Under the pieces are notes generated by a model, which was given only the letters and a program-made list of their open reading frames with translations, had not been told where the DNA came from and made no database searches. Shown in pieces: positions 1 to 64,000 of a stretch of DNA of 64,000 bases; positions within the stretch are counted from its first letter, which is position 1; every line of letters begins with the position of its first letter. Both the position numbers and the translations under genes were made by a program. Origin of the DNA: Terriglobales bacterium (lineage in GTDB: Bacteria > Acidobacteriota > Terriglobia > Terriglobales > Acidobacteriaceae). The DNA lies in the NCBI GenBank assembly GCA_035764005.1, contig DASTZZ010000031.1, positions 1 to 64,000 of the forward strand. Reading direction: 5' to 3'.

Positions 1-69
1 CTAGAAGCATCAATCACTACAATTGACGTCAAGACGGTGAAATATGGACATAAAACCGATCAAGAATGA
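1..69 (+). CDS. HigB-like toxin, C-terminal fragment (cut by window edge)
   Basis: Reading frame 1 is open from the window edge to a TGA at 67-69 and encodes the last 22 residues of a protein (ending DVKTVKYGHKTDQE). The IDVKTV stretch resembles the C-terminus of HigB/RelE-type mRNA interferases (family consensus around YDxIDxxTI), and the next gene is a HigA-like antitoxin whose ATG lies 26 bases inside this frame. Toxin-first order with overlap is typical of higBA. Only the tail is visible, so the assignment rests on context. Confidence 0.5.
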   Translation, partial: LEASITTIDVKTVKYGHKTDQE

Positions 70-469
70 AGAGAATTACAACGATGCTCTCCGCCGCATC
101 GAAGAACTTTGGGGAGCCCCTATCGGCAGCAAAGAAGGCGAGGAACTCAAGATCCTCACAACTCTCATCGAAGCCTACGAACGGGAACTTTACCCTATAC
201 ATCGCCCCAGCCCGATCGACGCTATCAAGTTTCGGTTGGAGCAGAGTGGAAAGGATTATCGTTCGCTGATTGGGGTCATCGGACAGCGGACGCGCGTTTA
301 CGAGGTGATGCGGGGAGATCGCCAGTTATCACTGAACATGATTCGAAAGCTTAACAGCCGTCTGAAGATTCCTGCAGAGGTACTTATCCAGCCAGGCCGA
401 AAACCGACGCCAAAACGTCATCGCAGTGCCTTAAAAGCGAAGCGCGCGCGGAAACAGGCACATTCCTGA
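44..469 (+). CDS. higA: HigA-like helix-turn-helix antitoxin
   Basis: This 141-residue protein has an N-terminal acidic helical region (about 1-60) and a C-terminal HTH (about 60-120) containing FRLEQSGKDYRSLIGVIG and VYEVMRGDRQLSLNMIRKL, the pattern of COG5499-type HigA antitoxins. The tail is very basic (KPTPKRHRSALKAKRARK). HigA neutralises HigB and represses its own operon. The start codon lies within the end of the toxin frame, so the pair is probably translationally coupled. The operator would be upstream of the window. Confidence 0.75.
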   Translation: MDIKPIKNEENYNDALRRIEELWGAPIGSKEGEELKILTTLIEAYERELYPIHRPSPIDAIKFRLEQSGKDYRSLIGVIGQRTRVYEVMRGDRQLSLNMIRKLNSRLKIPAEVLIQPGRKPTPKRHRSALKAKRARKQAHS

Positions 470-534
470 CAATTGCCTCTGCAGAGCGTGGCGAACTGCT
501 TAGCCCAGAAATGCCCGACGAATGCGGTGAAGTT

Positions 535-612
535 TGGCGTCCCCGACGGGATTTGAACCCGTGTTACCGCCGTGAAAGGGCGATGTCCTAGGCCGGGCTA
601 GACGACGGGGAC
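535..612 (-). tRNA. tRNA-Glu (TTC)
   Basis: Read on the minus strand the acceptor stem GTCCCCG pairs with CGGGGAC. The anticodon loop CTTTCAC places TTC at 576-574, the T arm contains GGTTCAAATCC, and a discriminator G is followed by genomically encoded CCA (537-535). All arms of a canonical tRNA-Glu are present. Confidence 0.95.
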
Positions 613-865
613 GCTGGTGGCGGGGCTTTGGGCGAACGGCAGGCGGGCTGACGTTCGTGCTTTATCAGTATCGCATATGAGGCGGCACTCGGCTTAGGTC
701 AACAGCAGAACGAAGAGCTCGCACGAATTCACAGCGCTATGGATTGGGCGGGTAATCAAAGCTCCGTGTTCTCCGTGGCTCCGTGGTGAAACTCGCAGGT
801 GTTTTGGCCGACTACCGGATGCCGACCGCCGAGTGCCGACTGCCAAACCGCTAAAATAACCGTTC
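613..865. other. Intergenic spacer with dispersed-repeat remnants
   Basis: No credible gene is seen in these 253 bases. The region contains tccgtgttctccgtggctcc and, just before the next gene, gccgagtgccgactgcc. Both are short motifs that recur elsewhere in the window (about 1470-1500, 3860-3945, 33276, 48320, 54121 and 54490). Confidence 0.5.
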
Positions 866-1468
866 ATGGCCGACCGTCTCTACCTCAGTCTCTGGTTTCC
901 TAGTTTTGGCGAAGCAGAGATGATGCCGCGGGCTCTCTCCGTGCTGCGGCAGTTCCCGTTTTCGACCGGGCGGCCCGGTATCGGATATTTAGCCGTGCAT
1001 GGCATCTCGTGGAACGAGCCTCCAGTGTTCGAGCAGACGTTCGATTATCGCGCTACGCCCGAGCAGGCGGTCGAGCTTGCTTCTGAGCATGTTCACTCCG
1101 ATCATGCTTATGAATTCGAGGCCATGTGGGATTTGTGGAGTCCCGAAACGGGAGGTGGGCTCGACACCACCTGGCGACTCACGCCGCAGGCGGTGAAGTT
1201 CGAGGTCCACGGAACCGACTTCGAGGACGGGATTTATCAGGAGCACGGCCATATTGAGATCGACTTCGGACTCGATACTCCCTTCTTACACGAAGAGCTC
1301 GATCTCGATCAGCCGAGCGAAGACCGCGTGAAAGCGAATGTCCAGAAGTTGGTTGCGTTTACGTCAGCCGTCGAGAAGCACTGTGGAATCAGCGGGCGCG
1401 TGCTGTGGTCGGACTCGGAGGAGAACCTGGTGCAGAAGCTGATTGCGCGATTGCAGAAGGTGCAGTAA
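866..1468 (+). CDS. Conserved hypothetical protein, 200 aa
   Basis: I do not recognise the family. The protein is soluble and acidic, rich in Trp, Asp and Glu, with no signal peptide or membrane helix. It begins MADRLYLSLWFPSFGEAEMM and ends in a helical segment (about 160-198). The codon pattern and the 200-residue uninterrupted frame support a real gene. It lies between tRNA-Glu and a small membrane ORF and faces the convergent glyS. Confidence 0.7.
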   Translation: MADRLYLSLWFPSFGEAEMMPRALSVLRQFPFSTGRPGIGYLAVHGISWNEPPVFEQTFDYRATPEQAVELASEHVHSDHAYEFEAMWDLWSPETGGGLDTTWRLTPQAVKFEVHGTDFEDGIYQEHGHIEIDFGLDTPFLHEELDLDQPSEDRVKANVQKLVAFTSAVEKHCGISGRVLWSDSEENLVQKLIARLQKVQ

Positions 1469-1535
1469 AACTCGGCAGTCGGCACTCGGCTTTCGGCTAA
1501 AAACAATAACAAGAATCCATCACTAATCGGGGACT

Positions 1536-1700
1536 ATGCCAGTGCACCAGACTAGGTTCGAGAGCACACCGGGTTTGTGGGTCATCGCAGCCGCAATAGT
1601 TGGCTTGAATATCTGGTACGACGTTTATCACCCTCTCGGTCTCATCTTTGATGTGTTCGTGGCTGTTGTCGCGCTTTTTGCCTACCTGAAACGCGCTTAG
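1536..1700 (+). CDS. Small membrane protein, 54 aa
   Basis: An ATG at 1536 opens a 54-codon frame ending in TAG at 1698-1700. After a short polar N-terminus, LWVIAAAIVGLNIW can form one membrane helix and GLIFDVFVAVVALFAYL a second, with a basic end (LKRA), a plausible two-helix inner-membrane protein. No strong Shine-Dalgarno is visible. It ends 14 bases before the convergent glyS stop. The frame could be fortuitous, but the paired hydrophobic segments and basic end argue for a real gene. Confidence 0.5.
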   Translation: MPVHQTRFESTPGLWVIAAAIVGLNIWYDVYHPLGLIFDVFVAVVALFAYLKRA

Positions 1701-1713
1701 TTCTGCGAGCCGA

Positions 1714-3840
1714 CTACTTCTCCGCGACAATCTCGGAGAAGTCCGCGATCGTTGAAAAACTTCGTTGCATGGTCGCCAGCAGTGCGAGGCGGTTCGAGCG
1801 GAGCTTTTCGTCATCGACCATGACCATCACTTTGTCGAAGAACGTATCCACCACAGGACGCAGTTGAGCAATGTGCGCTAGTGCCTCCCGCTCCTGCTTC
1901 GATCGTCGTAAAGACTGAACACGAGTGCGGGCTTCCCCGACGCGGGCTGCCAGTTCTTTTTCTGCCTGATCCATGAGATCGGCGGGCTTGAATTCTTCTG
2001 GCCACTTCTTCCCACTCTCCTGCGCCTGGCGAAGGATGTTCTTGATGCGTTTGAATGCCATGGAAATGGCGATGAAGTCTTCGGTAGGACGGATGTTGGT
2101 TACTGCCTCCGCGCGCGCGATAGCGTCGACTACATCATCCGAACCGGCGGCGAGAACGGCGTTGACCACGTCGTAGCCAAAGCCGCGCAGATCGCGGAGA
2201 TAGAACTCCAGGCGCTCGCGGAAGAATTCCGAAATCGTCTTGCCGGCGTTCTCTAAGTGCGAAAGCTTTCCTTTCAGTTCGGCCGAGGCGCGATACTGCT
2301 GAAGCGAAGCCGCGAAAATTTCACTGACACGCAGCGGCAGCTTGTGTTCAGCCAGGATGCGGACGATTCCATTTGCCTGTCGGCGTAGCGCGAATGGATC
2401 CTTCGACCCAGTGGGCTGCAGACCGAGAGCGAACATTCCCGCAATGCTGTCGGCTTTATCTGCAATCGAAACTAATGCGCCTTCCAGGGAACGCGGCACG
2501 GGATCATCCGATGATTCGGGACGATAGTGATCGTAAATGGCATCGCAGACTGCATGGCTGTGATGCTGCGCTTTGGCGTAGAGTCCGCCAACCACTCCTT
2601 GGAGTTCGGTGAATTCCTTCACCAGTTCGGTGGTTAGATCGGTTTTCGCGAGTTGGGCAGCTTGATCGGCAGCTTTTCGATCGAGCGAAGCGCCAGAAGC
2701 AGCCAGTCGCTCGGCAAGCGCAGCAACCACGGCGCGTATGCGTTCTGTTTTGGACCAGTAGCTGCCCAGGTCTTTTTGAAAGGTGACGCTGCGCAGCATC
2801 TCGACCCGCTGCGCGAGGGGAATCTCTTGATCGGCCTGCCAGAAGAATTGCGCGTCGTTAAAGCGGGCGCGCAGTACGCGCTCGTTGCCGTGGCGAATGA
2901 TGCCGTCGTGATCACCATCGGTGTTGAGCACGGCCAGGAAGTGCGGTGCGAGTTTTCCGTTTGCGCTCTCAATCGCGAAATATTTCTGGTGATCGCGCAT
3001 TACTGTCACCAGCACTTCTTCGGGAAGCGAAAGAAATGCCTGATCGAAATTTCCGAGGATTACGCCGGGAAATTCTGTGAGGTTGATGACCGTGTTGAGC
3101 AAAGCTGCATCTTCTCGCCAGCGCGCTCCGGAGACGGTGCGCGTCGCCGCATCGAGTGCTTTGCGAATCTGCTTCTCGCGCTCGGCGGGATCGACGATTA
3201 CTTTGCTCGTCTTCAGTTCCCCGTCGTAGGCGGCTGGAGACGATATCGTGACTTCCGAAGCAGCGAGAATCCGATGTCCGCGAGATTTCTTTCCCGCACG
3301 CACACCGGCGTATTCGAGCGGCAATACTTCGCTGTCGAGAAGTCCGACGAGCCAGCGGACGGGACGCACGAAGCGCTCCGGCTTGCCGCCTCGCCAATAC
3401 ATATTCTTCGCCCAATAGAGAGCGTTCAGCTCTTTCGGTAACGCTTCGGCGAGAAGCTCGGCGGCACTTCGGCCTTTGCGGATCACCGTTGCGGCAACGT
3501 ACTCGCCTTTCGGTTTGGTGATGCGCTCGAGCTTGCTGACCTCTACTCCAACTTTGCGAGCAAAGGCCTCAGCCGCGGGAGTGGGATTTCCATCTTTGTA
3601 TGCGACTTTGGTTGCGGGACCCTCCATCAACTCCTTTACGTCCGCCTGTTTCGATTCGACGTTGCGTGCAACTACGGCAAGGCGACGCGGAGTGGAGAAT
3701 GCAGTTAGAGCAGCTCGGCCTTGAACAAGGCGCTCGCGCTGCAGCAGATCGGAGACGCGCTTAGCGAGCTCTTCACGCGCCGCATCGATCATGCGCGCCG
3801 GAATTTCTTCGCAGCCTATTTCGAGCAATAGATCGGGCAT
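1714..3840 (-). CDS. glyS: Glycyl-tRNA synthetase beta subunit
   Basis: GlyS is the tRNA-binding subunit of bacterial alpha2beta2 glycyl-tRNA synthetase. The N-terminus MPDLLLEIGCEEIPARMI is the family signature, so the start is placed at ATG 3840 rather than 57 bases upstream, where the extra residues read into repeat DNA. At about 708 residues it is full length. The C-terminal part (about 560-690) is the helical tRNA-binding domain. It follows glyQ in the leftward recO-glyQ-glyS block, separated from it by an inverted repeat that may affect expression. Confidence 0.97.
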   Translation of the reverse strand: MPDLLLEIGCEEIPARMIDAAREELAKRVSDLLQRERLVQGRAALTAFSTPRRLAVVARNVESKQADVKELMEGPATKVAYKDGNPTPAAEAFARKVGVEVSKLERITKPKGEYVAATVIRKGRSAAELLAEALPKELNALYWAKNMYWRGGKPERFVRPVRWLVGLLDSEVLPLEYAGVRAGKKSRGHRILAASEVTISSPAAYDGELKTSKVIVDPAEREKQIRKALDAATRTVSGARWREDAALLNTVINLTEFPGVILGNFDQAFLSLPEEVLVTVMRDHQKYFAIESANGKLAPHFLAVLNTDGDHDGIIRHGNERVLRARFNDAQFFWQADQEIPLAQRVEMLRSVTFQKDLGSYWSKTERIRAVVAALAERLAASGASLDRKAADQAAQLAKTDLTTELVKEFTELQGVVGGLYAKAQHHSHAVCDAIYDHYRPESSDDPVPRSLEGALVSIADKADSIAGMFALGLQPTGSKDPFALRRQANGIVRILAEHKLPLRVSEIFAASLQQYRASAELKGKLSHLENAGKTISEFFRERLEFYLRDLRGFGYDVVNAVLAAGSDDVVDAIARAEAVTNIRPTEDFIAISMAFKRIKNILRQAQESGKKWPEEFKPADLMDQAEKELAARVGEARTRVQSLRRSKQEREALAHIAQLRPVVDTFFDKVMVMVDDEKLRSNRLALLATMQRSFSTIADFSEIVAEK

Positions 3841-3859
3841 TTTCGTTTCGACGGACCGG

Positions 3860-3945
3860 GGGTTAACACGGAGGTCACAAAGGTGAACGAAGTACACGAA
3901 GCTCCGTGACCTTGATTTTCTACTCCGTGACCTTCGTGTTAACCC
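3860..3945. repeat. Inverted repeat between glyQ and glyS
   Basis: Two 19-base arms, 3860-3878 and 3927-3945, are complementary at 18 of 19 positions (left begins gggttaacacgg, right ends cgtgttaaccc). The 48-base loop holds further cacgaag/ctccgtgacc motifs. The arms have no T-run, so this is not a classical terminator. The ctccgtg-type motif recurs elsewhere in the window, which suggests a dispersed repeat. Confidence 0.8.
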
Positions 3946-3954
3946 AGCGGGCGA

Positions 3955-4932
3955 TTAAACTGCGACTTCGCGTCGCGCTTCACTTCCTCGCACTGCTGCT
4001 TGCTGCTGGTCCAAATATGCTTTCGCCACTCCTACAGCAAGGGTTCGAATGCGGGCGATCACGCCGACTCGCTCGGTTACTGAGATCGCGCCTCGCGCAT
4101 CGAGGATGTTGAACAGATGCGAACACTTGAGGCAAAGGTCAAAGGCTCCCAAAACGGGATAGCGACGAAGTGACTCTGTATCGCCACTATCTTCAGCCCG
4201 CTTCTTCGCCGAGGCGTATCCATCGATCAGCGCCTTGCACTCGGCCTCGAAGAGCTGCAGGTGTTGCCAGGCTTTCTGCACGTCGGCCGCTTCAAAGTTG
4301 TACACGGAAAGCTGCAGCTCTTCGGCCAGGCGTACATCGCCATAGGTGACTGGCTTGCCGTCTGCGCCGCGTGACCAGACGATGTCGTAAATGCTGTCCA
4401 CATCCTGTAGAAACGCTGCGAGGCGTTCGAGCCCATAGGTCAGCTCCGCCGAGATCGGATCGAGGTCGATTCCGCCGCATTGCTGGAAATAAGTGAACTG
4501 CGTGATCTCAAGTCCGTCGAGCATCACCTGCCAGCCGATTCCCCACGCGCCAAGTGTAGGCGACTCCCAGTTATCTTCCTCGAACTTGATATCGTGCTGG
4601 CGCAGATCGATCCCGATGGCTTCGAGCGAGCGCAGATAAAGTTCCTGCACATCATTCGGTGGCGCCTTGAGGATCACCTGAAGCTGCGTGTGCTTATAAA
4701 GACGATTGGGATTCTCGCCGTAGCGTCCGTCGGCCGGACGTCGCGAGGGCTGCAGATAGGCAACACGGTACGGCTTCGGCCCAAGCACGCGCAGAAATGT
4801 TTCCGGCGACATGGTTCCGGCGCCCACTTCGAGATCGTAGGGCTGCTGCAGCACGCAACCGTACTCAGCCCAGAAGGTCTGGAGCTTGAGGATGAGGTCT
4901 TGAAAACTCAGCGCGGGCTTCGATTTCGCCAT
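3955..4932 (-). CDS. glyQ: Glycyl-tRNA synthetase alpha subunit
   Basis: GlyQ is the catalytic class II subunit that activates glycine with ATP. Diagnostic stretches are [39 protein letters not shown] and [20 protein letters not shown]. The start is placed at ATG 4932 ([13 protein letters not shown]) because the family begins there. At 325 residues it is slightly longer than the usual 300, because of an Ala/Glu/Arg-rich C-terminus. It pairs with glyS directly downstream. Confidence 0.97.
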
Positions 4933-4970
4933 TGTTGATGGGACGTACAATTTTCGTTTTCAGCGTTTTG

Positions 4971-5038
4971 AATTTCGTGATTTCCTGATTTCGCGATTTC
5001 GCGATTTGCAAATCACGAAATCACACAATCACGAAATA
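4971..5038. repeat. Short inverted/tandem repeat (atttcgtgattt type)
   Basis: The spacer between recO and glyQ carries aatttcgtgattt, then tandem tttcgcga units, then two copies of aatcacgaaat. The left arm and the right copies are complementary and can form an AT-rich hairpin. It lies inside the presumed recO-glyQ transcript. It has no terminator T-run in the direction of transcription. Confidence 0.65.
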
Positions 5039-5049
5039 ACCCACAGGCT

Positions 5050-5790
5050 TCAGTCTAACTTGCCCAACGCTACGCTCGTTACCAGCTTACCTTCGATGTG
5101 GCGTTCGATGCACTGTGCCAGAAATTTTCTCAGATCGGCGCCGCGCTGACGCTTCCAGGGCTCGTTGGCGAAGACATCGACGGGAGCGCGGAACATCTCG
5201 GTGGCCATTTGGCGCGATGCCAGCGACATCTCTGAACTCGCCAAGCGTTTGTGCGTCGCGCACATCAAGCCATCGGCTAGCGCATGAAAGTACACACGTC
5301 CCGTCCCGTTCAGCTCGTCGCCGCACACGATGCAGGCTCCCAGATCGGGAAGCAGGCCCATAAGGCGCGTGATCCAGAGATCGAAGTACGTGAGCGGCAT
5401 CCAGATTTCTCCGGCTTCGATTCGCGGCAGTATGGAAAGCGTAAGTCTGAAAACCGCGTCGTTGGCGTCGTGATCCGGGAGCAAGCCATCAAGCACTTCA
5501 GCAACGTAGGCCAGCGCCACGGAACGCTCGTAGTCGATGGCATGCATCAATGGCGACTCGAGCACGTCGCAGGAGTCGAGGCGGACCAGTTCCTGGCCGG
5601 CCTTTTGATCGTAGTAAGCGCGAACGCGCGTCAGCGGTTCGAGCGCTCCTCCGAATCTGCGCTTCGACTTCTTCGCCGAGCGGGCTACGCCGCGAATCTT
5701 GCCTTCTTCGCGGGTGAAGAGCGTCACCAGCAAGTCAGCTTCCCGCAGCGGATATGTCCGCAGCACGATGGCTTCTGACTGCTTTAGCAC
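5050..5790 (-). CDS. recO: DNA repair protein RecO
   Basis: RecO anneals complementary strands and, with RecR, loads RecA onto SSB-coated DNA in the RecFOR pathway. The N-terminal OB fold is seen in SEAIVLRTYPLREADLLVTL and GVARSAKKSKRRFGGALEP. The C-terminal helical domain carries Cys153 and Cys156 (CIVCGDEL) and Cys177, a zinc-binding arrangement found in many RecO proteins. At 246 residues it is full length. It is the first gene of the leftward recO-glyQ-glyS block. Confidence 0.93.
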   Translation of the reverse strand: MLKQSEAIVLRTYPLREADLLVTLFTREEGKIRGVARSAKKSKRRFGGALEPLTRVRAYYDQKAGQELVRLDSCDVLESPLMHAIDYERSVALAYVAEVLDGLLPDHDANDAVFRLTLSILPRIEAGEIWMPLTYFDLWITRLMGLLPDLGACIVCGDELNGTGRVYFHALADGLMCATHKRLASSEMSLASRQMATEMFRAPVDVFANEPWKRQRGADLRKFLAQCIERHIEGKLVTSVALGKLD

Positions 5791-5872
5791 GGCGCTGACC
5801 TCGAGGGGGATTTTAAATTATCCCTAAGCGCCGACCAGGAACGCAGCAGTTGGCTAAGCCTGCATGGCGCTC

Positions 5873-6009
5873 TGTCATTCCGAACGCCTGATGTTGGCGG
5901 AGGAATCCCTATCGACTTCCAGAATCTCTCCCAAAGCTTGTATAAGTACGTAGGGATTCCTCACTCCTGCTCACGCAAAAAGATGCGTGAGCATCCGTTC
6001 GGAATGACA
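5873..6009. repeat. Palindromic repeat element A, copy 1
   Basis: This 137-bp element begins TGTCATTCCGAACG and ends with the exact complement CGTTCGGAATGACA. Inside it AGGAATCCCTA (5901-5911) is matched by TAGGGATTCCT (5951-5961), and cgcaaaaagatgcg forms the tip of a smaller hairpin. The same outer and inner arms recur at 33094-33261. It has no coding capacity, so it is a MITE- or REP-like element. Confidence 0.85.
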
Positions 6010-6030
6010 AAAAAGAGCGACCGCAAACAC

Positions 6031-6056
6031 GAAACCCGACCTCACGGCCGGGTTTC
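6031..6056 (-). terminator. Probable terminator of the ferredoxin gene
   Basis: The hairpin has arms gaaacccg and cgggtttc around a GC-rich core, 25 bases past the ferredoxin stop. On the minus strand it is followed by a modest T-rich run (TTTCGTGTTTG). The T-tract is weak, so termination may be partial. Confidence 0.55.
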
Positions 6057-6080
6057 TGCGGTGCAAATGCTGGGTAATCG

Positions 6081-6341
6081 TCAGCGACCGAAATACTGCG
6101 CGTTCTTGCCTTCGTATTCCTTCCACTTGTCGGGCAGATCATCGGCAGCGAAGATCGCAGACACCGGACAGACAGGAACGCATGCACCACAGTCGATACA
6201 CTCGACCGGATCGATGAAAAGCTGTTGCGCTTCAGCGTGGGGACCTTCATCCTTCTTTGGATGGATGCAGTCCACCGGGCATGCATCGACGCACGCTGTG
6301 TCCTTGGTGCCTATGCAGGGTTCTGCGATTACGTATGCCAT
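6081..6341 (-). CDS. fdxA: 7Fe ferredoxin (3Fe-4S/4Fe-4S)
   Basis: This 86-residue electron carrier has Cys9, 17, 21 and 25, and Cys48, 51, 54 and 58. That spacing equals Azotobacter ferredoxin I (8/16/20/24 and 39/42/45/49): the C-x7-C-x3-CP motif builds the 3Fe-4S site and the CxxCxxCxxxCP motif the 4Fe-4S site, with one extra Cys. A GGAGAG box lies 8 bases before the ATG on the minus strand. It is monocistronic, so the redox partner cannot be inferred from the neighbours. Confidence 0.93.
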   Translation of the reverse strand: MAYVIAEPCIGTKDTACVDACPVDCIHPKKDEGPHAEAQQLFIDPVECIDCGACVPVCPVSAIFAADDLPDKWKEYEGKNAQYFGR

Positions 6342-7090
6342 TTCTGTTTCTCTCCAATGAAAAGCGCCGCGATGAACAACAAGGGCGCGATTAGTTCTGA
6401 CTGGAAATAAATATCTTATCAGCAGCCGCGCCGCTGGGGAAAGAAGCGCAGCGCTGTTCCGGCGAGCGAATGAACACCCAGTTCTTGCTCGAACTCTTGA
6501 ACGTGAGCCCGGAGATGCCGTTAATTATGTCTTCCTGAAGGCCCGCTTTTGGCCGAAGGATCTCCAGCAATGCTTCAACCTGGAATGCTGTGGCTTGGCT
6601 CTCACCAGAAAACCTGCATTGATGGGCCAAGAGCCTGGAAACCGCAATTCAGTCCGCCACACTCCGGGAGATCCTTCGCGCAAAGGAAGCGCTTCAGGGT
6701 GACAGTAATTGAAGATGTGGTCGGAGGACTATCATTGCCCAATCCGAATCGCCGGTGTATACCAAGGCGGGAAATGCACGGATCAAAAGCCATCGATTGA
6801 TCGTGCAGGTGCTGTGAAAATTTTGCGGACTTTTCTCCGCTGGAAGCATCTGTTAAGAGATGCGTCCGAGTCCCTGATGAGTTCCAATCTGGGACGACAG
6901 ACCTTCGAGCCGCGCGGGCCGGCGGTTACGCTGTTATTACGCTGCTTTTCGCTGTTCCGAATGTAGGCAAAAAATGCAGGGCTCCGATAAGCAATTTCCC
7001 GTCAGCGATTTGCGAGAAATTATCCGCAGTTCAGTCCGAATCATCCGAAAATTACGCTGTTTTTTACGCTGTTTTCGCGAGCAGCTTGAT
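6342..7090. other. Long non-coding gap
   Basis: Besides repeat element B (6528-6704) I see no supported gene. A 79-codon leftward frame at 6391-6630 begins inside element B; its C-terminal 50 codons could be the relic of a broken gene but match nothing I know. From 6926 to 7080 the motif tacgctgtt occurs repeatedly (gttacgctgttattacgctg and attacgctgttttttacgct). Confidence 0.5.
6528..6704. repeat. Palindromic repeat element B, copy 1
   Basis: This 177-bp element starts tgtcttcctgaag and ends cttcagggtgaca. Near the ends ccgaaggatctcc is matched by gggagatccttcgcg, and internally gcttggctctc is matched by gggccaagagcc. The whole sequence is similar to 15825-16003 in length, order and arms. 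It is non-coding. Confidence 0.85.
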
Positions 7091-8116
7091 TCAAGATTCA
7101 AGCGACTGCTTCGGCGTGAGATAGGTGTGGGTGATGCGATCGTGCCAGCAGAGACGGTCTTCATCGATCAGCGCCCAGGCGAATCCCATTCCTAGTGCCG
7201 CGAACGACAGCACAGTCGCGATCGCGCGGCAGCGTAGGCGCGCTCGCGACGGCGCTTGCCCGTCAAATGTCCGAAGCTGCAGTCCTGAGGCTTGCATTCC
7301 CGGAGTGCTGAGGCTGAAAGAAAGCGAGAGGAAGTAATAGATCCCCAACAGCAAGATAATGCAGATTGCAGCGCTGGCAATCAGCGGCTTGGTCATGGGC
7401 AGCGACGCGGCGAAGAACTGGGATGCGACGCCGAAGACGGCGATGGCCGCGAGCATGATTGCGCCGTCGACTGCCGAGGCATAAACGCGCTGCTCCATCG
7501 ACGCGGTCTGCAAAGGTACTTCGAGTTCTGCGGTTAAGACGTGTACCGGCGCCTCGGGTGCAATCTCGATTGCGCTCAGCGGATTCGGCGGAGGCGGAAG
7601 AAGCTCTTCGTCGGCTTCGAAGATGCGCAGCTGATCCGAGACAGGTTCGGCGAGTTCGTGATAGTGCTGCGCTCGCGGAAATTCGATTACGTTCTTGACG
7701 CGTTCGTTAATCCGCGGAAATGGCGGTAACGGCGCGGGCTCGTGGAATTCAACTTCTGGTTCGGGAGCATATTCAATCGGATCATCGGCGATGGATTGCG
7801 CAAGTGAGTGCTCGAACTCCGCTCGCGTCGAAATTACAGGCTCGGGAAGCGGCTCTGCGATTGGACTCGGGGCCGCAGCGCTCTCTGGCTCCTGGTTCCA
7901 CCATGAGGTTCGCGTCTTGGCTGGCTCGATCTCCCGTTCGGGTTCTGCCGGCTCTGCATCGAAATCCAGCAGCGGGGCGTCGGGATCGAGTCGGCGACGT
8001 TTGCGCGCGTTGTGGGCGCGGACCTGAAGAGAAACTTGCCGACGCCAATCCTGCGCAGGAAGAGGATCGCCAGAACAGGCGCAGGTGCAATCACTGCCAC
8101 ATCGCGGACAAGCCAT
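7091..8116 (-). CDS. RDD-family membrane protein with N-terminal Cys-rich motif
   Basis: The C-terminal third is an RDD domain: it opens with EQRVYASAVDGAIMLAA, has hydrophobic helices around 230-250 and 258-285, and ends with a third helix before WALIDEDRLCWHDRITHTYL. RDD proteins are poorly characterised inner-membrane proteins, some linked to ion or metabolite transport. The start is placed at ATG 8116 (MACPRCGSDCTCAC), giving 341 aa; four cysteines there may bind zinc. The middle (about 40-200) is low-complexity Pro/Glu-rich. It is transcribed divergently from lptD, with starts 74 bases apart. Confidence 0.8.
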   Translation of the reverse strand: MACPRCGSDCTCACSGDPLPAQDWRRQVSLQVRAHNARKRRRLDPDAPLLDFDAEPAEPEREIEPAKTRTSWWNQEPESAAAPSPIAEPLPEPVISTRAEFEHSLAQSIADDPIEYAPEPEVEFHEPAPLPPFPRINERVKNVIEFPRAQHYHELAEPVSDQLRIFEADEELLPPPPNPLSAIEIAPEAPVHVLTAELEVPLQTASMEQRVYASAVDGAIMLAAIAVFGVASQFFAASLPMTKPLIASAAICIILLLGIYYFLSLSFSLSTPGMQASGLQLRTFDGQAPSRARLRCRAIATVLSFAALGMGFAWALIDEDRLCWHDRITHTYLTPKQSLES

Positions 8117-8190
8117 ATCGGTAGGGTCCCAGCGGAGCGGCTGCTGCTTTTGCACGCCTTCCAGCCCACGTGCTAAGTTCAGCGATTCGG

Positions 8191-10602
8191 ATGATTTTCC
8201 GCCGCAATCTTGTTGTTAACACGACGCTCGCGGTTTGTCAGGTGCTACTGCTGGTTCCAATCCTCGGTCTCACTACTGCTAGTGCAACTACAGCGTCCGA
8301 AATGCAAACTCCGCAGGAGCCGCAGGCCAAAAAGCCGGAACCCAAAGGCCGCGCGTCGGCGATGTTGAAATATCGCGGCGAGCCGGTCTACATCGTCGCA
8401 AATCAATTTGAGCAAAAAGGCAACACGTACATGCTGCACGGCGAGGCGCAGATCGATTTTCGCGACTACGTCCTCTATGCCGATGAGATCAGCTACAACC
8501 AGGACACCGGTGAATCGACCGCTACTGGCCATGTGAGGCTCGTCGGAGGGGACTACAACATCAATATGCAGGCCACGCACGCGGAGTACAACGTGGTCGA
8601 GGGTACGGGCAAGTTTTACGACGTGCACGGCACGACCGGCCTAAAGCTGGGTTCGCGGAAAGCACTGCTCACTACCTCCAACCCATTTACGTTTAGTGGA
8701 CGCGAAGTCGACAAAGTTGGACCGAACCGGTTCACGATTCAACATGGCAGCATTACCACCTGCGAACTTCCGCATCCGAAGTGGACCTTCAGCGCGGAGC
8801 GAGTGAACTTCGAGATCGGGGATCTCGCCAAGCTGCACAACTCCACTTTCCGCCTGATGCGAGTTCCCATTCTGTACTTTCCGTTTGTGGAACACCCGGT
8901 TGAGAATGTCGGCCGACAATCAGGCTTTCTGATTCCCAGCTTTGGGCAGTCTTCGGTAAAGGGCACCATCATCGGCGATTCCTATTTCTGGGCGATCAAT
9001 CGCAGCACCGATGCGACGATTGGACTGGAATATCTCTCCAAGCGCGGATATGCACAGCACGGGAATTTTCGCGAGTTAACCGGTCCAGACTCCTTCATTG
9101 CCGCTACGTACTTCGGAGTCGTCGATCGCGGAGCTGGTCCGGCTCACGTGGATCAGGGTGGACAGGATGTCCATCTGCAGGCTGAGCAGAATCTTCCGCA
9201 CAACATTCGCGGCGTTGCCAATATCGAGTACCTGAGCAGCTACTTATTCCGTCAGGCTTTTGCGGAAAACTTCACCGCCGCCGTCAACTCCGAGGTGAAG
9301 TCTGATGTGTTCGTCAACCGCGATTACAACGGTTACTTCATTGGCGCACTGGCGCAGCGCTACCAGAATTTTCAGAGCACGAACAAAGGTGACTTATTCA
9401 GCATCCTGCATGTACCCAGCATCGATGTGGATTCTGTCGATCGACAATTGTTCAACACTCCTTTCGTTGCCGGATTCGATGCTGAAGGCACCGGACTCTC
9501 TCGTCGCAGTCCGACATTCAGCTCGGCCAATCTCGTCGGGCGACTCGACGCGCACCCGCGTCTGGCTTTGCCCCTGTTCCTGCGTGGTTGGACGTTCCGC
9601 CCCTCGGTGGCCGTTCGCGATACTTATTACACCCAGCACAAAACTCCGGAGACTCCGTTCAGTATTGGGACCACGGTTAACGATCCGCTGAACAGGAAAG
9701 ATTTTGAAGGCGAACTGGAAATCCGTCCGCCGCGTCTGGAAAAAATCTATGAGAAGGGCATTTTCGGCAAAGCGCTGAAACACACCATTGAGCCGCGGAT
9801 CACGTACGACTACGTAAGCGGCATCAACAATTTCTTGAACGTCATTCGCTTCGACAGCTCCGATATTCTGAGCGACACGAATGAAGTCGAGTACGCGATT
9901 ACCAATCGCATCTACCTCAAACCGCGAAACGAAAATTGCGATCCGACGAAGGCGGATGGTTCGTGCACACGCAATGCCACGGAGTTGCTCAGTTGGGAAG
10001 TCGCGCAGAAATACTTCATCGATCCGTACTTTGGCGGTGCGGTTGTGCCCGGCGTACGCAATGTGCTGCAAACGACGGCAGAATTTTCGGGAATCGCGTT
10101 TCTTACCGAACCGCGGGTATTTTCTCCCGTCACGTCACGCTTACGAATTCACACGAGTCAGCGGACGGACCTGCAATGGCTGCTCGATTACGACATCAAG
10201 AAAGGCCAGATCAACGCCAGCAATGTTTTCTTCGACTACCATGTTGGGGCTTTTTTTGTGGGGGGCAATCATGCGCTTCTGCACACACCGGGCGAAGTTT
10301 TTCTCTCCAGTCCTTTGCCCACAATACTGAAGTTCAATCAGTTCCGCGTGACCAGCGGATTCGGCAATCCGTCGCGCCGTGGATTTTCATTGGCCGGAAA
10401 CGTCGGATATGACCTGAATCTCAGCTCAGTGCAGTACACGGCTGTTCAAAGTTCGTACAACTGGGATTGCTGCGGTTTGAACTTCGAATACCGGCGCTTC
10501 GTGCTGGGACCGGTGCGCAATGAGAGTCAATACAGGTTTGCTTTCAGCCTCGCCAACATCGGCACTTTTGGAAACCTGCGCCGACAGGAGCGCGTCTTTT
10601 AG
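8191..10602 (+). CDS. lptD: LPS-assembly outer-membrane protein LptD
   Basis: LptD inserts lipopolysaccharide into the outer leaflet of the outer membrane together with LptE. The signal peptide is about 1-30 (MIFRRNLVVNTTLAVCQVLL). An OstA/LptA-like beta-jellyroll follows (about 55-170, with YVLYADEISYNQDTGESTAT), then a large beta-barrel to the C-terminus. The adjacent cysteines in YNWDCCGLNFEYRR near the end correspond to the conserved C-terminal Cys pair of LptD. ATG 8191 is preferred over an in-frame GTG at 8170 because the signal peptide then begins normally. At 803 residues it is full length, and it implies a Gram-negative envelope. Confidence 0.9.
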   Translation: MIFRRNLVVNTTLAVCQVLLLVPILGLTTASATTASEMQTPQEPQAKKPEPKGRASAMLKYRGEPVYIVANQFEQKGNTYMLHGEAQIDFRDYVLYADEISYNQDTGESTATGHVRLVGGDYNINMQATHAEYNVVEGTGKFYDVHGTTGLKLGSRKALLTTSNPFTFSGREVDKVGPNRFTIQHGSITTCELPHPKWTFSAERVNFEIGDLAKLHNSTFRLMRVPILYFPFVEHPVENVGRQSGFLIPSFGQSSVKGTIIGDSYFWAINRSTDATIGLEYLSKRGYAQHGNFRELTGPDSFIAATYFGVVDRGAGPAHVDQGGQDVHLQAEQNLPHNIRGVANIEYLSSYLFRQAFAENFTAAVNSEVKSDVFVNRDYNGYFIGALAQRYQNFQSTNKGDLFSILHVPSIDVDSVDRQLFNTPFVAGFDAEGTGLSRRSPTFSSANLVGRLDAHPRLALPLFLRGWTFRPSVAVRDTYYTQHKTPETPFSIGTTVNDPLNRKDFEGELEIRPPRLEKIYEKGIFGKALKHTIEPRITYDYVSGINNFLNVIRFDSSDILSDTNEVEYAITNRIYLKPRNENCDPTKADGSCTRNATELLSWEVAQKYFIDPYFGGAVVPGVRNVLQTTAEFSGIAFLTEPRVFSPVTSRLRIHTSQRTDLQWLLDYDIKKGQINASNVFFDYHVGAFFVGGNHALLHTPGEVFLSSPLPTILKFNQFRVTSGFGNPSRRGFSLAGNVGYDLNLSSVQYTAVQSSYNWDCCGLNFEYRRFVLGPVRNESQYRFAFSLANIGTFGNLRRQERVF

Positions 10603-10658
10603 AGACCTCGGGCAGAGATCTCGCGAAACATTTCAGACAGCAGTTCTTCAGGCGCTCG

Positions 10659-11762
10659 CTATCTGTCGCTCGAACTGTGGCTCGCCGAAACCTCCGCGAC
10701 CGTTCCACCGTTGTAATGGCTGGGCTGTGGGCGATAGCCGTTTCTTGTGCGAACGTGCAGATTGTGACGCTCGCCGGTCAGCTTTACGGTGATGGTGCGC
10801 CATCCGTGATTTGGATTTGCCTTTGGGTAGTAACTCAGCGAATACAGATGTCCAAGATCATCGCGAATTGAATCAAACGCTTTGCGCTCGTCTCTCCAGT
10901 TCTTAGAGAAATAAGCCTTGCCGCCGGTTGCAGCGGTCATGCGCTCGAACACTGCCGTCGAGACCGGCTCGAGGCGAGCCTCGCGCGTGCTGATCATGTA
11001 AATCGGAATGCCGGCTGATTGTGCGAGTTCGGCGACGTCTTCCGGTGGAACTACACTGGAATTATCTGGGCCATTCGAGAAGACCACGACAACTTTTCTG
11101 CCCATCGTCTGCGCTGCATCTTTCACCGTGAGCAAGAGACAGTTGTAAAGTGCGGCGTCGTCGCCGGCGACGGTGGTGCGCACACCGCGAACGACGTCAT
11201 TGCGGTCGGAGGTCAGCGCAGCCGCGCGGGAGAGGTCGCGGCTGTAGGAGTAGAAGGCGATCTTGTCAGCTTTTTGCAGCGAGCGCACGAAATCGGAGAT
11301 GGCGTCCTGCGCGAAGACGAAGCCACGATACATGTAGTTGCTGGTATCGAACAGAATGTAAACGTTAGCGCCTGCGATTGCTGCGCTCAGGGCATCCGAG
11401 GACTGTCCGTTCCCGGTTTCGGGATGTGGGACATAGGAGGCATTGGCAGGCGGAGCTGGGGAATTCTCGGTTCCAGGCTTCGATGGATCTCCATCCTGCG
11501 CCACGTCGACCAGGCTGCGCGTGGGTCCATTTCCTTCACCAAAAAACGCGAGCTTCTCCTGGATGCCGTCTTCAGTAATGACAAAGTCCGACGGCTTGAG
11601 TCCGGTCACGTAGTTGCCTTTGTTGTCCGTGACGGCGACATTCAACTGGACCAGATCCACTGAGACCTGAAACTGGGCAGAGGATTGCGCCAGCGTGTGT
11701 CTATCCGCGCCGGCCGAGAAGAAGAATGTAAATCCAAGAAGTAATGCAATTCGCCTGTTCAT
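10659..11762 (-). CDS. Secreted VWFA-domain protein (acidobacterial type)
   Basis: A signal peptide (about 1-25) is followed by FQVSVDLVQLNVAVTDNKG and YVTGLKPSDFVITEDG, the hallmark of the VWFA-related family abundant in Acidobacteria (TIGR03436 type). The von Willebrand A fold spans about 130-330. The first metal-site motif reads FDTSNYM rather than the usual DxSxS, so metal binding may be altered. The role is unknown, probably extracellular or periplasmic. The gene is convergent with lptD. Confidence 0.85.
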   Translation of the reverse strand: MNRRIALLLGFTFFFSAGADRHTLAQSSAQFQVSVDLVQLNVAVTDNKGNYVTGLKPSDFVITEDGIQEKLAFFGEGNGPTRSLVDVAQDGDPSKPGTENSPAPPANASYVPHPETGNGQSSDALSAAIAGANVYILFDTSNYMYRGFVFAQDAISDFVRSLQKADKIAFYSYSRDLSRAAALTSDRNDVVRGVRTTVAGDDAALYNCLLLTVKDAAQTMGRKVVVVFSNGPDNSSVVPPEDVAELAQSAGIPIYMISTREARLEPVSTAVFERMTAATGGKAYFSKNWRDERKAFDSIRDDLGHLYSLSYYPKANPNHGWRTITVKLTGERHNLHVRTRNGYRPQPSHYNGGTVAEVSASHSSSDR

Positions 11763-11818
11763 ACGGATACCCTTTTAAAACTCGCTTACGATCCACCGAC
11801 GTACTGTACTCCGCCTGC

Positions 11819-14800
11819 CTAATTCTGAGCTGCAGCAATGCTCACCGGGGTTGCCCCGTACTTTCCTCGGCGGAATTCTTCGCCTGTTTCGCGGGCCGCA
11901 CGCAACAACGCCGGCCAGTCTTCCAGATCGGTCGCAAAGATCTTCTCCACCATCCGCCGCGTCAGCTCGGGGACAAGGCGATTGAGCATTACCGGGGAGT
12001 AATCCTTCTCGTCCGCCAGCCTCGCCCAATACAAATTGTTCGAATCCCAGGATTCAGCGAGGAAGCGGCTTGAATAGCCCATAAACGCCGGGAAAGGCGG
12101 CAGGTTAAGCAATTCGCGACCATAATTCTGCGCCAAAACCGGATGTGGTACGCCGAAATCGTGCGAGATGCGCTGCCAACTGACCTCATCCGCGTGATCC
12201 TTCGCCAATGCCTCGAGCTCTTTGCCGGGACGCCCCAGCAGATCCGGCTGCTGAGGATATTCGCGCTGGAACTCCGCTGCTAAATAGAAAGTGTCCGCGG
12301 GCGTGAGATAGGTGTTTGGATCTTTCGCCCCGCTTGAGCGCAATGCCTGGCGCACCTCAAACAGCGTACGCGGCGAGACGCGGTCCGCAACCACGTTGAG
12401 TACTTTGATCCGCAGGTCGTCATTATCCGCGGACGATGTGAGCAAGTGCTCCCCAATCTCCTGATAGAGCGTGACCGCATGCAGTTCTTCACGGCTGACA
12501 TCCCACCAGCGCGGAACGACCGAACTGGTAAGAATTCCCGGCACAACTGCTCCCCAAATCAGCGCCTGAACATTTTCCGGCGTGATGAAATCCTGTTCCG
12601 CCTGCGCAAGCACATAAGGAAGGTCGGCAAGCGAGCCCACCAGATGTGCGCCACCACCGGCCGGCGAACCTGCGCCAAACAACTGCGGCGCACGCCAGAC
12701 CGCGCGCTGCATACCTACAACCGTGTCGCCAGAGAAATCGTGCGAGCGCACGAAGAGCGGATTGTGATGAAGAATCTGCGCTCCTGGCGGCTCGTAGTAC
12801 GCATAGTTCAAACCGACGAGGGTGTCGCGCAAAAATGATGCGAGCTCTCCGCGAGCGTCAGCGACTTGTTGATCGGATGATGGAGACTTGATGACCTTAG
12901 AGATGTCGGTTTGCATCTCGAGATCGGTGTGGCGGTTGTTATAGACACCCGCGCCCCATTCCTCGCGCTCGCTCTTCTTGAAGATCGGCTGCGGCATCTG
13001 GAACTCGCGCAGATCGCCGGCAAGCATCAGGAGACCGGACGAGCGCTCTTTCACACGAGCGGCTCCGTGCAGGTTATCGCCAAGCTGAATTAGTGTGTCG
13101 AGCGAGACCAGGCGCTGGGCGTCGAGCACGGAGCGCATGCGGTTCGCGACTTCCTGATGCATCTGCTGGCCTTCAGGCGTAGTTTGAGGAGGACCAGCGA
13201 GGAGCGACACGATTCCGTCCTGTGACGCATCGGGTTTGCCGGTTGAAGCGATCAGTATTTGCTTCAACGATTCGCGTCCTGCATCGAAGACGTTGGTGGA
13301 ATTCGCTACTTTCCCGAATTGGTAGACCACCTGCTGGAACGACCGGTTGAGATCATTTCTAGGAATCTGGTGTTGGCGAGCAAGGATCTGCCACAGGCCA
13401 ACACTGGCGTCGAACATGCCGAGCGCATTGCCGCGCACATAGTGATTCGAAATTGAATCCAGATGTTCGGCGACAGAGAGGAATGAATTTATCGAGGCAT
13501 CATCGAGCGTCGGAAATTCGGAGAAGATCAGATATTGATCGCCGAAGCGGTTGTACTTCGACGCCATCTGCTCAACCGTTGCGGCACCGAGCACGTGTCC
13601 GGTTCCTCGGCGCTCATCCAGTTCCGTGAGCATCAGATATGCCTGCAGCGGACCGGCCTCGGTGTCAACGCGCGAGATCGCGACCAAGGCCTCAAGCAAT
13701 TGCTCCGGGCTATTCCACCCGTGCGCTTTTTTCCCCCAATCCCGCGTAACGTCTGAGTACGTCTTTTCATGGAAGACTGTTTTCCAACTTGCCAGACCAC
13801 CGGGGATATGGGGCTCGTCATTGGCCTCAAACTCCATTCGCGTCAGCAGAAGAAGGAGCCCTGGAGCAGGACGGAAGACAGAGCGGGCAGCGTCGGCAGG
13901 TGGAGAATCCTGCTTGCGCAAGGCCTCGTAGAAAGGCTTGAGACGGCGCTCTTCGGTGAAATGCTTTTGCTGTTCAGGACTGACACGGCACAGAGCATCG
14001 AAGTACGCCGCCAGCCAGCCGTTATCTTTTTCCACCAAACGAAGGACGAAATCGCCTGAAGATTGCGGAGCGGCTCCAACCAACTCCTTCCAGAGCGGTT
14101 CAGCGGCAGCGCCGCCGGGCACGAGAACGTGTCCCTGCTGAATGCGCAAGCGGCTGCCGTAAAAATCAAGCACAGGAGCATATGCTGTGAGCCGCTTGAG
14201 ACCCGGATTTTGACGCAGTGCGTTCTGCGTCTCCGGCTCCATCTGCGCAAAGGCCCAGTACATGCGAGAAAGATTGGAATCGCGCAGCAGCGAGTCGAGC
14301 AGGTTCTTGCCGCCGGTCCATTCGTTTTCGTCGAAGATCACTGGGACGCGGGTGCCGTGGAAGTCGTAAGCAAACGGAGCGCCGCCTTCGAGAGTCTTTT
14401 CCAATTCCGGCAATGGGAATCCGGAATCGACCGTGATGAACGCGCGCTGAGGATCGGAAGTCTCGAGATAGCTGCCCGGTTTGCCGCAGTCGAGGCGTGG
14501 ACGATATCCGAGCACCTGCAATAAGGGGCGTGCCTGATCGCACGACGACACGCGCAGCACGCCTTCAGCTCCGGCCATCACTGTGAGTTCACGGGCCTGC
14601 TGGACGTATCGGCTCAACAGGATTAGGAATTCCGTCGGACGCACGCGGGACGACGGTCCTTCGTATCCCAGCAGAAACACGTTGCGAGAAAGCAGCGGAA
14701 TTACTTCTTCCTGCGAGGCTTTTTGGCTGATTCCCGCCATACGCAGGAACGAGCGCAGGGGGCCGGGAATGGAGATCGTCGCTTCGGAAGCTTGCGATTT

Positions 14801-14914
14801 AACCTGCGGCGGAGCGGTAGTAGGCTGATCGCCCCAGGAGTAAGAGGCGAAGCCGAGGCACACGAAAAGAAACACGACTGCCCGAATGCCGGGCAAGCAA
14901 CGTGGAGACTTCAT
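11819..14914 (-). CDS. Very large secreted protein of unknown function (1031 aa)
   Basis: I do not recognise a family. The start at ATG 14914 is supported by a GAGAGGG box just upstream. The N-terminus (MKSPRCLPGIRAVVFLFVCL) is a signal peptide, so the protein is exported. The rest is mostly helical without obvious repeats, with many Trp, Tyr and Asp and no lipobox, and no LPXTG or barrel signature at the C-terminus (ending KYGATPVSIAAAQN). It ends 57 bases before the VWFA-type gene start and may be co-transcribed with it. Probably lineage-restricted. Confidence 0.8.
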   Translation of the reverse strand: MKSPRCLPGIRAVVFLFVCLGFASYSWGDQPTTAPPQVKSQASEATISIPGPLRSFLRMAGISQKASQEEVIPLLSRNVFLLGYEGPSSRVRPTEFLILLSRYVQQARELTVMAGAEGVLRVSSCDQARPLLQVLGYRPRLDCGKPGSYLETSDPQRAFITVDSGFPLPELEKTLEGGAPFAYDFHGTRVPVIFDENEWTGGKNLLDSLLRDSNLSRMYWAFAQMEPETQNALRQNPGLKRLTAYAPVLDFYGSRLRIQQGHVLVPGGAAAEPLWKELVGAAPQSSGDFVLRLVEKDNGWLAAYFDALCRVSPEQQKHFTEERRLKPFYEALRKQDSPPADAARSVFRPAPGLLLLLTRMEFEANDEPHIPGGLASWKTVFHEKTYSDVTRDWGKKAHGWNSPEQLLEALVAISRVDTEAGPLQAYLMLTELDERRGTGHVLGAATVEQMASKYNRFGDQYLIFSEFPTLDDASINSFLSVAEHLDSISNHYVRGNALGMFDASVGLWQILARQHQIPRNDLNRSFQQVVYQFGKVANSTNVFDAGRESLKQILIASTGKPDASQDGIVSLLAGPPQTTPEGQQMHQEVANRMRSVLDAQRLVSLDTLIQLGDNLHGAARVKERSSGLLMLAGDLREFQMPQPIFKKSEREEWGAGVYNNRHTDLEMQTDISKVIKSPSSDQQVADARGELASFLRDTLVGLNYAYYEPPGAQILHHNPLFVRSHDFSGDTVVGMQRAVWRAPQLFGAGSPAGGGAHLVGSLADLPYVLAQAEQDFITPENVQALIWGAVVPGILTSSVVPRWWDVSREELHAVTLYQEIGEHLLTSSADNDDLRIKVLNVVADRVSPRTLFEVRQALRSSGAKDPNTYLTPADTFYLAAEFQREYPQQPDLLGRPGKELEALAKDHADEVSWQRISHDFGVPHPVLAQNYGRELLNLPPFPAFMGYSSRFLAESWDSNNLYWARLADEKDYSPVMLNRLVPELTRRMVEKIFATDLEDWPALLRAARETGEEFRRGKYGATPVSIAAAQN

Positions 14915-14944
14915 GACTGGAGCCCTCTCCGAACCTGGAGGCAC

Positions 14945-15262
14945 CTGGCAGCAGCTAAATCGCGCGACGCCAACGACTACCCTCCGCCGCTCGTTGGGGC
15001 GCTCCGTCCGGGAAGAGTGTGCGATCCGCTGGTTCGCTTGAATTAGGAGTTGTGGCCCTTACGTCGTTCGTGTCCCCCCGGTCCCTGTACTACAAACTTC
15101 AAATCGGCCCACACGATAAACCATCTCGCAGCGTAAGTCCACGCCCCTTTTAACGCCAGAGTTCCTGCTGGGACGAAGTGTCCGCAGCCTCAGAGTTCAT
15201 TCAGCAAAACCCTGAGTAACTACAGCGAAAACGCTGCCCACGCCTGCGAAGGATAATTGCTC
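14945..15262. other. Intergenic region, nothing recognised
   Basis: About 318 bases separate two divergent genes and must hold their promoters. No RNA gene, long hairpin or operator stands out. A GAAGGA box at 15248-15253 belongs to the next gene. Confidence 0.5.
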
Positions 15263-15730
15263 ATGCAGCAAATCGTTTTAGGAGCGATTGGGCGAGTCAC
15301 GTCGCCCATAACCAAGGGCAGAGATGAAAACTGGGGCGAGGTGGTTGCAGAGATTGTTCTGGACCATTCCCGGTTTGAACCTGCGTGTTTATCTGGACTC
15401 GAAGAGTTCTCTCATGTGGAGGTGATCTTCGTCTTCGATCAATTGATGGAGAGCGAGATCGAGAACACAGCTCGGCATCCCAGGGAAAATCCACGATGGC
15501 CCAGAGTGGGGATCTTCGCGCAGCGCGGCCGAAAACGCCCTAATCGCCTGGGTGCGACCATTTGCGAGCTTGTTGCGGTCGAAGGTCTTTCGCTCCGAGT
15601 CCGCGGACTCGATGCTTTTGACGGGTCTCCTGTCTTGGATCTCAAACCTGTAATGAAGGAATTTCTTCCCGCCTCAGGAAGCATCCAGCAACCACAATGG
15701 TCGCGCGAGTTGATGAGTACCTATTTCTAG
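15263..15730 (+). CDS. TrmO/TsaA-like protein (putative tRNA t6A methyltransferase)
   Basis: This 155-residue protein has the TsaA (UPF0066) beta-barrel pattern: IGRVTSPI at the N-terminus, then GLEEFSHVEVIFVFDQ, HPRENPRWPRVGIFAQRGRK and PNRLGATICELVAVEG. The family includes TrmO, which N6-methylates t6A37 of tRNA-Thr with SAM. Of two in-frame starts, ATG 15263 is chosen over TTG 15257 because GAAGGA sits 9 bases upstream of it. The family is clear; the substrate is inferred. Confidence 0.85.
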   Translation: MQQIVLGAIGRVTSPITKGRDENWGEVVAEIVLDHSRFEPACLSGLEEFSHVEVIFVFDQLMESEIENTARHPRENPRWPRVGIFAQRGRKRPNRLGATICELVAVEGLSLRVRGLDAFDGSPVLDLKPVMKEFLPASGSIQQPQWSRELMSTYF

Positions 15731-15824
15731 ACGATCTTCCAGTTGATGGAACCCGCCGTTCGCGGCGGAACACGACCTTAACTCTGGTTACTCTGGTTGT
15801 TGCGTAGGCATGCACTCGATGAAT

Positions 15825-16003
15825 TGTCATCCTGAAGGCCTGCTTTTGGGCCGAAGGATCTCCCGCAATGTTTCAGCCGGAAATGCCTTTTCCCTGGCTC
15901 TCATCCAAACACCCAACGTCGTGCGCCAAGAGCCTGGAGAGTGCAATTCAACTGGAGCCATTCCGGGAGAACCCTTCGCGCAATGAGGCGCTTCAGGACG
16001 ACA
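15825..16003. repeat. Palindromic repeat element B, copy 2
   Basis: This 179-bp element begins tgtcatcctgaaggcctgct and ends cgcttcaggacgaca. It shares with 6528-6704 the sub-terminal ggccgaaggatctcc, the internal ctggctctc/gccaagagcctgga and the overall length. Its right inner arm (gggagaacccttcgcg) is slightly degenerate. No open frame spans it. Confidence 0.85.
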
Positions 16004-16096
16004 AAGCCTGAAGATCGTTCACTTCTGCTGTCGCGGTTGCATCCGAAAAAATCGCGGACTATGGCAGCCCGCGATTTGAAATTACGACATCAAACG

Positions 16097-16759
16097 TTAC
16101 TTGCCTCGTTTGTCTCTCCGCAGGTCCCGACGATCATGCCTGACATCGCGCTTGTCGGAGCGGATGTCCTTGCGATCGTTGTGGACGTCGCGCCAGTCAT
16201 GGCGTAGGTCTTTCCTGTCGCTGTGGATATCGGCACGATCGTGGTTGATGTCCGCTCGATCGTGGCGGATATCGGTCTTGTCTGCGCCGATAGTTTTGTT
16301 GTCGCCCCGGATGTCCGTGCGGTCGGATTTGATCGTCGCCCGGTCAGCCGCCAGATCATCCGTGTCGTGGTTCTTGAGGTCGTTGCGGTACTTGGCCTGA
16401 GCCTTGTCGAGTTGCCGCTCATCCTGATTGCGATCGCGGCGCTCGGTGTTCAGGTTCTTATAGTCCTGGCGTACATCGGTTTTATCGTTGGCCAGGTCTT
16501 TGTCGTCCTTGCGGACGTCGCGGCGATCCTGGCGGATATCTTGTTTGTCGTTGCCGACATCACGGCGATCCTGGCGCAGATCGCGGCGGTCATGCCGGAT
16601 GTCGCGACGGTCGCTGTTGATGTCTGATTGATTTGCGGTTGGGGTGGTGGTGGTCGCAGTCGCGCTACCGCTAGTCGATTGCGCGCTCGCGCCGCTGCTG
16701 AATACGAGCAGGCCGACCAGCAAGCCCATGGCTGCCGCCTCTAATTTGTACTTACGCAT
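16097..16759 (-). CDS. Exported Asp/Arg heptad-repeat protein
   Basis: A signal peptide (MRKYKLEAAAMGLLVGLLVF, cleavage near GASA) is followed by a Thr/Ser-rich linker. From about residue 45 to the C-terminus (220) there is an almost unbroken 7-residue repeat of the form D-R/K-x-D-I/L/V-R-x, for example DRRDIRH, DRRDLRQ and DRRDVGN. A single hydrophobic residue per heptad with alternating charges suggests a charged single alpha helix or weak coiled coil, in the periplasm or outside. I know no function. The antisense strand is open over the repeat, but that is a by-product of the repeat. Confidence 0.8.
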   Translation of the reverse strand: MRKYKLEAAAMGLLVGLLVFSSGASAQSTSGSATATTTTPTANQSDINSDRRDIRHDRRDLRQDRRDVGNDKQDIRQDRRDVRKDDKDLANDKTDVRQDYKNLNTERRDRNQDERQLDKAQAKYRNDLKNHDTDDLAADRATIKSDRTDIRGDNKTIGADKTDIRHDRADINHDRADIHSDRKDLRHDWRDVHNDRKDIRSDKRDVRHDRRDLRRDKRGK

Positions 16760-16924
16760 GTCTCTCCTCGTGCGAGCTCAACGTCCGTTGAACTCTACGC
16801 TTCTCTGAAACGCAAAGGACTAACGAAAGTTTCGGAGTTCCTGAACGAATGTGCATGGCCTGCCGGAGCAAGACCTTGGGGCGGTTCCAGAATTGCTGTG
16901 TTCCCCTCCGGAAATCAGCGTCCT

Positions 16925-17150
16925 GAGCGGAGGAGGGTTCCCGCGCGCTTTCTCCAGCGCGGGAGACCGGAGTCGAAGGACCTTTTGTTTAGCCTTCTTC
17001 GCTGGGTCTGAAGGACGCAGAAATAGACATAAATTTCCGATGAAAGCAAAACACAGGATGTTTCGACTCCGGTCTCCCGCGCCCGACCCATCGATCGCAA
17101 ACCCCGCGCTCGATGGGTACCCGGAAACGCGCGGGAAACCTCCTTCGCTC
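16925..17150. repeat. Palindromic element C
   Basis: A 226-bp element with nested inverted arms. The outer arms 16925-16947 and 17128-17150 match at 21 of 23 positions. The inner arms 16957-16977 and 17062-17082 are a perfect 21-bp inverted repeat containing gggagaccggagtcgaa. The loop is AT-richer. It has no coding capacity, and one copy is seen here. Confidence 0.85.
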
Positions 17151-17270
17151 AACATGCAATCTTTCAAAGGACCGGATACATCAACTGTGAAACTGCAACA
17201 GCTCAATTTTCGGTTGCCTACTAGGCGGGCTTGGAAATTCTCACTCTAGGACGTTGTGCTAAGAATGACA

Positions 17271-17527
17271 GGCCTGAAAGGCCGCAAGATGCGCAGCCCA
17301 GCGGCGTAAGCCCTGGGGAATGCAATAAGAACGGGATCGAGCCCCGAAGGGGCGGCATTACGGCTATTTCCCATTCTGGGCACTTAGCGACCTCTGCTGC
17401 GGATGTTGTGCTGACGAATTCCTGTTTTCACAACAGGAGCTATGCCGCCCTTTCAGGGCTCATGCCACGCGTTCACTACTACCCAGGGCTTACGCCGCTG
17501 GGCTGCGCTTCTTGCGGCCCTTCGGGT
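17271..17527. repeat. Palindromic element D
   Basis: Outer arms 17271-17317 and 17482-17527 are largely complementary over about 45 bases (left has cagcccagcggcgtaagccc, right has gggcttacgccgctgggctg). Inner arms 17339-17358 (gagccccgaaggggcggcat) and 17442-17461 are also complementary. It abuts the 3' end of the esterase gene and could act as a transcription barrier. Its length and nesting resemble non-autonomous palindromic elements. Confidence 0.85.
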
Positions 17528-17540
17528 CTCTTATTCTCTT

Positions 17541-18830
17541 TTACCGCCTCAAATGCACATCGGCAAATTTCAAAAACTGCTCCCAATCGAAATCCGTGAC
17601 CTCATGCTTGCCAGTGCGGTAGTGAAAGGCGAGCGGGTGCTGAATGGGCTGATTGAGCCCCGGCATCTGGTCGGTTCCGAGTCCTTGCGCGCCTAAAAGT
17701 TTGTACACGGGTCCGGCAGCAACAAGCGCAAGAAACTCGCCTTTGGGATCGGCCCATTTGTCGTCTTCCGCTCCCGTTACGTACACCGGACGCGGGGCGC
17801 TGAGTGCGATCAGTTCGTGCATGTCCACGGGAAGCTGGTTGGGATCGTCCGCGTACTTCTTTAAATTCGCAGCGAACCAGAATGGGAACCGATCTACGAG
17901 ATTGCGGATAGTCTCGCCATAATTGCGGCGCGCCAGCGATGCTCCGCCTTCTCCCGGACAACTGGCCAGCACCATGGCAAAGCGCTGATCTTGCGCGCCG
18001 GTCCAGAGCACGGTTTTGCCAAGACGCGAGTGGCCCATGACGGCTACTCTCCTGGAATCTACGTCCTTATCTCTTTCGAGATAGTCCATCGCGCGGCTGA
18101 GTCCATAGGACCAGGTGCCGATTGCACCCCAGTCGTCCGGCGCAGGTTCTGTCTGTGCAGATTTGTAGAACAGCGGCCGGATGCCATACGAGATTCCGCC
18201 GTCGAAGTCGGGCTCAATGTCCTGGTAATTGATCGTCGCGAAACCATAGCCACGATCAAGGACTTTCTCGACTTCGAAGTTCTTGTCCTTACCGCGAGAG
18301 CCTTCTTTCGCGGTTTTCGGCTGATGGGTCGTGCGATTCCACACGGTCGCGAGCTTCACTCCCGGATCGTCGATCACCGCTTGGTTGCCGGAGAAATTCA
18401 GACTAAGAATCAGCGGCACCGGCTTCTTTGCCGAATTGGGAATGTAGATGAGTACATCTTCCTTTGGGCCATCTTTCTTCGGCGAAAAGTAAATCGTGAC
18501 TTGCTTGCGCGTTGCCTTTCCATTTAATGCATTCTTGTCGTTGTCGAATACGTTGTAGTTGATCGACGACGGCGCTTTCGGGCTGCGACCGAAGACGTTC
18601 TCTTCAAACAATCCGAGGAGTTCCGTCCGTCGTCGCTGCCAATCTTTGGCGCTGCGGACCTTGGTTCCGTTCTGAAAGGTGAGCGGATCGGGAAGCGAGT
18701 AGGAGCCGACTTTGGATTCGTCGTAGTTGGTGTTTGCAGGCGTCTGCGCGTGTGTGAGCAAACTCGAGGCCGAGATGAAGATCGGCACCAACGCCATCAG
18801 CCAACTAGCTTTTCGATTTCGTCCAGCCAT
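17541..18830 (-). CDS. Glucuronoyl esterase-like CE15 hydrolase, secreted
   Basis: CE15 enzymes cleave ester bonds between lignin alcohols and glucuronic acid on xylan. The 429-residue protein has a signal peptide (about 1-29) and an alpha/beta hydrolase fold with the nucleophile elbow VAVMGHSRLGKT (Ser268), a following GEGGASLARRNYGE segment, and a late His409 in GKHEVTDFDW, the expected catalytic His position. This matches the bacterial CE15 pattern better than acetyl xylan esterases of other families. It is flanked by repeat elements on both sides, with no neighbouring sugar-utilisation genes. Confidence 0.85.
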   Translation of the reverse strand: MAGRNRKASWLMALVPIFISASSLLTHAQTPANTNYDESKVGSYSLPDPLTFQNGTKVRSAKDWQRRRTELLGLFEENVFGRSPKAPSSINYNVFDNDKNALNGKATRKQVTIYFSPKKDGPKEDVLIYIPNSAKKPVPLILSLNFSGNQAVIDDPGVKLATVWNRTTHQPKTAKEGSRGKDKNFEVEKVLDRGYGFATINYQDIEPDFDGGISYGIRPLFYKSAQTEPAPDDWGAIGTWSYGLSRAMDYLERDKDVDSRRVAVMGHSRLGKTVLWTGAQDQRFAMVLASCPGEGGASLARRNYGETIRNLVDRFPFWFAANLKKYADDPNQLPVDMHELIALSAPRPVYVTGAEDDKWADPKGEFLALVAAGPVYKLLGAQGLGTDQMPGLNQPIQHPLAFHYRTGKHEVTDFDWEQFLKFADVHLRR

Positions 18831-18917
18831 TCTCAGTTCTCTCCTCTACAAGTTGGGTAGACGCAATGTGCGTCGCCGTACTACTAGAGCAGCTAAGTAT
18901 TACCGCAGTTCGTTTTT

Positions 18918-19300
18918 GGGTGGAAGCCCCCGATGGGTGGAAGCCCCCGACTTCAGTCGGGGGCGCACGGCGAAGCCGTGCGTCTAGTGGGACGCGAACA
19001 AGAGCCGCGCTTTAGCGCTGGCTCACGCGCGAAGCGCGCTTCTCATGGATTGTTCCAGATGTAACCCGTGTACAACATAGCGGTTCTGTGTCTTAAATGC
19101 GAGGCTCTATGAATGATTTTTTGTGCCCAATTTCAAACCTCATACGAATTCTATTTGCCAAACATGAGAACAGGTTATGGGGCCGATTCTCATGAGCGCG
19201 CTTCGCGCGTGAACCGGCGCTAAAGCGCGGGTTTCCCTGCTCTCCATAGACGCACGGCTTCGCGGCGTGCGCCCCCGACTGAAGTCGGAGGCTTCCACCC
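18918..19300. repeat. Palindromic element E
   Basis: Arms 18935-18965 and 19270-19300 are almost perfectly complementary over 31 bases (starting gggtggaagcccccgactt). Further complementary blocks lie inside: gcacggcgaagccgtgcgtc against gacgcacggcttcgcggcg, the cgctttagcgctgg/ccggcgctaaagcg pair, and cgcgcgaagcgcg against cgcgcttcgcgcg. A 17-bp partial duplication of the left end occurs at 18918-18934. The central 150 bases are non-repetitive and non-coding. Confidence 0.85.
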
Positions 19301-19372
19301 AACCACATCCGCCGAACTACCTCACAGTGACCAAAAACCGATCTGGTTTCCACCAGACGATATGATTTCCGC

Positions 19373-20524
19373 TTGCTCTCTCTTTCCATCGTCGTCCTGA
19401 TCATCTGGCTCTATCTGACGTTCTTCCACGGAAACTTCTGGCGAGTGGGTTCGTTCCAACTTCCGAATCAATCTCCCACTACGCGTCCTCTCGTGGCGGC
19501 AATCATTCCAGCGCGGAACGAAGCCGATGTAGTGGGTCGCGCGATCACATCGCTGCTCACACAACAATTCGAAGGCGACCTGCGCTTATTTGTAGTGGAT
19601 GACAACAGCACTGACGGGACCGCCAATGCCGCGCGAGCCTCCGCCGGCATGATGGGTGCGAGCAATCGAGTTACGGTGGTTAACGGAGCTCCACTGCCTA
19701 CTGGTTGGACAGGGAAACTTTGGGCGATGCAGCAAGGCTGGGAAGCAGCCACGCAAATTAAGCCCGATTATTTCCTCCTGACCGATGCCGACATCGAGCA
19801 CGCGCCCGACAGCCTCGCGCGGATGTTGGCTCAAGCCGAGCACGGGAACTTTGATCTTGTTTCGCTCATGGTCAAGCTGTGCTCCGAGACGCTCGACGAG
19901 AAGTTCTTAATCCCGGCTTTCATTTATTTCTTTTTCCTGTTGTATCCACCTGCCCGCATCAGCAATCCGCGATCCCGCGTCGCCGGTGCCGCGGGAGGAT
20001 GCATCCTCATTCGCTCTGACGCTCTCGATCGTGCAGGCGGATTCGCTGCGATTCTAAGTAACGTCATTGACGATTGCGCGTTGGCTGCGCGCGTGAAGCA
20101 AGCCGGTGGACGAATCTGGCTGGGAGTTTCGAACTCAACCCGCAGCATCCGTGGCTACAGGACCTTCGCAAACATTCGCAACATGATCGCGCGCAGCGCC
20201 TTTCATCAATTGCGACATTCGGCGCTGTTGCTCGTCCTCTGTTTCGCGGGAATGATGCTCACCTTTGTTGCGCCGCTGGTTTGCGTCTTCGCCGGGGAAC
20301 GCGCAGCTGGGTGGATCGGTGTAGCCGCCTGCGTATTGATGTTCGGAACATACGTGCCGACGTTGCGTCTCTATCGTGTCAATCCATTGTCGGCATTGTC
20401 TTTGCCGTTGGCAGTGATCTTCTATTTGGAAGCGACCAGTATTTCCGCAATTCGGTTTTGGCGTGGGCGTGGAGGCGAGTGGAAGGGGAGATTTGCGGAT
20501 CTGGAGCACGATGGGCCTCGGTGA
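19373..20524 (+). CDS. hpnB: HpnB-like hopanoid-associated glycosyltransferase
   Basis: This is a GT2-family glycosyltransferase of 383 residues. An N-terminal membrane helix (about 1-18) precedes the GT-A domain with VAAIIPARNEADVVGRAI, LFVVDDNSTDGTA and DYFLLTDADIEH (DxD-type metal site), then GCILIRSDALDRAGGF. Three or four C-terminal helices lie around 282-370. This layout matches HpnB, found near hopanoid genes; none are in this window. The start is a TTG. The last codons (about 20497-20524) fall in sequence resembling 21924-21970 of the downstream array, so the 3' end may have been rebuilt by recombination. Confidence 0.8.
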   Translation: MLSLSIVVLIIWLYLTFFHGNFWRVGSFQLPNQSPTTRPLVAAIIPARNEADVVGRAITSLLTQQFEGDLRLFVVDDNSTDGTANAARASAGMMGASNRVTVVNGAPLPTGWTGKLWAMQQGWEAATQIKPDYFLLTDADIEHAPDSLARMLAQAEHGNFDLVSLMVKLCSETLDEKFLIPAFIYFFFLLYPPARISNPRSRVAGAAGGCILIRSDALDRAGGFAAILSNVIDDCALAARVKQAGGRIWLGVSNSTRSIRGYRTFANIRNMIARSAFHQLRHSALLLVLCFAGMMLTFVAPLVCVFAGERAAGWIGVAACVLMFGTYVPTLRLYRVNPLSALSLPLAVIFYLEATSISAIRFWRGRGGEWKGRFADLEHDGPR

Positions 20525-20585
20525 GACTGCACATACAATGACCATGTCGTGTGTAAACGCCTGGTTTCAGCGGCCACCGTTCTGG
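20497..20585. repeat. Array repeat R1
   Basis: It contains gtgtaaacgcctggtttc and ends at the core-like GTTCTGG (20579-20585), 18 bases before the next start codon. Its left part gatctggagcacgatggg is shared with 21924 onwards (repeat R3). First of about eleven related repeats. Confidence 0.6.
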
Positions 20586-20603
20586 CCACTATACTCAACT
20601 GCT

Positions 20604-21071
20604 ATGATTCCCCGCTTTGCCGTAGCTTTCGCACTTCTTGTGCCCGTAGCCTTGGCTCAATCACAACCTACACCTGCGAATACGGATGTCAGAAAGGCGC
20701 TCGGCGATTTCATTCGGGCCTTCGATGACTTAGATTGGGAATCATTCCGGCTCGCGTTCGATGACAATGCCACTGTGTTCTATCCGCGTGCGGTGCCGCA
20801 ACGTGCCAATGGCCGTGCCGAATTTGAGAAGGCTTTCAAGACAGTGTTCCAACACATACGCGGCGGCAAAACTACGCCTCCATACATGGACATTCAGCCA
20901 AAGGACTTGAGAATACAGTTGTTCGGAGACATAGCGATTACGACATTTCATCTCGACGATAGACCAGGATTCCTCAACCGGCGAACTATCGTCCTGGAGA
21001 AAACGGACAAAGGTTGGAAGATCGTGCATTTGCACGCGTCGGAAGTATCCCTAGTAGGTGTTGGACCCTAG
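20604..21071 (+). CDS. Exported SnoaL/NTF2-like protein
   Basis: A 155-residue protein with a signal peptide (MIPRFAVAFALLVPVALAQ) and a single NTF2-like domain: DVRKALGDFIRAFDDLDWES, FDDNATVFYPR, FEKAFKTVF and a final KTDKGWKIVHLHAS strand pair. Such domains bind small ligands or act as isomerases; no active-site inference is possible. It lies alone between repeats R1 and R2. NTF2-like proteins are common in environmental gene cassettes, which fits this setting. Confidence 0.8.
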   Translation: MIPRFAVAFALLVPVALAQSQPTPANTDVRKALGDFIRAFDDLDWESFRLAFDDNATVFYPRAVPQRANGRAEFEKAFKTVFQHIRGGKTTPPYMDIQPKDLRIQLFGDIAITTFHLDDRPGFLNRRTIVLEKTDKGWKIVHLHASEVSLVGVGP

Positions 21072-21074
21072 CTA

Positions 21075-21124
21075 GGGAAAAATCGCCATTTCACTCACGA
21101 TGCGATTTGGAGTGCTAGTACCAG
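21075..21124. repeat. Array repeat R2 (left half)
   Basis: gggaaaaatcgccatttcac is closely similar to R4, R6 and R8. The right half (gatgcgatttggagtgctag) is divergent and lacks a clear GTT core. It separates the NTF2-like gene from the convergent vapC. Confidence 0.6.
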
Positions 21125-21556
21125 CTACGGGATAACGTTCTTGCCTGCAATGTCGAATTGCTTTGCCGCTGCAAGCAAGTGCGTGTCGTTCGAATATATA
21201 ACGTTGAATCCTGCTTCAGCTGCGGTCGCGAGGTGAATGGCGTCAGCCGCGCGGAGATACACAGTCGAGGGCAGCTTCGCATAAACCCCTGCGATCCGCG
21301 CATACATCTCGGGGCCCTGCGCCAGCCACTGAAAAGCTCCAGCCTCATCGTGAGCGCGGAGCTGGCCCAGCAGCGCGGCGTACGCGGCGGGCTTGATAGC
21401 TCCTTCGCGCAACTTGCGATGAAAGGCTGCAATCATCTCCACCTGGCCATGCGCAGCGCAGGCGATATTGTCGGTAGCCGCGAGTGCGCGAACGGCATCC
21501 GCTCCAGGATCTGCATAATAAAGACGAACGAGGTAGCTTGTGTCGAAGTAGATCAC
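21125..21556 (-). CDS. vapC: VapC-type PIN-domain toxin
   Basis: PIN-domain ribonucleases cleave tRNA or rRNA with an acidic metal site. The conserved acidic residues are Asp5 (MIYFDTSYL), Glu40 (GQVEMIAAF), Asp105 (RAADAIHLATA) and Asp124 (YSNDTHL). At 143 residues it is of normal length. The GTG start overlaps the antitoxin stop as GTGA, so translation is probably coupled. It sits with vapB in one interval of the repeat array, where TA pairs are known to stabilise such arrays. Confidence 0.92.
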   Translation of the reverse strand: MIYFDTSYLVRLYYADPGADAVRALAATDNIACAAHGQVEMIAAFHRKLREGAIKPAAYAALLGQLRAHDEAGAFQWLAQGPEMYARIAGVYAKLPSTVYLRAADAIHLATAAEAGFNVIYSNDTHLLAAAKQFDIAGKNVIP

Positions 21557-21807
21557 TTTACTTGACTGTCCCGCTCCTCGCCGATGATTCGAGTGGAGTC
21601 GGTCCCGCCCTGCAGATTCTTTCGTTGAGCGAGATAGGCGCGCGTGTATTTGGGATTGGCAAAAAAGACTTTTGCCGGCGCAGCCTTTGCGGGGAGAATC
21701 TTAGCAATCAGTCTCCCACGCTCTGTTACGTGAATCTCTCCTTCCGCCGCCCTACGAACCCAGCGTCCAGTGGCTTCGTGAAGCTGCCTAATGGTAATCG
21801 TTCTCAT
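21553..21807 (-). CDS. vapB: VapB-type antitoxin
   Basis: The 84-residue protein starts MRTITIRQLHEATGRWVRRA, a Phd/YefM- or VapB-like DNA-binding N-terminus, followed by GEIHVTERGRLIAKILPAK and a disordered C-terminus that would wrap the toxin. ATG 21807 is chosen; an alternative in-frame ATG lies at 21816. The perfect palindrome GTGACACATAGTGTCAC (21808-21824) abuts the start and is a likely autoregulatory operator, leaving no room for a Shine-Dalgarno. The transcript may be leaderless, or translation may start at 21816. Confidence 0.85.
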   Translation of the reverse strand: MRTITIRQLHEATGRWVRRAAEGEIHVTERGRLIAKILPAKAAPAKVFFANPKYTRAYLAQRKNLQGGTDSTRIIGEERDSQVK

Positions 21808-21824
21808 GTGACACATAGTGTCAC
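21808..21824. promoter_or_regulatory. Palindromic operator of vapBC
   Basis: GTGACAC-ATA-GTGTCAC is a perfect 7-bp inverted repeat with a 3-bp spacer, immediately upstream of the vapB start. VapBC complexes commonly bind such palindromes at their own promoter. Binding is inferred from position and symmetry. Confidence 0.65.
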
Positions 21825-21923
21825 ATTTGCGCGCACGAGTCAATTCAAGGCTAACGTTCTTCCGTGCTTTTCCCGCATTGGGGCCCAGCCCGGTTTGGCT
21901 GATCGTCTCTGGGGCAACTACTG

Positions 21924-22063
21924 ATCTGGAGCAGAATGGGTCTCGATGAGACTGCTCACGACACTGAGAGAAAGGTAACATCTTTGAAAAACTGTCACCC
22001 CTGTCAAGCGCATCACTGACTTGGCCTATCGGGAGTGTAAACGCCTGATTTCGACAGTTATGA
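21924..22063. repeat. Array repeat R3
   Basis: The attC-like part runs from GGTAACATC (21974-21982) to GTTATGA (22057-22063), 90 bases, with agtgtaaacgcctgatttcg before the core. The preceding 50 bases (gatctggagcagaatgggtc) resemble the end of hpnB. The TAAC...GTTA ends are mutually complementary. The next gene starts 12 bases after the core. Confidence 0.65.
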
Positions 22064-22075
22064 TATTCAACCGAG

Positions 22076-22822
22076 ATGGCGGACAACTGGAAGTCCTACC
22101 TTTGCAATGTAAACAGCAAACTAGCGTCCATCCTCGTTAACCTCGGTCTTCGAGAATCCGCCCCGATGTCTTCCAAGCCTTGGCTCCTCTGGGTGTGGGT
22201 TTACTTTGAATCGCCCCGACCCGATGGCTTGTCCGACAGCAATGAAGCCCCCACACTTTACAAAATTGAAGACGCTCTAGCCCCTTCTCTCTCCCGCGAG
22301 TGCCAAGCCATCCTAACCGGAAGGATCACAACCGAGGGCCGCCGTGAGTTTTACTTCTATGCTGAAACCAAAGATGGATTCGGTAATGCGGTGAGGGAGG
22401 CAATGAAGGGTTTTGAAGGTTACGAGTTCGACTTGGGAGAGCAGGAAGACCCGCAGTGGGACCAGTTCTTCGACGTTTTGCATCCCTCTGAGGAAGACCT
22501 TCAACGCATTGCGAATATGGACTTACTCGATGTGTTGGAGAAAAAGGGAGACGTGCTGACTGTGGCGAGAGAAGTCCAGCATTGGATGTACTTTCGTACT
22601 GTGTCCTCTCGCGATCTATTTCGAGATGCTGCGGCGGCAGTCGGTTACACGATTGTTTCTGTATCGACCACGGAAGGAAATTTACCGTTCGGCATTGTTG
22701 TTGCTCGCACACAATCCATTGAGAAAGCGTCCATCGACAGTACAGTCGTTGAGCTTCTTCACCTGTCCAAGCAGTTTGAGGGTGAATATGACGGTTGGGA
22801 AACGCCAGTAGTGACGCAGTGA
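22076..22822 (+). CDS. DUF695 / RraB-like two-domain protein
   Basis: The N-terminal half (about 1-135) has the DUF695 pattern (W-x2-Y start, SILVNLGLRESAP, GRREFYFYAETKDGF). The C-terminal half (about 145-235) matches RraB-type ribonuclease E regulators: LEKKGDVLTVAREVQHWMYF, RDLFRDAAAAVGYTIV and FGIVVARTQSIE. It is a known domain pairing in proteins of unknown role. At 248 residues it appears intact. It occupies one interval of the repeat array, between R3 and R4. Confidence 0.8.
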   Translation: MADNWKSYLCNVNSKLASILVNLGLRESAPMSSKPWLLWVWVYFESPRPDGLSDSNEAPTLYKIEDALAPSLSRECQAILTGRITTEGRREFYFYAETKDGFGNAVREAMKGFEGYEFDLGEQEDPQWDQFFDVLHPSEEDLQRIANMDLLDVLEKKGDVLTVAREVQHWMYFRTVSSRDLFRDAAAAVGYTIVSVSTTEGNLPFGIVVARTQSIEKASIDSTVVELLHLSKQFEGEYDGWETPVVTQ

Positions 22823-22830
22823 CGCTCGGG

Positions 22831-22898
22831 CTGGCGAAAAATCGCCATAGCACTCACGACCGGTTTTGAGCGCTAATGCCTGATCTCATCAGTTAGTT
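22831..22898. repeat. Array repeat R4
   Basis: Full copy: it starts with the small hairpin ggcgaaaaatcgcc, continues catagcactcacgaccgg and ctaatgcctgatctc, and ends at GTTAGTT (22892-22898). Its right end overlaps the last codons of the leftward membrane-protein gene. Confidence 0.7.
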
Positions 22899-23383
22899 TC
22901 GGCTCGGTTCGCCTGCCCAGATTTCTCAGCTACACAGTAGCTCGAAAGACCGAACAGGCCAGCGCTGAGCAAAGCGAATGAAAGCAACCAAAGGAAGTAT
23001 CCTATGCTCAGAGCTTTATCGCTATGGAAAAGAACGTACCAGTACGAGTTAAAGATGAATGCAGATGCTGCAACGAAAGCACACGCGGTTTGCAGTCGCC
23101 GCGATCCGAACCACGCAACCCACGGCGACCCAAGCACAAACAGGAGGGTCGTCACTGCGCTGAGGGTTGAAAAGACAACGTGATACCACGTATCGACGTG
23201 AAGGTCTCCATACGGCAAAACTGGCGATAGGGCCGCACGAAAAGCGATCCAACCGCGAAGAGGTTCGTAAGCCGCGCCATGTTTGCCATCAAGCTTGATA
23301 ACGGGCAGGAACCACGAAATAGAGTGGACGAGCCATGCGCAGACGACGATCAAATAGGCTCTTCGCGAATGGGCTAATCGCAT
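22889..23383 (-). CDS. Four-helix membrane protein, unknown
   Basis: The 164-residue protein has four predicted membrane helices: AYLIVVCAWLVHSISWFLPV, HVVFSTLSAVTTLLFVLG, TACAFVAASAFIFNSYWYVL and YFLWLLSFALLSAGLFGLSS. I do not recognise a family. ATG 23383 is chosen because a longer reading would run back into repeat R5 (23421-23470); the start is uncertain and no clear ribosome site is visible. It is oriented opposite to its neighbours in the array. Confidence 0.65.
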   Translation of the reverse strand: MRLAHSRRAYLIVVCAWLVHSISWFLPVIKLDGKHGAAYEPLRGWIAFRAALSPVLPYGDLHVDTWYHVVFSTLSAVTTLLFVLGSPWVAWFGSRRLQTACAFVAASAFIFNSYWYVLFHSDKALSIGYFLWLLSFALLSAGLFGLSSYCVAEKSGQANRAETN

Positions 23384-23420
23384 CGGGGAAAAGCGTATCA
23401 ATGCGGAAATAATGACGCAA

Positions 23421-23470
23421 GGAGTTGTCGTAACATCGCAATAGCACTCATTGATATATCGAAATTCCAA
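23421..23470. repeat. Array repeat R5
   Basis: ggagttgtcgtaacatcgca continuing atagcactcattg is very similar to R10. The heptamer TCGTAAC (23428-23434) is the exact complement of the right-hand core GTTACGA of R7. The right half is poorly conserved. Confidence 0.65.
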
Positions 23471-23499
23471 AGCAGCACCATCTGCAATCAGATCAACCA

Positions 23500-23808
23500 A
23501 TGACGATCGTCCAGACCATTGAGAACTGGTACAGAGCAAATCTCGAACGCCTCAGACCTAATTGGCAGGAGATTTCGATCAGATCACACGAAGCTGCGGA
23601 CCTGTTGATGGGAAAGTAGATTCGTGCAAACTCTAAGTGCCTTGCTGCAAGCGTCGCGTTCTGGAACAAGGGCGACGTGTGTGTTCTTTGCCTTGACCTG
23701 CCTTCAAAAACAGATTCAGTGATTGACGACAGAGTGATCTCAGCTTCTGAAAATCTCGATCTTCTTCTTGAGTCATATTTTGAACAGCTTGCTAAACGCA
23801 GCAGATGA
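23500..23808 (+). pseudogene. Small immunity-like gene interrupted by an in-frame TAG
   Basis: From ATG 23500 the frame reads MTIVQTIENWYRANLERLRP and continues to ...LLMGK, meets TAG at 23617-23619, then stays open in the same frame for 62 codons (IRANSKCLAASVAFW and later DLPSKTDSVIDDRVISASE) to TGA at 23806. The composition is protein-like on both sides of the stop, so a single nonsense mutation in a 102-codon gene is the simplest reading. The helix-strand layout loosely recalls small contact-system immunity proteins, which is a weak inference. It fills the R5-R6 interval. Confidence 0.6.
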
Positions 23809-23857
23809 TTGGCGAAACATCGCCATTACGCTCATTGACGCTGAGACGATTAAAATC
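23809..23857. repeat. Array repeat R6
   Basis: ttggcgaaacatcgccatta has the same stem-loop as R4 (GGCGA/TCGCC) with a changed loop, then cgctcattgacgctgagacg and a divergent core ATTAAAA. The cupin start codon follows within 10 bases. Confidence 0.6.
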
Positions 23858-23862
23858 TGCTG

Positions 23863-24210
23863 ATGAAAGCAAAGGCTTTCTCCGCTTCTGGGAATTCGTT
23901 CAGCGTCCATGAATGGCAGGGCAGTGGTCCTGCAACCCTGCACGTCCACTATTCCGATGACGAAGCTTGGCATGTACTCGAGGGCGAACTGACGTTCCGC
24001 TATACCGACCACACCGAAACCGTCGGCCCAGGAGAGACCGTCTTCGTACCAGCCGGCATGCCACACACCTACAGCGCCGCAGCAGGTGCCCGCTACCTAA
24101 TTATTCTCACACCACGGATTGCGGGTCTGATTTCCGCTCTTCAGGCCGATCACGATCCAGCTCATCAGCACGACATCTACCGGCAATTCGATTCCGAATT
24201 GCTTGAGTAA
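23863..24210 (+). CDS. Small cupin-domain protein
   Basis: This 115-residue single cupin has motif 1 in LHVHYSDDEAWHVLEGELTF (His/His/Glu metal ligands) and motif 2 in ETVFVPAGMPHTYSA. It lacks a signal peptide, so it is probably cytosolic. Cupins of this size are metal-dependent enzymes or sensors; no substrate can be inferred. It starts shortly after repeat R6 and shares its interval with a second, exported cupin downstream. Confidence 0.85.
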   Translation: MKAKAFSASGNSFSVHEWQGSGPATLHVHYSDDEAWHVLEGELTFRYTDHTETVGPGETVFVPAGMPHTYSAAAGARYLIILTPRIAGLISALQADHDPAHQHDIYRQFDSELLE

Positions 24211-24326
24211 AGGCGTGGGTAGACCTCAGTTCGCGCAAAGTTTTCCTGAGTATTTGAAATGCAACGCATCGAATTGTGCGCGGTACGTGCGTGCAGGTCT
24301 TGCGAGCAGGGAGTACCATTTCGGCC

Positions 24327-24881
24327 ATGAGCAGCGTCGAACGCCGGAATTTCCTAAAGGTAGCGATGGCGCTGCCTTTTTTCGCGCCGAGGTCGTTTGC
24401 TGAAATTGCAAGCCCGTTGGGAAAGCCAGTGTTTGTCGCCGCGGGCGCGGACGCTACTGGGACAGAGCATCATGGCCCGCGCGCAGGCACGCACCTGGAT
24501 TTTAAGGTCCTTACCAAAGACACGCAAGCCGGTTTCTTTCTGGTAGAGCATCGCAATATTCCGCAAGGCGGGCCGGTGCGCCATCTGCACTATGCACAAG
24601 AAGAATGGTTCTACCTCATTGAGGGCAACAAGTTCGTGATCGAAGTAGGCGACGAGCGCTTCACGCTTCGGCCCGGCGATTCCATACTCGCGCCACGAAA
24701 TGTCCCGCATGTGTGGGCCTACGTCGGTGAGACGCCGGGACGGATGCTGATGGGGTTCACGCCGGCTGGCCAAATGGAAGACTTCTTTACGCTCTCCAGC
24801 AAGCAGCCAGTGGATGCGAAAACTGCAGAGGCCCACGGCATGAAGTGGTTGGGGCCACCTCTCGACGTAGCGAAGCTGTGA
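24327..24881 (+). CDS. Tat-exported cupin protein
   Basis: The N-terminus MSSVERRNFLKVAMALPFFA carries a twin-arginine motif (ERRNFLK), so the protein is likely exported folded. A cupin domain follows, with GGPVRHLHYAQEEWFYLIEG (motif 1) and PGDSILAPRNVPHVWAYVGE (motif 2). The start at ATG 24327 is chosen because it begins the signal. Metal-dependent periplasmic activity is inferred; the substrate is unknown. It lies 116 bases after the first cupin with no array repeat between them. Confidence 0.8.
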   Translation: MSSVERRNFLKVAMALPFFAPRSFAEIASPLGKPVFVAAGADATGTEHHGPRAGTHLDFKVLTKDTQAGFFLVEHRNIPQGGPVRHLHYAQEEWFYLIEGNKFVIEVGDERFTLRPGDSILAPRNVPHVWAYVGETPGRMLMGFTPAGQMEDFFTLSSKQPVDAKTAEAHGMKWLGPPLDVAKL

Positions 24882-24937
24882 GCGAGCGGAGAAGTGCTGC
24901 GACGGCGGACCGCAACCAGAGGACCTGGGCCACTTGG

Positions 24938-25050
24938 TGATAGCTCGCCATATCACTCAAAATCCCACACGAGCGAAATCACCTCTTAGCAGCAGTTATG
25001 GCGTAAGCAGTCTCACAATGAGTGAAAACGCATGTTCTCGACGGTTACGA
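24938..25050. repeat. Array repeat R7
   Basis: The longest copy, 113 bases. It starts gatagctcgccatatcactc, then has a 50-base insertion, then the best conserved right half: tctcacaatgagtgaaaacg and catgttctcgacg, ending with core GTTACGA (25044-25050). CACTCA/TGAGTG-type inner pairing is seen. The core precedes the next coding region. Confidence 0.7.
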
Positions 25051-25067
25051 TGGCATATACGGCTCAA

Positions 25068-25583
25068 ATGAAACATTGCGTTTGCTTTATCCTTGTGATG
25101 CTTGTACTCAGCGAAGTCTCCTGTTCTAGCCAGACTGGGAGTTTCACCATTCCAAATAGCGCGATGGAGCCAACCATCCTCCAGGGAGAGAAAGTTGCTG
25201 CCGAGATGCGGCCCTTTCAGGTGTCACGCGGAGACTTAGTCATTTTTGCGCAGGAAGGTCAGCTATTCATTAAGCGTGTCATTGGAATCGGCGGCGACAC
25301 CCTTGAGGGCCGTAATCTTCAGGTATTTGTCAATGGCAAGCTTCTGGACGAACCCTATATTGAGCACATCGGAAAACGGCCACTCGGCCTCAAGTCACTT
25401 GAAACGTTTGGTCCTGTCACGGTCCCGGCTGGAAAGTTGTTTGTCGCAGGTGATAACCGAGATTATTCGTTTGATAGTCGTGATACACGCTTCGGTCTTA
25501 TCTCGACAGCCGATGTCAAAGGCAAACCACTCGAGATTGTCCAATCAGCGAGCCCCGACCGTGTGCATAAGCCAGTCAGGTAA
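25068..25583 (+). CDS. Signal peptidase I-like protein
   Basis: Type I signal peptidase boxes are all present: Ser31 in PNSAMEPTIL, RGDLVIF, the general base Lys69 in FIKRVIGIGGD, and GDNRDYSFDSRDTRFG. The N-terminus (MKHCVCFILVMLVLSEVSCS) is one hydrophobic helix, either an anchor or a signal. At 171 residues it is a short S26 peptidase and should be active if the Ser/Lys dyad is intact. ATG 25050 and 25032 are alternative starts but overlap repeat R7. A lone signal peptidase inside a cassette-like array is unusual. Confidence 0.85.
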   Translation: MKHCVCFILVMLVLSEVSCSSQTGSFTIPNSAMEPTILQGEKVAAEMRPFQVSRGDLVIFAQEGQLFIKRVIGIGGDTLEGRNLQVFVNGKLLDEPYIEHIGKRPLGLKSLETFGPVTVPAGKLFVAGDNRDYSFDSRDTRFGLISTADVKGKPLEIVQSASPDRVHKPVR

Positions 25584-25593
25584 TGGTCCGGAT

Positions 25594-25653
25594 AGTTGAC
25601 GAAAAATCGCGATTGCACTCACCACTGAGAATGCCTGTTCTCGTCGGTTTAAG
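25594..25653. repeat. Array repeat R8
   Basis: Compact full copy: gttgacgaaaaatcgcgatt, then gcactcaccactgagaatgc, then ctgttctcgtcg, core GTTTAAG (25647-25653). GAGAA-TGCCTG-TTCTC forms a perfect small hairpin. The next ATG is 18 bases downstream. Confidence 0.7.
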
Positions 25654-25670
25654 CCTTAGTCTGGACGTGA

Positions 25671-26033
25671 ATGACAGAACTCTCGACTTTGTACCGACCT
25701 GTTGGGCTGGCCGAATTTGAGCTTGTTCGTGGTTCAGATTTTCGAAGCTTTCCGCCTCGTTTGTCGCACCAACCGATTTTCTATCCCGTGCTCGATGAGC
25801 AGTACGCAACCCAGATTGCCCGCGACTGGAACACAAAAGACGAAACATCGGGCTTCGTAGGATATGTTTTGCGGTTCAGCGTACGAACTGAGTTCCTGAG
25901 TCATTACGAGATTCACATCGTCGGGAGTTCAGAGCACCAGGAATACTGGATTCCCGCGGACGACTTACAGAAACTGAATGAAAACATCGTGGGACCCATC
26001 GAAGTCGTTTCAGAGTTCCACCTGCGAATGTGA
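25671..26033 (+). CDS. Conserved 120-aa protein (often labelled 'ADP-ribosylation/crystallin J1')
   Basis: The sequence follows a family I recognise by pattern: LYRPVGLAEFELV, FRSFPPRLSHQPIFYPVLDE, YATQIARDWNTKD, then YWIPADDLQKLNENIVGPIE. Databases tend to name it after ADP-ribosylation/crystallin J1, but I see no catalytic motif that would justify that function. It is a small soluble protein and appears intact. It is the single gene between R8 and R9. Confidence 0.75.
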   Translation: MTELSTLYRPVGLAEFELVRGSDFRSFPPRLSHQPIFYPVLDEQYATQIARDWNTKDETSGFVGYVLRFSVRTEFLSHYEIHIVGSSEHQEYWIPADDLQKLNENIVGPIEVVSEFHLRM

Positions 26034-26036
26034 GCG

Positions 26037-26111
26037 CCGACGAAAACGGGAACAGCTGAAGGATTCGTCAATGTCGTCAATGAGTGTAATCGCCTGTTGT
26101 AGCCGTTTATT
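26037..26111. repeat. Array repeat R9
   Basis: It starts gccgacgaaaacgggaacag and has the conserved right half aatgagtgtaatcgcctgtt, then core GTTTATT (26105-26111). The core overlaps the stop codon of the leftward gene beginning at 26107. Confidence 0.6.
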
Positions 26112-26511
26112 CCAATTTGTCCACCACACGATCACGATAATCACGCCACGCATAAAAACTATCTAGTGCTGGTGGGCCAGCCTCGAAAAATTTTCCCGTC
26201 TGCGCATCCAATGCCCGAAGTCGTAGACATTGAAGAATAGCTGCAACCACGCCCACCGCAGTATCGCCGCCGCGCACATGGAAGGCGAAACCTTTACATT
26301 CTTCTTCTGGGATGCTTACTTCGATACTCCATCCTATTCCGTCGATAACACCATAGGCGGGATTAGAAAAGTCCGCGGACGGAACAATATCCTTGATCTT
26401 TTCGATGATTATTGTTCGGTTTCCAATAGAGGCGGGCTTGAAGTCACTCGGAATCTCGGCCACTGTCTTGGCGTTTGCAGGAAAGTCTTGCACAAAAATG
26501 TCCCAACTCAT
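26107..26511 (-). CDS. Conserved hypothetical protein (MSWDIFVQDFP family)
   Basis: The 134-residue protein starts MSWDIFVQDFPANAKTVAEI and contains GWSIEVSIPEEECKGFAFHV and RGGDTAVGVVAAILQCLRLRA, a pattern seen in a family of small uncharacterised bacterial proteins. It is soluble, with no signal. ATG 26511 is preferred to ATG 26526 because the family begins MSWDIF. It is leftward, opposite to its neighbours, alone between R9 and R10. Confidence 0.7.
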   Translation of the reverse strand: MSWDIFVQDFPANAKTVAEIPSDFKPASIGNRTIIIEKIKDIVPSADFSNPAYGVIDGIGWSIEVSIPEEECKGFAFHVRGGDTAVGVVAAILQCLRLRALDAQTGKFFEAGPPALDSFYAWRDYRDRVVDKLE

Positions 26512-26550
26512 TCGGGTATTATGCAAGGCCGGAACGGAAATATTGAATAA

Positions 26551-26602
26551 GGAGTTGTTACATCGCCATAGCGCTCACAATGAGTGAGAACGCTTGTTAT
26601 CT
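26551..26602. repeat. Array repeat R10
   Basis: ggagttgttacatcgccata, then gcgctcacaatgagtgagaa and cgctt, core GTTATCT (26596-26602). TCAC/GTGA and GCG/CGC pairings nest inside it. The left end closely matches R5. Confidence 0.7.
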
Positions 26603-26633
26603 TTATCCATGTTGACAGTGACATCGAAATCCT

Positions 26634-27278
26634 ATGGGTCTTGACCTAATTGTTGAAGGGTGTGCCAAGCCGGGGTACGAACAAGAATGGCGGCAGCTTT
26701 TGGAACGCTCTTTTTCGGAGGAGGAGCTATCGTCAGCCGATACCTCGCGATTCCAACAGATTTCAATTCCCGGTTATGAACGCATCGGAGCACCACGAGT
26801 CGGACACGACAGCGTAGCCAACGAATGGATATTGGAAGCACGCAAGCCAACATCGTCCGAGGAACGCGCCGCTGTCTTGAAGGAGTTCGAGGGCTATTAC
26901 GTCGTGCGCCTCGTGAAATGCGATGGAGTTCCGGAATACTCAAATGGAGGGGCATACGATGGAGCGGATGAAACGAGTTTCCGAGGCTCATTTTTAAATG
27001 ACTGCGAGGACGTACTTGGTAAGGCTTTGCTAGCAGATGCATGGAACCACAAGTTCCCGAACGAAGCAGTCGAGTACGGGAAGGCGCTGCTCGCGGCGGC
27101 GGACGCTGCCGAACGAGGAGATAGGAGGCCGAGACCCGTCTCTTTCTTATCGCGCTTCGGCTTGCGCAAGAAGCGTGAACCAGTCGTGCTCGCCGACCAG
27201 CTTGCCATAGTCCGAGCAGCCGGACGCTGGTACATGTTCTGGGGCGAGCGGGGACACGCTATTCGCGCGTGGTTCTGA
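26634..27278 (+). CDS. Conserved hypothetical protein, 214 aa
   Basis: It starts MGLDLIVEGCAKPGYEQEWR, a start I associate with a family of uncharacterised bacterial proteins. It is soluble, with a basic segment around 165-185 (RGDRRPRPVSFLSRFGLRKK) and a Trp-rich C-terminus. No catalytic motif is apparent. The next gene follows after 15 bases without a repeat, so the two share one interval of the array. Confidence 0.7.
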   Translation: MGLDLIVEGCAKPGYEQEWRQLLERSFSEEELSSADTSRFQQISIPGYERIGAPRVGHDSVANEWILEARKPTSSEERAAVLKEFEGYYVVRLVKCDGVPEYSNGGAYDGADETSFRGSFLNDCEDVLGKALLADAWNHKFPNEAVEYGKALLAAADAAERGDRRPRPVSFLSRFGLRKKREPVVLADQLAIVRAAGRWYMFWGERGHAIRAWF

Positions 27279-27293
27279 CGTAGGTCCGGATCT

Positions 27294-27728
27294 GTGTCGC
27301 AAATCGGGGTCGTCGGTGATGAAAAGACCTGTCGTGTTCGAGTAGAGTGCCTTGGCGTGGATCAACCCTTGCCGCCGAACAGTTTCCCCTCGGGATTCCC
27401 CTCTGAACTGGCGTCAGCCGCCTTTGTGTCCTGCAACGAAGCGGCATGGTCGCCTGCACTCGCCGCACGATCCGTCGAATGGCTCAGCGCACACGGCTAT
27501 GCGGTCCTCGGAACCGAGGTTTGGCGTGCGAAGGGTAGCTCGATACAGAGCTTGCCTTACTTTCAGAACGTAGATCGGAAGGTCAATGAGGCATGGGATT
27601 CGTTTGTGACCCGAGCAGCGACGGAGACTTTGGCATATCTTCGAGCGTTTACCCCAAAGTTCATCGAGGAAGGCGATGTCTACGTTAACGTGATTTGGGT
27701 CAGCGAGAAGGAATTCAAAGGCACCTAA
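27294..27728 (+). CDS. Imm40-like putative immunity protein
   Basis: The 144-residue soluble protein has PSGFPSELASAAFVSCNEAA, WSPALAARSVEWLSAHG and YAVLGTEVWRAKG. This arrangement recalls the Imm40 family, which protects against polymorphic toxins; the assignment is tentative. The start is a GTG, 15 bases after the previous stop. No toxin gene is adjacent. Orphan immunity genes are frequent in mobile cassette collections. Confidence 0.6.
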   Translation: MSQIGVVGDEKTCRVRVECLGVDQPLPPNSFPSGFPSELASAAFVSCNEAAWSPALAARSVEWLSAHGYAVLGTEVWRAKGSSIQSLPYFQNVDRKVNEAWDSFVTRAATETLAYLRAFTPKFIEEGDVYVNVIWVSEKEFKGT

Positions 27729-27767
27729 ACGCTTGAGGCACTCGCCGTCAGCAGTTGCGAGTTTGGG
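27725..27767. repeat. Array repeat R11 (last, partial)
   Basis: Overlapping the end of the previous gene, taaacgcttgaggcactcgc and cgtcagca lead to core GTTGCGA (27754-27760), one base different from the R7 core GTTACGA. No further copy is seen to the right, so the array appears to end here. Confidence 0.5.
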
Positions 27768-27857
27768 GATGGTGTTGTAAGTGTTGCAGGCAGCCGCCCA
27801 CTAGGTTCCGGAACCTCATCCGGGGCCGTGCGAAGTTCGCCGAACGCGGTTTGCACC

Positions 27858-27894
27858 AAAAAATTGGGCGGAACCCACAATGGGAATTCCGCCC
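27858..27894 (-). terminator. Rho-independent terminator of the BNR-propeller gene
   Basis: On the minus strand, GGGCGGAA and TTCCGCCC form a perfect 8-bp stem around a loop with its own CCCA/TGGG pairing, followed by AATTTTTTGG. It lies 28 bases beyond the stop at 27922. Confidence 0.85.
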
Positions 27895-27921
27895 TCTCCG
27901 GTCAGGGGTGAAGATCGAAAC

Positions 27922-29838
27922 TTATTGGTTGCCTGTGGGCTGCTCCATGCGGGCGCTCATGCGGCTGCCGTTATCGAAGCTCACGATGCCTTCGTACTGG
28001 CTCAGCGCCAGGATGCCGCCGCGCATCGGGATTGCACGATGCAGAGCTAAACCGGCGTCTTCCATGCGGTGCCACTTGGCGCCATCGCTGCTGCCGAAGA
28101 CTTCGCTTGAGCCATCGACGATCGCCAGCAGATGATGGCTGCGCTGGTCAAAGTCCAGCGACGTAATCTTGGCCTTGGGCAGGTCGGTCATCATCGGCTC
28201 CCAGCTTCCGCCTTTTTCCTGGCGGAAGAGGCCTTGTGCCGACGAGATCCAGATGTTCTGGCTGTCGTCGATCGCGATGCCTGTGATCAGCGTTACCGGC
28301 AGGCTCTGCTCCACATTGAAGTGCTTGCCGCCGTCAGACGAGACCAGCAGCGTGGTGTAGGTGGAAGCTACAACCATGCCGTTGCCGGCACGAACTCTCT
28401 GGAAGGGCTCTTTCTTGGCTGCGTGCTGCAGGTTCCAGGTTTTGCCCATGTCGCGCGAAACCAGCAGCGCGCCAGACGATGTGGGAACGAAGAGGCTGTT
28501 GCCCTCGATTGCCAAATCGGGAATGTTGGGCATCATGCCTGGCAGGCTTACGCGCATCCACTCGCGCGCGCCTGTCGCCAGCTTGAAGAGGCCGGCATTG
28601 GTTCCGGCGAACAGGTTGCCGCGCTCATCCTGCGCGAGCGTGAAAACGTCGCGTCCGTTCAGACCGCTGCTGAGCTGCGACCAGCGCTGTCCCGCATCGC
28701 GCGAGACGAAGACGCCGCCGAATTCTTTGTCATTGACCATGCCCGCATAGAGCACGTTCGGATTCTTGTTGTCGGCGAGCAGCGCGCGCACCTGACGATG
28801 AGCAAAGCCTTCGTTCGAGGCGCTGAACGACGCCGAGTTGTTGGTGCTCAGCAGAACGCCGCTGCGGTCGGTCGCGAGCAGAACGCGCGTCGAATCGCGC
28901 GGATCGATCATCACGTCGTTGACGATGATGTTCGGCGCAGTCACGCGATGCCACGTGGCACCGGCGTCTTCCGTCTTCCACAAGCCTTCTGTGGTTCCCG
29001 CGAAGACGACGTTGTCATGCTGCGGATCTTGCTTCAGAACGCGAGTGCGGCGAGCCGAAAAGGGAATCCCTTGTGCCTTCTTGAAGAGATCGGCCGCGTC
29101 GGTGCTCTTATAAATTCCTGAGCACGCGCTCAGATACACCGTCTGCGGCTGCTGCGGATCGACGATGATCGAGAACACATCGGAGTCGTCGATGACGCCA
29201 TTCTTAATCTGACGCCAGTTCTGGCCGGCGTCTTCGGTCTTCCACGCGAGGTGCCAGGTTCCGGCGTAGATCACGTCAGGATTCTTCGGATCGATCGCCA
29301 GCGACTCGATGTTCTTGATGTCCTTGTGGCCTTCGGGCGAAATGCGGGTCCAGTGATCGCCGCCATCTTGCGAGCGGTACACGCCATCGAGCGCACCCGC
29401 GACCAGAATCTTGGAGTTGGATGGAGCCATCGCGAACGAGCGGATCGATTTGCCGCGCATGCCGCTCAACGACTCAAACGACTTGCCGCCATTATTGGAG
29501 CGGAACAGTTCGCCGGTTTCATGCTCGATGCTCCACGCGGCTACATAGAGCCGGCGGGAATTAGCGGGATCGAAAACGATGTGATCGAGAACGTAGTCAG
29601 GCCCGTCGCCGAGGTGAGCGTAGCGCGTCCATGAGGCGCCGCGATCGCGAGATTCGAAAATTTGCCCTGAGCTCGTGCCAAGCAAAATGCGGTCAGGATT
29701 CTGCGGGTCGTACGAGAGCGAACGAACGTCTCCCCCATCGGGGCCGATCATGCGTGGCTGCGCACCGTGCGCATATCCGACGCAGAACGAAAGAGCGCCG
29801 GCCAGCGCCGCAAGGTACAGCCATCGTTTGCGCAACAT
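27922..29838 (-). CDS. Exported BNR/Asp-box beta-propeller protein (YCF48/sortilin-like)
   Basis: A signal peptide (about 1-26, ending YAHGAQ) is followed by many Asp-box repeats: SRDRGASWTRY, SNNGGKSFESL, SQDGGDHWTRI, TEDAGQNWRQI, TEDAGATWHRV, SRDAGQRWSQL, SRDMGKTWNLQ and SSDGGKHFNVE. This makes one or two seven-bladed propellers in 638 residues. ATG 29838 is chosen because GGAGGA lies 7 bases upstream. Such proteins act as scaffolds or glycan binders; no sialidase active site is apparent. Exported, function unknown. Confidence 0.85.
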   Translation of the reverse strand: MLRKRWLYLAALAGALSFCVGYAHGAQPRMIGPDGGDVRSLSYDPQNPDRILLGTSSGQIFESRDRGASWTRYAHLGDGPDYVLDHIVFDPANSRRLYVAAWSIEHETGELFRSNNGGKSFESLSGMRGKSIRSFAMAPSNSKILVAGALDGVYRSQDGGDHWTRISPEGHKDIKNIESLAIDPKNPDVIYAGTWHLAWKTEDAGQNWRQIKNGVIDDSDVFSIIVDPQQPQTVYLSACSGIYKSTDAADLFKKAQGIPFSARRTRVLKQDPQHDNVVFAGTTEGLWKTEDAGATWHRVTAPNIIVNDVMIDPRDSTRVLLATDRSGVLLSTNNSASFSASNEGFAHRQVRALLADNKNPNVLYAGMVNDKEFGGVFVSRDAGQRWSQLSSGLNGRDVFTLAQDERGNLFAGTNAGLFKLATGAREWMRVSLPGMMPNIPDLAIEGNSLFVPTSSGALLVSRDMGKTWNLQHAAKKEPFQRVRAGNGMVVASTYTTLLVSSDGGKHFNVEQSLPVTLITGIAIDDSQNIWISSAQGLFRQEKGGSWEPMMTDLPKAKITSLDFDQRSHHLLAIVDGSSEVFGSSDGAKWHRMEDAGLALHRAIPMRGGILALSQYEGIVSFDNGSRMSARMEQPTGNQ

Positions 29839-30087
29839 GGACACTTCCTCCGGTGACTTTGGTAACTCGTACTCTTCGGGGGCGTCTCAACAATGCCACC
29901 TGCGCCGGAAGCGTGGTAGATGACCAAAGTGCGGAAGGGCGCGGAGGGACCTTGGTCACTGGAGGAAGTCTTTGGATGAAAGAGGCTGGCTTTACAACGA
30001 CTTACAAATAGCCAAACTTGAGATGATCTCAGCGCATTCCGTCGGGCGCAAAGTCGAACCGGCGGTATGGTATTTTGGGCGTGCTAA

Positions 30088-30384
30088 ATGCGCTCCAGAT
30101 TGAGTTCCGCCTATTCTCTTGTGTTTTTCGTCGTGTGCACGCTTAGTACGTCTCTATGGGCACAAACATACAGCACGCCAGAGGTTCAAATTCAGAACAC
30201 GGGAATCTCAGGAATGTGGGTGCTTGCCAATATTAGTTTTGCTGGAATGCGCGCTCAGAATCATCAGAGCATCCTTTGGCGGAGCCTGGCATTCATCTTC
30301 GGCCTGCCGGGTACTATCGTGAGCTTCTTTGCGGTTGAGGAAGGTAGTAACCGAGCTTACGGAATCAACCTGCCTCGACGCTGA
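30088..30384 (+). CDS. Small membrane protein, 98 aa
   Basis: An N-terminal hydrophobic segment (SLVFFVVCTLSTSLWAQ) ends in an AQ signal-like site. A second segment, GMWVLANISFAGMRAQNHQS, leads to LAFIFGLPGTIVSFFAVEEG, so there are two or three membrane segments. The conserved-looking end SNRAYGINLPRR suggests a real family, but I cannot name it. It starts 250 bases upstream-divergent from the BNR-propeller gene. Confidence 0.6.
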   Translation: MRSRLSSAYSLVFFVVCTLSTSLWAQTYSTPEVQIQNTGISGMWVLANISFAGMRAQNHQSILWRSLAFIFGLPGTIVSFFAVEEGSNRAYGINLPRR

Positions 30385-30457
30385 CCGAACTCCCGATCAG
30401 GAGCGAGGTGCAAACGCCCAAATCACAGCAATCAGGAAAATAGAAGGAAGCGATGGC

Positions 30458-30673
30458 TCAGAGATCGTTCGGCGTGAGCCCGGTATGCTTTGCGATTCTG
30501 CTGAGCATCTTCGGCCCGATTTCGTCTTTGTCGTGAAATGCCCAAGTGAAATCTGGCCATCCTTCCCGTTCGAGCTGGACGTGAGAGCCGCCCTTTCTGT
30601 TCTTAACAGTCCACCCAATGCGCAAGAGAGCACTGAAGACCCGACTAGCTTTTCTGCTGGGCCACGAACTCAC
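30458..30673 (-). CDS. hicA: HicA-like mRNA interferase toxin
   Basis: This 71-residue protein has the double-stranded-RNA-binding-like HicA fold: SALLRIGWTVKNRKGGSHVQ with the conserved GSH (catalytic His), followed by the C-terminal IGPKMLSRIAKHTGL segment. HicA cleaves mRNA and tmRNA. The GTG start overlaps the hicB stop as GTGA. The order antitoxin then toxin is the less common hicBA order. Confidence 0.8.
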   Translation of the reverse strand: MSSWPSRKASRVFSALLRIGWTVKNRKGGSHVQLEREGWPDFTWAFHDKDEIGPKMLSRIAKHTGLTPNDL

Positions 30674-30906
30674 AGGAAGCGGATCGATTTGGGAGGCTTT
30701 TTTACCTGCTCGGTGCGATCGGCGAGAACGCGCAAGGCCAGCGCTGTAACCTTGACCTCTGCATCTTGCTTTGTTTCTCCATACGCCATCACTCCGGGGA
30801 GGTCGGGAATCTCCGCGATCCAGCGACCATCCTCCTCCTGGTCAAACTCAATTTTGAAGGATTCGCCGCCTTCGGGTATCCGGGGAACTGTTGCCACGGT
30901 CGTCAC
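30670..30906 (-). CDS. hicB: HicB-like antitoxin
   Basis: The core FKIEFDQEEDGRWIAEIPDL continuing PGVMAYGETKQDAEVKV is the partial RNase H fold of HicB, with the acidic pattern of that family, followed by a short C-terminal tail (QVKKPPKSIRFL). The start is uncertain: GTG 30906 is taken here (78 residues), GTG 30897 is possible, and a GTG at 31029 would add 41 unusual residues. It neutralises HicA encoded immediately downstream. Confidence 0.75.
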   Translation of the reverse strand: MTTVATVPRIPEGGESFKIEFDQEEDGRWIAEIPDLPGVMAYGETKQDAEVKVTALALRVLADRTEQVKKPPKSIRFL

Positions 30907-31144
30907 CGTTGTTTCCCAATTCTGGGAGATGGGATGCCCAAACTCGGTAGGAGTTGAATTTGGGAGCCGCAGAGATTGTGCTGGCCAGAGCAGGCCCAGG
31001 TCAATTGTATTTTTCTGAACGCTTTTCACACAAGTGTTATTGCAGCGTCATCGGCATAGACCGTTTCTGACCGTTTGGTCCATCAAGCAGGGACGAACAG
31101 ATCAGTGGAAGCGTTTTATGGATTCAGCTGACTGCTAAGAGATA

Positions 31145-31219
31145 TGGAGGCGCGGGTCGGAATCGAACCGACGCATAAAGGTTTTGCAGACCTCTCCCTT
31201 ACCACTTGGGTACCGCGCC
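31145..31219 (-). tRNA. tRNA-Cys (GCA)
   Basis: On the minus strand the acceptor stem GGCGCGG pairs with CCGCGCC, the anticodon loop CTGCAAA gives GCA (31187-31185), the T arm has GGTTCGATTCC, and discriminator T is followed by encoded CCA (31147-31145). All arms fold normally. Confidence 0.95.
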
Positions 31220-31284
31220 CCTGGGAAGGCAAACATCGAAAACCCCCGCCGACAGCGAGGGTGAATGGAGCCTTGGGCGAACAC

Positions 31285-31359
<75 letters not shown>

Positions 31360-31504
31360 TCAGAAACTTGTCTGATTATAACAAAAGGAGCAGCGGGAAA
31401 AGAGCGGGCGAAAGCGGCTCCAATCTTCCGATCAGGCGTTCGATCGCGCTTTTGCTATCCCGGATGAGACCCTGGACAAAATCGCATACAATCTGCAACG
31501 GCCC

Positions 31505-33085
31505 ATGGAGAGCGCATCGATAACGAAATCGCGCCGCACGCAGCTGCACCGCGATCCATCTGGTCTATTTGTTCACACGCTCGTTCTTGAAGCGTGTGCG
31601 AAGTTCGGCCGCAAAGAAGCTGTTGTCGATTACTCGTGCGATCCGCCGCGGCGCATTTCCTACGCTGAGTACAGAGAACTCGTTGAGCGGCTCGCGGCTT
31701 CGTTCGCCCGGCTTTTTCATCCGGGCGATGTGATCGCCATTTTTCTCTACAACTGCTGGGAGTTTTGCGTTGCGTATCACGCAGCGACGTTTGCCGGTTG
31801 CGTCCCGACGTTGCTCAATCCGTCTTACCGCGAACGAGAGGTTCGGTATCAGCTCGAAAACTCTGAAGCGGTTGCACTGATCACCGATGGACCGCAGATT
31901 CGTGGAATGAATCTCAGCGGATCGCCACGACTGCGTGAAGTCATCGCAACGCGGACCTCGGCTGCAGGCGCGAGCGAGTTTTCTGAGCTACTGCAGCCCG
32001 CAACTGCCGGAATTCCGGCACTCAACGAAGGCCCACACGAAGTCCTTGCCGCGCTGCCTTACTCCAGCGGAACTACTGGATTGCCGAAAGGCGTGATGCT
32101 CTCTCACTCCAATCTCGTCACGAACATCTTTCAATTGCTTGCGCCCGGAGAAGAGGCGACGTACACGCAGAGCGACATCACACTGTGTTGTCTCCCGCTC
32201 TACCACATCTACGGCTTGAACGTAGTACTGAATCCCATTTTTGCCCTAGGCGGCACGTTGGTTCTGTTGCCGCGCTTCGATGAAGCAAGATTTTTGCGTC
32301 TGCTGATCGAGGAACACCCAACGTTCCTGCCGCTTGTGCCTCCACTGGTTAATTGCTTCTGTCAGGCCGCCGAAGAGGGCAGATTTCCTCGCGAACACCA
32401 CGTCCGCTACGTGAAGTCCGGCGCGGCGCCGCTCGCGCCTGAGCTGGCGTCGCGCTTCACGAATCTGACCGGAATCAGAATTCGTCAGGGATACGGAATG
32501 ACCGAGGCCTCTCCAGTCACGCATCTTGGCTACGTGGAGCCCGACTTGTACATGCCCGATTCGATCGGCCAGGCGGTCGCGCAAACTGAATGCCGTCTCG
32601 TGAACGGTCACGATCCGTGCCATGGCGAGCTGGTGATGCGCGGACCGCAGTTCATGCTCGGCTACTGGAAGGCTCCGGAGGCGACCGCATCAGCATTGCG
32701 CGATGGATGGTACTGGTCGGGAGATATTGCCAGCGTCGATGCGAATGGCTTCTATCGCATCGTCGATCGCGTGAAGGAGATGATCAAGTACAAAGGGTTC
32801 TCCATAGCGCCGGCCGAAGTCGAAGCCGTTCTGCTGGAACATCCTCTGGTTCGCGACTGCGGCATCGTAGGTCATGCCGACACGACGTCCGGCGAGATTC
32901 CGTGTGCATTTGTGGTATTGCGCGAAGGACACAACGGCAATGGCAAAATCGCTGACGAATTGTGCGGCTACGTCGGCGAGCGGCTCACGCATTACAAGCA
33001 GCCGCGCGAAGTGCGCTTCGTGAACTCAATTCCGAGAAATCCTTCAGGGAAGATCTTGCGACGGATCTTGCGTGATGAGCTTTGA
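31505..33085 (+). CDS. AMP-dependent acyl-CoA synthetase/ligase
   Basis: This ANL-superfamily enzyme adenylates a carboxylic acid and transfers it to CoA. Core motifs in order are the P-loop-like LPYSSGTTGLPKGVMLSH, LPLYHIYGLN, GYGMTEASP, DGWYWSGDIA, the hinge IVDRVKEMIKYKGFSIAPAE and the C-terminal Lys motif NPSGKILRR. At 526 residues it is typical of medium/long-chain fatty acyl-CoA or 4-coumarate-CoA ligases; the substrate cannot be settled from sequence. No operon partners are visible, although a crotonase is encoded elsewhere in the window. Confidence 0.9.
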   Translation: MESASITKSRRTQLHRDPSGLFVHTLVLEACAKFGRKEAVVDYSCDPPRRISYAEYRELVERLAASFARLFHPGDVIAIFLYNCWEFCVAYHAATFAGCVPTLLNPSYREREVRYQLENSEAVALITDGPQIRGMNLSGSPRLREVIATRTSAAGASEFSELLQPATAGIPALNEGPHEVLAALPYSSGTTGLPKGVMLSHSNLVTNIFQLLAPGEEATYTQSDITLCCLPLYHIYGLNVVLNPIFALGGTLVLLPRFDEARFLRLLIEEHPTFLPLVPPLVNCFCQAAEEGRFPREHHVRYVKSGAAPLAPELASRFTNLTGIRIRQGYGMTEASPVTHLGYVEPDLYMPDSIGQAVAQTECRLVNGHDPCHGELVMRGPQFMLGYWKAPEATASALRDGWYWSGDIASVDANGFYRIVDRVKEMIKYKGFSIAPAEVEAVLLEHPLVRDCGIVGHADTTSGEIPCAFVVLREGHNGNGKIADELCGYVGERLTHYKQPREVRFVNSIPRNPSGKILRRILRDEL

Positions 33086-33093
33086 CTTGCCTT

Positions 33094-33261
33094 TGTCATT
33101 CCGAACCACCGGTGTTTGGTGGTGAGGAATCCCTACGAACTGTGATAATCGTCAGGTACCGACAGAGCCGGACTTCGCTCCCGCGAAGCCGGAATTCCCG
33201 AATTGCACTATCGCAATGGTAGGGATTCCTCAACGCCAAAATCGGGCGGTTCGGAATGACA
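33094..33261. repeat. Palindromic repeat element A, copy 2
   Basis: A 168-bp element that begins TGTCATTCCGAACC and ends GGTTCGGAATGACA (exact complements). Internal AGGAATCCCTA (33125-33135) pairs with TAGGGATTCCT (33220-33230). It has the same arms as copy 1 at 5873-6009, with a different, longer centre. Confidence 0.85.
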
Positions 33262-33344
33262 CGAGGACGGAAGGTACTCCGTGTCTCCGTGGTGAAAACG
33301 CCTTTCGGCCCTAGCTATACTGAGCTCACACCACGAGGTCTCGT

Positions 33345-36300
33345 TTGCGCCGAACTGTCCCTGCACTCGCTCTTCTTCTTATTACGGTCCTTTTATTAAG
33401 CGCATTCTTTTTCGAAACACAGCAAAAGCAATCGACACGGCAGCAGTTGATGCGCGCCAACAATCTCGGCGTCGCGTACCTGAACCAGCAGAAGCTCGAT
33501 CAGGGCTTGAAGGAGTTTCAGGAAGCCGCCGCGCTCGACAAAAACAATGCTACCGTCCAACTCAATCTCGGCATTGCCCTGCTGAATCTTTCGCGCGTGG
33601 CCGCTGCGGAGGAAGCGCTACAACGGGCGGCGCAACTTGAGCCCAAGAATCCGGCTGTCTGGTTCAATTTCGGATTGCTGCATCGCAACAATGGCGAAGC
33701 AGAACGCGCACTCGCAGATTTTGCAAAAGCTGCCGAGTTCGCGCCCAACGATCCGAACACACATTACTTTCTCGGCGATCTTTACGCACAGCAGCAGAAG
33801 TACGCAGAGGCCGAGCGCGAGTTTCGCCGTGCAGTTGAGCTCGATCCATTCAGCGTCTCATCAGAGTTCGGACTCGCGCGCGCCTTGCAGCGCGAGGGCA
33901 AAACCGCGGAGGCAAAACCCCATTACGAACGCTTCCAGAAATTGACGCGCGAAAAGCTGGGCGCGCCTATCAGCCAGATTTATGGAGAGCAGGGTCCGCT
34001 GTCTCTGGCTCAAGTGATTCCTGGCGAGCCGGCCGTTCCTCCGGCAATTCCGGTCCGGTTTGTAGAACTCGGCAGTGACTCGGGGCTGCCGGTGCCTTCT
34101 CCGAAGGCACGTGCGAAAGCCCCGAGTTTTCCCCCTCCGGGAATTTGTGTTTATGACATCGACCAGGATGGGAAGCCGGACATTCTTCTAGCGAACGGAG
34201 TGCACCCCGTGGCTTTGTTTCTGAATCGTGAGAATGGGAAGTTCGAGGATGCGACGAAAGCTGCCGGGCTGGATGATATCGGCGGCATGCGGGGCGCCAT
34301 CGGGTGCGCTGTTGGCGATTACGACAACGACGGCAAGCCGGATATCGCGCTAACTACATTAGAGAAAGGCGTTGTGTTGCTGCACAACGATGGCGGCAAA
34401 TTTAGCGACAAGACCAAAATTGCGCACGTCGATGCGGCGCAAGAGACAACCCGAAAGACTCTCCTCTGGTCGCCAATGGCGGTTACCTTCGTCGACTACG
34501 ATCACGACGGCGATCTTGATCTATATGTCACGCGGACACAGCTGGACAGCTCAAAGGGTTTGATAGTCACGGGTGCGACTTTGGGACCGCCGATTGATGA
34601 GAACATTTTGCTTCGCAATAACGGTGATGGCACTTTTACTGATGTGACAAAAGAAACAGCAATGCAGGGCGATGGTTTGGGTATGGCGCTGGCCAGCGAT
34701 GTAAACAACGATCGTGCGATCGATCTGGTTCTTACCTCGTTGCGAAATTCTCCCAGCCTCCATCTAAACCAGCGCGAAGGTGCTTTCAAAAAGGAAACTC
34801 CATGGCCCTCAACCATGCCGCAAAATTCCTTAGGGGTTACTGCCCTCGACTTCAACAAAGATGGATGGATGGATCTTGCCTTCACCCATGACCACCCTCC
34901 GGGGCTGACGCTTTGGCGCAACGTTAGCGGCAGGGGGTTTGAGCAAGCTCAACTTCCTGATGTGAACTGGAAGGGAGCTACCGGACTCGCTGCGTTCGAC
35001 TACGACAACGACGGCTGGATCGATTTAGCTGCCATTGGACGAACAGATCAGGGCTACGAGATTCGGCTTTTTCGCAACATTGGGCCCAAGGGATTCGAGG
35101 ACGTTACTTCCGCCGTCGGTCTCGACAAAATCAAGCTCGATCAGCCGGGTGCGCTGGCAGCGGCCGACATAGATGGCGATGGAGCTACCGACCTGCTCAT
35201 CACACAAGCTGAGGGATCCGTGATTGCGCTGCACAACGAAGGCGGAAACAAGAACCACTCCTTTCGCATCGATCTCAAAGGTCTGAACGACAATAAAAGC
35301 GCCTTCGGCACTAAGGTGACGGTTTTCGCCGGAGAGATGCAGCAGAAGTGGGAGCTTGCCGGCAGTAGCGGATATCTCGCGCAAGGACCGTCAGAGATCA
35401 TCGCTGGACTCGGGCGAGAGACTCGCGCGGATGTCGTTCGCCTGTTGTGGCCATCCGGCGTTTATCAAGATGAAATCGATCTCGCAGCGAACGAGCCGCA
35501 TGAATTGCTCGAAATTGATCGGCGCGGCAGTTCGTGTCCGGTGCTCTTTGCCTGGACTGGGAAAACTTACGAAATGATTAGCGACGTGATCGGGGCCGCG
35601 GTCTTCGGACATTGGGTTGCGCCGCACGAGCGCGATCTTCCCGATCCAGACGAATACATCAAGGTAGATGGCGATCGCGTGCAGCCACGCGACGGACGGT
35701 TGAGCTTTACTTTTGCTGAGCCGATGGAGGAGGTCAATTATCTGGATCAGGCGCGGCTCTTAGCTGTCGATCATCCTGCCGATGTTGACATCTATCCCAA
35801 TGAGCGCTTCGTCGCGAATCCTCCCTTTCCTGATTTCAAGATCATCACAGCGCGACATCCGCATCTGCCCGTGGGCGCCTGGGACGATGGTGGACACGAT
35901 GTTCTCCCTGCGCTGCTTACCCACGATCACCACTACGTGACCGGATTCAAGTTGCTGCATTTTGCCGGCTTCGCCGAGCCGCATGGACTCGTGCTCGACA
36001 TCGGCGACTGGGATCCCGCGCATCCGTTGCATCTGCTGCTTGATGGATTCACCGAGTACTTCACCGCGAATTCAATGTATGCGGCGAGCCAGGCCAACAT
36101 CAGCGTGCAGCCTCCGTATCTGGAAGCTCAACTGCCAGGCGGAAAGTGGCAGCGCGTCATCGACGACATGGGATTTCCCGCAGGTCTACCACGCACCATC
36201 ACTGTCGACCTGACCGGAAAACTAAAGCCGGGCACGCGCAGGATTCGTATCGTCACCAATCTTCAGATTTACTGGGATCAGGTCCTGATCGATAATAGTG

Positions 36301-36821
36301 TTCCCGAAACGAACCTGCAGATTCACGAAGCTTCTCTCGCAGCGGCACGCCTGCATTTTCACGGTTATCCCCGCGCAGACGAAAGCCGGTTTCCCGGTGA
36401 TCTGAACTACACGTATGACAACGTGAGTCTCACTGGGCCCTACGCGCGTCACATCGGCTCATACACGAAGTACGGGGATGTGCTGCCGCTGCTCAAAGCA
36501 GCCGACGACAAGTTCGTAATCTTTGGCTCGGGCGAGGAGGTCATGATGGACTTCGACGTCGCGAGCTTGCCGCCAGTACCCGCAGGCTGGAAACGCGATT
36601 ATCTGTTCTATGCGAACGGGTTCGTGAAAGACATGGATTTCTACGCAGCCGATGCGTTCACCGTGGCTCCGCTGCCATTCCACAGCATGGGCACGTATCC
36701 GGCTCCGCCGCGATCGGAGTATCCATTGAACAAAGCTTCGCTTGACTATTTACTCGAATACAACTCGCGGTACCAATCTGGGAATGGCGTGAGCGAGTAC
36801 AAGTACAGCTATCCGAGGTGA
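33345..36821 (+). CDS. Exported TPR / FG-GAP (VCBS) / ASPIC-UnbV protein
   Basis: The N-terminus is a membrane anchor or signal (RTVPALALLLITVLLLSAFF). Four or five TPRs cover about 38-195. At least six calcium-type FG-GAP motifs follow: DIDQDGKPDI, DYDNDGKPDI, DYDHDGDLDL, DFNKDGWMDL, DYDNDGWIDL and DIDGDGATDL. An ASPIC/UnbV module (about 640-720, GSSGYLAQGPSEIIAGLGRE) precedes a 430-residue C-terminal region I do not recognise. The start is TTG with GAGG 6 bases upstream. Such proteins are frequent in Acidobacteria and related phyla. Function unknown; a Ca-dependent propeller on the cell surface is likely. Confidence 0.85.
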   Translation: MRRTVPALALLLITVLLLSAFFFETQQKQSTRQQLMRANNLGVAYLNQQKLDQGLKEFQEAAALDKNNATVQLNLGIALLNLSRVAAAEEALQRAAQLEPKNPAVWFNFGLLHRNNGEAERALADFAKAAEFAPNDPNTHYFLGDLYAQQQKYAEAEREFRRAVELDPFSVSSEFGLARALQREGKTAEAKPHYERFQKLTREKLGAPISQIYGEQGPLSLAQVIPGEPAVPPAIPVRFVELGSDSGLPVPSPKARAKAPSFPPPGICVYDIDQDGKPDILLANGVHPVALFLNRENGKFEDATKAAGLDDIGGMRGAIGCAVGDYDNDGKPDIALTTLEKGVVLLHNDGGKFSDKTKIAHVDAAQETTRKTLLWSPMAVTFVDYDHDGDLDLYVTRTQLDSSKGLIVTGATLGPPIDENILLRNNGDGTFTDVTKETAMQGDGLGMALASDVNNDRAIDLVLTSLRNSPSLHLNQREGAFKKETPWPSTMPQNSLGVTALDFNKDGWMDLAFTHDHPPGLTLWRNVSGRGFEQAQLPDVNWKGATGLAAFDYDNDGWIDLAAIGRTDQGYEIRLFRNIGPKGFEDVTSAVGLDKIKLDQPGALAAADIDGDGATDLLITQAEGSVIALHNEGGNKNHSFRIDLKGLNDNKSAFGTKVTVFAGEMQQKWELAGSSGYLAQGPSEIIAGLGRETRADVVRLLWPSGVYQDEIDLAANEPHELLEIDRRGSSCPVLFAWTGKTYEMISDVIGAAVFGHWVAPHERDLPDPDEYIKVDGDRVQPRDGRLSFTFAEPMEEVNYLDQARLLAVDHPADVDIYPNERFVANPPFPDFKIITARHPHLPVGAWDDGGHDVLPALLTHDHHYVTGFKLLHFAGFAEPHGLVLDIGDWDPAHPLHLLLDGFTEYFTANSMYAASQANISVQPPYLEAQLPGGKWQRVIDDMGFPAGLPRTITVDLTGKLKPGTRRIRIVTNLQIYWDQVLIDNSVPETNLQIHEASLAAARLHFHGYPRADESRFPGDLNYTYDNVSLTGPYARHIGSYTKYGDVLPLLKAADDKFVIFGSGEEVMMDFDVASLPPVPAGWKRDYLFYANGFVKDMDFYAADAFTVAPLPFHSMGTYPAPPRSEYPLNKASLDYLLEYNSRYQSGNGVSEYKYSYPR

Positions 36822-36903
36822 ACGATGACGATTCCGCGATCCTGACGCGCAGAGCACATCGGCGAAATCGTCAACCGCGAGATCTATCGAAGGATTTGCT
36901 TTT

Positions 36904-37413
36904 CTACATGGCCATGCGCTGCGGCTGAGTACCGCGCCGACCAGACAAGCGCTCCAGCTCTTCCTGATGCACTTCGTGCACGCGCACGTCGCAGTCGCGC
37001 ACTCCGCGCGTCTTCTGCAGGCGCTCACGAATTCTATGGGCTTCTCCTCGCAGGGCTGGGCCTTCGACCACTACACAGCCGTCCTCAACCCGAAAATCGA
37101 GCATGCGCAGGTGTCGGACATCGCGTCCCAGTTGCGCGCGAACACGGTCGAGGAGAATGTCGTCTGAGACTTCATGCGAACGATCGCGAATGGATGAACG
37201 CAGCTCGTAGAGGCGTCCAATCACATGATTGCCGGCGTTGCGAATTTGCTTGTTCCCTTCGCGGCGAAGCAGATGGAATGCTCGGACGGCTTTGTCGCGC
37301 AGGCGCACTCGGCGAGAGCGGCCGCGGTCTGGATCAAAGAGGTACATCAGTCTGGCGCCTACGATAGCGCCGCCCGCGAATAACCCTATGCTGCTCAGTT
37401 TTGGTGCACGCAT
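36904..37413 (-). CDS. BON-like domain protein with N-terminal membrane anchor
   Basis: The 169-residue protein begins MRAPKLSSIGLFAGGAIVGA, a membrane helix followed by MYLFDPDRGRSRRVRLRDKA, a basic stretch seen in YtxH-like envelope proteins. A BON-type alpha/beta domain lies at about 80-155 (SDDILLDRVRAQLGRDVRHL and VEGPALRGEAHRIRERLQ). BON domains bind membranes or phospholipid. ATG 37413 is chosen because GGAGGAA lies just upstream. It is the last gene of the leftward trpE-trpG-amidase group. Confidence 0.75.
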   Translation of the reverse strand: MRAPKLSSIGLFAGGAIVGARLMYLFDPDRGRSRRVRLRDKAVRAFHLLRREGNKQIRNAGNHVIGRLYELRSSIRDRSHEVSDDILLDRVRAQLGRDVRHLRMLDFRVEDGCVVVEGPALRGEAHRIRERLQKTRGVRDCDVRVHEVHQEELERLSGRRGTQPQRMAM

Positions 37414-37498
37414 TTCTTCTTCCTCCCATGCTTGGGTAGTGGGACGCGTGCGAGAGGTTGCCTTCAATTCTTGTAGTCAGGTATGAACACGTACAGAG

Positions 37499-38980
37499 TC
37501 ATTCCAGGAGAGCGGGCGCCATTCGCGACGGCCCGACAGCTTTCTCCAGAGCACGCGCGACCTTCAGAATTAACTCCTCGCTGTTCGGCTGCCCGACAAC
37601 TTGCACGCCGATAGGCAGTCCTTCGGGAGAGACTCCAACGGGCACCACCACTGCCGGATTGCCAAGCAGATTGAACCACTGCGTGTAGCTCATTGCGTCC
37701 ATGTAAGAGACACTCCGGCCGCCGATCCGCCACTCGCGCTCTCCATGACGGAACGCCGGAACCGAACACACCGGGCAAATCAGAACAGGAATGTCATTCA
37801 TCTCACGCATCAGACGGAGCCGCAGTTCGTCGCGTCGGAACCATGCTGATAGCAAATCTTCTTTCGTCGGCGGACGATCAGAGTAGGTGAGGATGGTGCT
37901 GATTTCGTCTTCGCGACCTTTGAACTGCGGGGTGAGCAGCTCGGCAGCGAGTCGAACGAACAGTGTCCACCAATGCTCGCGAGCGTCGTCGAGGATATCG
38001 GGCAAAAAGGGCTTCACCCGAAATCCTGAGTTCTGCAGGAACGCGATGGCGGTGTGAACAGCGGCCTTGGTTTCCGGCGTAACAGGAGCGGATGGATGCT
38101 CCTCGAAATATCCAATCGTGATTCGCGGCAGTTCCTCCTGGGAAACTTCAGCTAAAGGGACGGGGGAAGCCATAGGATCGCCGGCGTCAAATCCGGCGAT
38201 CACGCGAAAGATGATTTCCAGATCTTCGACCCTGCGTGCCATCGGACCTACGACGCCGAGCAAAGCAAATGGCCCGCGGCTCTCGGGCCAGTGTCCCGTA
38301 ATGGGAATGCGGCCCGGAGTAGGTTTCAGTCCGCAGATTCCGCTGAAATGCGCTGGGACGCGGATGGAGCCGCCACCATCGCTACCAATGCCCGCAGCTG
38401 ATAATCCTGCAGAAATCGCTGCGGCTTCCCCACCGCTGGACCCGCCGGGAGTGCGCGAGAGCTCCCACGCGCTGTTCGTTCGTCCATACAGCGGATTATT
38501 CGTTTCATAAGCCATGAGCATTTCAGGAACATTCGTATTTCCCAAAATGATGGCTCCGGCCTGCTTGAGCCGCTGCACCAGAACAGCGTCTTCGCTCGCA
38601 ATGATGCGGGTGCGCGTTGGGCTGCCGCATTCGAATTTCAATCCGGCAACAGCAATCGAACTCTTAATGCTGATTGGGATTCCGTGCAATGGACGTAATT
38701 TCGCGTTACGCGCCACCGCCTTTTCCGCAGCCCGCGCCTCGGCGAGAGCAGCTTCTTGCCGGAGTTCAATGAATGCATTCAGCTTCGGGTTCAGCCGCTC
38801 AATTCGCGCATAATGCGCGCGCAGAAGTTCAACGGGCGAGAGCTTCTGCTCGCCTATGAACTGACTCATTTGCGTAATCGACAGTTGATGGAGCGAGGAA
38901 GTATCTAAAGAAGGAGAGCTCATGAAACTTGAAGGCTGAGTAGCTTTCATCTGATCGGGAGCTGCGCCAGATCGCGTCAC
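37499..38980 (-). CDS. Amidase-signature family amidase
   Basis: The amidase signature Ser-cisSer-Lys triad is recognisable: Lys in HGIPISIKSSIAVAG, the Gly/Ser loop TPGGSSGGEAAAISAG, and the nucleophile region IGSDGGGSIRVPAHFSGICG. At 493 residues (or 474 from ATG 38923) it is full length. The family includes GatA-like and acylamide hydrolases; absence of gatB/gatC nearby argues against GatA. A GTG at 38980 overlaps the trpG stop as GTGA, so coupling to trpG is possible. The true start could be 38980, 38950 or 38923. Confidence 0.85.
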   Translation of the reverse strand: MTRSGAAPDQMKATQPSSFMSSPSLDTSSLHQLSITQMSQFIGEQKLSPVELLRAHYARIERLNPKLNAFIELRQEAALAEARAAEKAVARNAKLRPLHGIPISIKSSIAVAGLKFECGSPTRTRIIASEDAVLVQRLKQAGAIILGNTNVPEMLMAYETNNPLYGRTNSAWELSRTPGGSSGGEAAAISAGLSAAGIGSDGGGSIRVPAHFSGICGLKPTPGRIPITGHWPESRGPFALLGVVGPMARRVEDLEIIFRVIAGFDAGDPMASPVPLAEVSQEELPRITIGYFEEHPSAPVTPETKAAVHTAIAFLQNSGFRVKPFLPDILDDAREHWWTLFVRLAAELLTPQFKGREDEISTILTYSDRPPTKEDLLSAWFRRDELRLRLMREMNDIPVLICPVCSVPAFRHGEREWRIGGRSVSYMDAMSYTQWFNLLGNPAVVVPVGVSPEGLPIGVQVVGQPNSEELILKVARALEKAVGPSRMAPALLE

Positions 38981-39546
38981 TGGAGAAAGTTTCGGATAAG
39001 CTGCGGCCCATGCGGCGTCAGCACGCTTTCCGGGTGGAACTGCACCCCTTCGACAGCTAGCTTTCGGTGGCGCAAACCCATGATCACCGTCCTGCCGTTC
39101 TCTTCACTGCGCGCCGAAATCTCGAGTTCATCGGGAAGGCTCTTCTCTTCCACGATCAGTGAGTGATAGCGATTCGCGACCATCGGAGAGTCCAGCCCTT
39201 TGAATATCGTGCGCCCATCGTGCTCCACCAAGCTAGTTTTGCCGTGCATGATGCGCTCGGAGCGAATCACGCGTCCGCCAAACGCTGCGCCGATGGCCTG
39301 ATGCCCGAGACATACTCCCAAAATAGGAACTTGTCCGGCGAGTTTCTGAATCAGTTCAACCGTGATGCCCGCCTCGTTCGGCGTGCAGGGGCCAGGAGAG
39401 ATGACGATCTTGCGAGGCTGCAGTTCCCGTATTTCCTCGACCGTAACCTGATCGTTTCGGCGAACCTGCACCTCTTCTCCCGTCTCACCGATGTACTGCA
39501 CGAGATTGAAGGTGAAGGAATCGTAATTGTCGAGAACGAAAATCAT
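38977..39546 (-). CDS. trpG: Anthranilate/aminodeoxychorismate synthase glutaminase subunit
   Basis: This class I glutamine amidotransferase supplies ammonia to TrpE (or PabB). It starts MIFVLDNYDSFTFNLVQYIG, has the oxyanion loop SPGPCTPNEAG, the nucleophile Cys79 in GVCLGHQAIG, and the His/Glu pair in VEGVQFHPESVL. At 189 residues it is full length. It directly follows trpE, so anthranilate synthase is the main role; in many bacteria the same subunit also serves p-aminobenzoate synthesis. Confidence 0.95.
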   Translation of the reverse strand: MIFVLDNYDSFTFNLVQYIGETGEEVQVRRNDQVTVEEIRELQPRKIVISPGPCTPNEAGITVELIQKLAGQVPILGVCLGHQAIGAAFGGRVIRSERIMHGKTSLVEHDGRTIFKGLDSPMVANRYHSLIVEEKSLPDELEISARSEENGRTVIMGLRHRKLAVEGVQFHPESVLTPHGPQLIRNFLQ

Positions 39547-39552
39547 AAAGAG

Positions 39553-39653
39553 GCTGCTAAGCTCCTCAGCTTCTAAGCTGCTGAGCCATATCGTCCCAGG
39601 ACCGGAGCGTTGTTTTTTAGCTTAGCAGCTCAGAAGCTCAGGAGCTTAGAAGC
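39553..39653. repeat. Inverted repeat in the trpE-trpG spacer
   Basis: Arms 39553-39586 and 39620-39653 are complementary at about 30 of 34 positions and are built from gctaagctcctcagcttcta-type units. The loop carries gttttttag. The position inside an operon suggests it affects differential expression, but the tandem unit structure also looks like a dispersed repeat. No leader peptide with Trp codons is visible here. Confidence 0.75.
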
Positions 39654-39656
39654 TAG

Positions 39657-41129
39657 TTATTCGTAATTCCTGGCCATCCCGACTGCGCGCAGCAGCGCTT
39701 TGGCTTTGTTCAGGCATTCCTGGTATTCCGTTTCGGGAATGGAATCGGCGACGATGCCAGCGCCTGCCTGGAGATAGGCCCGCCTGCCTTGCACCCACAT
39801 CGTGCGGATGGCGATGCAGGAATCGAGATTGCCGGCGAAATCGGCGTACAGCACGGCTCCGCCATATATGCCTCGTCGCACTGGCTCGAGTTCCTCGATG
39901 ATCTCCATCGCGCGAACTTTTGGAGCGCCACTCAGCGTTCCAGCCGGAAAGGCGGCTGCAAAAGCGTCGATCGCGTGATAATCGGGTCGCAGCTTCCCTT
40001 CAATGGCTGAGACCAGATGCATCACGTGCGAATAGCGCTCCACGAACATGAAATCCTTCACCTGCACGCTGCCGTATTCGCTCACGCGCCCCAGGTCATT
40101 GCGTCCGAGATCGACCAGCATTACGTGTTCTGCACGCTCTTTCTCGTCTTCGCGCAGCTCCTGCTGCCAACGACGATCCTCTTCCGGATCGGAACTGCGA
40201 GGACGCGTTCCCGCAATGGGACGATATTCCAACTTGCGTCCGGTGACACGTACCAGCATCTCCGGCGACGACCCGAGCACCTGGAACTTTCGACTCTGCA
40301 GAAAATAGAGATATGGGGATGGGTTGATCATGCGCAGCGCGCGATAGATCTCGAACGGAGGTACTCCAGGCTCGAGCTCCATGCGCTGTGAAAGTACGAT
40401 CTGAAAAGCGTCGCCGGCGCGAATGTAGTCCTTGGCTTTGAGAATGCTTTTCAGAAACGCGCTACGACCGGTGGTTTCCTTGAGCTTGTAATCTTCCTTG
40501 CGCGGCCGAGCACGGTTTGCCGCACTAATCCCGCGCACAAGCTTTCGTTCGAGCGCTGCAATATCGCGCTGCGCCCTCTCGTATGCCTGCTTCGGTGATC
40601 CGCTTCGAACTTCGGCAACCGCGATGATGTGAATCTGTTTCCGGAGATGATCGAACGCCAGTACGCGATCGAAAAACATCAGGAAGCAGTCTGGAGCCTT
40701 CAGATCATCACGCGCTTTTTCCGGCAACTTCTCGAGCTGTCGAACGGCGTCATAGGCGATGAACCCGACGGCTCCGCAGCTAAATGGAGGCAAATCCGGA
40801 AGCGTAGCGACACGGTGTTCCTGCAGAAGTCTCGAAATGGTTTCGAAGACCTTGCCTCTGCTGCGTTCGACGTTTCGACCCTTGCGGATACTGATCTGCT
40901 CCCCGCGCGCCTCAAGCACCATATAAGGACGCACTCCAAGAAACGTGTAGCGTCCGATGCGCTCGCCTCCCTCCACCGATTCCAAAAGGAAAGCCTCTGG
41001 CTCACCCCGCGCGATGCTCAGGAAAGCGGAAACCGGCGTGAGCAGATCGGCCATGATCGTCTTGACGACGGGAACCAGGGTCGAAGTGCGTGAGAGCTCT
41101 TCAAATTCTTTGAGTTGGGGACGAAGCAT
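39657..41129 (-). CDS. trpE: Anthranilate synthase component I
   Basis: TrpE converts chorismate to anthranilate, the first step of tryptophan synthesis. The N-terminal feedback site is seen as AFLLESVEGGERIGRYTFLG (LLES binds Trp). The chorismate-binding domain has AGDAFQIVLSQRMELEPGVP, YRPIAGTRPRS, HVMLVDLGRNDLGRVSEYGS, AAFPAGTLSGAPKVRAMEI and YGGAVLYADFAGNLDSCIAI. At 490 residues it is complete. It leads the leftward group with trpG; the remaining trp genes are not in the window. Confidence 0.95.
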   Translation of the reverse strand: MLRPQLKEFEELSRTSTLVPVVKTIMADLLTPVSAFLSIARGEPEAFLLESVEGGERIGRYTFLGVRPYMVLEARGEQISIRKGRNVERSRGKVFETISRLLQEHRVATLPDLPPFSCGAVGFIAYDAVRQLEKLPEKARDDLKAPDCFLMFFDRVLAFDHLRKQIHIIAVAEVRSGSPKQAYERAQRDIAALERKLVRGISAANRARPRKEDYKLKETTGRSAFLKSILKAKDYIRAGDAFQIVLSQRMELEPGVPPFEIYRALRMINPSPYLYFLQSRKFQVLGSSPEMLVRVTGRKLEYRPIAGTRPRSSDPEEDRRWQQELREDEKERAEHVMLVDLGRNDLGRVSEYGSVQVKDFMFVERYSHVMHLVSAIEGKLRPDYHAIDAFAAAFPAGTLSGAPKVRAMEIIEELEPVRRGIYGGAVLYADFAGNLDSCIAIRTMWVQGRRAYLQAGAGIVADSIPETEYQECLNKAKALLRAVGMARNYE

Positions 41130-41238
41130 GAAGATGGGGAAAAGAGCAGATTATACGCGGTGGGTCGAAGATGTGACCGAGGTAATCTTGCGTGCCATGC
41201 CGCAGCGCATAGAATCCTGTCGGTCGGTTTTTAACCCC

Positions 41239-41448
41239 ATGAAAGCCTATCTTGAAGAACAAGTTGGTCCTTTGATCTCCGCCGCAGGCGTCGGCTGGGC
41301 CGTGTATCACGGGACCTACGTCGCCCACGATATTGCTCAAGGATTCACGGCGGTATACCTGAAATCTGGTCCACTCGAGGTGGCTGCGATAGGCATTCTC
41401 ATCTGGCTGCACGGAAAATATCGCCGCGCAACCAACATGAATCGCTGA
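41239..41448 (+). CDS. Small membrane-associated protein, 69 aa
   Basis: The frame from ATG 41239 reads MKAYLEEQVGPLISAAGVGW and later PLEVAAIGILIWLHGKYRRA, giving an amphipathic N-terminus and one C-terminal hydrophobic segment with a basic tail. I do not recognise it. A longer in-frame start at ATG 41131 exists but overlaps the trpE promoter region. No good ribosome site is visible, so it remains tentative. Confidence 0.45.
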   Translation: MKAYLEEQVGPLISAAGVGWAVYHGTYVAHDIAQGFTAVYLKSGPLEVAAIGILIWLHGKYRRATNMNR

Positions 41449-41517
41449 CTTCTAACCGCCCGCTTCCCAGAAGTTCTCCTCTCTTCACCACAGTGATATC
41501 GTTGCAGTTCAACACTC

Positions 41518-42963
41518 ATGAACTGCGATCTGCTGATCGAAAACGTCAGCATTGTTGGCGGTACTGGCTCAGAGCCGTACCGCGGCAGTGTTGCCGTCTG
41601 CGGTGACAGGATCGGAGCAGTCGGCCGGAATTCATGCACAGCAACAAAAGTCATCGACGGTCGGGGGCACGCGCTGGCACCGGGCTTTATCGACGTGCAC
41701 ACGCACGATGATCTCTATCTCCTCCGCAGCCCGCAGATGTTTCCGAAACTGTCGCAAGGCGTGACTACCGTCGTAACCGGCAACTGCGGAATCAGTGCCG
41801 GACCAGCCACGCTCAAGCATGGTTTTCCGGACCCAATGAACCTGCTCGGGCAGGCAAGTGAGTTTCGGTATCACAAATTCTCCGACTACGTGAGAGCGCT
41901 TGAATTGGCGAGACCGGCTCTGAACGTCGCCTCGCTGGTCGGTCACACCACGCTTCGCAACAACCATCTTGACCGTCTCGATCGAGTCGCCAGTGCTCAC
42001 GAAATCGAGAAGATGAAGCAGGAATTGCGCGACGCTCTCGAAAACGGAGCTCTTGGTCTGAGCACTGGATTGGCTTATCTCTCGGCAAATTCGGCTTCCA
42101 CGGAGGAAGTAATAGGTCTCGCGCAGACTCTCACCGCCGCAGCCGCCATCTACGCCACGCATCTGCGCAGCGAAACTGACGCGGTGCTCTCGGCATTTGA
42201 TGAAGCTTGCCGCATTGGCAAAAAAGTCGGAGCACCCGTCGTGGTCTCTCATCTCAAATGCGCGGGCGTCGATAACTGGAACCGCAGCCCGGAACTGCTT
42301 GCTGCACTTGATCGTGCGCGATCGGAGCAGCCGATCGGCTGCGATTGTTATCCCTATGCGGCCAGTTCGAGCACGCTCGATCTTCGCCAGGTCGATGAAC
42401 GCGTGAAGATCACAATCACATGGTCCGATCCGCATCCCGAGATGGCTGGAAGGAATCTCGACGCGATTGCGCAGGAGTGGAAAATCGCTCAACTGGACGC
42501 GGCGCGTCGTCTGCAGCCCGCTGGAGCGGTGTATCACTGTATTGCAGAAAGCGATATGCGCAGCATCCTGCGACACCCCGCAACCATGATCGGCTCAGAT
42601 GGCCTGCCCAGCGACCCGCGTCCGCATCCGCGATTGTGGGGAACCTTCCCTCGCGTGTTGGGAAAGTATGCCCGCGAAGAGAAGCTGTTCGCGCTGAGCG
42701 AAGCGGTCCGCAAAATGACCAGCCTGCCTGCTGAGCGCTTCGGATTCAATGACCGCGGGCGCATTCGCGAGGGCTTCTGCGCTGACCTTGTATTGTTCGA
42801 TCCTGACACGGTGCGGGATACTGCGACCTTTTCCGATCCCGTGAGGGCTGCCGTTGGCATAGAAGCCGTCTGGGTCAACGGCATCTTGTCGTACCAGAAT
42901 GGGAATGCCACAGGGAGCCGCGCAGGTCGATTCTTAAAGCGCAGTAGCCCAGGCAAGAGCTGA
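41518..42963 (+). CDS. N-acyl-D-amino-acid deacylase (D-aminoacylase), amidohydrolase family
   Basis: This metal-dependent amidohydrolase has the beta-sandwich N-terminus (CDLLIENVSIVGGTGSEPYR), metal site PGFIDVHTHDDL, and the D-aminoacylase-type motif GVTTVVTGNCGISAGP. Later come VVSHLKCAGVDNW (metal His), DCYPYAASSSTLDLRQ and MIGSDGLPSDPRPHPRLWGT (catalytic Asp). At 481 residues it is of normal length. It releases D-amino acids from N-acyl derivatives. The permease gene 45 bases downstream on the same strand suggests uptake and use of such compounds as a unit. Confidence 0.88.
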   Translation: MNCDLLIENVSIVGGTGSEPYRGSVAVCGDRIGAVGRNSCTATKVIDGRGHALAPGFIDVHTHDDLYLLRSPQMFPKLSQGVTTVVTGNCGISAGPATLKHGFPDPMNLLGQASEFRYHKFSDYVRALELARPALNVASLVGHTTLRNNHLDRLDRVASAHEIEKMKQELRDALENGALGLSTGLAYLSANSASTEEVIGLAQTLTAAAAIYATHLRSETDAVLSAFDEACRIGKKVGAPVVVSHLKCAGVDNWNRSPELLAALDRARSEQPIGCDCYPYAASSSTLDLRQVDERVKITITWSDPHPEMAGRNLDAIAQEWKIAQLDAARRLQPAGAVYHCIAESDMRSILRHPATMIGSDGLPSDPRPHPRLWGTFPRVLGKYAREEKLFALSEAVRKMTSLPAERFGFNDRGRIREGFCADLVLFDPDTVRDTATFSDPVRAAVGIEAVWVNGILSYQNGNATGSRAGRFLKRSSPGKS

Positions 42964-43008
42964 ACCGCCAGTAAGACTTGAGCGAAACATGAAGCTTCGC
43001 CATTTTCT

Positions 43009-44355
43009 ATGACCGACCATCACGGTGCCTATCTGCTAGTTTTGGCGCTCGCCGCGATCATCGCGCTCATAGTTCTGATCGCGCGGTTCAAAATTAATCC
43101 CTTCATCGCGCTCATGACGATCTCGCTGGTGCTCGCAGGTGCGAGCGGAATGCCGCTGCAGACGATTGTGAAGTCATTCGAGAACGGGGTGGGGGGAATT
43201 CTCGGACACATCGCCATCATCGTCGCTCTGGGAACAATGATTGGAAAGATGATGGCAGAATCTGGTGGCGCGGACCAAATCGCGCAAACCATGATTCGCG
43301 TCTTTGGCGAGAAACGCGTGCCATGGGCGATGGTCATCATTGGATTGATCGTCGGCTTGCCTGTGTTTTTCGAAGTGGGATTCGTGCTGCTCGTTCCCAT
43401 CGCATTCAACGTGGCTCGTCGGACCGGAACTTCGCTCATCATGATCGGCCTGCCGATGGTCACCGGGCTCTCCGTTGTACATGGCCTTGTTCCACCGCAT
43501 CCGGCAGCAATGCTCGCCGTTACAACGTACAACGCCGACATCGGTCGCACGATCTTCTATGCGATGTTGATCGGTATTCCCACCGCAATAATCGCTGGCC
43601 CACTGTACGCAAAGGTGATCGCTCCGCGCATTCACCTAGACGAGTACAACCCGATCGCCGAGCAGTTCCTGGAGGAGAATCCCAGAACGGATCTTCCCAG
43701 TTTCGGAATTACCGTCGGGACGATTTTGCTTCCGATAGTGCTGATGCTCATCGGAAGCTGGGCAGATATCCTGTCCACTCCGCGTACCAAATTCAATGAA
43801 GTTCTGCACATGCTCGGCGGAGCCGACATGGCTCTGCTCATCGCCACCGTCGTGAGCTTCGTCACCTTGGGAACAATGCGTGGTTTCTCGCGGCAAGCAA
43901 TTTTGAAATTTACCGATCAGTGCCTGGCGCCGACTGCCACGATCACTCTTCTGGTTGGTGCGGGCGGAGGCCTCGGGCGCATACTTCAGGACAGCGGAAC
44001 CTCGCAGGCGATCGTCGAGCTCGCTCTGCGCGCACATATCTCAATCCTCTTCTCTGCATGGCTGGTGGCTGCGTTAGTGCGGCTCGCAACCGGATCGGCA
44101 ACGGTTGCAATGTCGATGGCCGCCGCGATCATTGCACCGATCGCCGTCCACACTGGAGTGCGGCCCGAACTGCTCACCATCGCCACCGGAGCAGGCTCGC
44201 TGATCTTCTCTCACGTAAATGACGGCGGCTTCTGGCTGGTGAAGGAGTACTTCAACATGAGCGTCGCGCAGACGATCAAGAGCTGGTCCGTATGCGAGAC
44301 CATCATCTCCGTGGTCGCTCTTATATTGACGTTAGGACTCGCGTCTGTGATTTAG
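43009..44355 (+). CDS. GntP-family permease (gluconate/D-serine type)
   Basis: A 448-residue inner-membrane transporter with about 12 helices. GntP-family stretches include RFKINPFIALMTISLVLAG, IMGLP-like VIIGLIVGLPVFFEVGFVLL, PMVTGLSVVHGLVPPHPAAM and SVARLATGSATVAMSMAAAI-like LVRLATGSATVAMSMAA, plus FSHVNDGGFWLVKEYF. Members carry gluconate, other sugar acids or D-serine by proton symport. The adjacent D-aminoacylase favours a D-amino acid or N-acyl-D-amino acid substrate, which is an inference. Confidence 0.9.
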   Translation: MTDHHGAYLLVLALAAIIALIVLIARFKINPFIALMTISLVLAGASGMPLQTIVKSFENGVGGILGHIAIIVALGTMIGKMMAESGGADQIAQTMIRVFGEKRVPWAMVIIGLIVGLPVFFEVGFVLLVPIAFNVARRTGTSLIMIGLPMVTGLSVVHGLVPPHPAAMLAVTTYNADIGRTIFYAMLIGIPTAIIAGPLYAKVIAPRIHLDEYNPIAEQFLEENPRTDLPSFGITVGTILLPIVLMLIGSWADILSTPRTKFNEVLHMLGGADMALLIATVVSFVTLGTMRGFSRQAILKFTDQCLAPTATITLLVGAGGGLGRILQDSGTSQAIVELALRAHISILFSAWLVAALVRLATGSATVAMSMAAAIIAPIAVHTGVRPELLTIATGAGSLIFSHVNDGGFWLVKEYFNMSVAQTIKSWSVCETIISVVALILTLGLASVI

Positions 44356-44406
44356 CTGAAAGGGAAGAACATGATCAAGCCCGAAGGGTTGAGCGTTTAC
44401 TTCTGA

Positions 44407-44718
44407 TTAGTCCAGACGATGTAGAGAAGCGAGTGATCGACCGGCTTTACTCTCAAACCGTTCCTGCAGGGAGGGAATTTCGCCGTTTCTTGCATCGCTC
44501 TCGATGCGTTCGATACGGTGCATCGGGAAGAACACAAGATTAGCGTGCACTTCGTCGCCTGCACGAATTTGCCGGGCGAAATCGTCGAGTGAGTTCAGAT
44601 CGATCCCGCGCAGGCTTGCGCCCGCAGGAGTAAGGGCGAGAATACTCCCCCAGAATTTTTCCCGCGGCATATTCAGGGTGACAATCACGACATTTCCGGG
44701 GCTGAACGGATCGAGCAT
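44407..44718 (-). CDS. Conserved hypothetical protein, 103 aa
   Basis: A soluble protein with a beta-rich N-terminus (GNVVIVTLNMPREKFWGSIL, LTPAGASLRGIDLNSLDDFA) and the distinctive FFPMHRIERIESDARNGEIP followed by SLQERFESKAG. I recognise the HRIERI...GEIPSLxERF pattern as a small acidobacterial family without known function; it may have an Sm-like barrel. It is convergent with the GntP gene and divergent from the Tat amidase. Confidence 0.7.
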   Translation of the reverse strand: MLDPFSPGNVVIVTLNMPREKFWGSILALTPAGASLRGIDLNSLDDFARQIRAGDEVHANLVFFPMHRIERIESDARNGEIPSLQERFESKAGRSLASLHRLD

Positions 44719-44893
44719 GGCTGTCCTGCGCAGGCGATTATCTCACGGTCCGGCAGCTATGAAATGCTCCTTCAAAGCTCGCGACATTCCCGTAAAAATA
44801 CCAACCTTTGGTCTATGTCCTGAGGGAAAACAGCTCTGCTGCCACATTCGTCCCGATGTGCTACAAACGTGCGTTCGAGAAAAAGGAGCGCGC

Positions 44894-46684
44894 GTGGATC
44901 GAAGACGATTTATATCGCGAACGTCACTTGGCATTTTGGCTGCGACCGTGGGAGCGCAGGCGCAATCGCAGCAAACAGCCGATCAGCCGCCGGGAGCGCC
45001 GCCGGCCTTCGGTACCGCGCCAGCGGTAGGACCGGAGGTCACGCCGGAGACATTCGCAGAAGCCGAAAAGCTGGTACAAGTGCAGATGACTTCTGCCGAG
45101 CGCGCCGAAGCAGCAGGCAATTGGCGCAGCGCGATGGCGCCGATCTATGAACGTAGGACCGGACCGCGCAAGGTCGAACTGGAACCGACGCTCGCTCCAT
45201 ACTCAAATTGGAATCCGGTGCTGCCGGGAGAGCACCACGGACCGGAGCAGAACCGGTTCACATGGAGTCGTCCCGATCCGGGACCGCTGCCGGCAAACGA
45301 TGAAGACATTGCATTCTCGCCAGTCACGCATCTGGCGCGGTGGATTGAAACGCGTCGCCTCACGTCGGAGCGGCTAACCCAGCTCTACCTCGATCGGCTG
45401 AAGAAATTTGACCCTAAGCTGCGCTGCGTAATCACGCTCACTCCCGATCTGGCACTTGAGCAGGCGCGCAAAGCCGACGCGGAAATCGCCGGCGGCAAAT
45501 ATCGAGGGCCGCTGCATGGAATTCCATGGGGAGCGAAGGACCTGGTCGATACCGCAGGTATCCGCACTACCTACGGGGCAGAACCATTTCGGGACCGCGT
45601 TCCGCAAGCCAATGCGGCGGTCGTAAAACGACTCAACGATGCGGGAGCGGTGCTGGTTGCAAAGCTGAGCCTCGGCGCACTTGCGCTGAACGACATCTGG
45701 TTCGGCGGCCAGACGATGAATCCGTGGTTGCTCGAAGAAGGCTCCTCCGGATCGAGCGCGGGTCCTGGAGCTGCTACCTCAGCGGGGCTGGTGGCATTCG
45801 CCATTGGCAGTGAGACTGGCGGCAGCATTGTCTCGCCCAGCATGCGCTGCGGAATTACGGGACTGCGTCCTACTTACGGCCGCGTGCCGAGGACGGGCGC
45901 AATGACGCTCTGCTGGTCGCTCGACAAACTCGGTCCCATGGCCCGATATGTGGAAGATACGATGCTGGTGCTGCACGCGATCTCGGGTCCCGACCCGGGA
46001 GACCTCTCCAGCGTTCCCAGCAAGCTCGATTTCGAGGCCGGTGCGCCGGTGAAAGGCCTGCGCGTCGGCTACTTCCCAAAATGGATGAGTGAGACGCCTG
46101 CGACTGAAGTAGACCGCGCAGCCCTGGAAACGGTAAAGAAAGTCGGAATGGTACCTGTCGAAGTCTCGATTCCCGACTGGCCCTACGATTCGCTCGATCT
46201 CGTCTTATTCGCCGAAGCAGCTGCCTCGTTCGAAGACCTTACGTTGAGCCATAAGGTCGACGAACTCAAAATGCAGGTGCCCGATGCCTGGCCGAATCTC
46301 TTCCGCCAGTCACGCTTCTTGTCTGCCGTCGATTTCGTTCAGACCGACCGCTTTCGCCGCAAGGTTGCGCGCGAGATGGAGCGGGTGATGGCGCAAGTCG
46401 ATCTGCTTCTCGTGCCATCACTGCGGGATGAGATGCTCACGATCACGAACTTCACTGGACACCCTTCGCTTACATTCCGCGCAGGATTCGTCGAGGTGTC
46501 GGAAGCACGCAGCGATTGGGCTCCCGATCCCGCGCATCCGCTGCCAAAGTTCTCGCCTCCACGACGCGTGCCTCATGGTGTCACGCTCATCGGGCGCCTG
46601 TTTGATGAGGGCACGATGGTGCGCGCAGGTATGGCGCTTGAACGCAGCTTTGGCGTGGCCGCAGAGAAGCCGCCGGGATTCTGA
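44894..46684 (+). CDS. Tat-exported amidase
   Basis: The amidase-signature triad is present: Lys in GIPWGAKDLVDTAGIRTTYG, the loop EEGSSGSSAGPGAATSAGL, and the nucleophile region IGSETGGSIVSPSMRCGITG. The N-terminus DRRRFISRTSLGILAATVGA is a twin-arginine signal, so it acts in the periplasm. The GTG at 44894 is chosen because GGAG lies just upstream and the Tat motif follows at once. Length is 596 residues; about 130 residues precede the catalytic domain (Pro/Glu-rich linker). The substrate is unknown. Confidence 0.85.
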   Translation: MDRRRFISRTSLGILAATVGAQAQSQQTADQPPGAPPAFGTAPAVGPEVTPETFAEAEKLVQVQMTSAERAEAAGNWRSAMAPIYERRTGPRKVELEPTLAPYSNWNPVLPGEHHGPEQNRFTWSRPDPGPLPANDEDIAFSPVTHLARWIETRRLTSERLTQLYLDRLKKFDPKLRCVITLTPDLALEQARKADAEIAGGKYRGPLHGIPWGAKDLVDTAGIRTTYGAEPFRDRVPQANAAVVKRLNDAGAVLVAKLSLGALALNDIWFGGQTMNPWLLEEGSSGSSAGPGAATSAGLVAFAIGSETGGSIVSPSMRCGITGLRPTYGRVPRTGAMTLCWSLDKLGPMARYVEDTMLVLHAISGPDPGDLSSVPSKLDFEAGAPVKGLRVGYFPKWMSETPATEVDRAALETVKKVGMVPVEVSIPDWPYDSLDLVLFAEAAASFEDLTLSHKVDELKMQVPDAWPNLFRQSRFLSAVDFVQTDRFRRKVAREMERVMAQVDLLLVPSLRDEMLTITNFTGHPSLTFRAGFVEVSEARSDWAPDPAHPLPKFSPPRRVPHGVTLIGRLFDEGTMVRAGMALERSFGVAAEKPPGF

Positions 46685-46709
46685 GGGCCAGGACAGTGAT
46701 CCCTCTCGG

Positions 46710-47423
46710 TCACGTCTCGATGGCTACATGGCACACGCGCCCGACGATCATTTCCGCAGGATCGTGTCCTTCGAGCGGCAGAACGCTTACCGGATGTAGC
46801 TGGTTGTGCGGCCGCAGCACGAGATGATCGCCGTCGCGCTCGACATACTTGATCGTGCAGCCTCGATTTTTCCGCACGGCGTAGATGTTCGCCTCGTTAC
46901 GCCGGTACGGCTGCAGCAGGTTGTAATGACGGTCGATGAGCACAGTCGCTCCGGGCAGAAGACGCGGATACATGCTGCTGGCTTCATGCGCGTCGATTTT
47001 CGTCAGCACGAAACGCTGCCAGCTCTCACGGCCTTTGGACGGCGCAGGACGTAACCGCTTCAGGAACGATTTCTTGAATTTAAGGATGTCGCGGATGACG
47101 TCGCGTTGGATCGTCGGCTGACTTGCCGCGACAGCCGCATCCGTCAGCACCACGTTTTCAAAATTACCCTCACCGGCAGGAATGCTGCTCGCCCGACGAT
47201 TCAGTTCATCGCGACTCAGAAGATCAAAGACTGAAAGATTCTGGGCTGCAAGTATTCGGTCCATTCCCTCCAAGCTAAGTGAGCGTTTGCGATTCAGAAA
47301 GTTCGAGATGTATGCCTGTTCAAACGCAGTCTGTTTCGCGAGCCCCAATCCGGTCAGCTTCTTCTCGCGAATTCTTTCCCACAAGACGCGGCGAAGCTCG
47401 TCTTGTAGGGCAGTGGCATTCAC
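46710..47423 (-). CDS. XRE-family repressor with S24/LexA-like C-terminal domain
   Basis: The N-terminal HTH (about 10-70) includes GLGLAKQTAFEQAYISNFLN and SLSLEGMDRIL. The C-terminal half has the S24 peptidase-like pattern SSMYPRLLPGATVLIDR (Ser nucleophile) and IYAVRKNRGCTIKYVERDGD (candidate Lys), as in LexA- and CI-type repressors that inactivate themselves under stress. At 237 residues it is complete. A perfect palindrome lies 8 bases upstream of the start and between it and the divergent mutM. Confidence 0.8.
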   Translation of the reverse strand: MNATALQDELRRVLWERIREKKLTGLGLAKQTAFEQAYISNFLNRKRSLSLEGMDRILAAQNLSVFDLLSRDELNRRASSIPAGEGNFENVVLTDAAVAASQPTIQRDVIRDILKFKKSFLKRLRPAPSKGRESWQRFVLTKIDAHEASSMYPRLLPGATVLIDRHYNLLQPYRRNEANIYAVRKNRGCTIKYVERDGDHLVLRPHNQLHPVSVLPLEGHDPAEMIVGRVCHVAIET

Positions 47424-47430
47424 ACGCAGA

Positions 47431-47449
47431 GTATATCATTTGGATATAC
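47431..47449. promoter_or_regulatory. Palindromic operator between S24 repressor and mutM
   Basis: GTATATC-ATTTG-GATATAC is a perfect 7-bp inverted repeat. It overlaps TTGGAT (47440-47445), which with TATATC (47463-47468) at 17 bp spacing forms a plausible sigma-70 promoter for mutM. The divergent repressor is the obvious candidate to bind it. Confidence 0.65.
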
Positions 47450-47483
47450 GTACTGAAGTATTTATATCCAGTAAACTTGGATT

Positions 47484-48308
47484 ATGCCGGAACTCCCTGA
47501 GGTCGAAACCATTGCGCGCGGACTTGATAGACGAGTTCGCGGAGATGTGATCGAGTCGGTGTGGTTGGGTACACATCCAGAGCCCTTGAAGTCGACGGCG
47601 AAAGAGATTGCATCGGTGCTGACTCGTTCCCGCATCGCGCACGTGCGACGCGTGGGCAAGCACATCGTGTTCGATCTCGAATCAGCGCAATCCCATAATG
47701 GGAATGCGAAGCGGCAGTGGATCGTGCATCTCGGGATGACCGGACGAATGCTGGTGGCTTCTCCCGAAGAAGCCACACCGAAGCACACGCATGCCATCGC
47801 ATCGCTCGCCTCCGGGCGCGAACTGCGCTTCGTCGATCCCCGCCGCTTCGGACGGCTGAGCGTCGTATCGGAATCGGGATTCACGGGACCGGGAACCGAA
47901 CCACTAACCATCAGCGCAGAAGAATTCGCAAAGCTATTTCGCGGACGCAAGACTCCCATCAAAGCAGCGCTGCTAAATCAGAAACTGCTGCACGGCGTCG
48001 GCAACATCTATGCGGACGAGTCGCTCTTTCGCGCCCGCATTCGTCCGCGCCGCCAGGCTGGACGGCTCACACGCGCGGATCTGGCCCGCCTCCATGTCGC
48101 TGTCAAGGCAGTGTTGAAAGAAGCCATCAAGCTCGGCGGATCGTCGGTGTCTGATTATGTAAATGCCGAGGGAGAAGAGGGCTTCTTCCAGCTTCGGCAC
48201 AGGGTGTACATGCGCACCGGCCAGCCGTGTTTCGTGTGCCGCACGCCCATAAAGCGCATCGTCCTCGGCGGACGCGGCACGCACTACTGTCCCAAGTGTC
48301 AAGGCTGA
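47484..48308 (+). CDS. mutM: Formamidopyrimidine-DNA glycosylase (Fpg/MutM)
   Basis: This enzyme removes 8-oxoguanine and other oxidised purines and nicks the resulting AP site. The catalytic N-terminus PELPEVETIARGLDRRV has Pro2 and Glu3. A helix-two-turn-helix lies near GVGNIYADESLFRARIRP, and the C-terminal zinc finger is CFVC...CPKC with GGRGTHYCPKCQG. At 274 residues it is complete. It is expressed divergently from a self-cleaving-type repressor, with an operator over its promoter, suggesting damage-linked control. Confidence 0.95.
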   Translation: MPELPEVETIARGLDRRVRGDVIESVWLGTHPEPLKSTAKEIASVLTRSRIAHVRRVGKHIVFDLESAQSHNGNAKRQWIVHLGMTGRMLVASPEEATPKHTHAIASLASGRELRFVDPRRFGRLSVVSESGFTGPGTEPLTISAEEFAKLFRGRKTPIKAALLNQKLLHGVGNIYADESLFRARIRPRRQAGRLTRADLARLHVAVKAVLKEAIKLGGSSVSDYVNAEGEEGFFQLRHRVYMRTGQPCFVCRTPIKRIVLGGRGTHYCPKCQG

Positions 48309-48346
48309 TCAGCTCTGTTCACCACGGAGTCACGGAGAACACGGAG

Positions 48347-48424
48347 GTCAGTACCGTCCGCGGTAGCGGATGGGTTTGCCTCAACTGCTACTCTCACCCA
48401 TTCGCTACCGCGAACGGTACTGAC
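48347..48424. repeat. Inverted repeat (gtcagtaccg type)
   Basis: Arms 48347-48375 and 48396-48424 are complementary at 27 of 29 positions (left starts gtcagtaccgtccgcggtag). Flanks carry accacggagtcacggag and acctcggtggtgaaa. Related sequence (ggctaccgccgacggttctg) occurs near 55905, and agtaccgttcgcg at 55766. Confidence 0.8.
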
Positions 48425-48488
48425 TTGCACACCTCGGTGGTGAAAAACCGCTTTCCCTTACAATTGCAGTTCGTCCCCAAGGCCAAAG

Positions 48489-49481
48489 ATGACCGATAAC
48501 TCACAAGGCTTTGCCATTGGAGTCGATCTGGGCGGCACCAACATGCGGATCGCTGCGCTCGACGCCAACGGTAAGCAACTCGAACTCATCACCACCAGCA
48601 CCGAAGTGAAGCGCGGACGCGATCTGGTAGTCGGCGACATTTGTGACGCGATCCGCGCGCTGCGCAAGAAGTTCGATGGGCAGCTCCACTTCGCCGGCAC
48701 AGGCATCGGCGTGCCTGGAATTATCGATATGGCAACGGGCACGGTGATGCAATCTCCTAATCTGCCCGACTGGACGAACTATCCGGTACGCGATGAAATC
48801 CAACGCCGCGTGGAAGGCAGTGTCACGCTGGAAAACGATGCCAACGTCGCCGCACTCGGCGAAAAGTGGATGGGTGCGGGACGCGATGTCGATTCCATGT
48901 GCATGTTCACGCTTGGCACCGGCGTCGGCGCGGGCATCGTCCTCGAAGGCAAGATCTGGCACGGTCTGATGGGCATGGCCGGCGAGTGCGGCCATATCAC
49001 CGTCGTTCCCGACGGCGTGCAGTGCGGCTGCGGCAATCGCGGATGCGTCGAGCAGTACGCCTCGGCGACTGCTGTCAAGCGCATGGCAATAGAAGCAATC
49101 GCGACAGGCCGAGCTCCCGAACTGGCGCGCGCGATGAGCGAGAACCCGGAGTTCAGTTCCAAAGTGGTATTTCAATATGCAATGCAGGGCGACGAAGCAG
49201 CAAAGCAAATCTTCGAAGTAGTCGGTCGTACCATGGGCATGGTTTTAGGCGCAATGGTCAACGCGTTGAATTTGCCTATGTACGTCCTCGGAGGTGGATT
49301 AGCGAGCGGCTGGGAAGCGTTTGCACCAACAATGTTCGCCGACCTGCGCAAGCGCTCTTATGTCTATGCTGCGACCGAGCCCGACCCGCGCCTGCCCGCG
49401 CGCAAACACACGCTCATCACGCGCGCGCTACTAGGAAGCGACGCAGGTTTGGTTGGGGCCGCGCGTCTCGCGCTAATGTGA
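48489..49481 (+). CDS. glk: ROK-family glucokinase
   Basis: It phosphorylates glucose with ATP at the entry to glycolysis. Features: ATP motif GVDLGGTNMRIAALDANGK, sugar site TLENDANVAALGE (catalytic Asp117), LGTGVGAGIVLEGKIWHGL, and the ROK zinc motif with His169 (GECGHITVVPDG) and CGCGNRGCVEQY (Cys179, 181, 186). At 330 residues it is complete. A kinase for another hexose or N-acetylmannosamine cannot be excluded. padR follows on the same strand from its own promoter. Confidence 0.88.
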   Translation: MTDNSQGFAIGVDLGGTNMRIAALDANGKQLELITTSTEVKRGRDLVVGDICDAIRALRKKFDGQLHFAGTGIGVPGIIDMATGTVMQSPNLPDWTNYPVRDEIQRRVEGSVTLENDANVAALGEKWMGAGRDVDSMCMFTLGTGVGAGIVLEGKIWHGLMGMAGECGHITVVPDGVQCGCGNRGCVEQYASATAVKRMAIEAIATGRAPELARAMSENPEFSSKVVFQYAMQGDEAAKQIFEVVGRTMGMVLGAMVNALNLPMYVLGGGLASGWEAFAPTMFADLRKRSYVYAATEPDPRLPARKHTLITRALLGSDAGLVGAARLALM

Positions 49482-49496
49482 CAAGATCCGCTCTCC

Positions 49497-49525
49497 TTGA
49501 CAACCTAGGAGTCGCGGCGTACATT
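49497..49525 (+). promoter_or_regulatory. Sigma-70-like promoter of padR-ADOP
   Basis: TTGACA (49497-49502) and TACATT (49520-49525) are separated by 17 bp, an excellent housekeeping promoter. It lies 23 bases before the GTG start of padR. Confidence 0.75.
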
Positions 49526-49541
49526 CCTAGAACATCTAGGA
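49525..49541. promoter_or_regulatory. Palindromic operator upstream of padR
   Basis: TCCTAGA-ACA-TCTAGGA is a perfect 7-bp inverted repeat that starts at the end of the -10 box, covers the expected transcription start and includes the AGGAG ribosome site. A further half-site-like cctagga lies in the spacer (49504 region). Autorepression by PadR is the likely use. Confidence 0.7.
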
Positions 49542-49547
49542 GAGTTC

Positions 49548-49889
49548 GTGGACAGGCAACCAGAACTCCTGCAAGGCACGCTCGACATGCTGATCCTTAA
49601 GGCCATCTCTCTTGGCCCACTGCACGGATACGGAATTCTGCTTCGTATCCAGCAAATCTCAAAAGATCGGCTCGAGATTCAGCAGGGCTCTCTCTATCCC
49701 GCGCTCTACCGGCTTGAACATCAAGGCTGGATCACAAGCGAGTGGGGCACGTCGGACAACAATCGCAAAGCCAAGTATTACCGCCTAACGGCACAGGGTA
49801 GGCGCGGGCTGGAGTCTGAAACCGCAAAGTGGAATCAGATGACCGAGATCATTGCGGGAATTCTCAAAGCGTCATCGGAGCGCGCATGA
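49548..49889 (+). CDS. PadR-family transcriptional regulator
   Basis: This 113-residue winged-helix protein has the PadR pattern [49 protein letters not shown] and [18 protein letters not shown] 49548 is chosen, with AGGAG 6 bases upstream. Its stop overlaps the start of the permease gene as ATGA. PadR next to an ADOP permease is a common acidobacterial arrangement, and the regulator probably controls its own operon. Confidence 0.93.
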
Positions 49890-52726
49890 CCATCTGGCCG
49901 CGGTTACGATCGTCGTCGCGAGCAATCTTTCAGCGTTCACGTATCGAGTCAGAGATGGAAGACGAACTGCGCTTCCATATCGAGAGCTATGCCGAAGACC
50001 TTTACCGCACTGGAGTGCCAAAGCAGGAAGCCCTTCGTCGCGCTCGAGCCGAATTCGGCGGAATGGATCGCACGAAAGAGCAGTGTCGCGAAGCGCGCGG
50101 TGTCGGCATTCTCGAATCGTTCATCTGGGACGCACGTTATGGCTTGCGCATGCTGCGCAAAAGTCCCGGATTCACCACTGTCGCAATCATCACGCTTGCC
50201 GTTGGCATTGGCGCAAACACTGCAATCTTCAGTCTGATCAATGCAGTCCTGTTTCGACCGCTACCAGTGCGCGACCCAAGCGGCCTCGTGGTCTTGCGAT
50301 GGAGCGCACATAAATCACCGAAGTATCACAGCTATTCAAGCTACGGCGATACCGCGCCCAGCCGAGATCGCTCGAACCCTGAAGGCGATTCTTTTCCGCA
50401 TGCCTTCTTTGAGCAAGTCGAAAACGCTCACATCTTCAGCAGTCTTGGAGGTTTCGCCGGCGTTGGCCCGATGGCTCTGAGCGGGAATGGCCCAGCCACG
50501 AGTGCGCGCGGTCAGGCGGTTTCTGGGGACTTCTTCTCCACGTTGGGAGTTCAACCTGCCCTCGGCCGCTTGTTACAACCCAGCGATGATCGCCCGTCAT
50601 CAGCGCCAGCCGCAGTGCTGAATTATGCGTACTGGCAGAAGGAATTTGGAGCTTCGCCCGCCGTCGTCGGAAGAGTTGTGCAGCTGAATGGAGTGCCGTT
50701 CACGATTGTCGGCGTGGCCGAACCGAAGTTTCTCAGCCTGAGTTTTGGCGCGAGTTACGACGTGTGGGTTCCGATCAGCTTTCGACCTGCTCTTAATCGG
50801 AACTTCAAGCGCGAGTACGAAGATTCAACTTCATGGTGGCTCTTGATGGTGGCGCGTCTCAAGCGAGGTGTTCCGGCTTCGCAGGCCCAGGCTGCTGTCG
50901 ATCTGCTCTTCCGTGATCAGGTTTTACATGGCGCGAAGCCGCTGCTTGAGCAAAAAGACGCCCCTAAAATCACGCTCGTATCGGCGCAGGATGCTTTGGT
51001 GGGGCAGAGCGGACAATTCAAAGATCCACTTCGCGTGCTGATGGTTGGCGTAGCCATCGTGTTGCTGATCGCGTGCGCAAATGTCGCGGGACTCGTACTC
51101 GGGCGCGCAACCGCGCGGCGGCACGAGATTGCTGTGCGCCTCGCCCTCGGTGCGACGCGCCGCCGGCTGCTACGGCAGTTGGTAACCGAAAGCGTGATTC
51201 TTGCGCTTGCCGGCGGCTTGCTGGGCATTTTGCTGGCATGGTGGGGAGCTCATGCGATAGCCGCCCAGATCGCCAGCGGACAGGATCGCCCGGTGTGGTT
51301 CACGTCTGCACTCAACATTCGCGTGCTGATGTTCACGATCGCAGTTTCTCTTCTGACTGGAATTCTGTCGGGACTAGCTCCGGCGTTGCGTTCCCTGCGG
51401 CTTGACCTCACGCCGGCGCTGAAGCAGGATTCACGGTCGTCGCGGTCGGCTCAGCAGGGACGCAGCCGGCTGTTGCATATCGGGAATCTGCTGGTCGCGC
51501 TTCAAGCAGCTCTTGCAATCGTGGTGCTCATGGGCGCTGGCTTGCTCGTGAACACATTGCGCAATTTGAAGAATCTCGATCCTGGCTTCGACACGCGCAA
51601 CGTGCTGACGTTCGAATTGAATCCGCGTCTCGCAGGATACAAGCCCGACCAGATTGACCAGCTCTATCGCGATCTTCACGATCAGATCTCCGGATTGCCG
51701 GGAGTGCAATCCGTGAGCTACAGCCAGGCGCCGCTGCTGGCCGGCAGTTGGATGCGGACTGATTTCAACTTCATTCCGCCGGGAGAATCAAAGCCGGTTC
51801 GAAAAGAAGCAGATTGGATGCCGGTAAGCACGGATTTCTTCAACACCATGAAGATTCCTTTGCTCGCAGGCCGAATATTCACGCCGGGCGAATATGCAGA
51901 TGCCGAGCGCAACAGCAATCTCGAGATGGCCATGATTCCCGGTCAGAAAGGCGGACCTCCGGATACACGTGTGCCATACGCGGCGGTGGTGAATGAGGAA
52001 TTCGCGAAACGGTACTATCCGGGGCTGAACCCATTAGGCCAGCACTTCGGCGCGGACGATGGCCGCGGAGATCCCGATCGTCCGAACGTAGAACCAGGGT
52101 GGATCATTGTCGGCATCGCAGGCAATGCGAAGTACAACAGCCTTCGGCGCGACATCTTTCCGACGATTTATGTTCCGCTCACGCATTCCCAGGCTGCTTT
52201 CGAGGTGCGGACAGCCAACAATCCGACAGCGCTGATTGTGCCAATTCGGGAATTGATCTACAAGCGTGACGCGAACCTGCCAATGATGCGCGTTAAGACA
52301 CAGTCCGAACACATTGACATGCTGCTCGGACAGGAGCGCATGGTGGCGCAGCTCTCCAGCTACTTCGGAGCTGTCGCGCTGCTTCTCGCGTGCATCGGCC
52401 TGTACGGTCTGATGTCTTATGAGGTAACGCGGCGCACGCGAGAGATCGGTATTCGCATGGCTCTTGGCGCGCGCCGCGCAAACCTCATTCGTCTGGTGGT
52501 CGTGCAGGGCATCGCGGTTGCGCTCCTTGGGGTGGCCGTGGGAGTAGGGGCGGCGCTAGCAGTCAACCGATTGCTTACAAAGCTTTTGTTTGGCGTTAAG
52601 CCTGGCGATCCTGCAACGCTGATTGCAGTCATGCTTCTGCTGGTAGCAGTGGCTCTCCTGGCAGCGTTCTTGCCAGCACGACGTGCCACGCGAGTTGATC
52701 CTATAGTTGCGTTGCGTTGCGAATAG
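49886..52726 (+). CDS. ADOP-family (MacB/FtsX-like) ABC transporter permease
   Basis: The 946-residue protein has a cytosolic N-terminus typical of ADOP proteins ([37 protein letters not shown]), then membrane helix [20 protein letters not shown], a large periplasmic MacB_PCD domain (about 120-370), three helices, a second PCD-like domain (about 560-800) and three final helices with [17 protein letters not shown]. It is two FtsX modules fused, without an ATPase; the ATP-binding partner must be encoded elsewhere. It is translationally coupled to padR. Confidence 0.9.
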
Positions 52727-52750
52727 AGCAGAGAAGATTGTTCTAGGCTC

Positions 52751-53539
52751 TTACTTGTTCTTCCAGACCGGCTTTCGTTTCTCCAGCACTGCGCGTAGAC
52801 CTTCCTGCACGTCTTGTAGGTTCATCAGCTCGTTCAGGTAGATGTTCTGCGACTTCTTCATGGCTTCATCGAGCGGCAGGCCGATGGAGCTGCCGATCAC
52901 TTTCTTTGTGACTTCAAGGACCGGGCCGCTGAATTCGGCGATTTTGGCGAGAATGGCCTTGACTGCGCTGTCAAGTTCCGATTCGGGAACTACTTTGTTT
53001 ACGAATCCCAGGCGTAGCGCCTCTTCTGCGCTAAGAGCTTCACCGGTCAGGATCAGTTCGTAGGTTTTCTTTGGGCCGATTAGTTGGGGCAGCATGACTG
53101 CCGCGAATGGCGGGAAGACTCCGAGCTTCACTTCCGGCTGAGCAAACTTCGCGCTGGAAGTGGCTATAACCATGTCGCCGAACGCTACCAGTTCCGAGCC
53201 GGCTCCGATGGCGGGGCCATTCACAACCATAATCAGCGGCTTCGAGATCTCTCGAATGGCGGAGAAGACGCGGTTGAAAGCTTCGAGCGTCTGGAAGACA
53301 CGATCGGGCTTGGAGTCTTCGAGCGAGATCCCGGCGGAAAACGTCTTTTGCGAGGAGCCTACGACGATGGCTTTGATGTCATTGCGGCCGTTCAGGCTCT
53401 CGATGCACTGCGCCATCTCCGTCATCATGGGGACGGTGAGGACGTTGTATGGCGCATGATTCAGCGTGATGCGGGCGATTGTGTCGGAGATATCGAATTG
53501 GATGAACTTAAGCTGTTCGCTTACCAGAGCGATGGACAT
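52751..53539 (-). CDS. Enoyl-CoA hydratase/isomerase (crotonase) family protein
   Basis: Crotonase fold: ITLNHAPYNVLTVPMMTEM, SSQKTFSAGISLEDSKPD (oxyanion-hole region), PLIMVVNGPAIGAGSELVAF and AQPEVKLGVFPPFAAVMLPQ. Position Glu in PEVKLG is retained, while the second catalytic Glu of hydratases (GSELVAF) corresponds to Glu here as well, so hydratase-like chemistry is possible. Family members vary widely, and neighbours give no pathway. At 262 residues it is complete. Confidence 0.85.
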   Translation of the reverse strand: MSIALVSEQLKFIQFDISDTIARITLNHAPYNVLTVPMMTEMAQCIESLNGRNDIKAIVVGSSQKTFSAGISLEDSKPDRVFQTLEAFNRVFSAIREISKPLIMVVNGPAIGAGSELVAFGDMVIATSSAKFAQPEVKLGVFPPFAAVMLPQLIGPKKTYELILTGEALSAEEALRLGFVNKVVPESELDSAVKAILAKIAEFSGPVLEVTKKVIGSSIGLPLDEAMKKSQNIYLNELMNLQDVQEGLRAVLEKRKPVWKNK

Positions 53540-53724
53540 TTACACCTCGGGGATATGGGCGAATTATGGCACATGCCGGAGGTTACCTGGAGCACCGAAT
53601 GGAGGTGTCCGGCTGGGTTCCTGCGGCCCGAATTGACACATTCGTTACGGTGCCTGAGAATAGCTGCAGTCGGCGCTATACGGCGCTTTTTGCCTCCTGG
53701 CCGATACGCGGATTAAGGACCCGT

Positions 53725-54117
53725 ATGGCAAACATCCTCTGCGTGGATGATGAGCCCCACGTTGTAACTCTGAAGTGCGCCATCCTCGAATCGGCAGGAC
53801 ACTCCGTGACCGCCTGCACCTCGGCGCGCGATGCCATCGATAAGCTCCGCCACAACGCCTACGACGCCGTCGTGACCGATTGGCGGCTTGGTGATGCCAA
53901 TGGACGGGCGGTTGTCCAGGCGGCGAAAGACCATTCCAGCATGCCGGTTGTTGTTGTTTCCGGATACGTGGCCGAGGCGTTTCAAGCTGCTGAGCCTCTC
54001 GCCGATCTCTACCTCGAAAAGCCAGTCAATCCCGAAGAGTTGGTCACCATCGTTAACGAGCTGCTGAAGAACCAGGAGCGCGATGGGGAGGCGAAGAAGA
54101 CCAGTAGTAAGCAGTAG
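53725..54117 (+). CDS. Single-domain response regulator (receiver only)
   Basis: A CheY-like receiver of 130 residues: acidic pair in ILCVDDEPHVVTLK, phospho-acceptor Asp52 (DAVVTDWRLGD), Ser/Thr position in VVVVSGY and Lys99 in LYLEKPV. It has no output domain, only a charged C-terminal tail (NQERDGEAKKTSSKQ). ATG 53725 is chosen because the receiver begins there. The partner kinase is unknown; a soluble-facing histidine kinase is encoded at 58562-60349. Confidence 0.88.
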   Translation: MANILCVDDEPHVVTLKCAILESAGHSVTACTSARDAIDKLRHNAYDAVVTDWRLGDANGRAVVQAAKDHSSMPVVVVSGYVAEAFQAAEPLADLYLEKPVNPEELVTIVNELLKNQERDGEAKKTSSKQ

Positions 54118-54227
54118 AAAGGCAGTCGGCATTCGGCACTCGGCATTCGGCAAAACATCCTCACAGCAATTATTAGGACTTTCTTTGGACCAAGGCCGGT
54201 CGCATTCATGGTCTACATCCCTTATTT

Positions 54228-54389
54228 ACTGTCATCCCTCGTGCCGCCAAGAGCCTGATCCGAACTTAGACACGTTGCTTTGCGGCACGGGGGGCCTGCT
54301 GTTGAGAAGTCGAAAAGCAGGTCCCCCGCGCCGCAAAACGAAGTATGAGGTGCCGAAAACAGCTCGGCGGCGGCGCGAGGGAAGACAGT
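54228..54389. repeat. Palindromic element G
   Basis: A 162-bp element whose ends actgtcatccctcg and cgagggaagacagt are complementary. Inside, gctttgcggcacggggggcc is mirrored by gtcccccgcgccgcaaaac. One copy is seen, and it is non-coding. Confidence 0.75.
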
Positions 54390-54450
54390 GATTATTTGCT
54401 GTTATTAGTTTGTCCGGATGGACAGCAGTGGATTCGTAGAGAGCAGAACA

Positions 54451-54480
54451 AAACCCAGCCAAAGGCTGGGTTTTTGATTT
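54451..54480. terminator. Bidirectional rho-independent terminator
   Basis: AACCCAGCC-AAA-GGCTGGGTT forms a 9-bp stem followed by TTTTGATTTT on the plus strand and by TTTTGTTC on the minus strand. It lies between two convergent genes, the receiver protein (end 54117) and the LuxR-type regulator (end 54527). Confidence 0.85.
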
Positions 54481-54526
54481 TGGGTTTAGCCGACTGCTGA
54501 ATGCCGAGTGCCGACTGCCGGCTTTC

Positions 54527-55189
54527 TCAATTGCTCATCTGATTCGTTGCACTGCCCACCAACGCGGCAGCAGCTTCGTTCAGGATGCGGTGATGAATCG
54601 TGAAGAGCGCGAGCTCAAGGCGGTCGGAAACACCGATCTTGTCATAGACGTTTCGAAGATAGTTCTTAATCACCTGTTCGGTGGTACCGAGCTGCGTGGC
54701 GATCTCTTTGTTCTTGAATCCCTGAACGATCAACGCAACGATGCGCAGCTCTTTAGGCGTGAGGCGGTCGCGAACGCGCGCTCCGACGATGTCGTTCTCC
54801 GTCGCTTCGGCGGCGGCTCCGGCGTCCTGAACCCAGGTTTCGCCGCGAGAGACTTTGCGCACACACTCGACCAGCGATGCTCCGCTCACGTTGCGGAAGA
54901 CCACGCCGCTGATGCCGAGCTGCAAGTACTGCGCGCTGTTGTCGGCGCTTTCGATGACGATGATGAGGCGCGTCTTGATCTTCTTCGCGGCTTCGACGAG
55001 CTGGCGAATGTCCACGCGCATCGCGGTGGAAAAGATGAGGACGTTGGCGCGGAAGCTCTCCAGCGCGACCATCATGCGGTCGGTGTTTTCGCATTGCGCG
55101 ACGATGCGGAAATCGTCTTCGACGGCCAGCACCTTGGCGGCGCCGGCGCGGAATATGGCTTGGCTATCGGCCAGAATAATCTTAAGCAT
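54527..55189 (-). CDS. NarL/LuxR-type response regulator with degenerate receiver
   Basis: The C-terminal HTH is canonical: RLTPKELRIVALIVQGFKNK, EIATQLGTTEQVIKNYLRNV and YDKIGVSDRLELALF. The N-terminal receiver keeps the fold, but the phospho-acceptor Asp is replaced by Ser54 (NVLIFSTAM) and the acidic pair is DS rather than DD (LADSQAIFR). Phosphorylation by a kinase is therefore unlikely; the protein may be constitutively active or regulated by ligand. At 220 residues it is complete. A PilZ gene lies 95 bases upstream on the same strand. Confidence 0.88.
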   Translation of the reverse strand: MLKIILADSQAIFRAGAAKVLAVEDDFRIVAQCENTDRMMVALESFRANVLIFSTAMRVDIRQLVEAAKKIKTRLIIVIESADNSAQYLQLGISGVVFRNVSGASLVECVRKVSRGETWVQDAGAAAEATENDIVGARVRDRLTPKELRIVALIVQGFKNKEIATQLGTTEQVIKNYLRNVYDKIGVSDRLELALFTIHHRILNEAAAALVGSATNQMSN

Positions 55190-55284
55190 TGGTAATGCGG
55201 CGACTCGTCGCCGACCTCGTTCTTCTTTCCAGTCTCACGACTGGGCAAAATAAATCGCGCAGGCGTTTTGCCCGCGCGAAAAAA

Positions 55285-55605
55285 TCACTGCTGCGCGCCA
55301 CGCACGAATTTATAGTTATCGATCACGCAGGCCACGCCGCCCTTGTCTCCCTGCGGACGCTCTCTGCGCACCACGCGTCCCTGGCAACGCACGCGCACAT
55401 CGTTGTTGCCTCCGATGATGTCGGACGGAAGCGTAATCTCGAATTCAATCTGAGAGCCGACCTGCAGCTCCGCGTCAGCGTGAATGTACACGCCGGCGGC
55501 ACTCACGTTCTGTGTGGTGCCCGAGGTCTGATCGGCGGACTCTCCCTCCCGGATGGTAATCGGCAGATTCAGAGGGAACCTTCTGCCTGTTCTAGCGTCG
55601 GACAA
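55285..55605 (-). CDS. PilZ-domain c-di-GMP-binding protein
   Basis: This 106-residue single PilZ domain has both cyclic-di-GMP motifs: RxxxR at Arg5-Arg9 (ARTGRRFPLNLPI) and NxSxxG at Asn33-Gly38 (NVSAAGVYIHA). Such small proteins relay c-di-GMP to motility, adhesion or secretion machinery by protein contact. It may be co-transcribed with the degenerate LuxR-type regulator. Confidence 0.88.
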   Translation of the reverse strand: MSDARTGRRFPLNLPITIREGESADQTSGTTQNVSAAGVYIHADAELQVGSQIEFEITLPSDIIGGNNDVRVRCQGRVVRRERPQGDKGGVACVIDNYKFVRGAQQ

Positions 55606-55924
55606 ACTGCATCTCCTTATTCGCGCCCTCGATTTCAGGGTTAATTTACCGAGGTACTGGGGTAGGGCAATTCGGTTTATACCACGAACTACTCTGATTG
55701 CTGCACGATTAGGGGATATTAGCCTTGATTCTCGGTATTACGCTTAGGTCTTTTTTGGTTACTAAAGTACCGTTCGCGTTTGATGAGTGACAGAACGGCC
55801 GACGCGGTCGGTGGGGCAGCGGCATCTGTTGCGGCTGCGTTCTCCACAATCGAGGACAGTATCGTTGCACTCGGAGCTCGCCATTCGGCGATCTCCGACC
55901 CATCGGCTACCGCCGACGGTTCTG
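55606..55924. other. Non-coding region with degenerate inverted repeat
   Basis: No gene is supported. agaacggccgacgcggtcgg (from about 55791) and gctaccgccgacggttctgt (to about 55925) form an imperfect inverted repeat that abuts the GH3 stop codon; it resembles the element at 48347-48424. agtaccgttcgcg lies at about 55766. Confidence 0.5.
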
Positions 55925-58471
55925 TTATTGATTCACCTTGCCTTGCAGCTTGATATCCGCATCCGAGCTTCCGACGTAGATGTTGTAAGTTCCGGGATCG
56001 ATCTTCCATCCGTGCGTCTTCACGTCGTAGTACGAGAACGCTCGCGAATCGAGCGAGACGGAAACGTGCTTCGTTTCGCCGGGACGAAGCAGCACTTTGG
56101 AAAATCCCTTCAATTCCTTGGGCGGACGCGGAACCGAACTCTGCGCGGCTCCCACATATACCTGGGCGACTTCAGCTCCTGCACGCCCACCTGTGTTGGT
56201 GACGTCGAAGCTCACAGTCACCGGACCTCGATTCGCTGGAGAGATGTTCAGGTTCTTGAAACCGAAGCTTGTATAGGAAAGCCCAAATCCAAATGGGAAG
56301 AGTGGCTTGATGTTGTCATGATCGAAATGACGATAGCCGACAAAGACGCCTTCGGTGTACTTGATCCGTTTTGGTCCATCGTTCGGATAGTAGCTGTTGA
56401 AAGTCGCGTTATCTTCCCAGCGGCGTTCGAGCGAGATCGGCAGATGTCCTGACGGGCTGTAATCGCCAAAGACGAGTTGCGCGAGAGCGGTGCCGCCCTG
56501 CTCGCCGGAATACCAGCCGTGCATGAGTGCAGGCACCTGATCGACCCAGGGCGCCATATCGACGTTGCCTCCGGCGGTGAGTATGACAATTGTCTTCTTA
56601 TTCGCCGCCGTGATTTCTTTTATGAGTTCATCCTGACCCGGAGGCAGGCGGAATGTACGATCGCCGCCTTCAGTCTCAATTGTGTTGTCGAATCCAGGAA
56701 ACAGAAAAACGACATCAGCGCTCGATGCGATCTGCTTCGCCTCGGCATCGACAGCTTCGGATGCAGGCAGCACTCCAAGCAGCACGCGCTTCGGTCCCCA
56801 TGCGTTGTGGCGGTAGTACTCGAGGCGAATTTTGTGTTTGCTGCCTGGCTCCAGCGTCAGCGTTCCGAAGTTCAGGATCGCGGTCGCGCGCTCCCAGTTA
56901 TCGGCAATGATTTTGTCGTCGACATATAAGCGATATCCGCCGTTCTCGCCGGGCCCGAGTACGAAGAAGTCATGTGGGCCGCCGGTGTGCGCGGTGTAGT
57001 AGCCGCTCCAGCGAATCGAGCCGACTCCAGTGGGAGCCTCGTAGCTGTCGGAGCCGAAATTCACGTGACGATCCACGTGCGTGCGCACCGGCGATCCGCT
57101 CAGCGTCATGTTGTCAAATTCTTCGGCACGTAATCCGGCTTCCCCATTGTTCTCGTCTGTGGTGAAGTCGGTCGCTTCGGCCATTTCCCGAAATGACTTC
57201 AGCCCAGCGCTGTAGAGAATCTTCGGAGCATTCGCCTGGCCGGAGAAATAGCTTGTGAGTCCTTCGAGATAGCTCACGGCATGGAAGGGCACTACGTGCG
57301 CGCTGCCACCGCCGTCCGGCTGTGCCGGATAGGCATCGGGACCAATGACTGCAATGGTACGAATGCTGCTTTTATTCAGAGGCAGGATATCGCCTTCGTT
57401 CTTCAGCAAGACGAAACTCTCGCGCGCGGCTTCGAGCGCGACTTCGCGGCCTTCCGGGTTGAGCTTGGGAATGCTTGCCTCGGTCTGATCGCGATCAAAG
57501 AAGCCGAAGCGAATCGCCGTGCGCAGGATTCGGCGCACGTGATCGTCGATGGTCTGCTGCGATACTTTCCCGGATTGCAGCGCAGGCAGGAGCGTGTCGC
57601 GATTCATGAACTTGCCTGATGGCATTTCCAGATCGAGTCCGCCATTCGCTGCAGCGACGCCGTCATACGTCGCGCCCCAATCGGACATGATGATGCCGTC
57701 AAATCCCCAATCCTTCTTGGCAATATCGGTGTTGATGAACGAATTCTGCGTAGCGTGCTCGCCGTTGATGAAGTTGTAGGAATCCATGATCGCGCCGACG
57801 TGAGCTTCTTTCACCGCTGCCTCAAATGCCGGAAAATAAATCTCGCGCATGGTGCGCTCATCGATCTCGGAGTCGCTGTTGTGGCGGTCGTACTCCGAGT
57901 TGTTGCCCATGTAGTGCTTGATGGTTGCGATCACGCCCTGGCTCTGCAGTCCTTCGATGTACGCAACGGTGGTGCGCGCCGCGAGGAATGGATCTTCGCC
58001 GAAGTACTCAAAGTTGCGGCCATTCATTGGAGCGCGATGAATGTTTACGCCCGGCCCAAGCAGGAAGTGCACTCCGCGCGCGCGCGCATCTTCGCCGAGC
58101 ACTTTGCCCATGCGCTCAACCAGTGCCGGATCCCACGAGGCGGCTAGTCCGATTCCGCCCATGGTCGTCGATGGTCCATAATTGCGGACACCCACCGGTC
58201 CATCCGACATTTTCAATTCGGGAATGCCGAGTTCTTTATATCCGCGGATATAGAAACCTCTGACTCCGCCTAGATAGTCGATCTTCTGCTCGGTCGACAT
58301 GCGGCTCAGGATGGAATCGACCCGCCGTTCGACTGCAGGATCCAGCGACTGCGCACCGGTACTGCTCGGCGCATTGGTTTGCGCGAAGAGGGTGGCAAGC
58401 AGAAACAGCACAGAGCACAACCGCACGATCGGTCGAATCAAAATAAGCCTCCTGGTAAATCGATTTGCCAT
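55925..58471 (-). CDS. Exported GH3 beta-glucosidase with PA14 domain
   Basis: GH3 enzymes hydrolyse beta-linked glucosides or xylosides with retention. The signal region is about 1-31. The N-terminal TIM-like domain has KMSDGPVGVRNYGPS, Lys185/His186 (ATIKHYMGNN) and nucleophile Asp264 (FDGIIMSDWGATYDG). The second domain is interrupted by a PA14 module (about 395-535, FGSDSYEAPTGVGSIRWSGY). A fibronectin-III-like domain (about 740-840) ends the protein. At 848 residues this is the PA14-containing GH3 architecture. ATG 58471 is chosen over TTG 58489. Confidence 0.9.
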   Translation of the reverse strand: MANRFTRRLILIRPIVRLCSVLFLLATLFAQTNAPSSTGAQSLDPAVERRVDSILSRMSTEQKIDYLGGVRGFYIRGYKELGIPELKMSDGPVGVRNYGPSTTMGGIGLAASWDPALVERMGKVLGEDARARGVHFLLGPGVNIHRAPMNGRNFEYFGEDPFLAARTTVAYIEGLQSQGVIATIKHYMGNNSEYDRHNSDSEIDERTMREIYFPAFEAAVKEAHVGAIMDSYNFINGEHATQNSFINTDIAKKDWGFDGIIMSDWGATYDGVAAANGGLDLEMPSGKFMNRDTLLPALQSGKVSQQTIDDHVRRILRTAIRFGFFDRDQTEASIPKLNPEGREVALEAARESFVLLKNEGDILPLNKSSIRTIAVIGPDAYPAQPDGGGSAHVVPFHAVSYLEGLTSYFSGQANAPKILYSAGLKSFREMAEATDFTTDENNGEAGLRAEEFDNMTLSGSPVRTHVDRHVNFGSDSYEAPTGVGSIRWSGYYTAHTGGPHDFFVLGPGENGGYRLYVDDKIIADNWERATAILNFGTLTLEPGSKHKIRLEYYRHNAWGPKRVLLGVLPASEAVDAEAKQIASSADVVFLFPGFDNTIETEGGDRTFRLPPGQDELIKEITAANKKTIVILTAGGNVDMAPWVDQVPALMHGWYSGEQGGTALAQLVFGDYSPSGHLPISLERRWEDNATFNSYYPNDGPKRIKYTEGVFVGYRHFDHDNIKPLFPFGFGLSYTSFGFKNLNISPANRGPVTVSFDVTNTGGRAGAEVAQVYVGAAQSSVPRPPKELKGFSKVLLRPGETKHVSVSLDSRAFSYYDVKTHGWKIDPGTYNIYVGSSDADIKLQGKVNQ

Positions 58472-58561
58472 TGTAAAGGTGAGAGTCAAGGCACATTGAA
58501 TCGTTTCGCGTCGGCCATGCTCTGGCGATGCGGTTGGGAATTATATCTGCGGCTTTGCTGA

Positions 58562-60349
58562 CTAGGAGACGGTTGCGACTTCTGGAGGAGTTGGTTTTGG
58601 AACCGCTTTGAAAGTGATGCGAAACAGCGCACCGTGCGGCTGCAAGTTTTCGCACTCGATGGTCGCTTCGTGCTGCTGGACGATGCCGTAGCAAGCGCTA
58701 AGTCCGAGCCCGGTGCCCTGTCCAAGAGGTTTAGTCGTGTAAAAGGGATCGAAGACGCGCGCAGGTTCGGTGATTCCCGGGCCAGTGTCGGAGATTTCTA
58801 CGACGACTCGATCATCGTTGGCACGGGTTCGGACGGTAATTTGGCCGCCACCGACTTCTTCGACAGCGTCCACGGCATTGTTGAGTACGTGAAGGAAGAC
58901 CTGCAACAAATGGTTGTCGTCGCCTACCACCGGTGGAAGATCGGCGTTTAGATCGCGGACCAATGAAATCTTTCCCGACAAGCTGCCGATCCTGAGCTGG
59001 CACGCGTTGTTGACGAGCGCATTGATGTCCGTTAGCCGCATTTGCGGTGGAGTCTGCCGGGCAAACGAGAGCAGATTTGAAACCAGATTCTTGGTGCGAC
59101 GGGCTTGCTGAGAGATCTTTTCCGCAAATCCGCGCTGCGCCGCGGGCACGCTTTGGTCGTCGGCGATCAATTCTGAATAGCCCAAGATGGCGGTAAGAGG
59201 ATTATTCAGCTCATGGGCTGCACCGGATACCAGCCGTCCAATCGAGGCGAGCTTTTCGGAGAGCATCACCTGCGTTTGCAGTCTTTCGAGGTTGTCGTAG
59301 GCGTGCTTAGAGTCGTCCAGAAGATGCGCGAGCCTGCGATTGAGAAGCTGCTGGCGCGTGAAGATGAGAATTGCTATCACCAGCATGGCTACAAAGCTGA
59401 GCGCAATGCGAAAGCGACGCACCTCCGGCGGATCCTGCAGCCGCTCAAACGAAAACAGGGCAATGGCCGGTATGCTGGCTGCCGCAAAGCTTGCGACCCA
59501 TTCTGGAACTGCAAGCCCGGTATAGCGCTCTTGCCGTTTTCCGTCCGGTTGCGGATTCAGCTTGCGCGCGTGGAATCCAATCCAGGCTATGTAAGCGATG
59601 GAGATGGTGAGCGGAAGATCCCATAACCCGCCGCTGGTGTAGCTCCCCTGCTGAATAAGGATGTTGATGATTGCGGAGGTGGGAGCGTAGATCAGGAATC
59701 CGATCAGGTAATGGTTGTAAATTTCCTGCCATGCTCCGGAACTGTGCTGCGCAAGGTAAAACAAGCCGACGATGGCGGTCGCGAGCTCCGCGTGATAAAG
59801 CAAGTTGAAATTACGATGAAATGGGCCTGCTTCGTAGTGCAGCATTTGCCAGACGAACGTGAACTGGAAGTACAGATAAATCCACCAGCACGCGATAAGG
59901 GCGAATTCAAGCCGGCTTGCGATCGAAGACCCATCTTTGGTGAGGCGATGCGGCAGCATCGCCAATGCCATCATGATGGGGACCACGTGGAGGATAAGAA
60001 GTATGTCCCCGGGCTGCGGAGTTGGCATATGCGCGCGGCGGATGACTTCGTAGTACACCCACATCCAATAATCGAAGGCCCACATCGCCGCGCTGACGGT
60101 CATCAGCGTCCAAAATCCACGAACCGCGCCCTCGGATCGCGGAATATTCACCGCCGTGCCGACAACCATCAGCAGCATGATGGTGAACTGAAGCACGTCG
60201 GCAAATGCCGCAAGGGTCGCCCCCTGCAGAATCCCGGAGCTGGCCAGTTGCACCGCCCCAAGGGCTACGAGCGCGACGAGCCAGGGATGTCGATTTACGA
60301 ATTGTGTGCGCGACGACACAAACGGCCGGACGGGACCAGATGGCCCCAA
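58562..60349 (-). CDS. Membrane sensor histidine kinase
   Basis: The N-terminal half (about 20-330) has eight or nine hydrophobic helices with no recognised ligand domain. A coiled stretch leads to the H-box GRLVSGAAHELNNPLTAILG (His379), then the catalytic ATPase with the N-box FLHVLNNAVDAVEEVGGGQI, ISDTGPGIT, DPFYTTKPLGQGTGLGLSAC and a C-terminal ALFRITFKA. The start is TTG. The kinase resembles NtrB/HWE-type soluble cores. No receiver is adjacent, so the partner is unknown. Confidence 0.88.
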   Translation of the reverse strand: MGPSGPVRPFVSSRTQFVNRHPWLVALVALGAVQLASSGILQGATLAAFADVLQFTIMLLMVVGTAVNIPRSEGAVRGFWTLMTVSAAMWAFDYWMWVYYEVIRRAHMPTPQPGDILLILHVVPIMMALAMLPHRLTKDGSSIASRLEFALIACWWIYLYFQFTFVWQMLHYEAGPFHRNFNLLYHAELATAIVGLFYLAQHSSGAWQEIYNHYLIGFLIYAPTSAIINILIQQGSYTSGGLWDLPLTISIAYIAWIGFHARKLNPQPDGKRQERYTGLAVPEWVASFAAASIPAIALFSFERLQDPPEVRRFRIALSFVAMLVIAILIFTRQQLLNRRLAHLLDDSKHAYDNLERLQTQVMLSEKLASIGRLVSGAAHELNNPLTAILGYSELIADDQSVPAAQRGFAEKISQQARRTKNLVSNLLSFARQTPPQMRLTDINALVNNACQLRIGSLSGKISLVRDLNADLPPVVGDDNHLLQVFLHVLNNAVDAVEEVGGGQITVRTRANDDRVVVEISDTGPGITEPARVFDPFYTTKPLGQGTGLGLSACYGIVQQHEATIECENLQPHGALFRITFKAVPKPTPPEVATVS

Positions 60350-60487
60350 TTGCGCGGATTGTACAACGAAAGCGTTCTTAGCCTAGTGATTACCGAGGTG
60401 ATGCGAAGTCCGCAAAAGTCCATCCGGGTGAGCCGACGAAGCATGCCAGGTTGACCTTGAGTGGAACCAAGCTAGAATGAGAGCAGC

Positions 60488-60564
60488 GCGCCCTTAGCTC
60501 AGGTGGATAGAGCGACTGACTTCGAATCAGTAGGTCGGGAGTTCGAATCTCTCAGGGCGCGCCA
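60488..60564 (+). tRNA. tRNA-Arg (TCG)
   Basis: GCGCCCT pairs with AGGGCGC, the D arm has AGCTCAGGTGGATAGAGC, the anticodon loop CTTCGAA gives TCG (60522-60524), the T arm has GAGTTCGAATCTC, and discriminator G is followed by encoded CCA (60562-60564). Confidence 0.95.
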
Positions 60565-60577
60565 GCGTTTTTCACTG

Positions 60578-61090
60578 CTACTTCCACAGTCCTTCTTCCT
60601 CGGGTTCGATCCAAGGCGCTCTGCTTTCTTCATCGATTGACCAAGCTCCGAGCTTACCGTCGTATGTGAACAGCCATCTGGATAGAATGTCTCTTCCAAT
60701 CAGGCACTGAACGGGTTGTTCGGGCAGGGCACAGCAGAGCACCTGCATAACCTCAATCGTTGCCAGTTTGGAATTTGGAAATCGGACAGAAGCAACGTGT
60801 ACTCCGACCTCATTTGTGCCACCTACTCGAGTGACGATTCTGCGATCCACAAGCGGTAAGGACAATTTCGCAACTGCTTCCGGACTCAGGACGGTACGAG
60901 CTGCACCGGTGTCAATCAGCCCCGGCATTTTGGAGGTAACGTGGCTTTTTCTACTGGTGCCTACGATTGGAAGACCGACTTCAATCTCAAGACGAGGGCC
61001 ATAGTTCTGCAGGTCGGGAGGATCGCGACGTGGCGACGAGTACGTCGGCACGTCAAAACACGGAAAAGACTGGCTCTTGGGCCACCACAC
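60578..61090 (-). CDS. Retropepsin-like aspartic protease
   Basis: The 170-residue protein has the retropepsin active site KMPGLIDTGAARTVLSP (DTGA), the flap-like GGTNEVGVHVASVRFPNSK and the C-terminal hydrophobic Gly motif QCLIGRDILSRW (IGRD). One domain of this type works as a homodimer. The GTG start overlaps the upstream DUF5678 gene by 38 bases in another frame. It ends near tRNA-Arg. The substrate is unknown; the pair with a small DUF5678 protein suggests joint function. Confidence 0.8.
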   Translation of the reverse strand: MWWPKSQSFPCFDVPTYSSPRRDPPDLQNYGPRLEIEVGLPIVGTSRKSHVTSKMPGLIDTGAARTVLSPEAVAKLSLPLVDRRIVTRVGGTNEVGVHVASVRFPNSKLATIEVMQVLCCALPEQPVQCLIGRDILSRWLFTYDGKLGAWSIDEESRAPWIEPEEEGLWK

Positions 61091-61286
61091 GCTTTACCAG
61101 GAAGTCTGCATCCATGCCGTATTTCTCAACCCCAGCGCGGTATGCCGCTTGAAACTCTGCGAAAAAGCCGAGCGGGCTTTTGCCTTTAATTACCACAAAT
61201 TCGCCACGGTGATTGTTGAGCCACTCGGCTTTGTGCGTTTCGTACAGGTCCAATTCAACGCTGAGACGAACTGAAGCAGTTGCCAT
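61053..61286 (-). CDS. DUF5678-like small protein
   Basis: The 77-residue protein has the pattern LYETHKAEWLNNHRGEFVVI, KGKSPLGFFAEFQAAYRAG and VEKYGMDADFLVKRVVAQEP, matching a small family I know as DUF5678, often encoded next to retropepsin-like proteases. Function is unknown. Its start is 111 bases from the divergent HTH gene, and three palindromic operators lie between them, so it may be under the same regulator. Confidence 0.75.
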   Translation of the reverse strand: MATASVRLSVELDLYETHKAEWLNNHRGEFVVIKGKSPLGFFAEFQAAYRAGVEKYGMDADFLVKRVVAQEPVFSVF

Positions 61287-61341
61287 GGGTTGCTACGGTT
61301 GAGATGCGATTAACACCAACTCGAGACGTCGAAAATCATAA

Positions 61342-61395
61342 CAAATATATTTGCAAGCGGAACAAATATATTTGTTACTCTTCCAAATACATTTG
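61342..61395. promoter_or_regulatory. Three phased palindromic operators
   Basis: CAAATATATTTG at 61342-61353, again CAAATATATTTG at 61363-61374, and CAAATACATTTG at 61384-61395. The first two are perfect palindromes and the third has one mismatch. The start-to-start distance is exactly 21 bp twice, two helical turns, so bound dimers would line up on one face. The last ends 2 bases before the HTH gene ATG at 61398. Confidence 0.8.
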
Positions 61396-61397
61396 CT

Positions 61398-61799
61398 ATG
61401 CCGAGATCAGCGTCGGATCCCGAATTGAAACGCGAGTTTTCGAAACACATCAAGAACCTTCTTGGTCGTCAAAGTGCTCAGAAGATCGCGTCGATATTGG
61501 GCGTAAAACCGCAAATGATCTACAACTATCGTGATTCGAAGTGCGCTCCGTCCGCAGAAGTGATCCGCAGAGCAATGGAAGGGTTCCCTGGACTTTCGCT
61601 CAGCTATCGTGGCAAAACCCTGAGGCTACAAGATTTCTCAACCACCCCCAAGAGGCCATTGCCGCGCCGTGAGGACTTGCAGTATGAACTGTGGGACGCA
61701 ATCAGGACGTTGAGGCCTGACGCTATTCACATAGAGATCTTGAAGAAGGAAATCGCGTCAGTACAGCTCGGCGTCAAAATCTCCTTTGGAAATCGTTAG
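61398..61799 (+). CDS. HTH DNA-binding protein (probable autorepressor)
   Basis: The 133-residue protein starts MPRSASDPELKREFSKHIKN; the HTH lies about 18-50 (SAQKIASILGVKPQMIYNYR). The middle (SLSYRGKTLRLQDFSTTPKR) and C-terminal part (about 90-133, RREDLQYELWDAIRTLRP) look like an oligomerisation region; I do not recognise the family of that half. Three operator copies sit just before its ATG, leaving no room for a normal ribosome site, so the first operator steps may overlap the promoter. It probably represses itself and the divergent DUF5678-protease pair. Confidence 0.75.
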   Translation: MPRSASDPELKREFSKHIKNLLGRQSAQKIASILGVKPQMIYNYRDSKCAPSAEVIRRAMEGFPGLSLSYRGKTLRLQDFSTTPKRPLPRREDLQYELWDAIRTLRPDAIHIEILKKEIASVQLGVKISFGNR

Positions 61800-61819
61800 G
61801 AAGGCGTCCACGTCCTTCA

Positions 61820-62035
61820 CTAGGACGGCGATACGAAGTCGTACATGAGTCGCAGGAGCTCACGCGATAACTCCGCCTCGTCCAGCTCGGGGTGCCGGCT
61901 GCGTAGTCCAGCAAGCGCTACGTTCCGCATCGATTCGCTCATCTCAAGCGCCAAGCGAACGCGCTGTTCCGGAGTCATGCGGCGAAAGATTTCGTCTTGA
62001 ATCGCAGCCGCTTCGGGATTGGTGTCTTAGAGCAT
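61820..62035 (-). pseudogene. Small helical protein gene with stop at codon 3
   Basis: On the minus strand ATG CTC TAA at 62035-62027 is followed in frame by an open stretch (DTNPEAAAIQDEIFRRMTPE, then QRVRLALEMSESMRNVALAG and LRSRHPELDEAELSRELLRL) to TAG at 61822-61820. The amphipathic helices and the internal RRMTPEQRVRLALEMSES and RHPE motifs look like a conserved small protein that normally starts before DTNP. An internal ATG at 61978 could still make 52 residues. A C-to-T change (CAA to TAA) would explain the stop. Confidence 0.55.
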
Positions 62036-62187
62036 TGGTGGTTTTCCACTATAGCTCAGCGCAGAGTGCGCGACTAATTCCGCTTGGGTTTGTCCTCATC
62101 AACGTCTGCAAGAGAAACGACTCTCCAGTCAAACGGGAGCGAAACAGCGGACCCGTCGCCGATCAGACCGCCGCCGTCGTCGTAAGC

Positions 62188-62463
62188 TTAGCCGACGATT
62201 CCAAATCTTTCTTGAGCGCGTGCGCGGGCCTTGGCAGCTTCTTCTTCGCGGTTCCTGGCTGGCGCGGAGGTCTGGAGCGACTGGAGCAGTCGCTCCGCGC
62301 TGGCGGAAATTTCATCGATCGCTGCATAGAACGCGGCTTCGTTCGCGCGCGATGGCTTGTTGAATCCGGAGATCTTTCTCACGAACTGGAGCGATGCATC
62401 CCGGACTTCATCGGATGTGACCGGCGGGTCGAAGTTGAACAGGTTCTTTATATTTCGGCACAT
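62188..62463 (-). CDS. DUF2277 family protein
   Basis: The 91-residue protein begins MCRNIKNLFNFDPPVTSDEV and continues RDASLQFVRKISGFNKPSRA, NEAAFYAAIDEISASAERLL and EEEAAKARARAQERFG, the full DUF2277 consensus. These small helical proteins have no known function. The gene is leftward and short neighbours give no clue. Confidence 0.9.
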   Translation of the reverse strand: MCRNIKNLFNFDPPVTSDEVRDASLQFVRKISGFNKPSRANEAAFYAAIDEISASAERLLQSLQTSAPARNREEEAAKARARAQERFGIVG

Positions 62464-62661
62464 CTTGCAATTTTAATGCTCCGCACTGATGATCGGCGCT
62501 GCTGGTTCCACCCGAGACTCTTGAAAAGAGCACGCGGAATCGCCAAAGCAGTCGATTGCGCAGATTGCGGGAGCTCTGGAGTTGTGTCCGACGGTATGGA
62601 TTGCAAGCTAGATCGGCTTCCATTGCTTACCCCGCAGTAATTCTGTGCTGCGGAGCTTCAA

Positions 62662-62997
62662 TCACTTCCGGTTGAAGGGAATCAGCGAGTTCGTAGCGCC
62701 TTCTCTCGTTGCAGGCGATACCGGGCTACTTTCTGCCAGGCGCAAGAAACGAGGAGGTATATTCCAGCGATGTCCCTCGTCGGTGATAACAGTGACCGAC
62801 CTCTTGTTATAGCGCGTCAGTATTCCGAAAACAGGAGCTCTGCCCTCCGGTTCGAATGTGACGCGATCACCGATGCGAAACTCCAGCATGGCAGTGTGCG
62901 CGCGTACTTGGCTGATCAGCCTCAGGCGCTGGACGATGCGGTGATTCAAATCGACGAGTTCAGCTTCGGTTAGATGATCTATCTCTATGCGATTCAT
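62662..62997 (-). CDS. Conserved small protein with KOW-like segment
   Basis: The 111-residue protein begins MNRIEIDHLTEAELVDLNHR, a helical N-terminus, followed by a beta-rich segment LEFRIGDRVTFEPEGRAPVF and GILTRYNKRSVTVITDEGHR then WNIPPRFLRL. The GDRV...VTVI pattern resembles KOW/Tudor-like barrels. ATG 62997 is chosen because the family-like start follows. No function can be given. It lies upstream of a bidirectional terminator. Confidence 0.75.
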   Translation of the reverse strand: MNRIEIDHLTEAELVDLNHRIVQRLRLISQVRAHTAMLEFRIGDRVTFEPEGRAPVFGILTRYNKRSVTVITDEGHRWNIPPRFLRLAESSPVSPATREGATNSLIPFNRK

Positions 62998-63033
62998 GTT
63001 GCTCTCACACTTCTTTTTCACCCAGACATCATA

Positions 63034-63061
63034 AAAAAGGCCCGAATGAACGGGCCTTTTT
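63034..63061 (-). terminator. Rho-independent terminator of dnaN
   Basis: Perfect stem AAAAAGGCCCG/CGGGCCTTTTT with loop AATGAA, 17 bases past the dnaN stop on the minus strand, followed there by TTTTTTATG. It may also serve as a divider from the next gene. Confidence 0.85.
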
Positions 63062-63077
63062 CATTCCATTCTCACGC

Positions 63078-64000
63078 TCAAATCCGCATGGGCATGATGA
63101 TGTAACGATACTTGTACTCGTCGCCACTGCCCTCCGGACGTAATTGCCCGGCTGACTGCGAGTCTTTGAACTCCAGCCGCACTTCGCCGGAATTGGTGAC
63201 CTTCAGGAAGTCGAGCAGGTACTGCGAGTTGAATCCGACGATGAGCGGATCCGATTTGTAGCTGGTTTCGATCGTGTCTTCCGATTCGCCGGCATCAGTT
63301 GAGGATGACGAGAGTCGAAGTTCATCTTTATCGAGTTTTATGCGGATCGCGCCCGAGCGCTCGTCAGCGAATTGCGCTACGCGCTGGATGGCGCCGAGCA
63401 GATCGGCGCAGCTTACGACTACGGCTTTGTTGTTGTCGCGCGGGAGGACAGCTTCGTAGTTAGGGAATTGTCCGGTGAGCTGACGGGAGGTAAGCAACCG
63501 TCCGCCGATACGGAAGAAGAGCGTCGAATCGTCTTTCGCGAATTCAATGAACTCTTCATCGGTCTGATCGATCAGCGAGCGCAGCTCGTTCATTGCCTTG
63601 CGCGGGATGAGCGTCTTCATCTCACCGTTCACGCCGGGGAAGTCGGCCTTGGTTTCAATGTGAGCAAGACGATGCCCGTCGGTTGCGACCATCGCGATCG
63701 ACTCTGCCTTGATCACCATCAGCGCGCCATTGAGCGTGTAACGCGATTCTTCGTTCGAGATCGCGAAAACAGTCTTTGCGATCAGATTGCGCAGAACGGC
63801 AACCGGAAGTTTTGTTGCCGAGCCGGAAGGGAACGTCGGCAACGCGGGGAAATTCGCGCGCGCCATGCCGACCATTTTCGTATTCGATCGTCCCGCACGA
63901 ATCTGCACCCAGTGGTTTTCCATCTGCTTGATGGTGACCTGGCCCTCGGGCAACAGCTTCACGTAGTCGTACAGCTTGCGCGCTGGGATCGTGCATGAGC
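63078..64000 (-). CDS. dnaN: DNA polymerase III beta subunit (sliding clamp), 3' part
   Basis: The frame is open from the window edge to 63078. Signatures are TIPARKLYDYVKLLPEGQV, FPALPTFP, AISNEESRYTLNGALMVIKA, MVATDGHRLAHI, FPNYEAVLPRD and the C-terminal YIIMPMRI that binds the hydrophobic-pocket partners. The clamp encircles DNA and tethers polymerase III. About 305 residues are visible; the N-terminal domain lies beyond the window. dnaN is usually near the replication origin, so oriC may be close to the right of this window; that is an inference. Confidence 0.97.
   Translation of the reverse strand, partial: SCTIPARKLYDYVKLLPEGQVTIKQMENHWVQIRAGRSNTKMVGMARANFPALPTFPSGSATKLPVAVLRNLIAKTVFAISNEESRYTLNGALMVIKAESIAMVATDGHRLAHIETKADFPGVNGEMKTLIPRKAMNELRSLIDQTDEEFIEFAKDDSTLFFRIGGRLLTSRQLTGQFPNYEAVLPRDNNKAVVVSCADLLGAIQRVAQFADERSGAIRIKLDKDELRLSSSSTDAGESEDTIETSYKSDPLIVGFNSQYLLDFLKVTNSGEVRLEFKDSQSAGQLRPEGSGDEYKYRYIIMPMRI

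Follow-up and report, generated by a model that had tools for sequence, protein, structure and literature searches.

A putative three-box operator array between a small helix-turn-helix regulator gene and a divergent retropepsin-like protease pair in a Terriglobales bacterium

A short gap between two divergent transcription units in a Terriglobales bacterium holds three palindromic boxes, flanked on one side by a gene for a small helix-turn-helix (HTH) protein and on the other by a pair of genes for a small protein and a retropepsin-like protease; the arrangement raises the question of which protein reads the boxes and which of the flanking genes they serve. The window, as used here, is the whole stretch of DNA that was analyzed, 64,000 nucleotides of contig DASTZZ010000031.1 (assembly GCA_035764005.1). 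Comparison with related loci suggests that the boxes are probably operators through which the encoded HTH protein controls its own gene; that the same protein also controls the divergent pair is the favored reading of the gap, held with somewhat less assurance. The features concerned are as follows.

60578 to 61051, minus strand: clan AA aspartic protease, retropepsin-like, with LIDTGA and LIGRD motifs and a likely GTG start at 61051.
61053 to 61286, minus strand: small 77-aa protein, DUF5678-like, first gene of the pair, below the Pfam cutoff.
61287 to 61397, no strand: divergent intergenic region with the array, presumably holding both promoters; 111 bp, 63% A+T.
61310 to 61339, plus strand: promoter-like TTAACA-18-AATCAT (9/12), shortly before box 1; chance expectation, 0.4.
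61335 to 61343, minus strand: possible extended -10 for the pair, TGTTATGAT, overlapping box 1; found by eye and unreported by the promoter scan.
61342 to 61353, no strand: operator box 1, CAAATATATTTG, a perfect palindrome; counterpart CAAATATATTGT at 3947-3958 of L055.
61363 to 61374, no strand: operator box 2, CAAATATATTTG; counterpart CAAATATATTTT at 3970-3981 of L055.
61384 to 61395, no strand: operator box 3, CAAATACATTTG, one mismatch; counterpart CAAATAAATTTG at 3988-3999 of L055.
61398 to 61799, plus strand: gene for the 133-aa HTH regulator; the predicted model shows an XRE-like HTH and a C-terminal part predicted with low confidence.
63078 to 63998: DnaN-like gene, named by eye, 1.3 kb from the HTH gene.

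The original prediction, made from the sequence of the window, described two perfect boxes and one near-perfect box at 61342, 61363 and 61384, in an exact 21-bp period, between the HTH gene and the divergent pair. All of this was confirmed: the third box carries a single mismatch, the two spacings are 21 and 21 bp, and the array occupies the 111-bp gap. The palindrome of box 2 (61363-61374) reaches 16 bp (AACAAATATATTTGTT), and the HTH ATG lies 2 bp beyond the end of box 3. Four matches with up to two mismatches occur in the whole window, the fourth being a two-mismatch site at 8399 (0.99 expected; 3 of 100 shuffles reach four); by this count alone the excess is modest, and the rarity lies in the clustering. 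At up to one mismatch, the 5.1-Mb source assembly (97.5% complete, 131 contigs) contains the three array boxes and one site within a 200-aa ORF on a different contig, with no further target sites. The pattern CAAATNNATTTG-N4..14-CAAATNNATTTG is unique to the array locus in the same assembly, where the reversed control pattern gives no match, and none of 2,000 dinucleotide shuffles of the gap produced three sites, even at three mismatches. The window has 31 perfect 12-bp palindromes, and only that of the box recurs within 100 bp. We consider the array real because its clustering is rare in the assembly, in the pattern scan and in the gap shuffles.

A single close homolog of the HTH protein was found, in the Terriglobia acidobacterium "Candidatus Angelobacter sp. 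Gp1-AA117" (G432; contig QHVI01000045.1), and none among 99 other relatives. Thirteen of 399 class genomes, including the source genome, matched at E 0.01, with G432 close (59%) and the rest at E 2.7e-5 or worse; among 396 phylum genomes only the source genome and a weak match in G146 (8e-5) were returned, and a scan by pattern across 84,980 species genomes, able to detect near relatives only, gave one locus, that of Gp1-AA117. Conservation of the box sequence found in the window therefore refers to two genomes. The G432 cassette is 58 to 59% identical to that of the window in the HTH protein, 65% in the small protein and 53% in the retropepsin. The cassette is flanked by RuvA- and MnmE-like genes (named by eye) in G432 and by the DnaN-like gene and a tRNA-Arg in the window; its retention in another neighborhood indicates that genes and boxes travel together. 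Homologs of the HTH gene do not consistently lack the motif, since the G432 gap holds three matching boxes (CAAATATATTGT, CAAATATATTTT and CAAATAAATTTG), the last of them 1 bp before the ATG. Three sites at up to three mismatches are not rare by count in the 3.4-kb G432 locus (19 of 200 shuffles), while their clustering in the gap was reproduced in 0 of 2,000 shuffles. A two-box pattern covering both versions was present in 2 of 240 family genomes, exactly the two with the window-type HTH protein, and absent from the other 238. The predicted recognition-helix segments of the two proteins are one residue apart (PQMIYNYRD in the window, PQMVYNYRD in G432).

Three boxes and their placement at the start codon are thus common to the window and G432; the phasing differs. 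The original prediction read the 21-bp period as a sign of cooperative binding on one face of the DNA, a part that was not supported. The DNA helical repeat is 10.5 bp per turn, and with spacings of 23 and 18 bp the middle box of G432 appears rotated well off the face it has in the window; exact two-turn phasing as a design point was therefore rejected. Distant members of the HTH family, considered below, have spacings of 17/22, 17/29, 15/17 and 14/16 bp. A constant distance between the outer boxes was likewise rejected, as it is 42 bp in the window and 41 bp in G432 but 39 bp in L075.

What kind of protein might occupy the boxes is suggested by a structure model built from two sequences. It has four helices in residues 8 to 62 (8-22, 27-34, 38-45 and 53-62), with block pLDDT values of 85 to 91 over residues 11 to 50 and a poorly predicted C-terminal half; by position, helix 38-45 is the predicted recognition helix. 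Foldseek returned mainly XRE regulators (HigA2, HipB, C.Kpn2I and P22 c2, with C.BclI and C.AhdI also present), all of them weak matches (best E 0.039); the enzyme MPnS and a designed protein also ranked near the top. The window protein matched nothing in Pfam above cutoff, including HTH_3 (best YdaS, 12.4 bits; cutoff, 30), and a PDB sequence search gave nothing better than E 0.4; its HTH domain weakly matches the phage HTH family phrog_3642 (E 3.5e-4). The G432 homolog reaches 15.7 bits for HTH_3, below the cutoff of 23, and the distant relatives L036/L083 and L076 exceed the Pfam cutoff for HTH_3 or HTH_31. Downstream of the HTH gene, a 52-aa ORF at 61820-61978 (minus strand) matches an Rv0078B-related antitoxin family at 22.9 bits, below the cutoff of 27.1.

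Repeated palindromic sites stand directly upstream of the HTH protein's own gene. In the mechanism we propose, HTH homodimers would occupy the three boxes as operators of the adjoining right-hand gene, and their occupancy would block the HTH promoter and start region, giving autorepression; the small-protein/retropepsin operon would probably be repressed too, because the array fills the common gap. That the HTH protein binds the boxes, and that it represses, we infer. A Shine-Dalgarno match is missing before the HTH ATG in the window, as it is before the regulator starts at 7 of 9 loci, with the two remaining loci matching GTGA only; this would fit an HTH transcript that is leaderless or nearly so. 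Small-protein starts have a Shine-Dalgarno match at 7 of 11 loci, counting L025 at a manually chosen start further in; the window's own has none.

Whether the boxes belong with the HTH gene or with the protease can be judged from distant members of the HTH family. A three-sequence profile matched 11 of 240 family genomes, and 10 of the 11 rows were scored for an array, a partial one (L080) being left unscored; the score takes three non-overlapping 14-mers resembling a near-palindrome and sets each gap against 300 shuffled versions of itself. Eight of the ten loci reached P ≤0.01 (the window, G432, L075 to L079 and L082), the arrays of L075 to L079 having been noticed by eye before the score was written; L081 (P 0.79) and L083 (P 0.19) failed. 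The control regions, 110 bp upstream of 49 other long window ORFs that are unverified as genes and matched in A+T only through each region's own shuffles, reached P ≤0.01 once and P ≤0.02 three times (Fisher P 1.8e-7 for 8/10 against 1/49 at P ≤0.01). The one control region at P ≤0.01 belongs to the ORF at 38977-39546 (minus strand) and may be chance. Among small-protein loci without a type A or type B regulator (defined below), 1 of the 15 tested (of 24) reached P ≤0.01.

With a wider profile, matches came from 25 of 250 class genomes, many of them through the HTH domain alone. This profile gave 26 rows, 4 of which repeat known loci; 8 of the remaining 22 were given to the array test (L087, L088, L091, L094, L089, L092 and L097, with L090, which has no usable ORF, unscored), and the other 14, HTH-domain or otherwise partial matches, were left out of it. 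Four of the five near-full-length members added in this way reached P ≤0.02, against 3 of the 49 control ORFs: L087 (P 0.020), L088 (0.010, or 0.013 with an alternative start), L091 (0.003) and L094 (0.003, a second overlapping ORF with P 0.05 having been dropped). Of the three copies scored at L088 and at L094, only two look convincing. The fifth, L089 (P 0.216), has three boxes by eye, the first of them mostly outside the scored 110 bp. The partial members L092 (P 0.156) and L097 (P 0.100) failed the test. In the distant homolog from G146 (L057), three boxes abut the ATG, and the protease pair is not in view.

Box sequences differ between clades and partly follow them. The box TCTATTnnAATAGA occurs in 4 of 6 nuclease-linked loci (L075, L076, L077 and L087), ATAACTTAAGTTGC is common to L083 and L088, which are members from different families, and at the distant HTH gene of L094 (G212) TCAAATATATTTGA, which contains the exact window 12-mer, occurs twice, 29 bp apart.

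The partner genes are more varied still. Among 15 HTH members, the divergent partner is the protease pair in four (the window, L013, L082 and L083), an RNase H-like nuclease in six, a SocA-like protein in one and another or unclear gene in four (L081, L088, L089 and L091). The nuclease assignment rests on a long ORF starting MLxxTFxHIPGxG that lies divergent to the HTH gene in L075 to L079 and L087, most of these gaps having box arrays; the one such ORF scanned is RNase_H_2 (PF13482, E 3.9e-34), and the other five were called by likeness. In L094 the divergent gene encodes a SocA_Panacea protein. The arrays thus appear to track the HTH family and not the protease. Because they accompany the HTH family whatever the partner, autoregulation is our primary reading and control of the protease a secondary one; of the compact switch on a protease module that was originally proposed, the regulatory array stands, being kept in G432, and its protease-specific scope does not.

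The alternative that survives best is that the array serves the HTH gene alone, with the pair a passive neighbor under its own control. This has its core in common with the explanation we prefer and differs about the pair only; we regard it as possible but doubtful. It would account for arrays before HTH genes with other divergent partners (the RNase H-like nuclease, the SocA-like protein and others), for the position of box 3 at the HTH end of the gap, where 1 to 2 bp separate it from the HTH start codon in the two copies of the cassette, and for the 19 of 30 small-protein loci whose stretch shows no recognized regulator of types A to C, some of these loci being cut by contig ends. It accounts less readily for the occurrence of the pair together with this HTH type in two genomes with different surroundings, and for box 1, which is 55 bp from the start codon of the pair and overlaps its possible extended -10 (by eye).

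The pair itself is only in part what had been predicted, a DUF5678 protein with a retropepsin. The retropepsin assignment is sound: the window protein scores 41 bits against PF13975 (cutoff, 28.2) and carries LIDTGA, and its weak PDB sequence matches comprise Ddi1 domains together with one UBA-domain protein (best E 0.0054). Its likely GTG start follows the small gene's TGA by one base (the ORF as called mechanically extends to 61090), and the retropepsin counterparts in L025 and L027 begin directly after the small gene. The DUF5678 assignment did not stand; the 77-aa protein scores 12.9 bits against PF18929 (cutoff, 23.2), its homologs in G432 and G547 have no DUF5678 match at E 0.1, and "DUF5678-like" is therefore a working name only. 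Its predicted fold has a mean pLDDT of 69 and no useful PDB match (best E 1.4).

The small protein was found at 30 loci in 28 of 300 family genomes, and 26 of the 30 stretches have a retropepsin match. The regulator beside it varies: a type A HTH protein at two loci, a type B HTH protein at four (one, L049, cut by a contig end), a type C protein at five and none recognized at 19. Type C is a small basic protein unrelated to the HTH types, with no Pfam match for the one scanned. In L037, L040, L042, L043 and L044 the pair is divergent to the type C protein (MSPREKHIPDDAQRT...), and the gap keeps the site GCACTATAACGTAATAATG or a variant of it; this site, conserved in all five loci, is not significantly palindromic (P 0.18 to 0.95). 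Before other regulators, the palindrome P value was 0.002 at L027 and L045 and 0.25 at L036. A tree of 26 of the 30 retropepsins, omitting L028, L029, L033 and L038 (no active-site motif in the stretch and no tblastn retropepsin match), recovers the type C loci as a single clade (100/100) and joins both type A rows to one of type B (98/96). The tree fits replacement of one regulator by another, without proving it.

A DnaN-like gene lies near the small protein, mostly with a retropepsin, at 10 of the 30 loci besides the window (L027, L028, L032, L034, L035, L037, L039, L041, L045 and L049); the window's own dnaN falls just outside its small-protein stretch. None of five same-genus genomes encodes the HTH protein, the retropepsin or the small protein, and in these five dnaN is present with none of the window neighborhood in the 1.5 to 4.1 kb downstream of it. 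An island or insertion at dnaN was considered and set aside, as the five genomes demonstrate absence there and not insertion.

These observations can be drawn together in a wider reading, which we put forward tentatively. Acidobacteria may harbor an undescribed family of small HTH proteins, mostly with clade-specific arrays of two to three boxes, encoded divergently to varied effectors: the small-protein/retropepsin pair, the RNase H-like nuclease and the SocA-like protein. The pair, in turn, may swap regulators (the type A HTH protein, the type B HTH protein and the unrelated small basic protein with its conserved site), so that the regulator and its sites would form an exchangeable "regulatory head." It is possible, as part of the same tentative reading, that the effectors under such a system are harmful and that its role is akin to that of stress or defense modules.

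Other explanations concern what the boxes do or what binds them. We think it unlikely that the HTH protein activates, or first activates and then represses as its concentration rises, in the manner of the C proteins, with the boxes recruiting RNA polymerase. Tandem palindromes before a small XRE-like gene without a Shine-Dalgarno match do resemble C-protein genes; against this, box 3 sits right at the start codon, where blocking is favored, and restriction-modification genes are absent among the scanned neighboring ORFs. Less probable still is that the repeats are bound by another regulator or are -10-like A+T-rich elements with no dedicated protein. The box cores hold TATATT or TACATT, near the -10 hexamer, in a gap of high A+T content, but the gap shuffles never reproduce the array, and the two-box pattern, unique in the assembly, is found in 240 family genomes only in the two with this HTH protein. 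That the three 21-bp direct repeats are iterons or a replication or partition element, as the DnaN-like gene near the HTH gene and at 10 of 30 small-protein loci might suggest, is scarcely tenable, given that no replication initiator is present among the seven neighboring proteins scanned, that the G432 cassette and its boxes lie beside RuvA-/MnmE-like genes (by eye) and not dnaN, and that outside G000 and G432 the two-box pattern occurs in none of 240 family genomes.

Taken alone, the locus is of an ordinary kind in a new place; a family whose boxes and partners change is more interesting. To our knowledge, the transcriptional control of bacterial retropepsin-like proteases has been little studied. 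An operator array beside a retropepsin gives a direct handle on it, as regulator, sites and target could be rebuilt in Escherichia coli. If the wider pattern is true, related regulators with different boxes offer a natural series for how this HTH family reads DNA, and point to a nuclease module that is controlled in the same manner. Neither the HTH family nor its varying set of partner genes appears to have been described, and the suggestion that the module is new agrees with our literature search, in which no paper on this cassette was found.

How, then, does the locus compare with known systems? Several classes were considered. A phage or plasmid origin was not favored: tblastn with the HTH or small protein gave no match in phage (50,697 records) or plasmid records, the HTH protein had no tblastn match in viral contigs, the exact array is absent from these contigs, and no phage family was found among seven ORFs scanned with Pfam (58.5-63.0 kb); the weak phrog_3642 match remains. 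A type II toxin-antitoxin system of the HigA/HipB kind, with a cotranscribed partner, does not fit, as the window genes are divergent. Rfam at the gathering threshold returned only a tRNA between 60400 and 62700. The retropepsin weakly matches the PADLOC model PDC-M08B (E 3.8e-5; 6e-6 for the G432 protein), which has no curated cutoff, and the shared protease fold alone may explain the match. At E 0.1 no PADLOC model picked up the small protein, and a further PDC-M08 B model, PDLC04401, found nothing in 5 genomes nor in 14 controls. We take the PDC-M08B match as a lead toward defense, no more.

Closer likenesses are found in two classes of regulators. The cI/cro region of the Staphylococcus aureus phage Phi11, of lambdoid type, likewise carries three operators of related sequence between closely spaced divergent genes, with an HTH gene on one side (PMC3991615); both divergent genes of the lambdoid cI/cro arrangement encode repressors, whereas the partner in the window is a small DUF5678-like protein with a retropepsin. 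C proteins are small XRE-type proteins with palindromic boxes directly upstream and no Shine-Dalgarno match, and leaderless transcripts for several of their genes and both positive and negative autoregulation are reported (PMC4824078); C.Esp1396I is a C protein with three operators (PMC3758141). In contrast, the window HTH protein has 133 aa with a C-terminal part, the box sequences differ, and no methyltransferase or endonuclease gene was found by Pfam in the seven main ORFs of 58.5-63.0 kb. By analogy, the array resembles a three-operator divergent switch or C-protein control yet would be a member of neither, because the divergent gene is no repressor and the scanned neighbors include no restriction-modification gene.

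On the protease side, few bacterial retropepsin-like proteases have been characterized, as stated in PMC11957791 and PMC12239564. RimB and RloA, the latter being the name given to retropepsin-like enzymes of Pseudomonas (PMC12239564), resemble the window protein in being retropepsin-type aspartic proteases encoded in an operon (PMC11957791, PMC12239564). No ATP-grasp, transglutaminase or EAL partner is present among the scanned neighbors of the window retropepsin, which instead has the 77-aa protein directly upstream and the divergent HTH gene beyond it.
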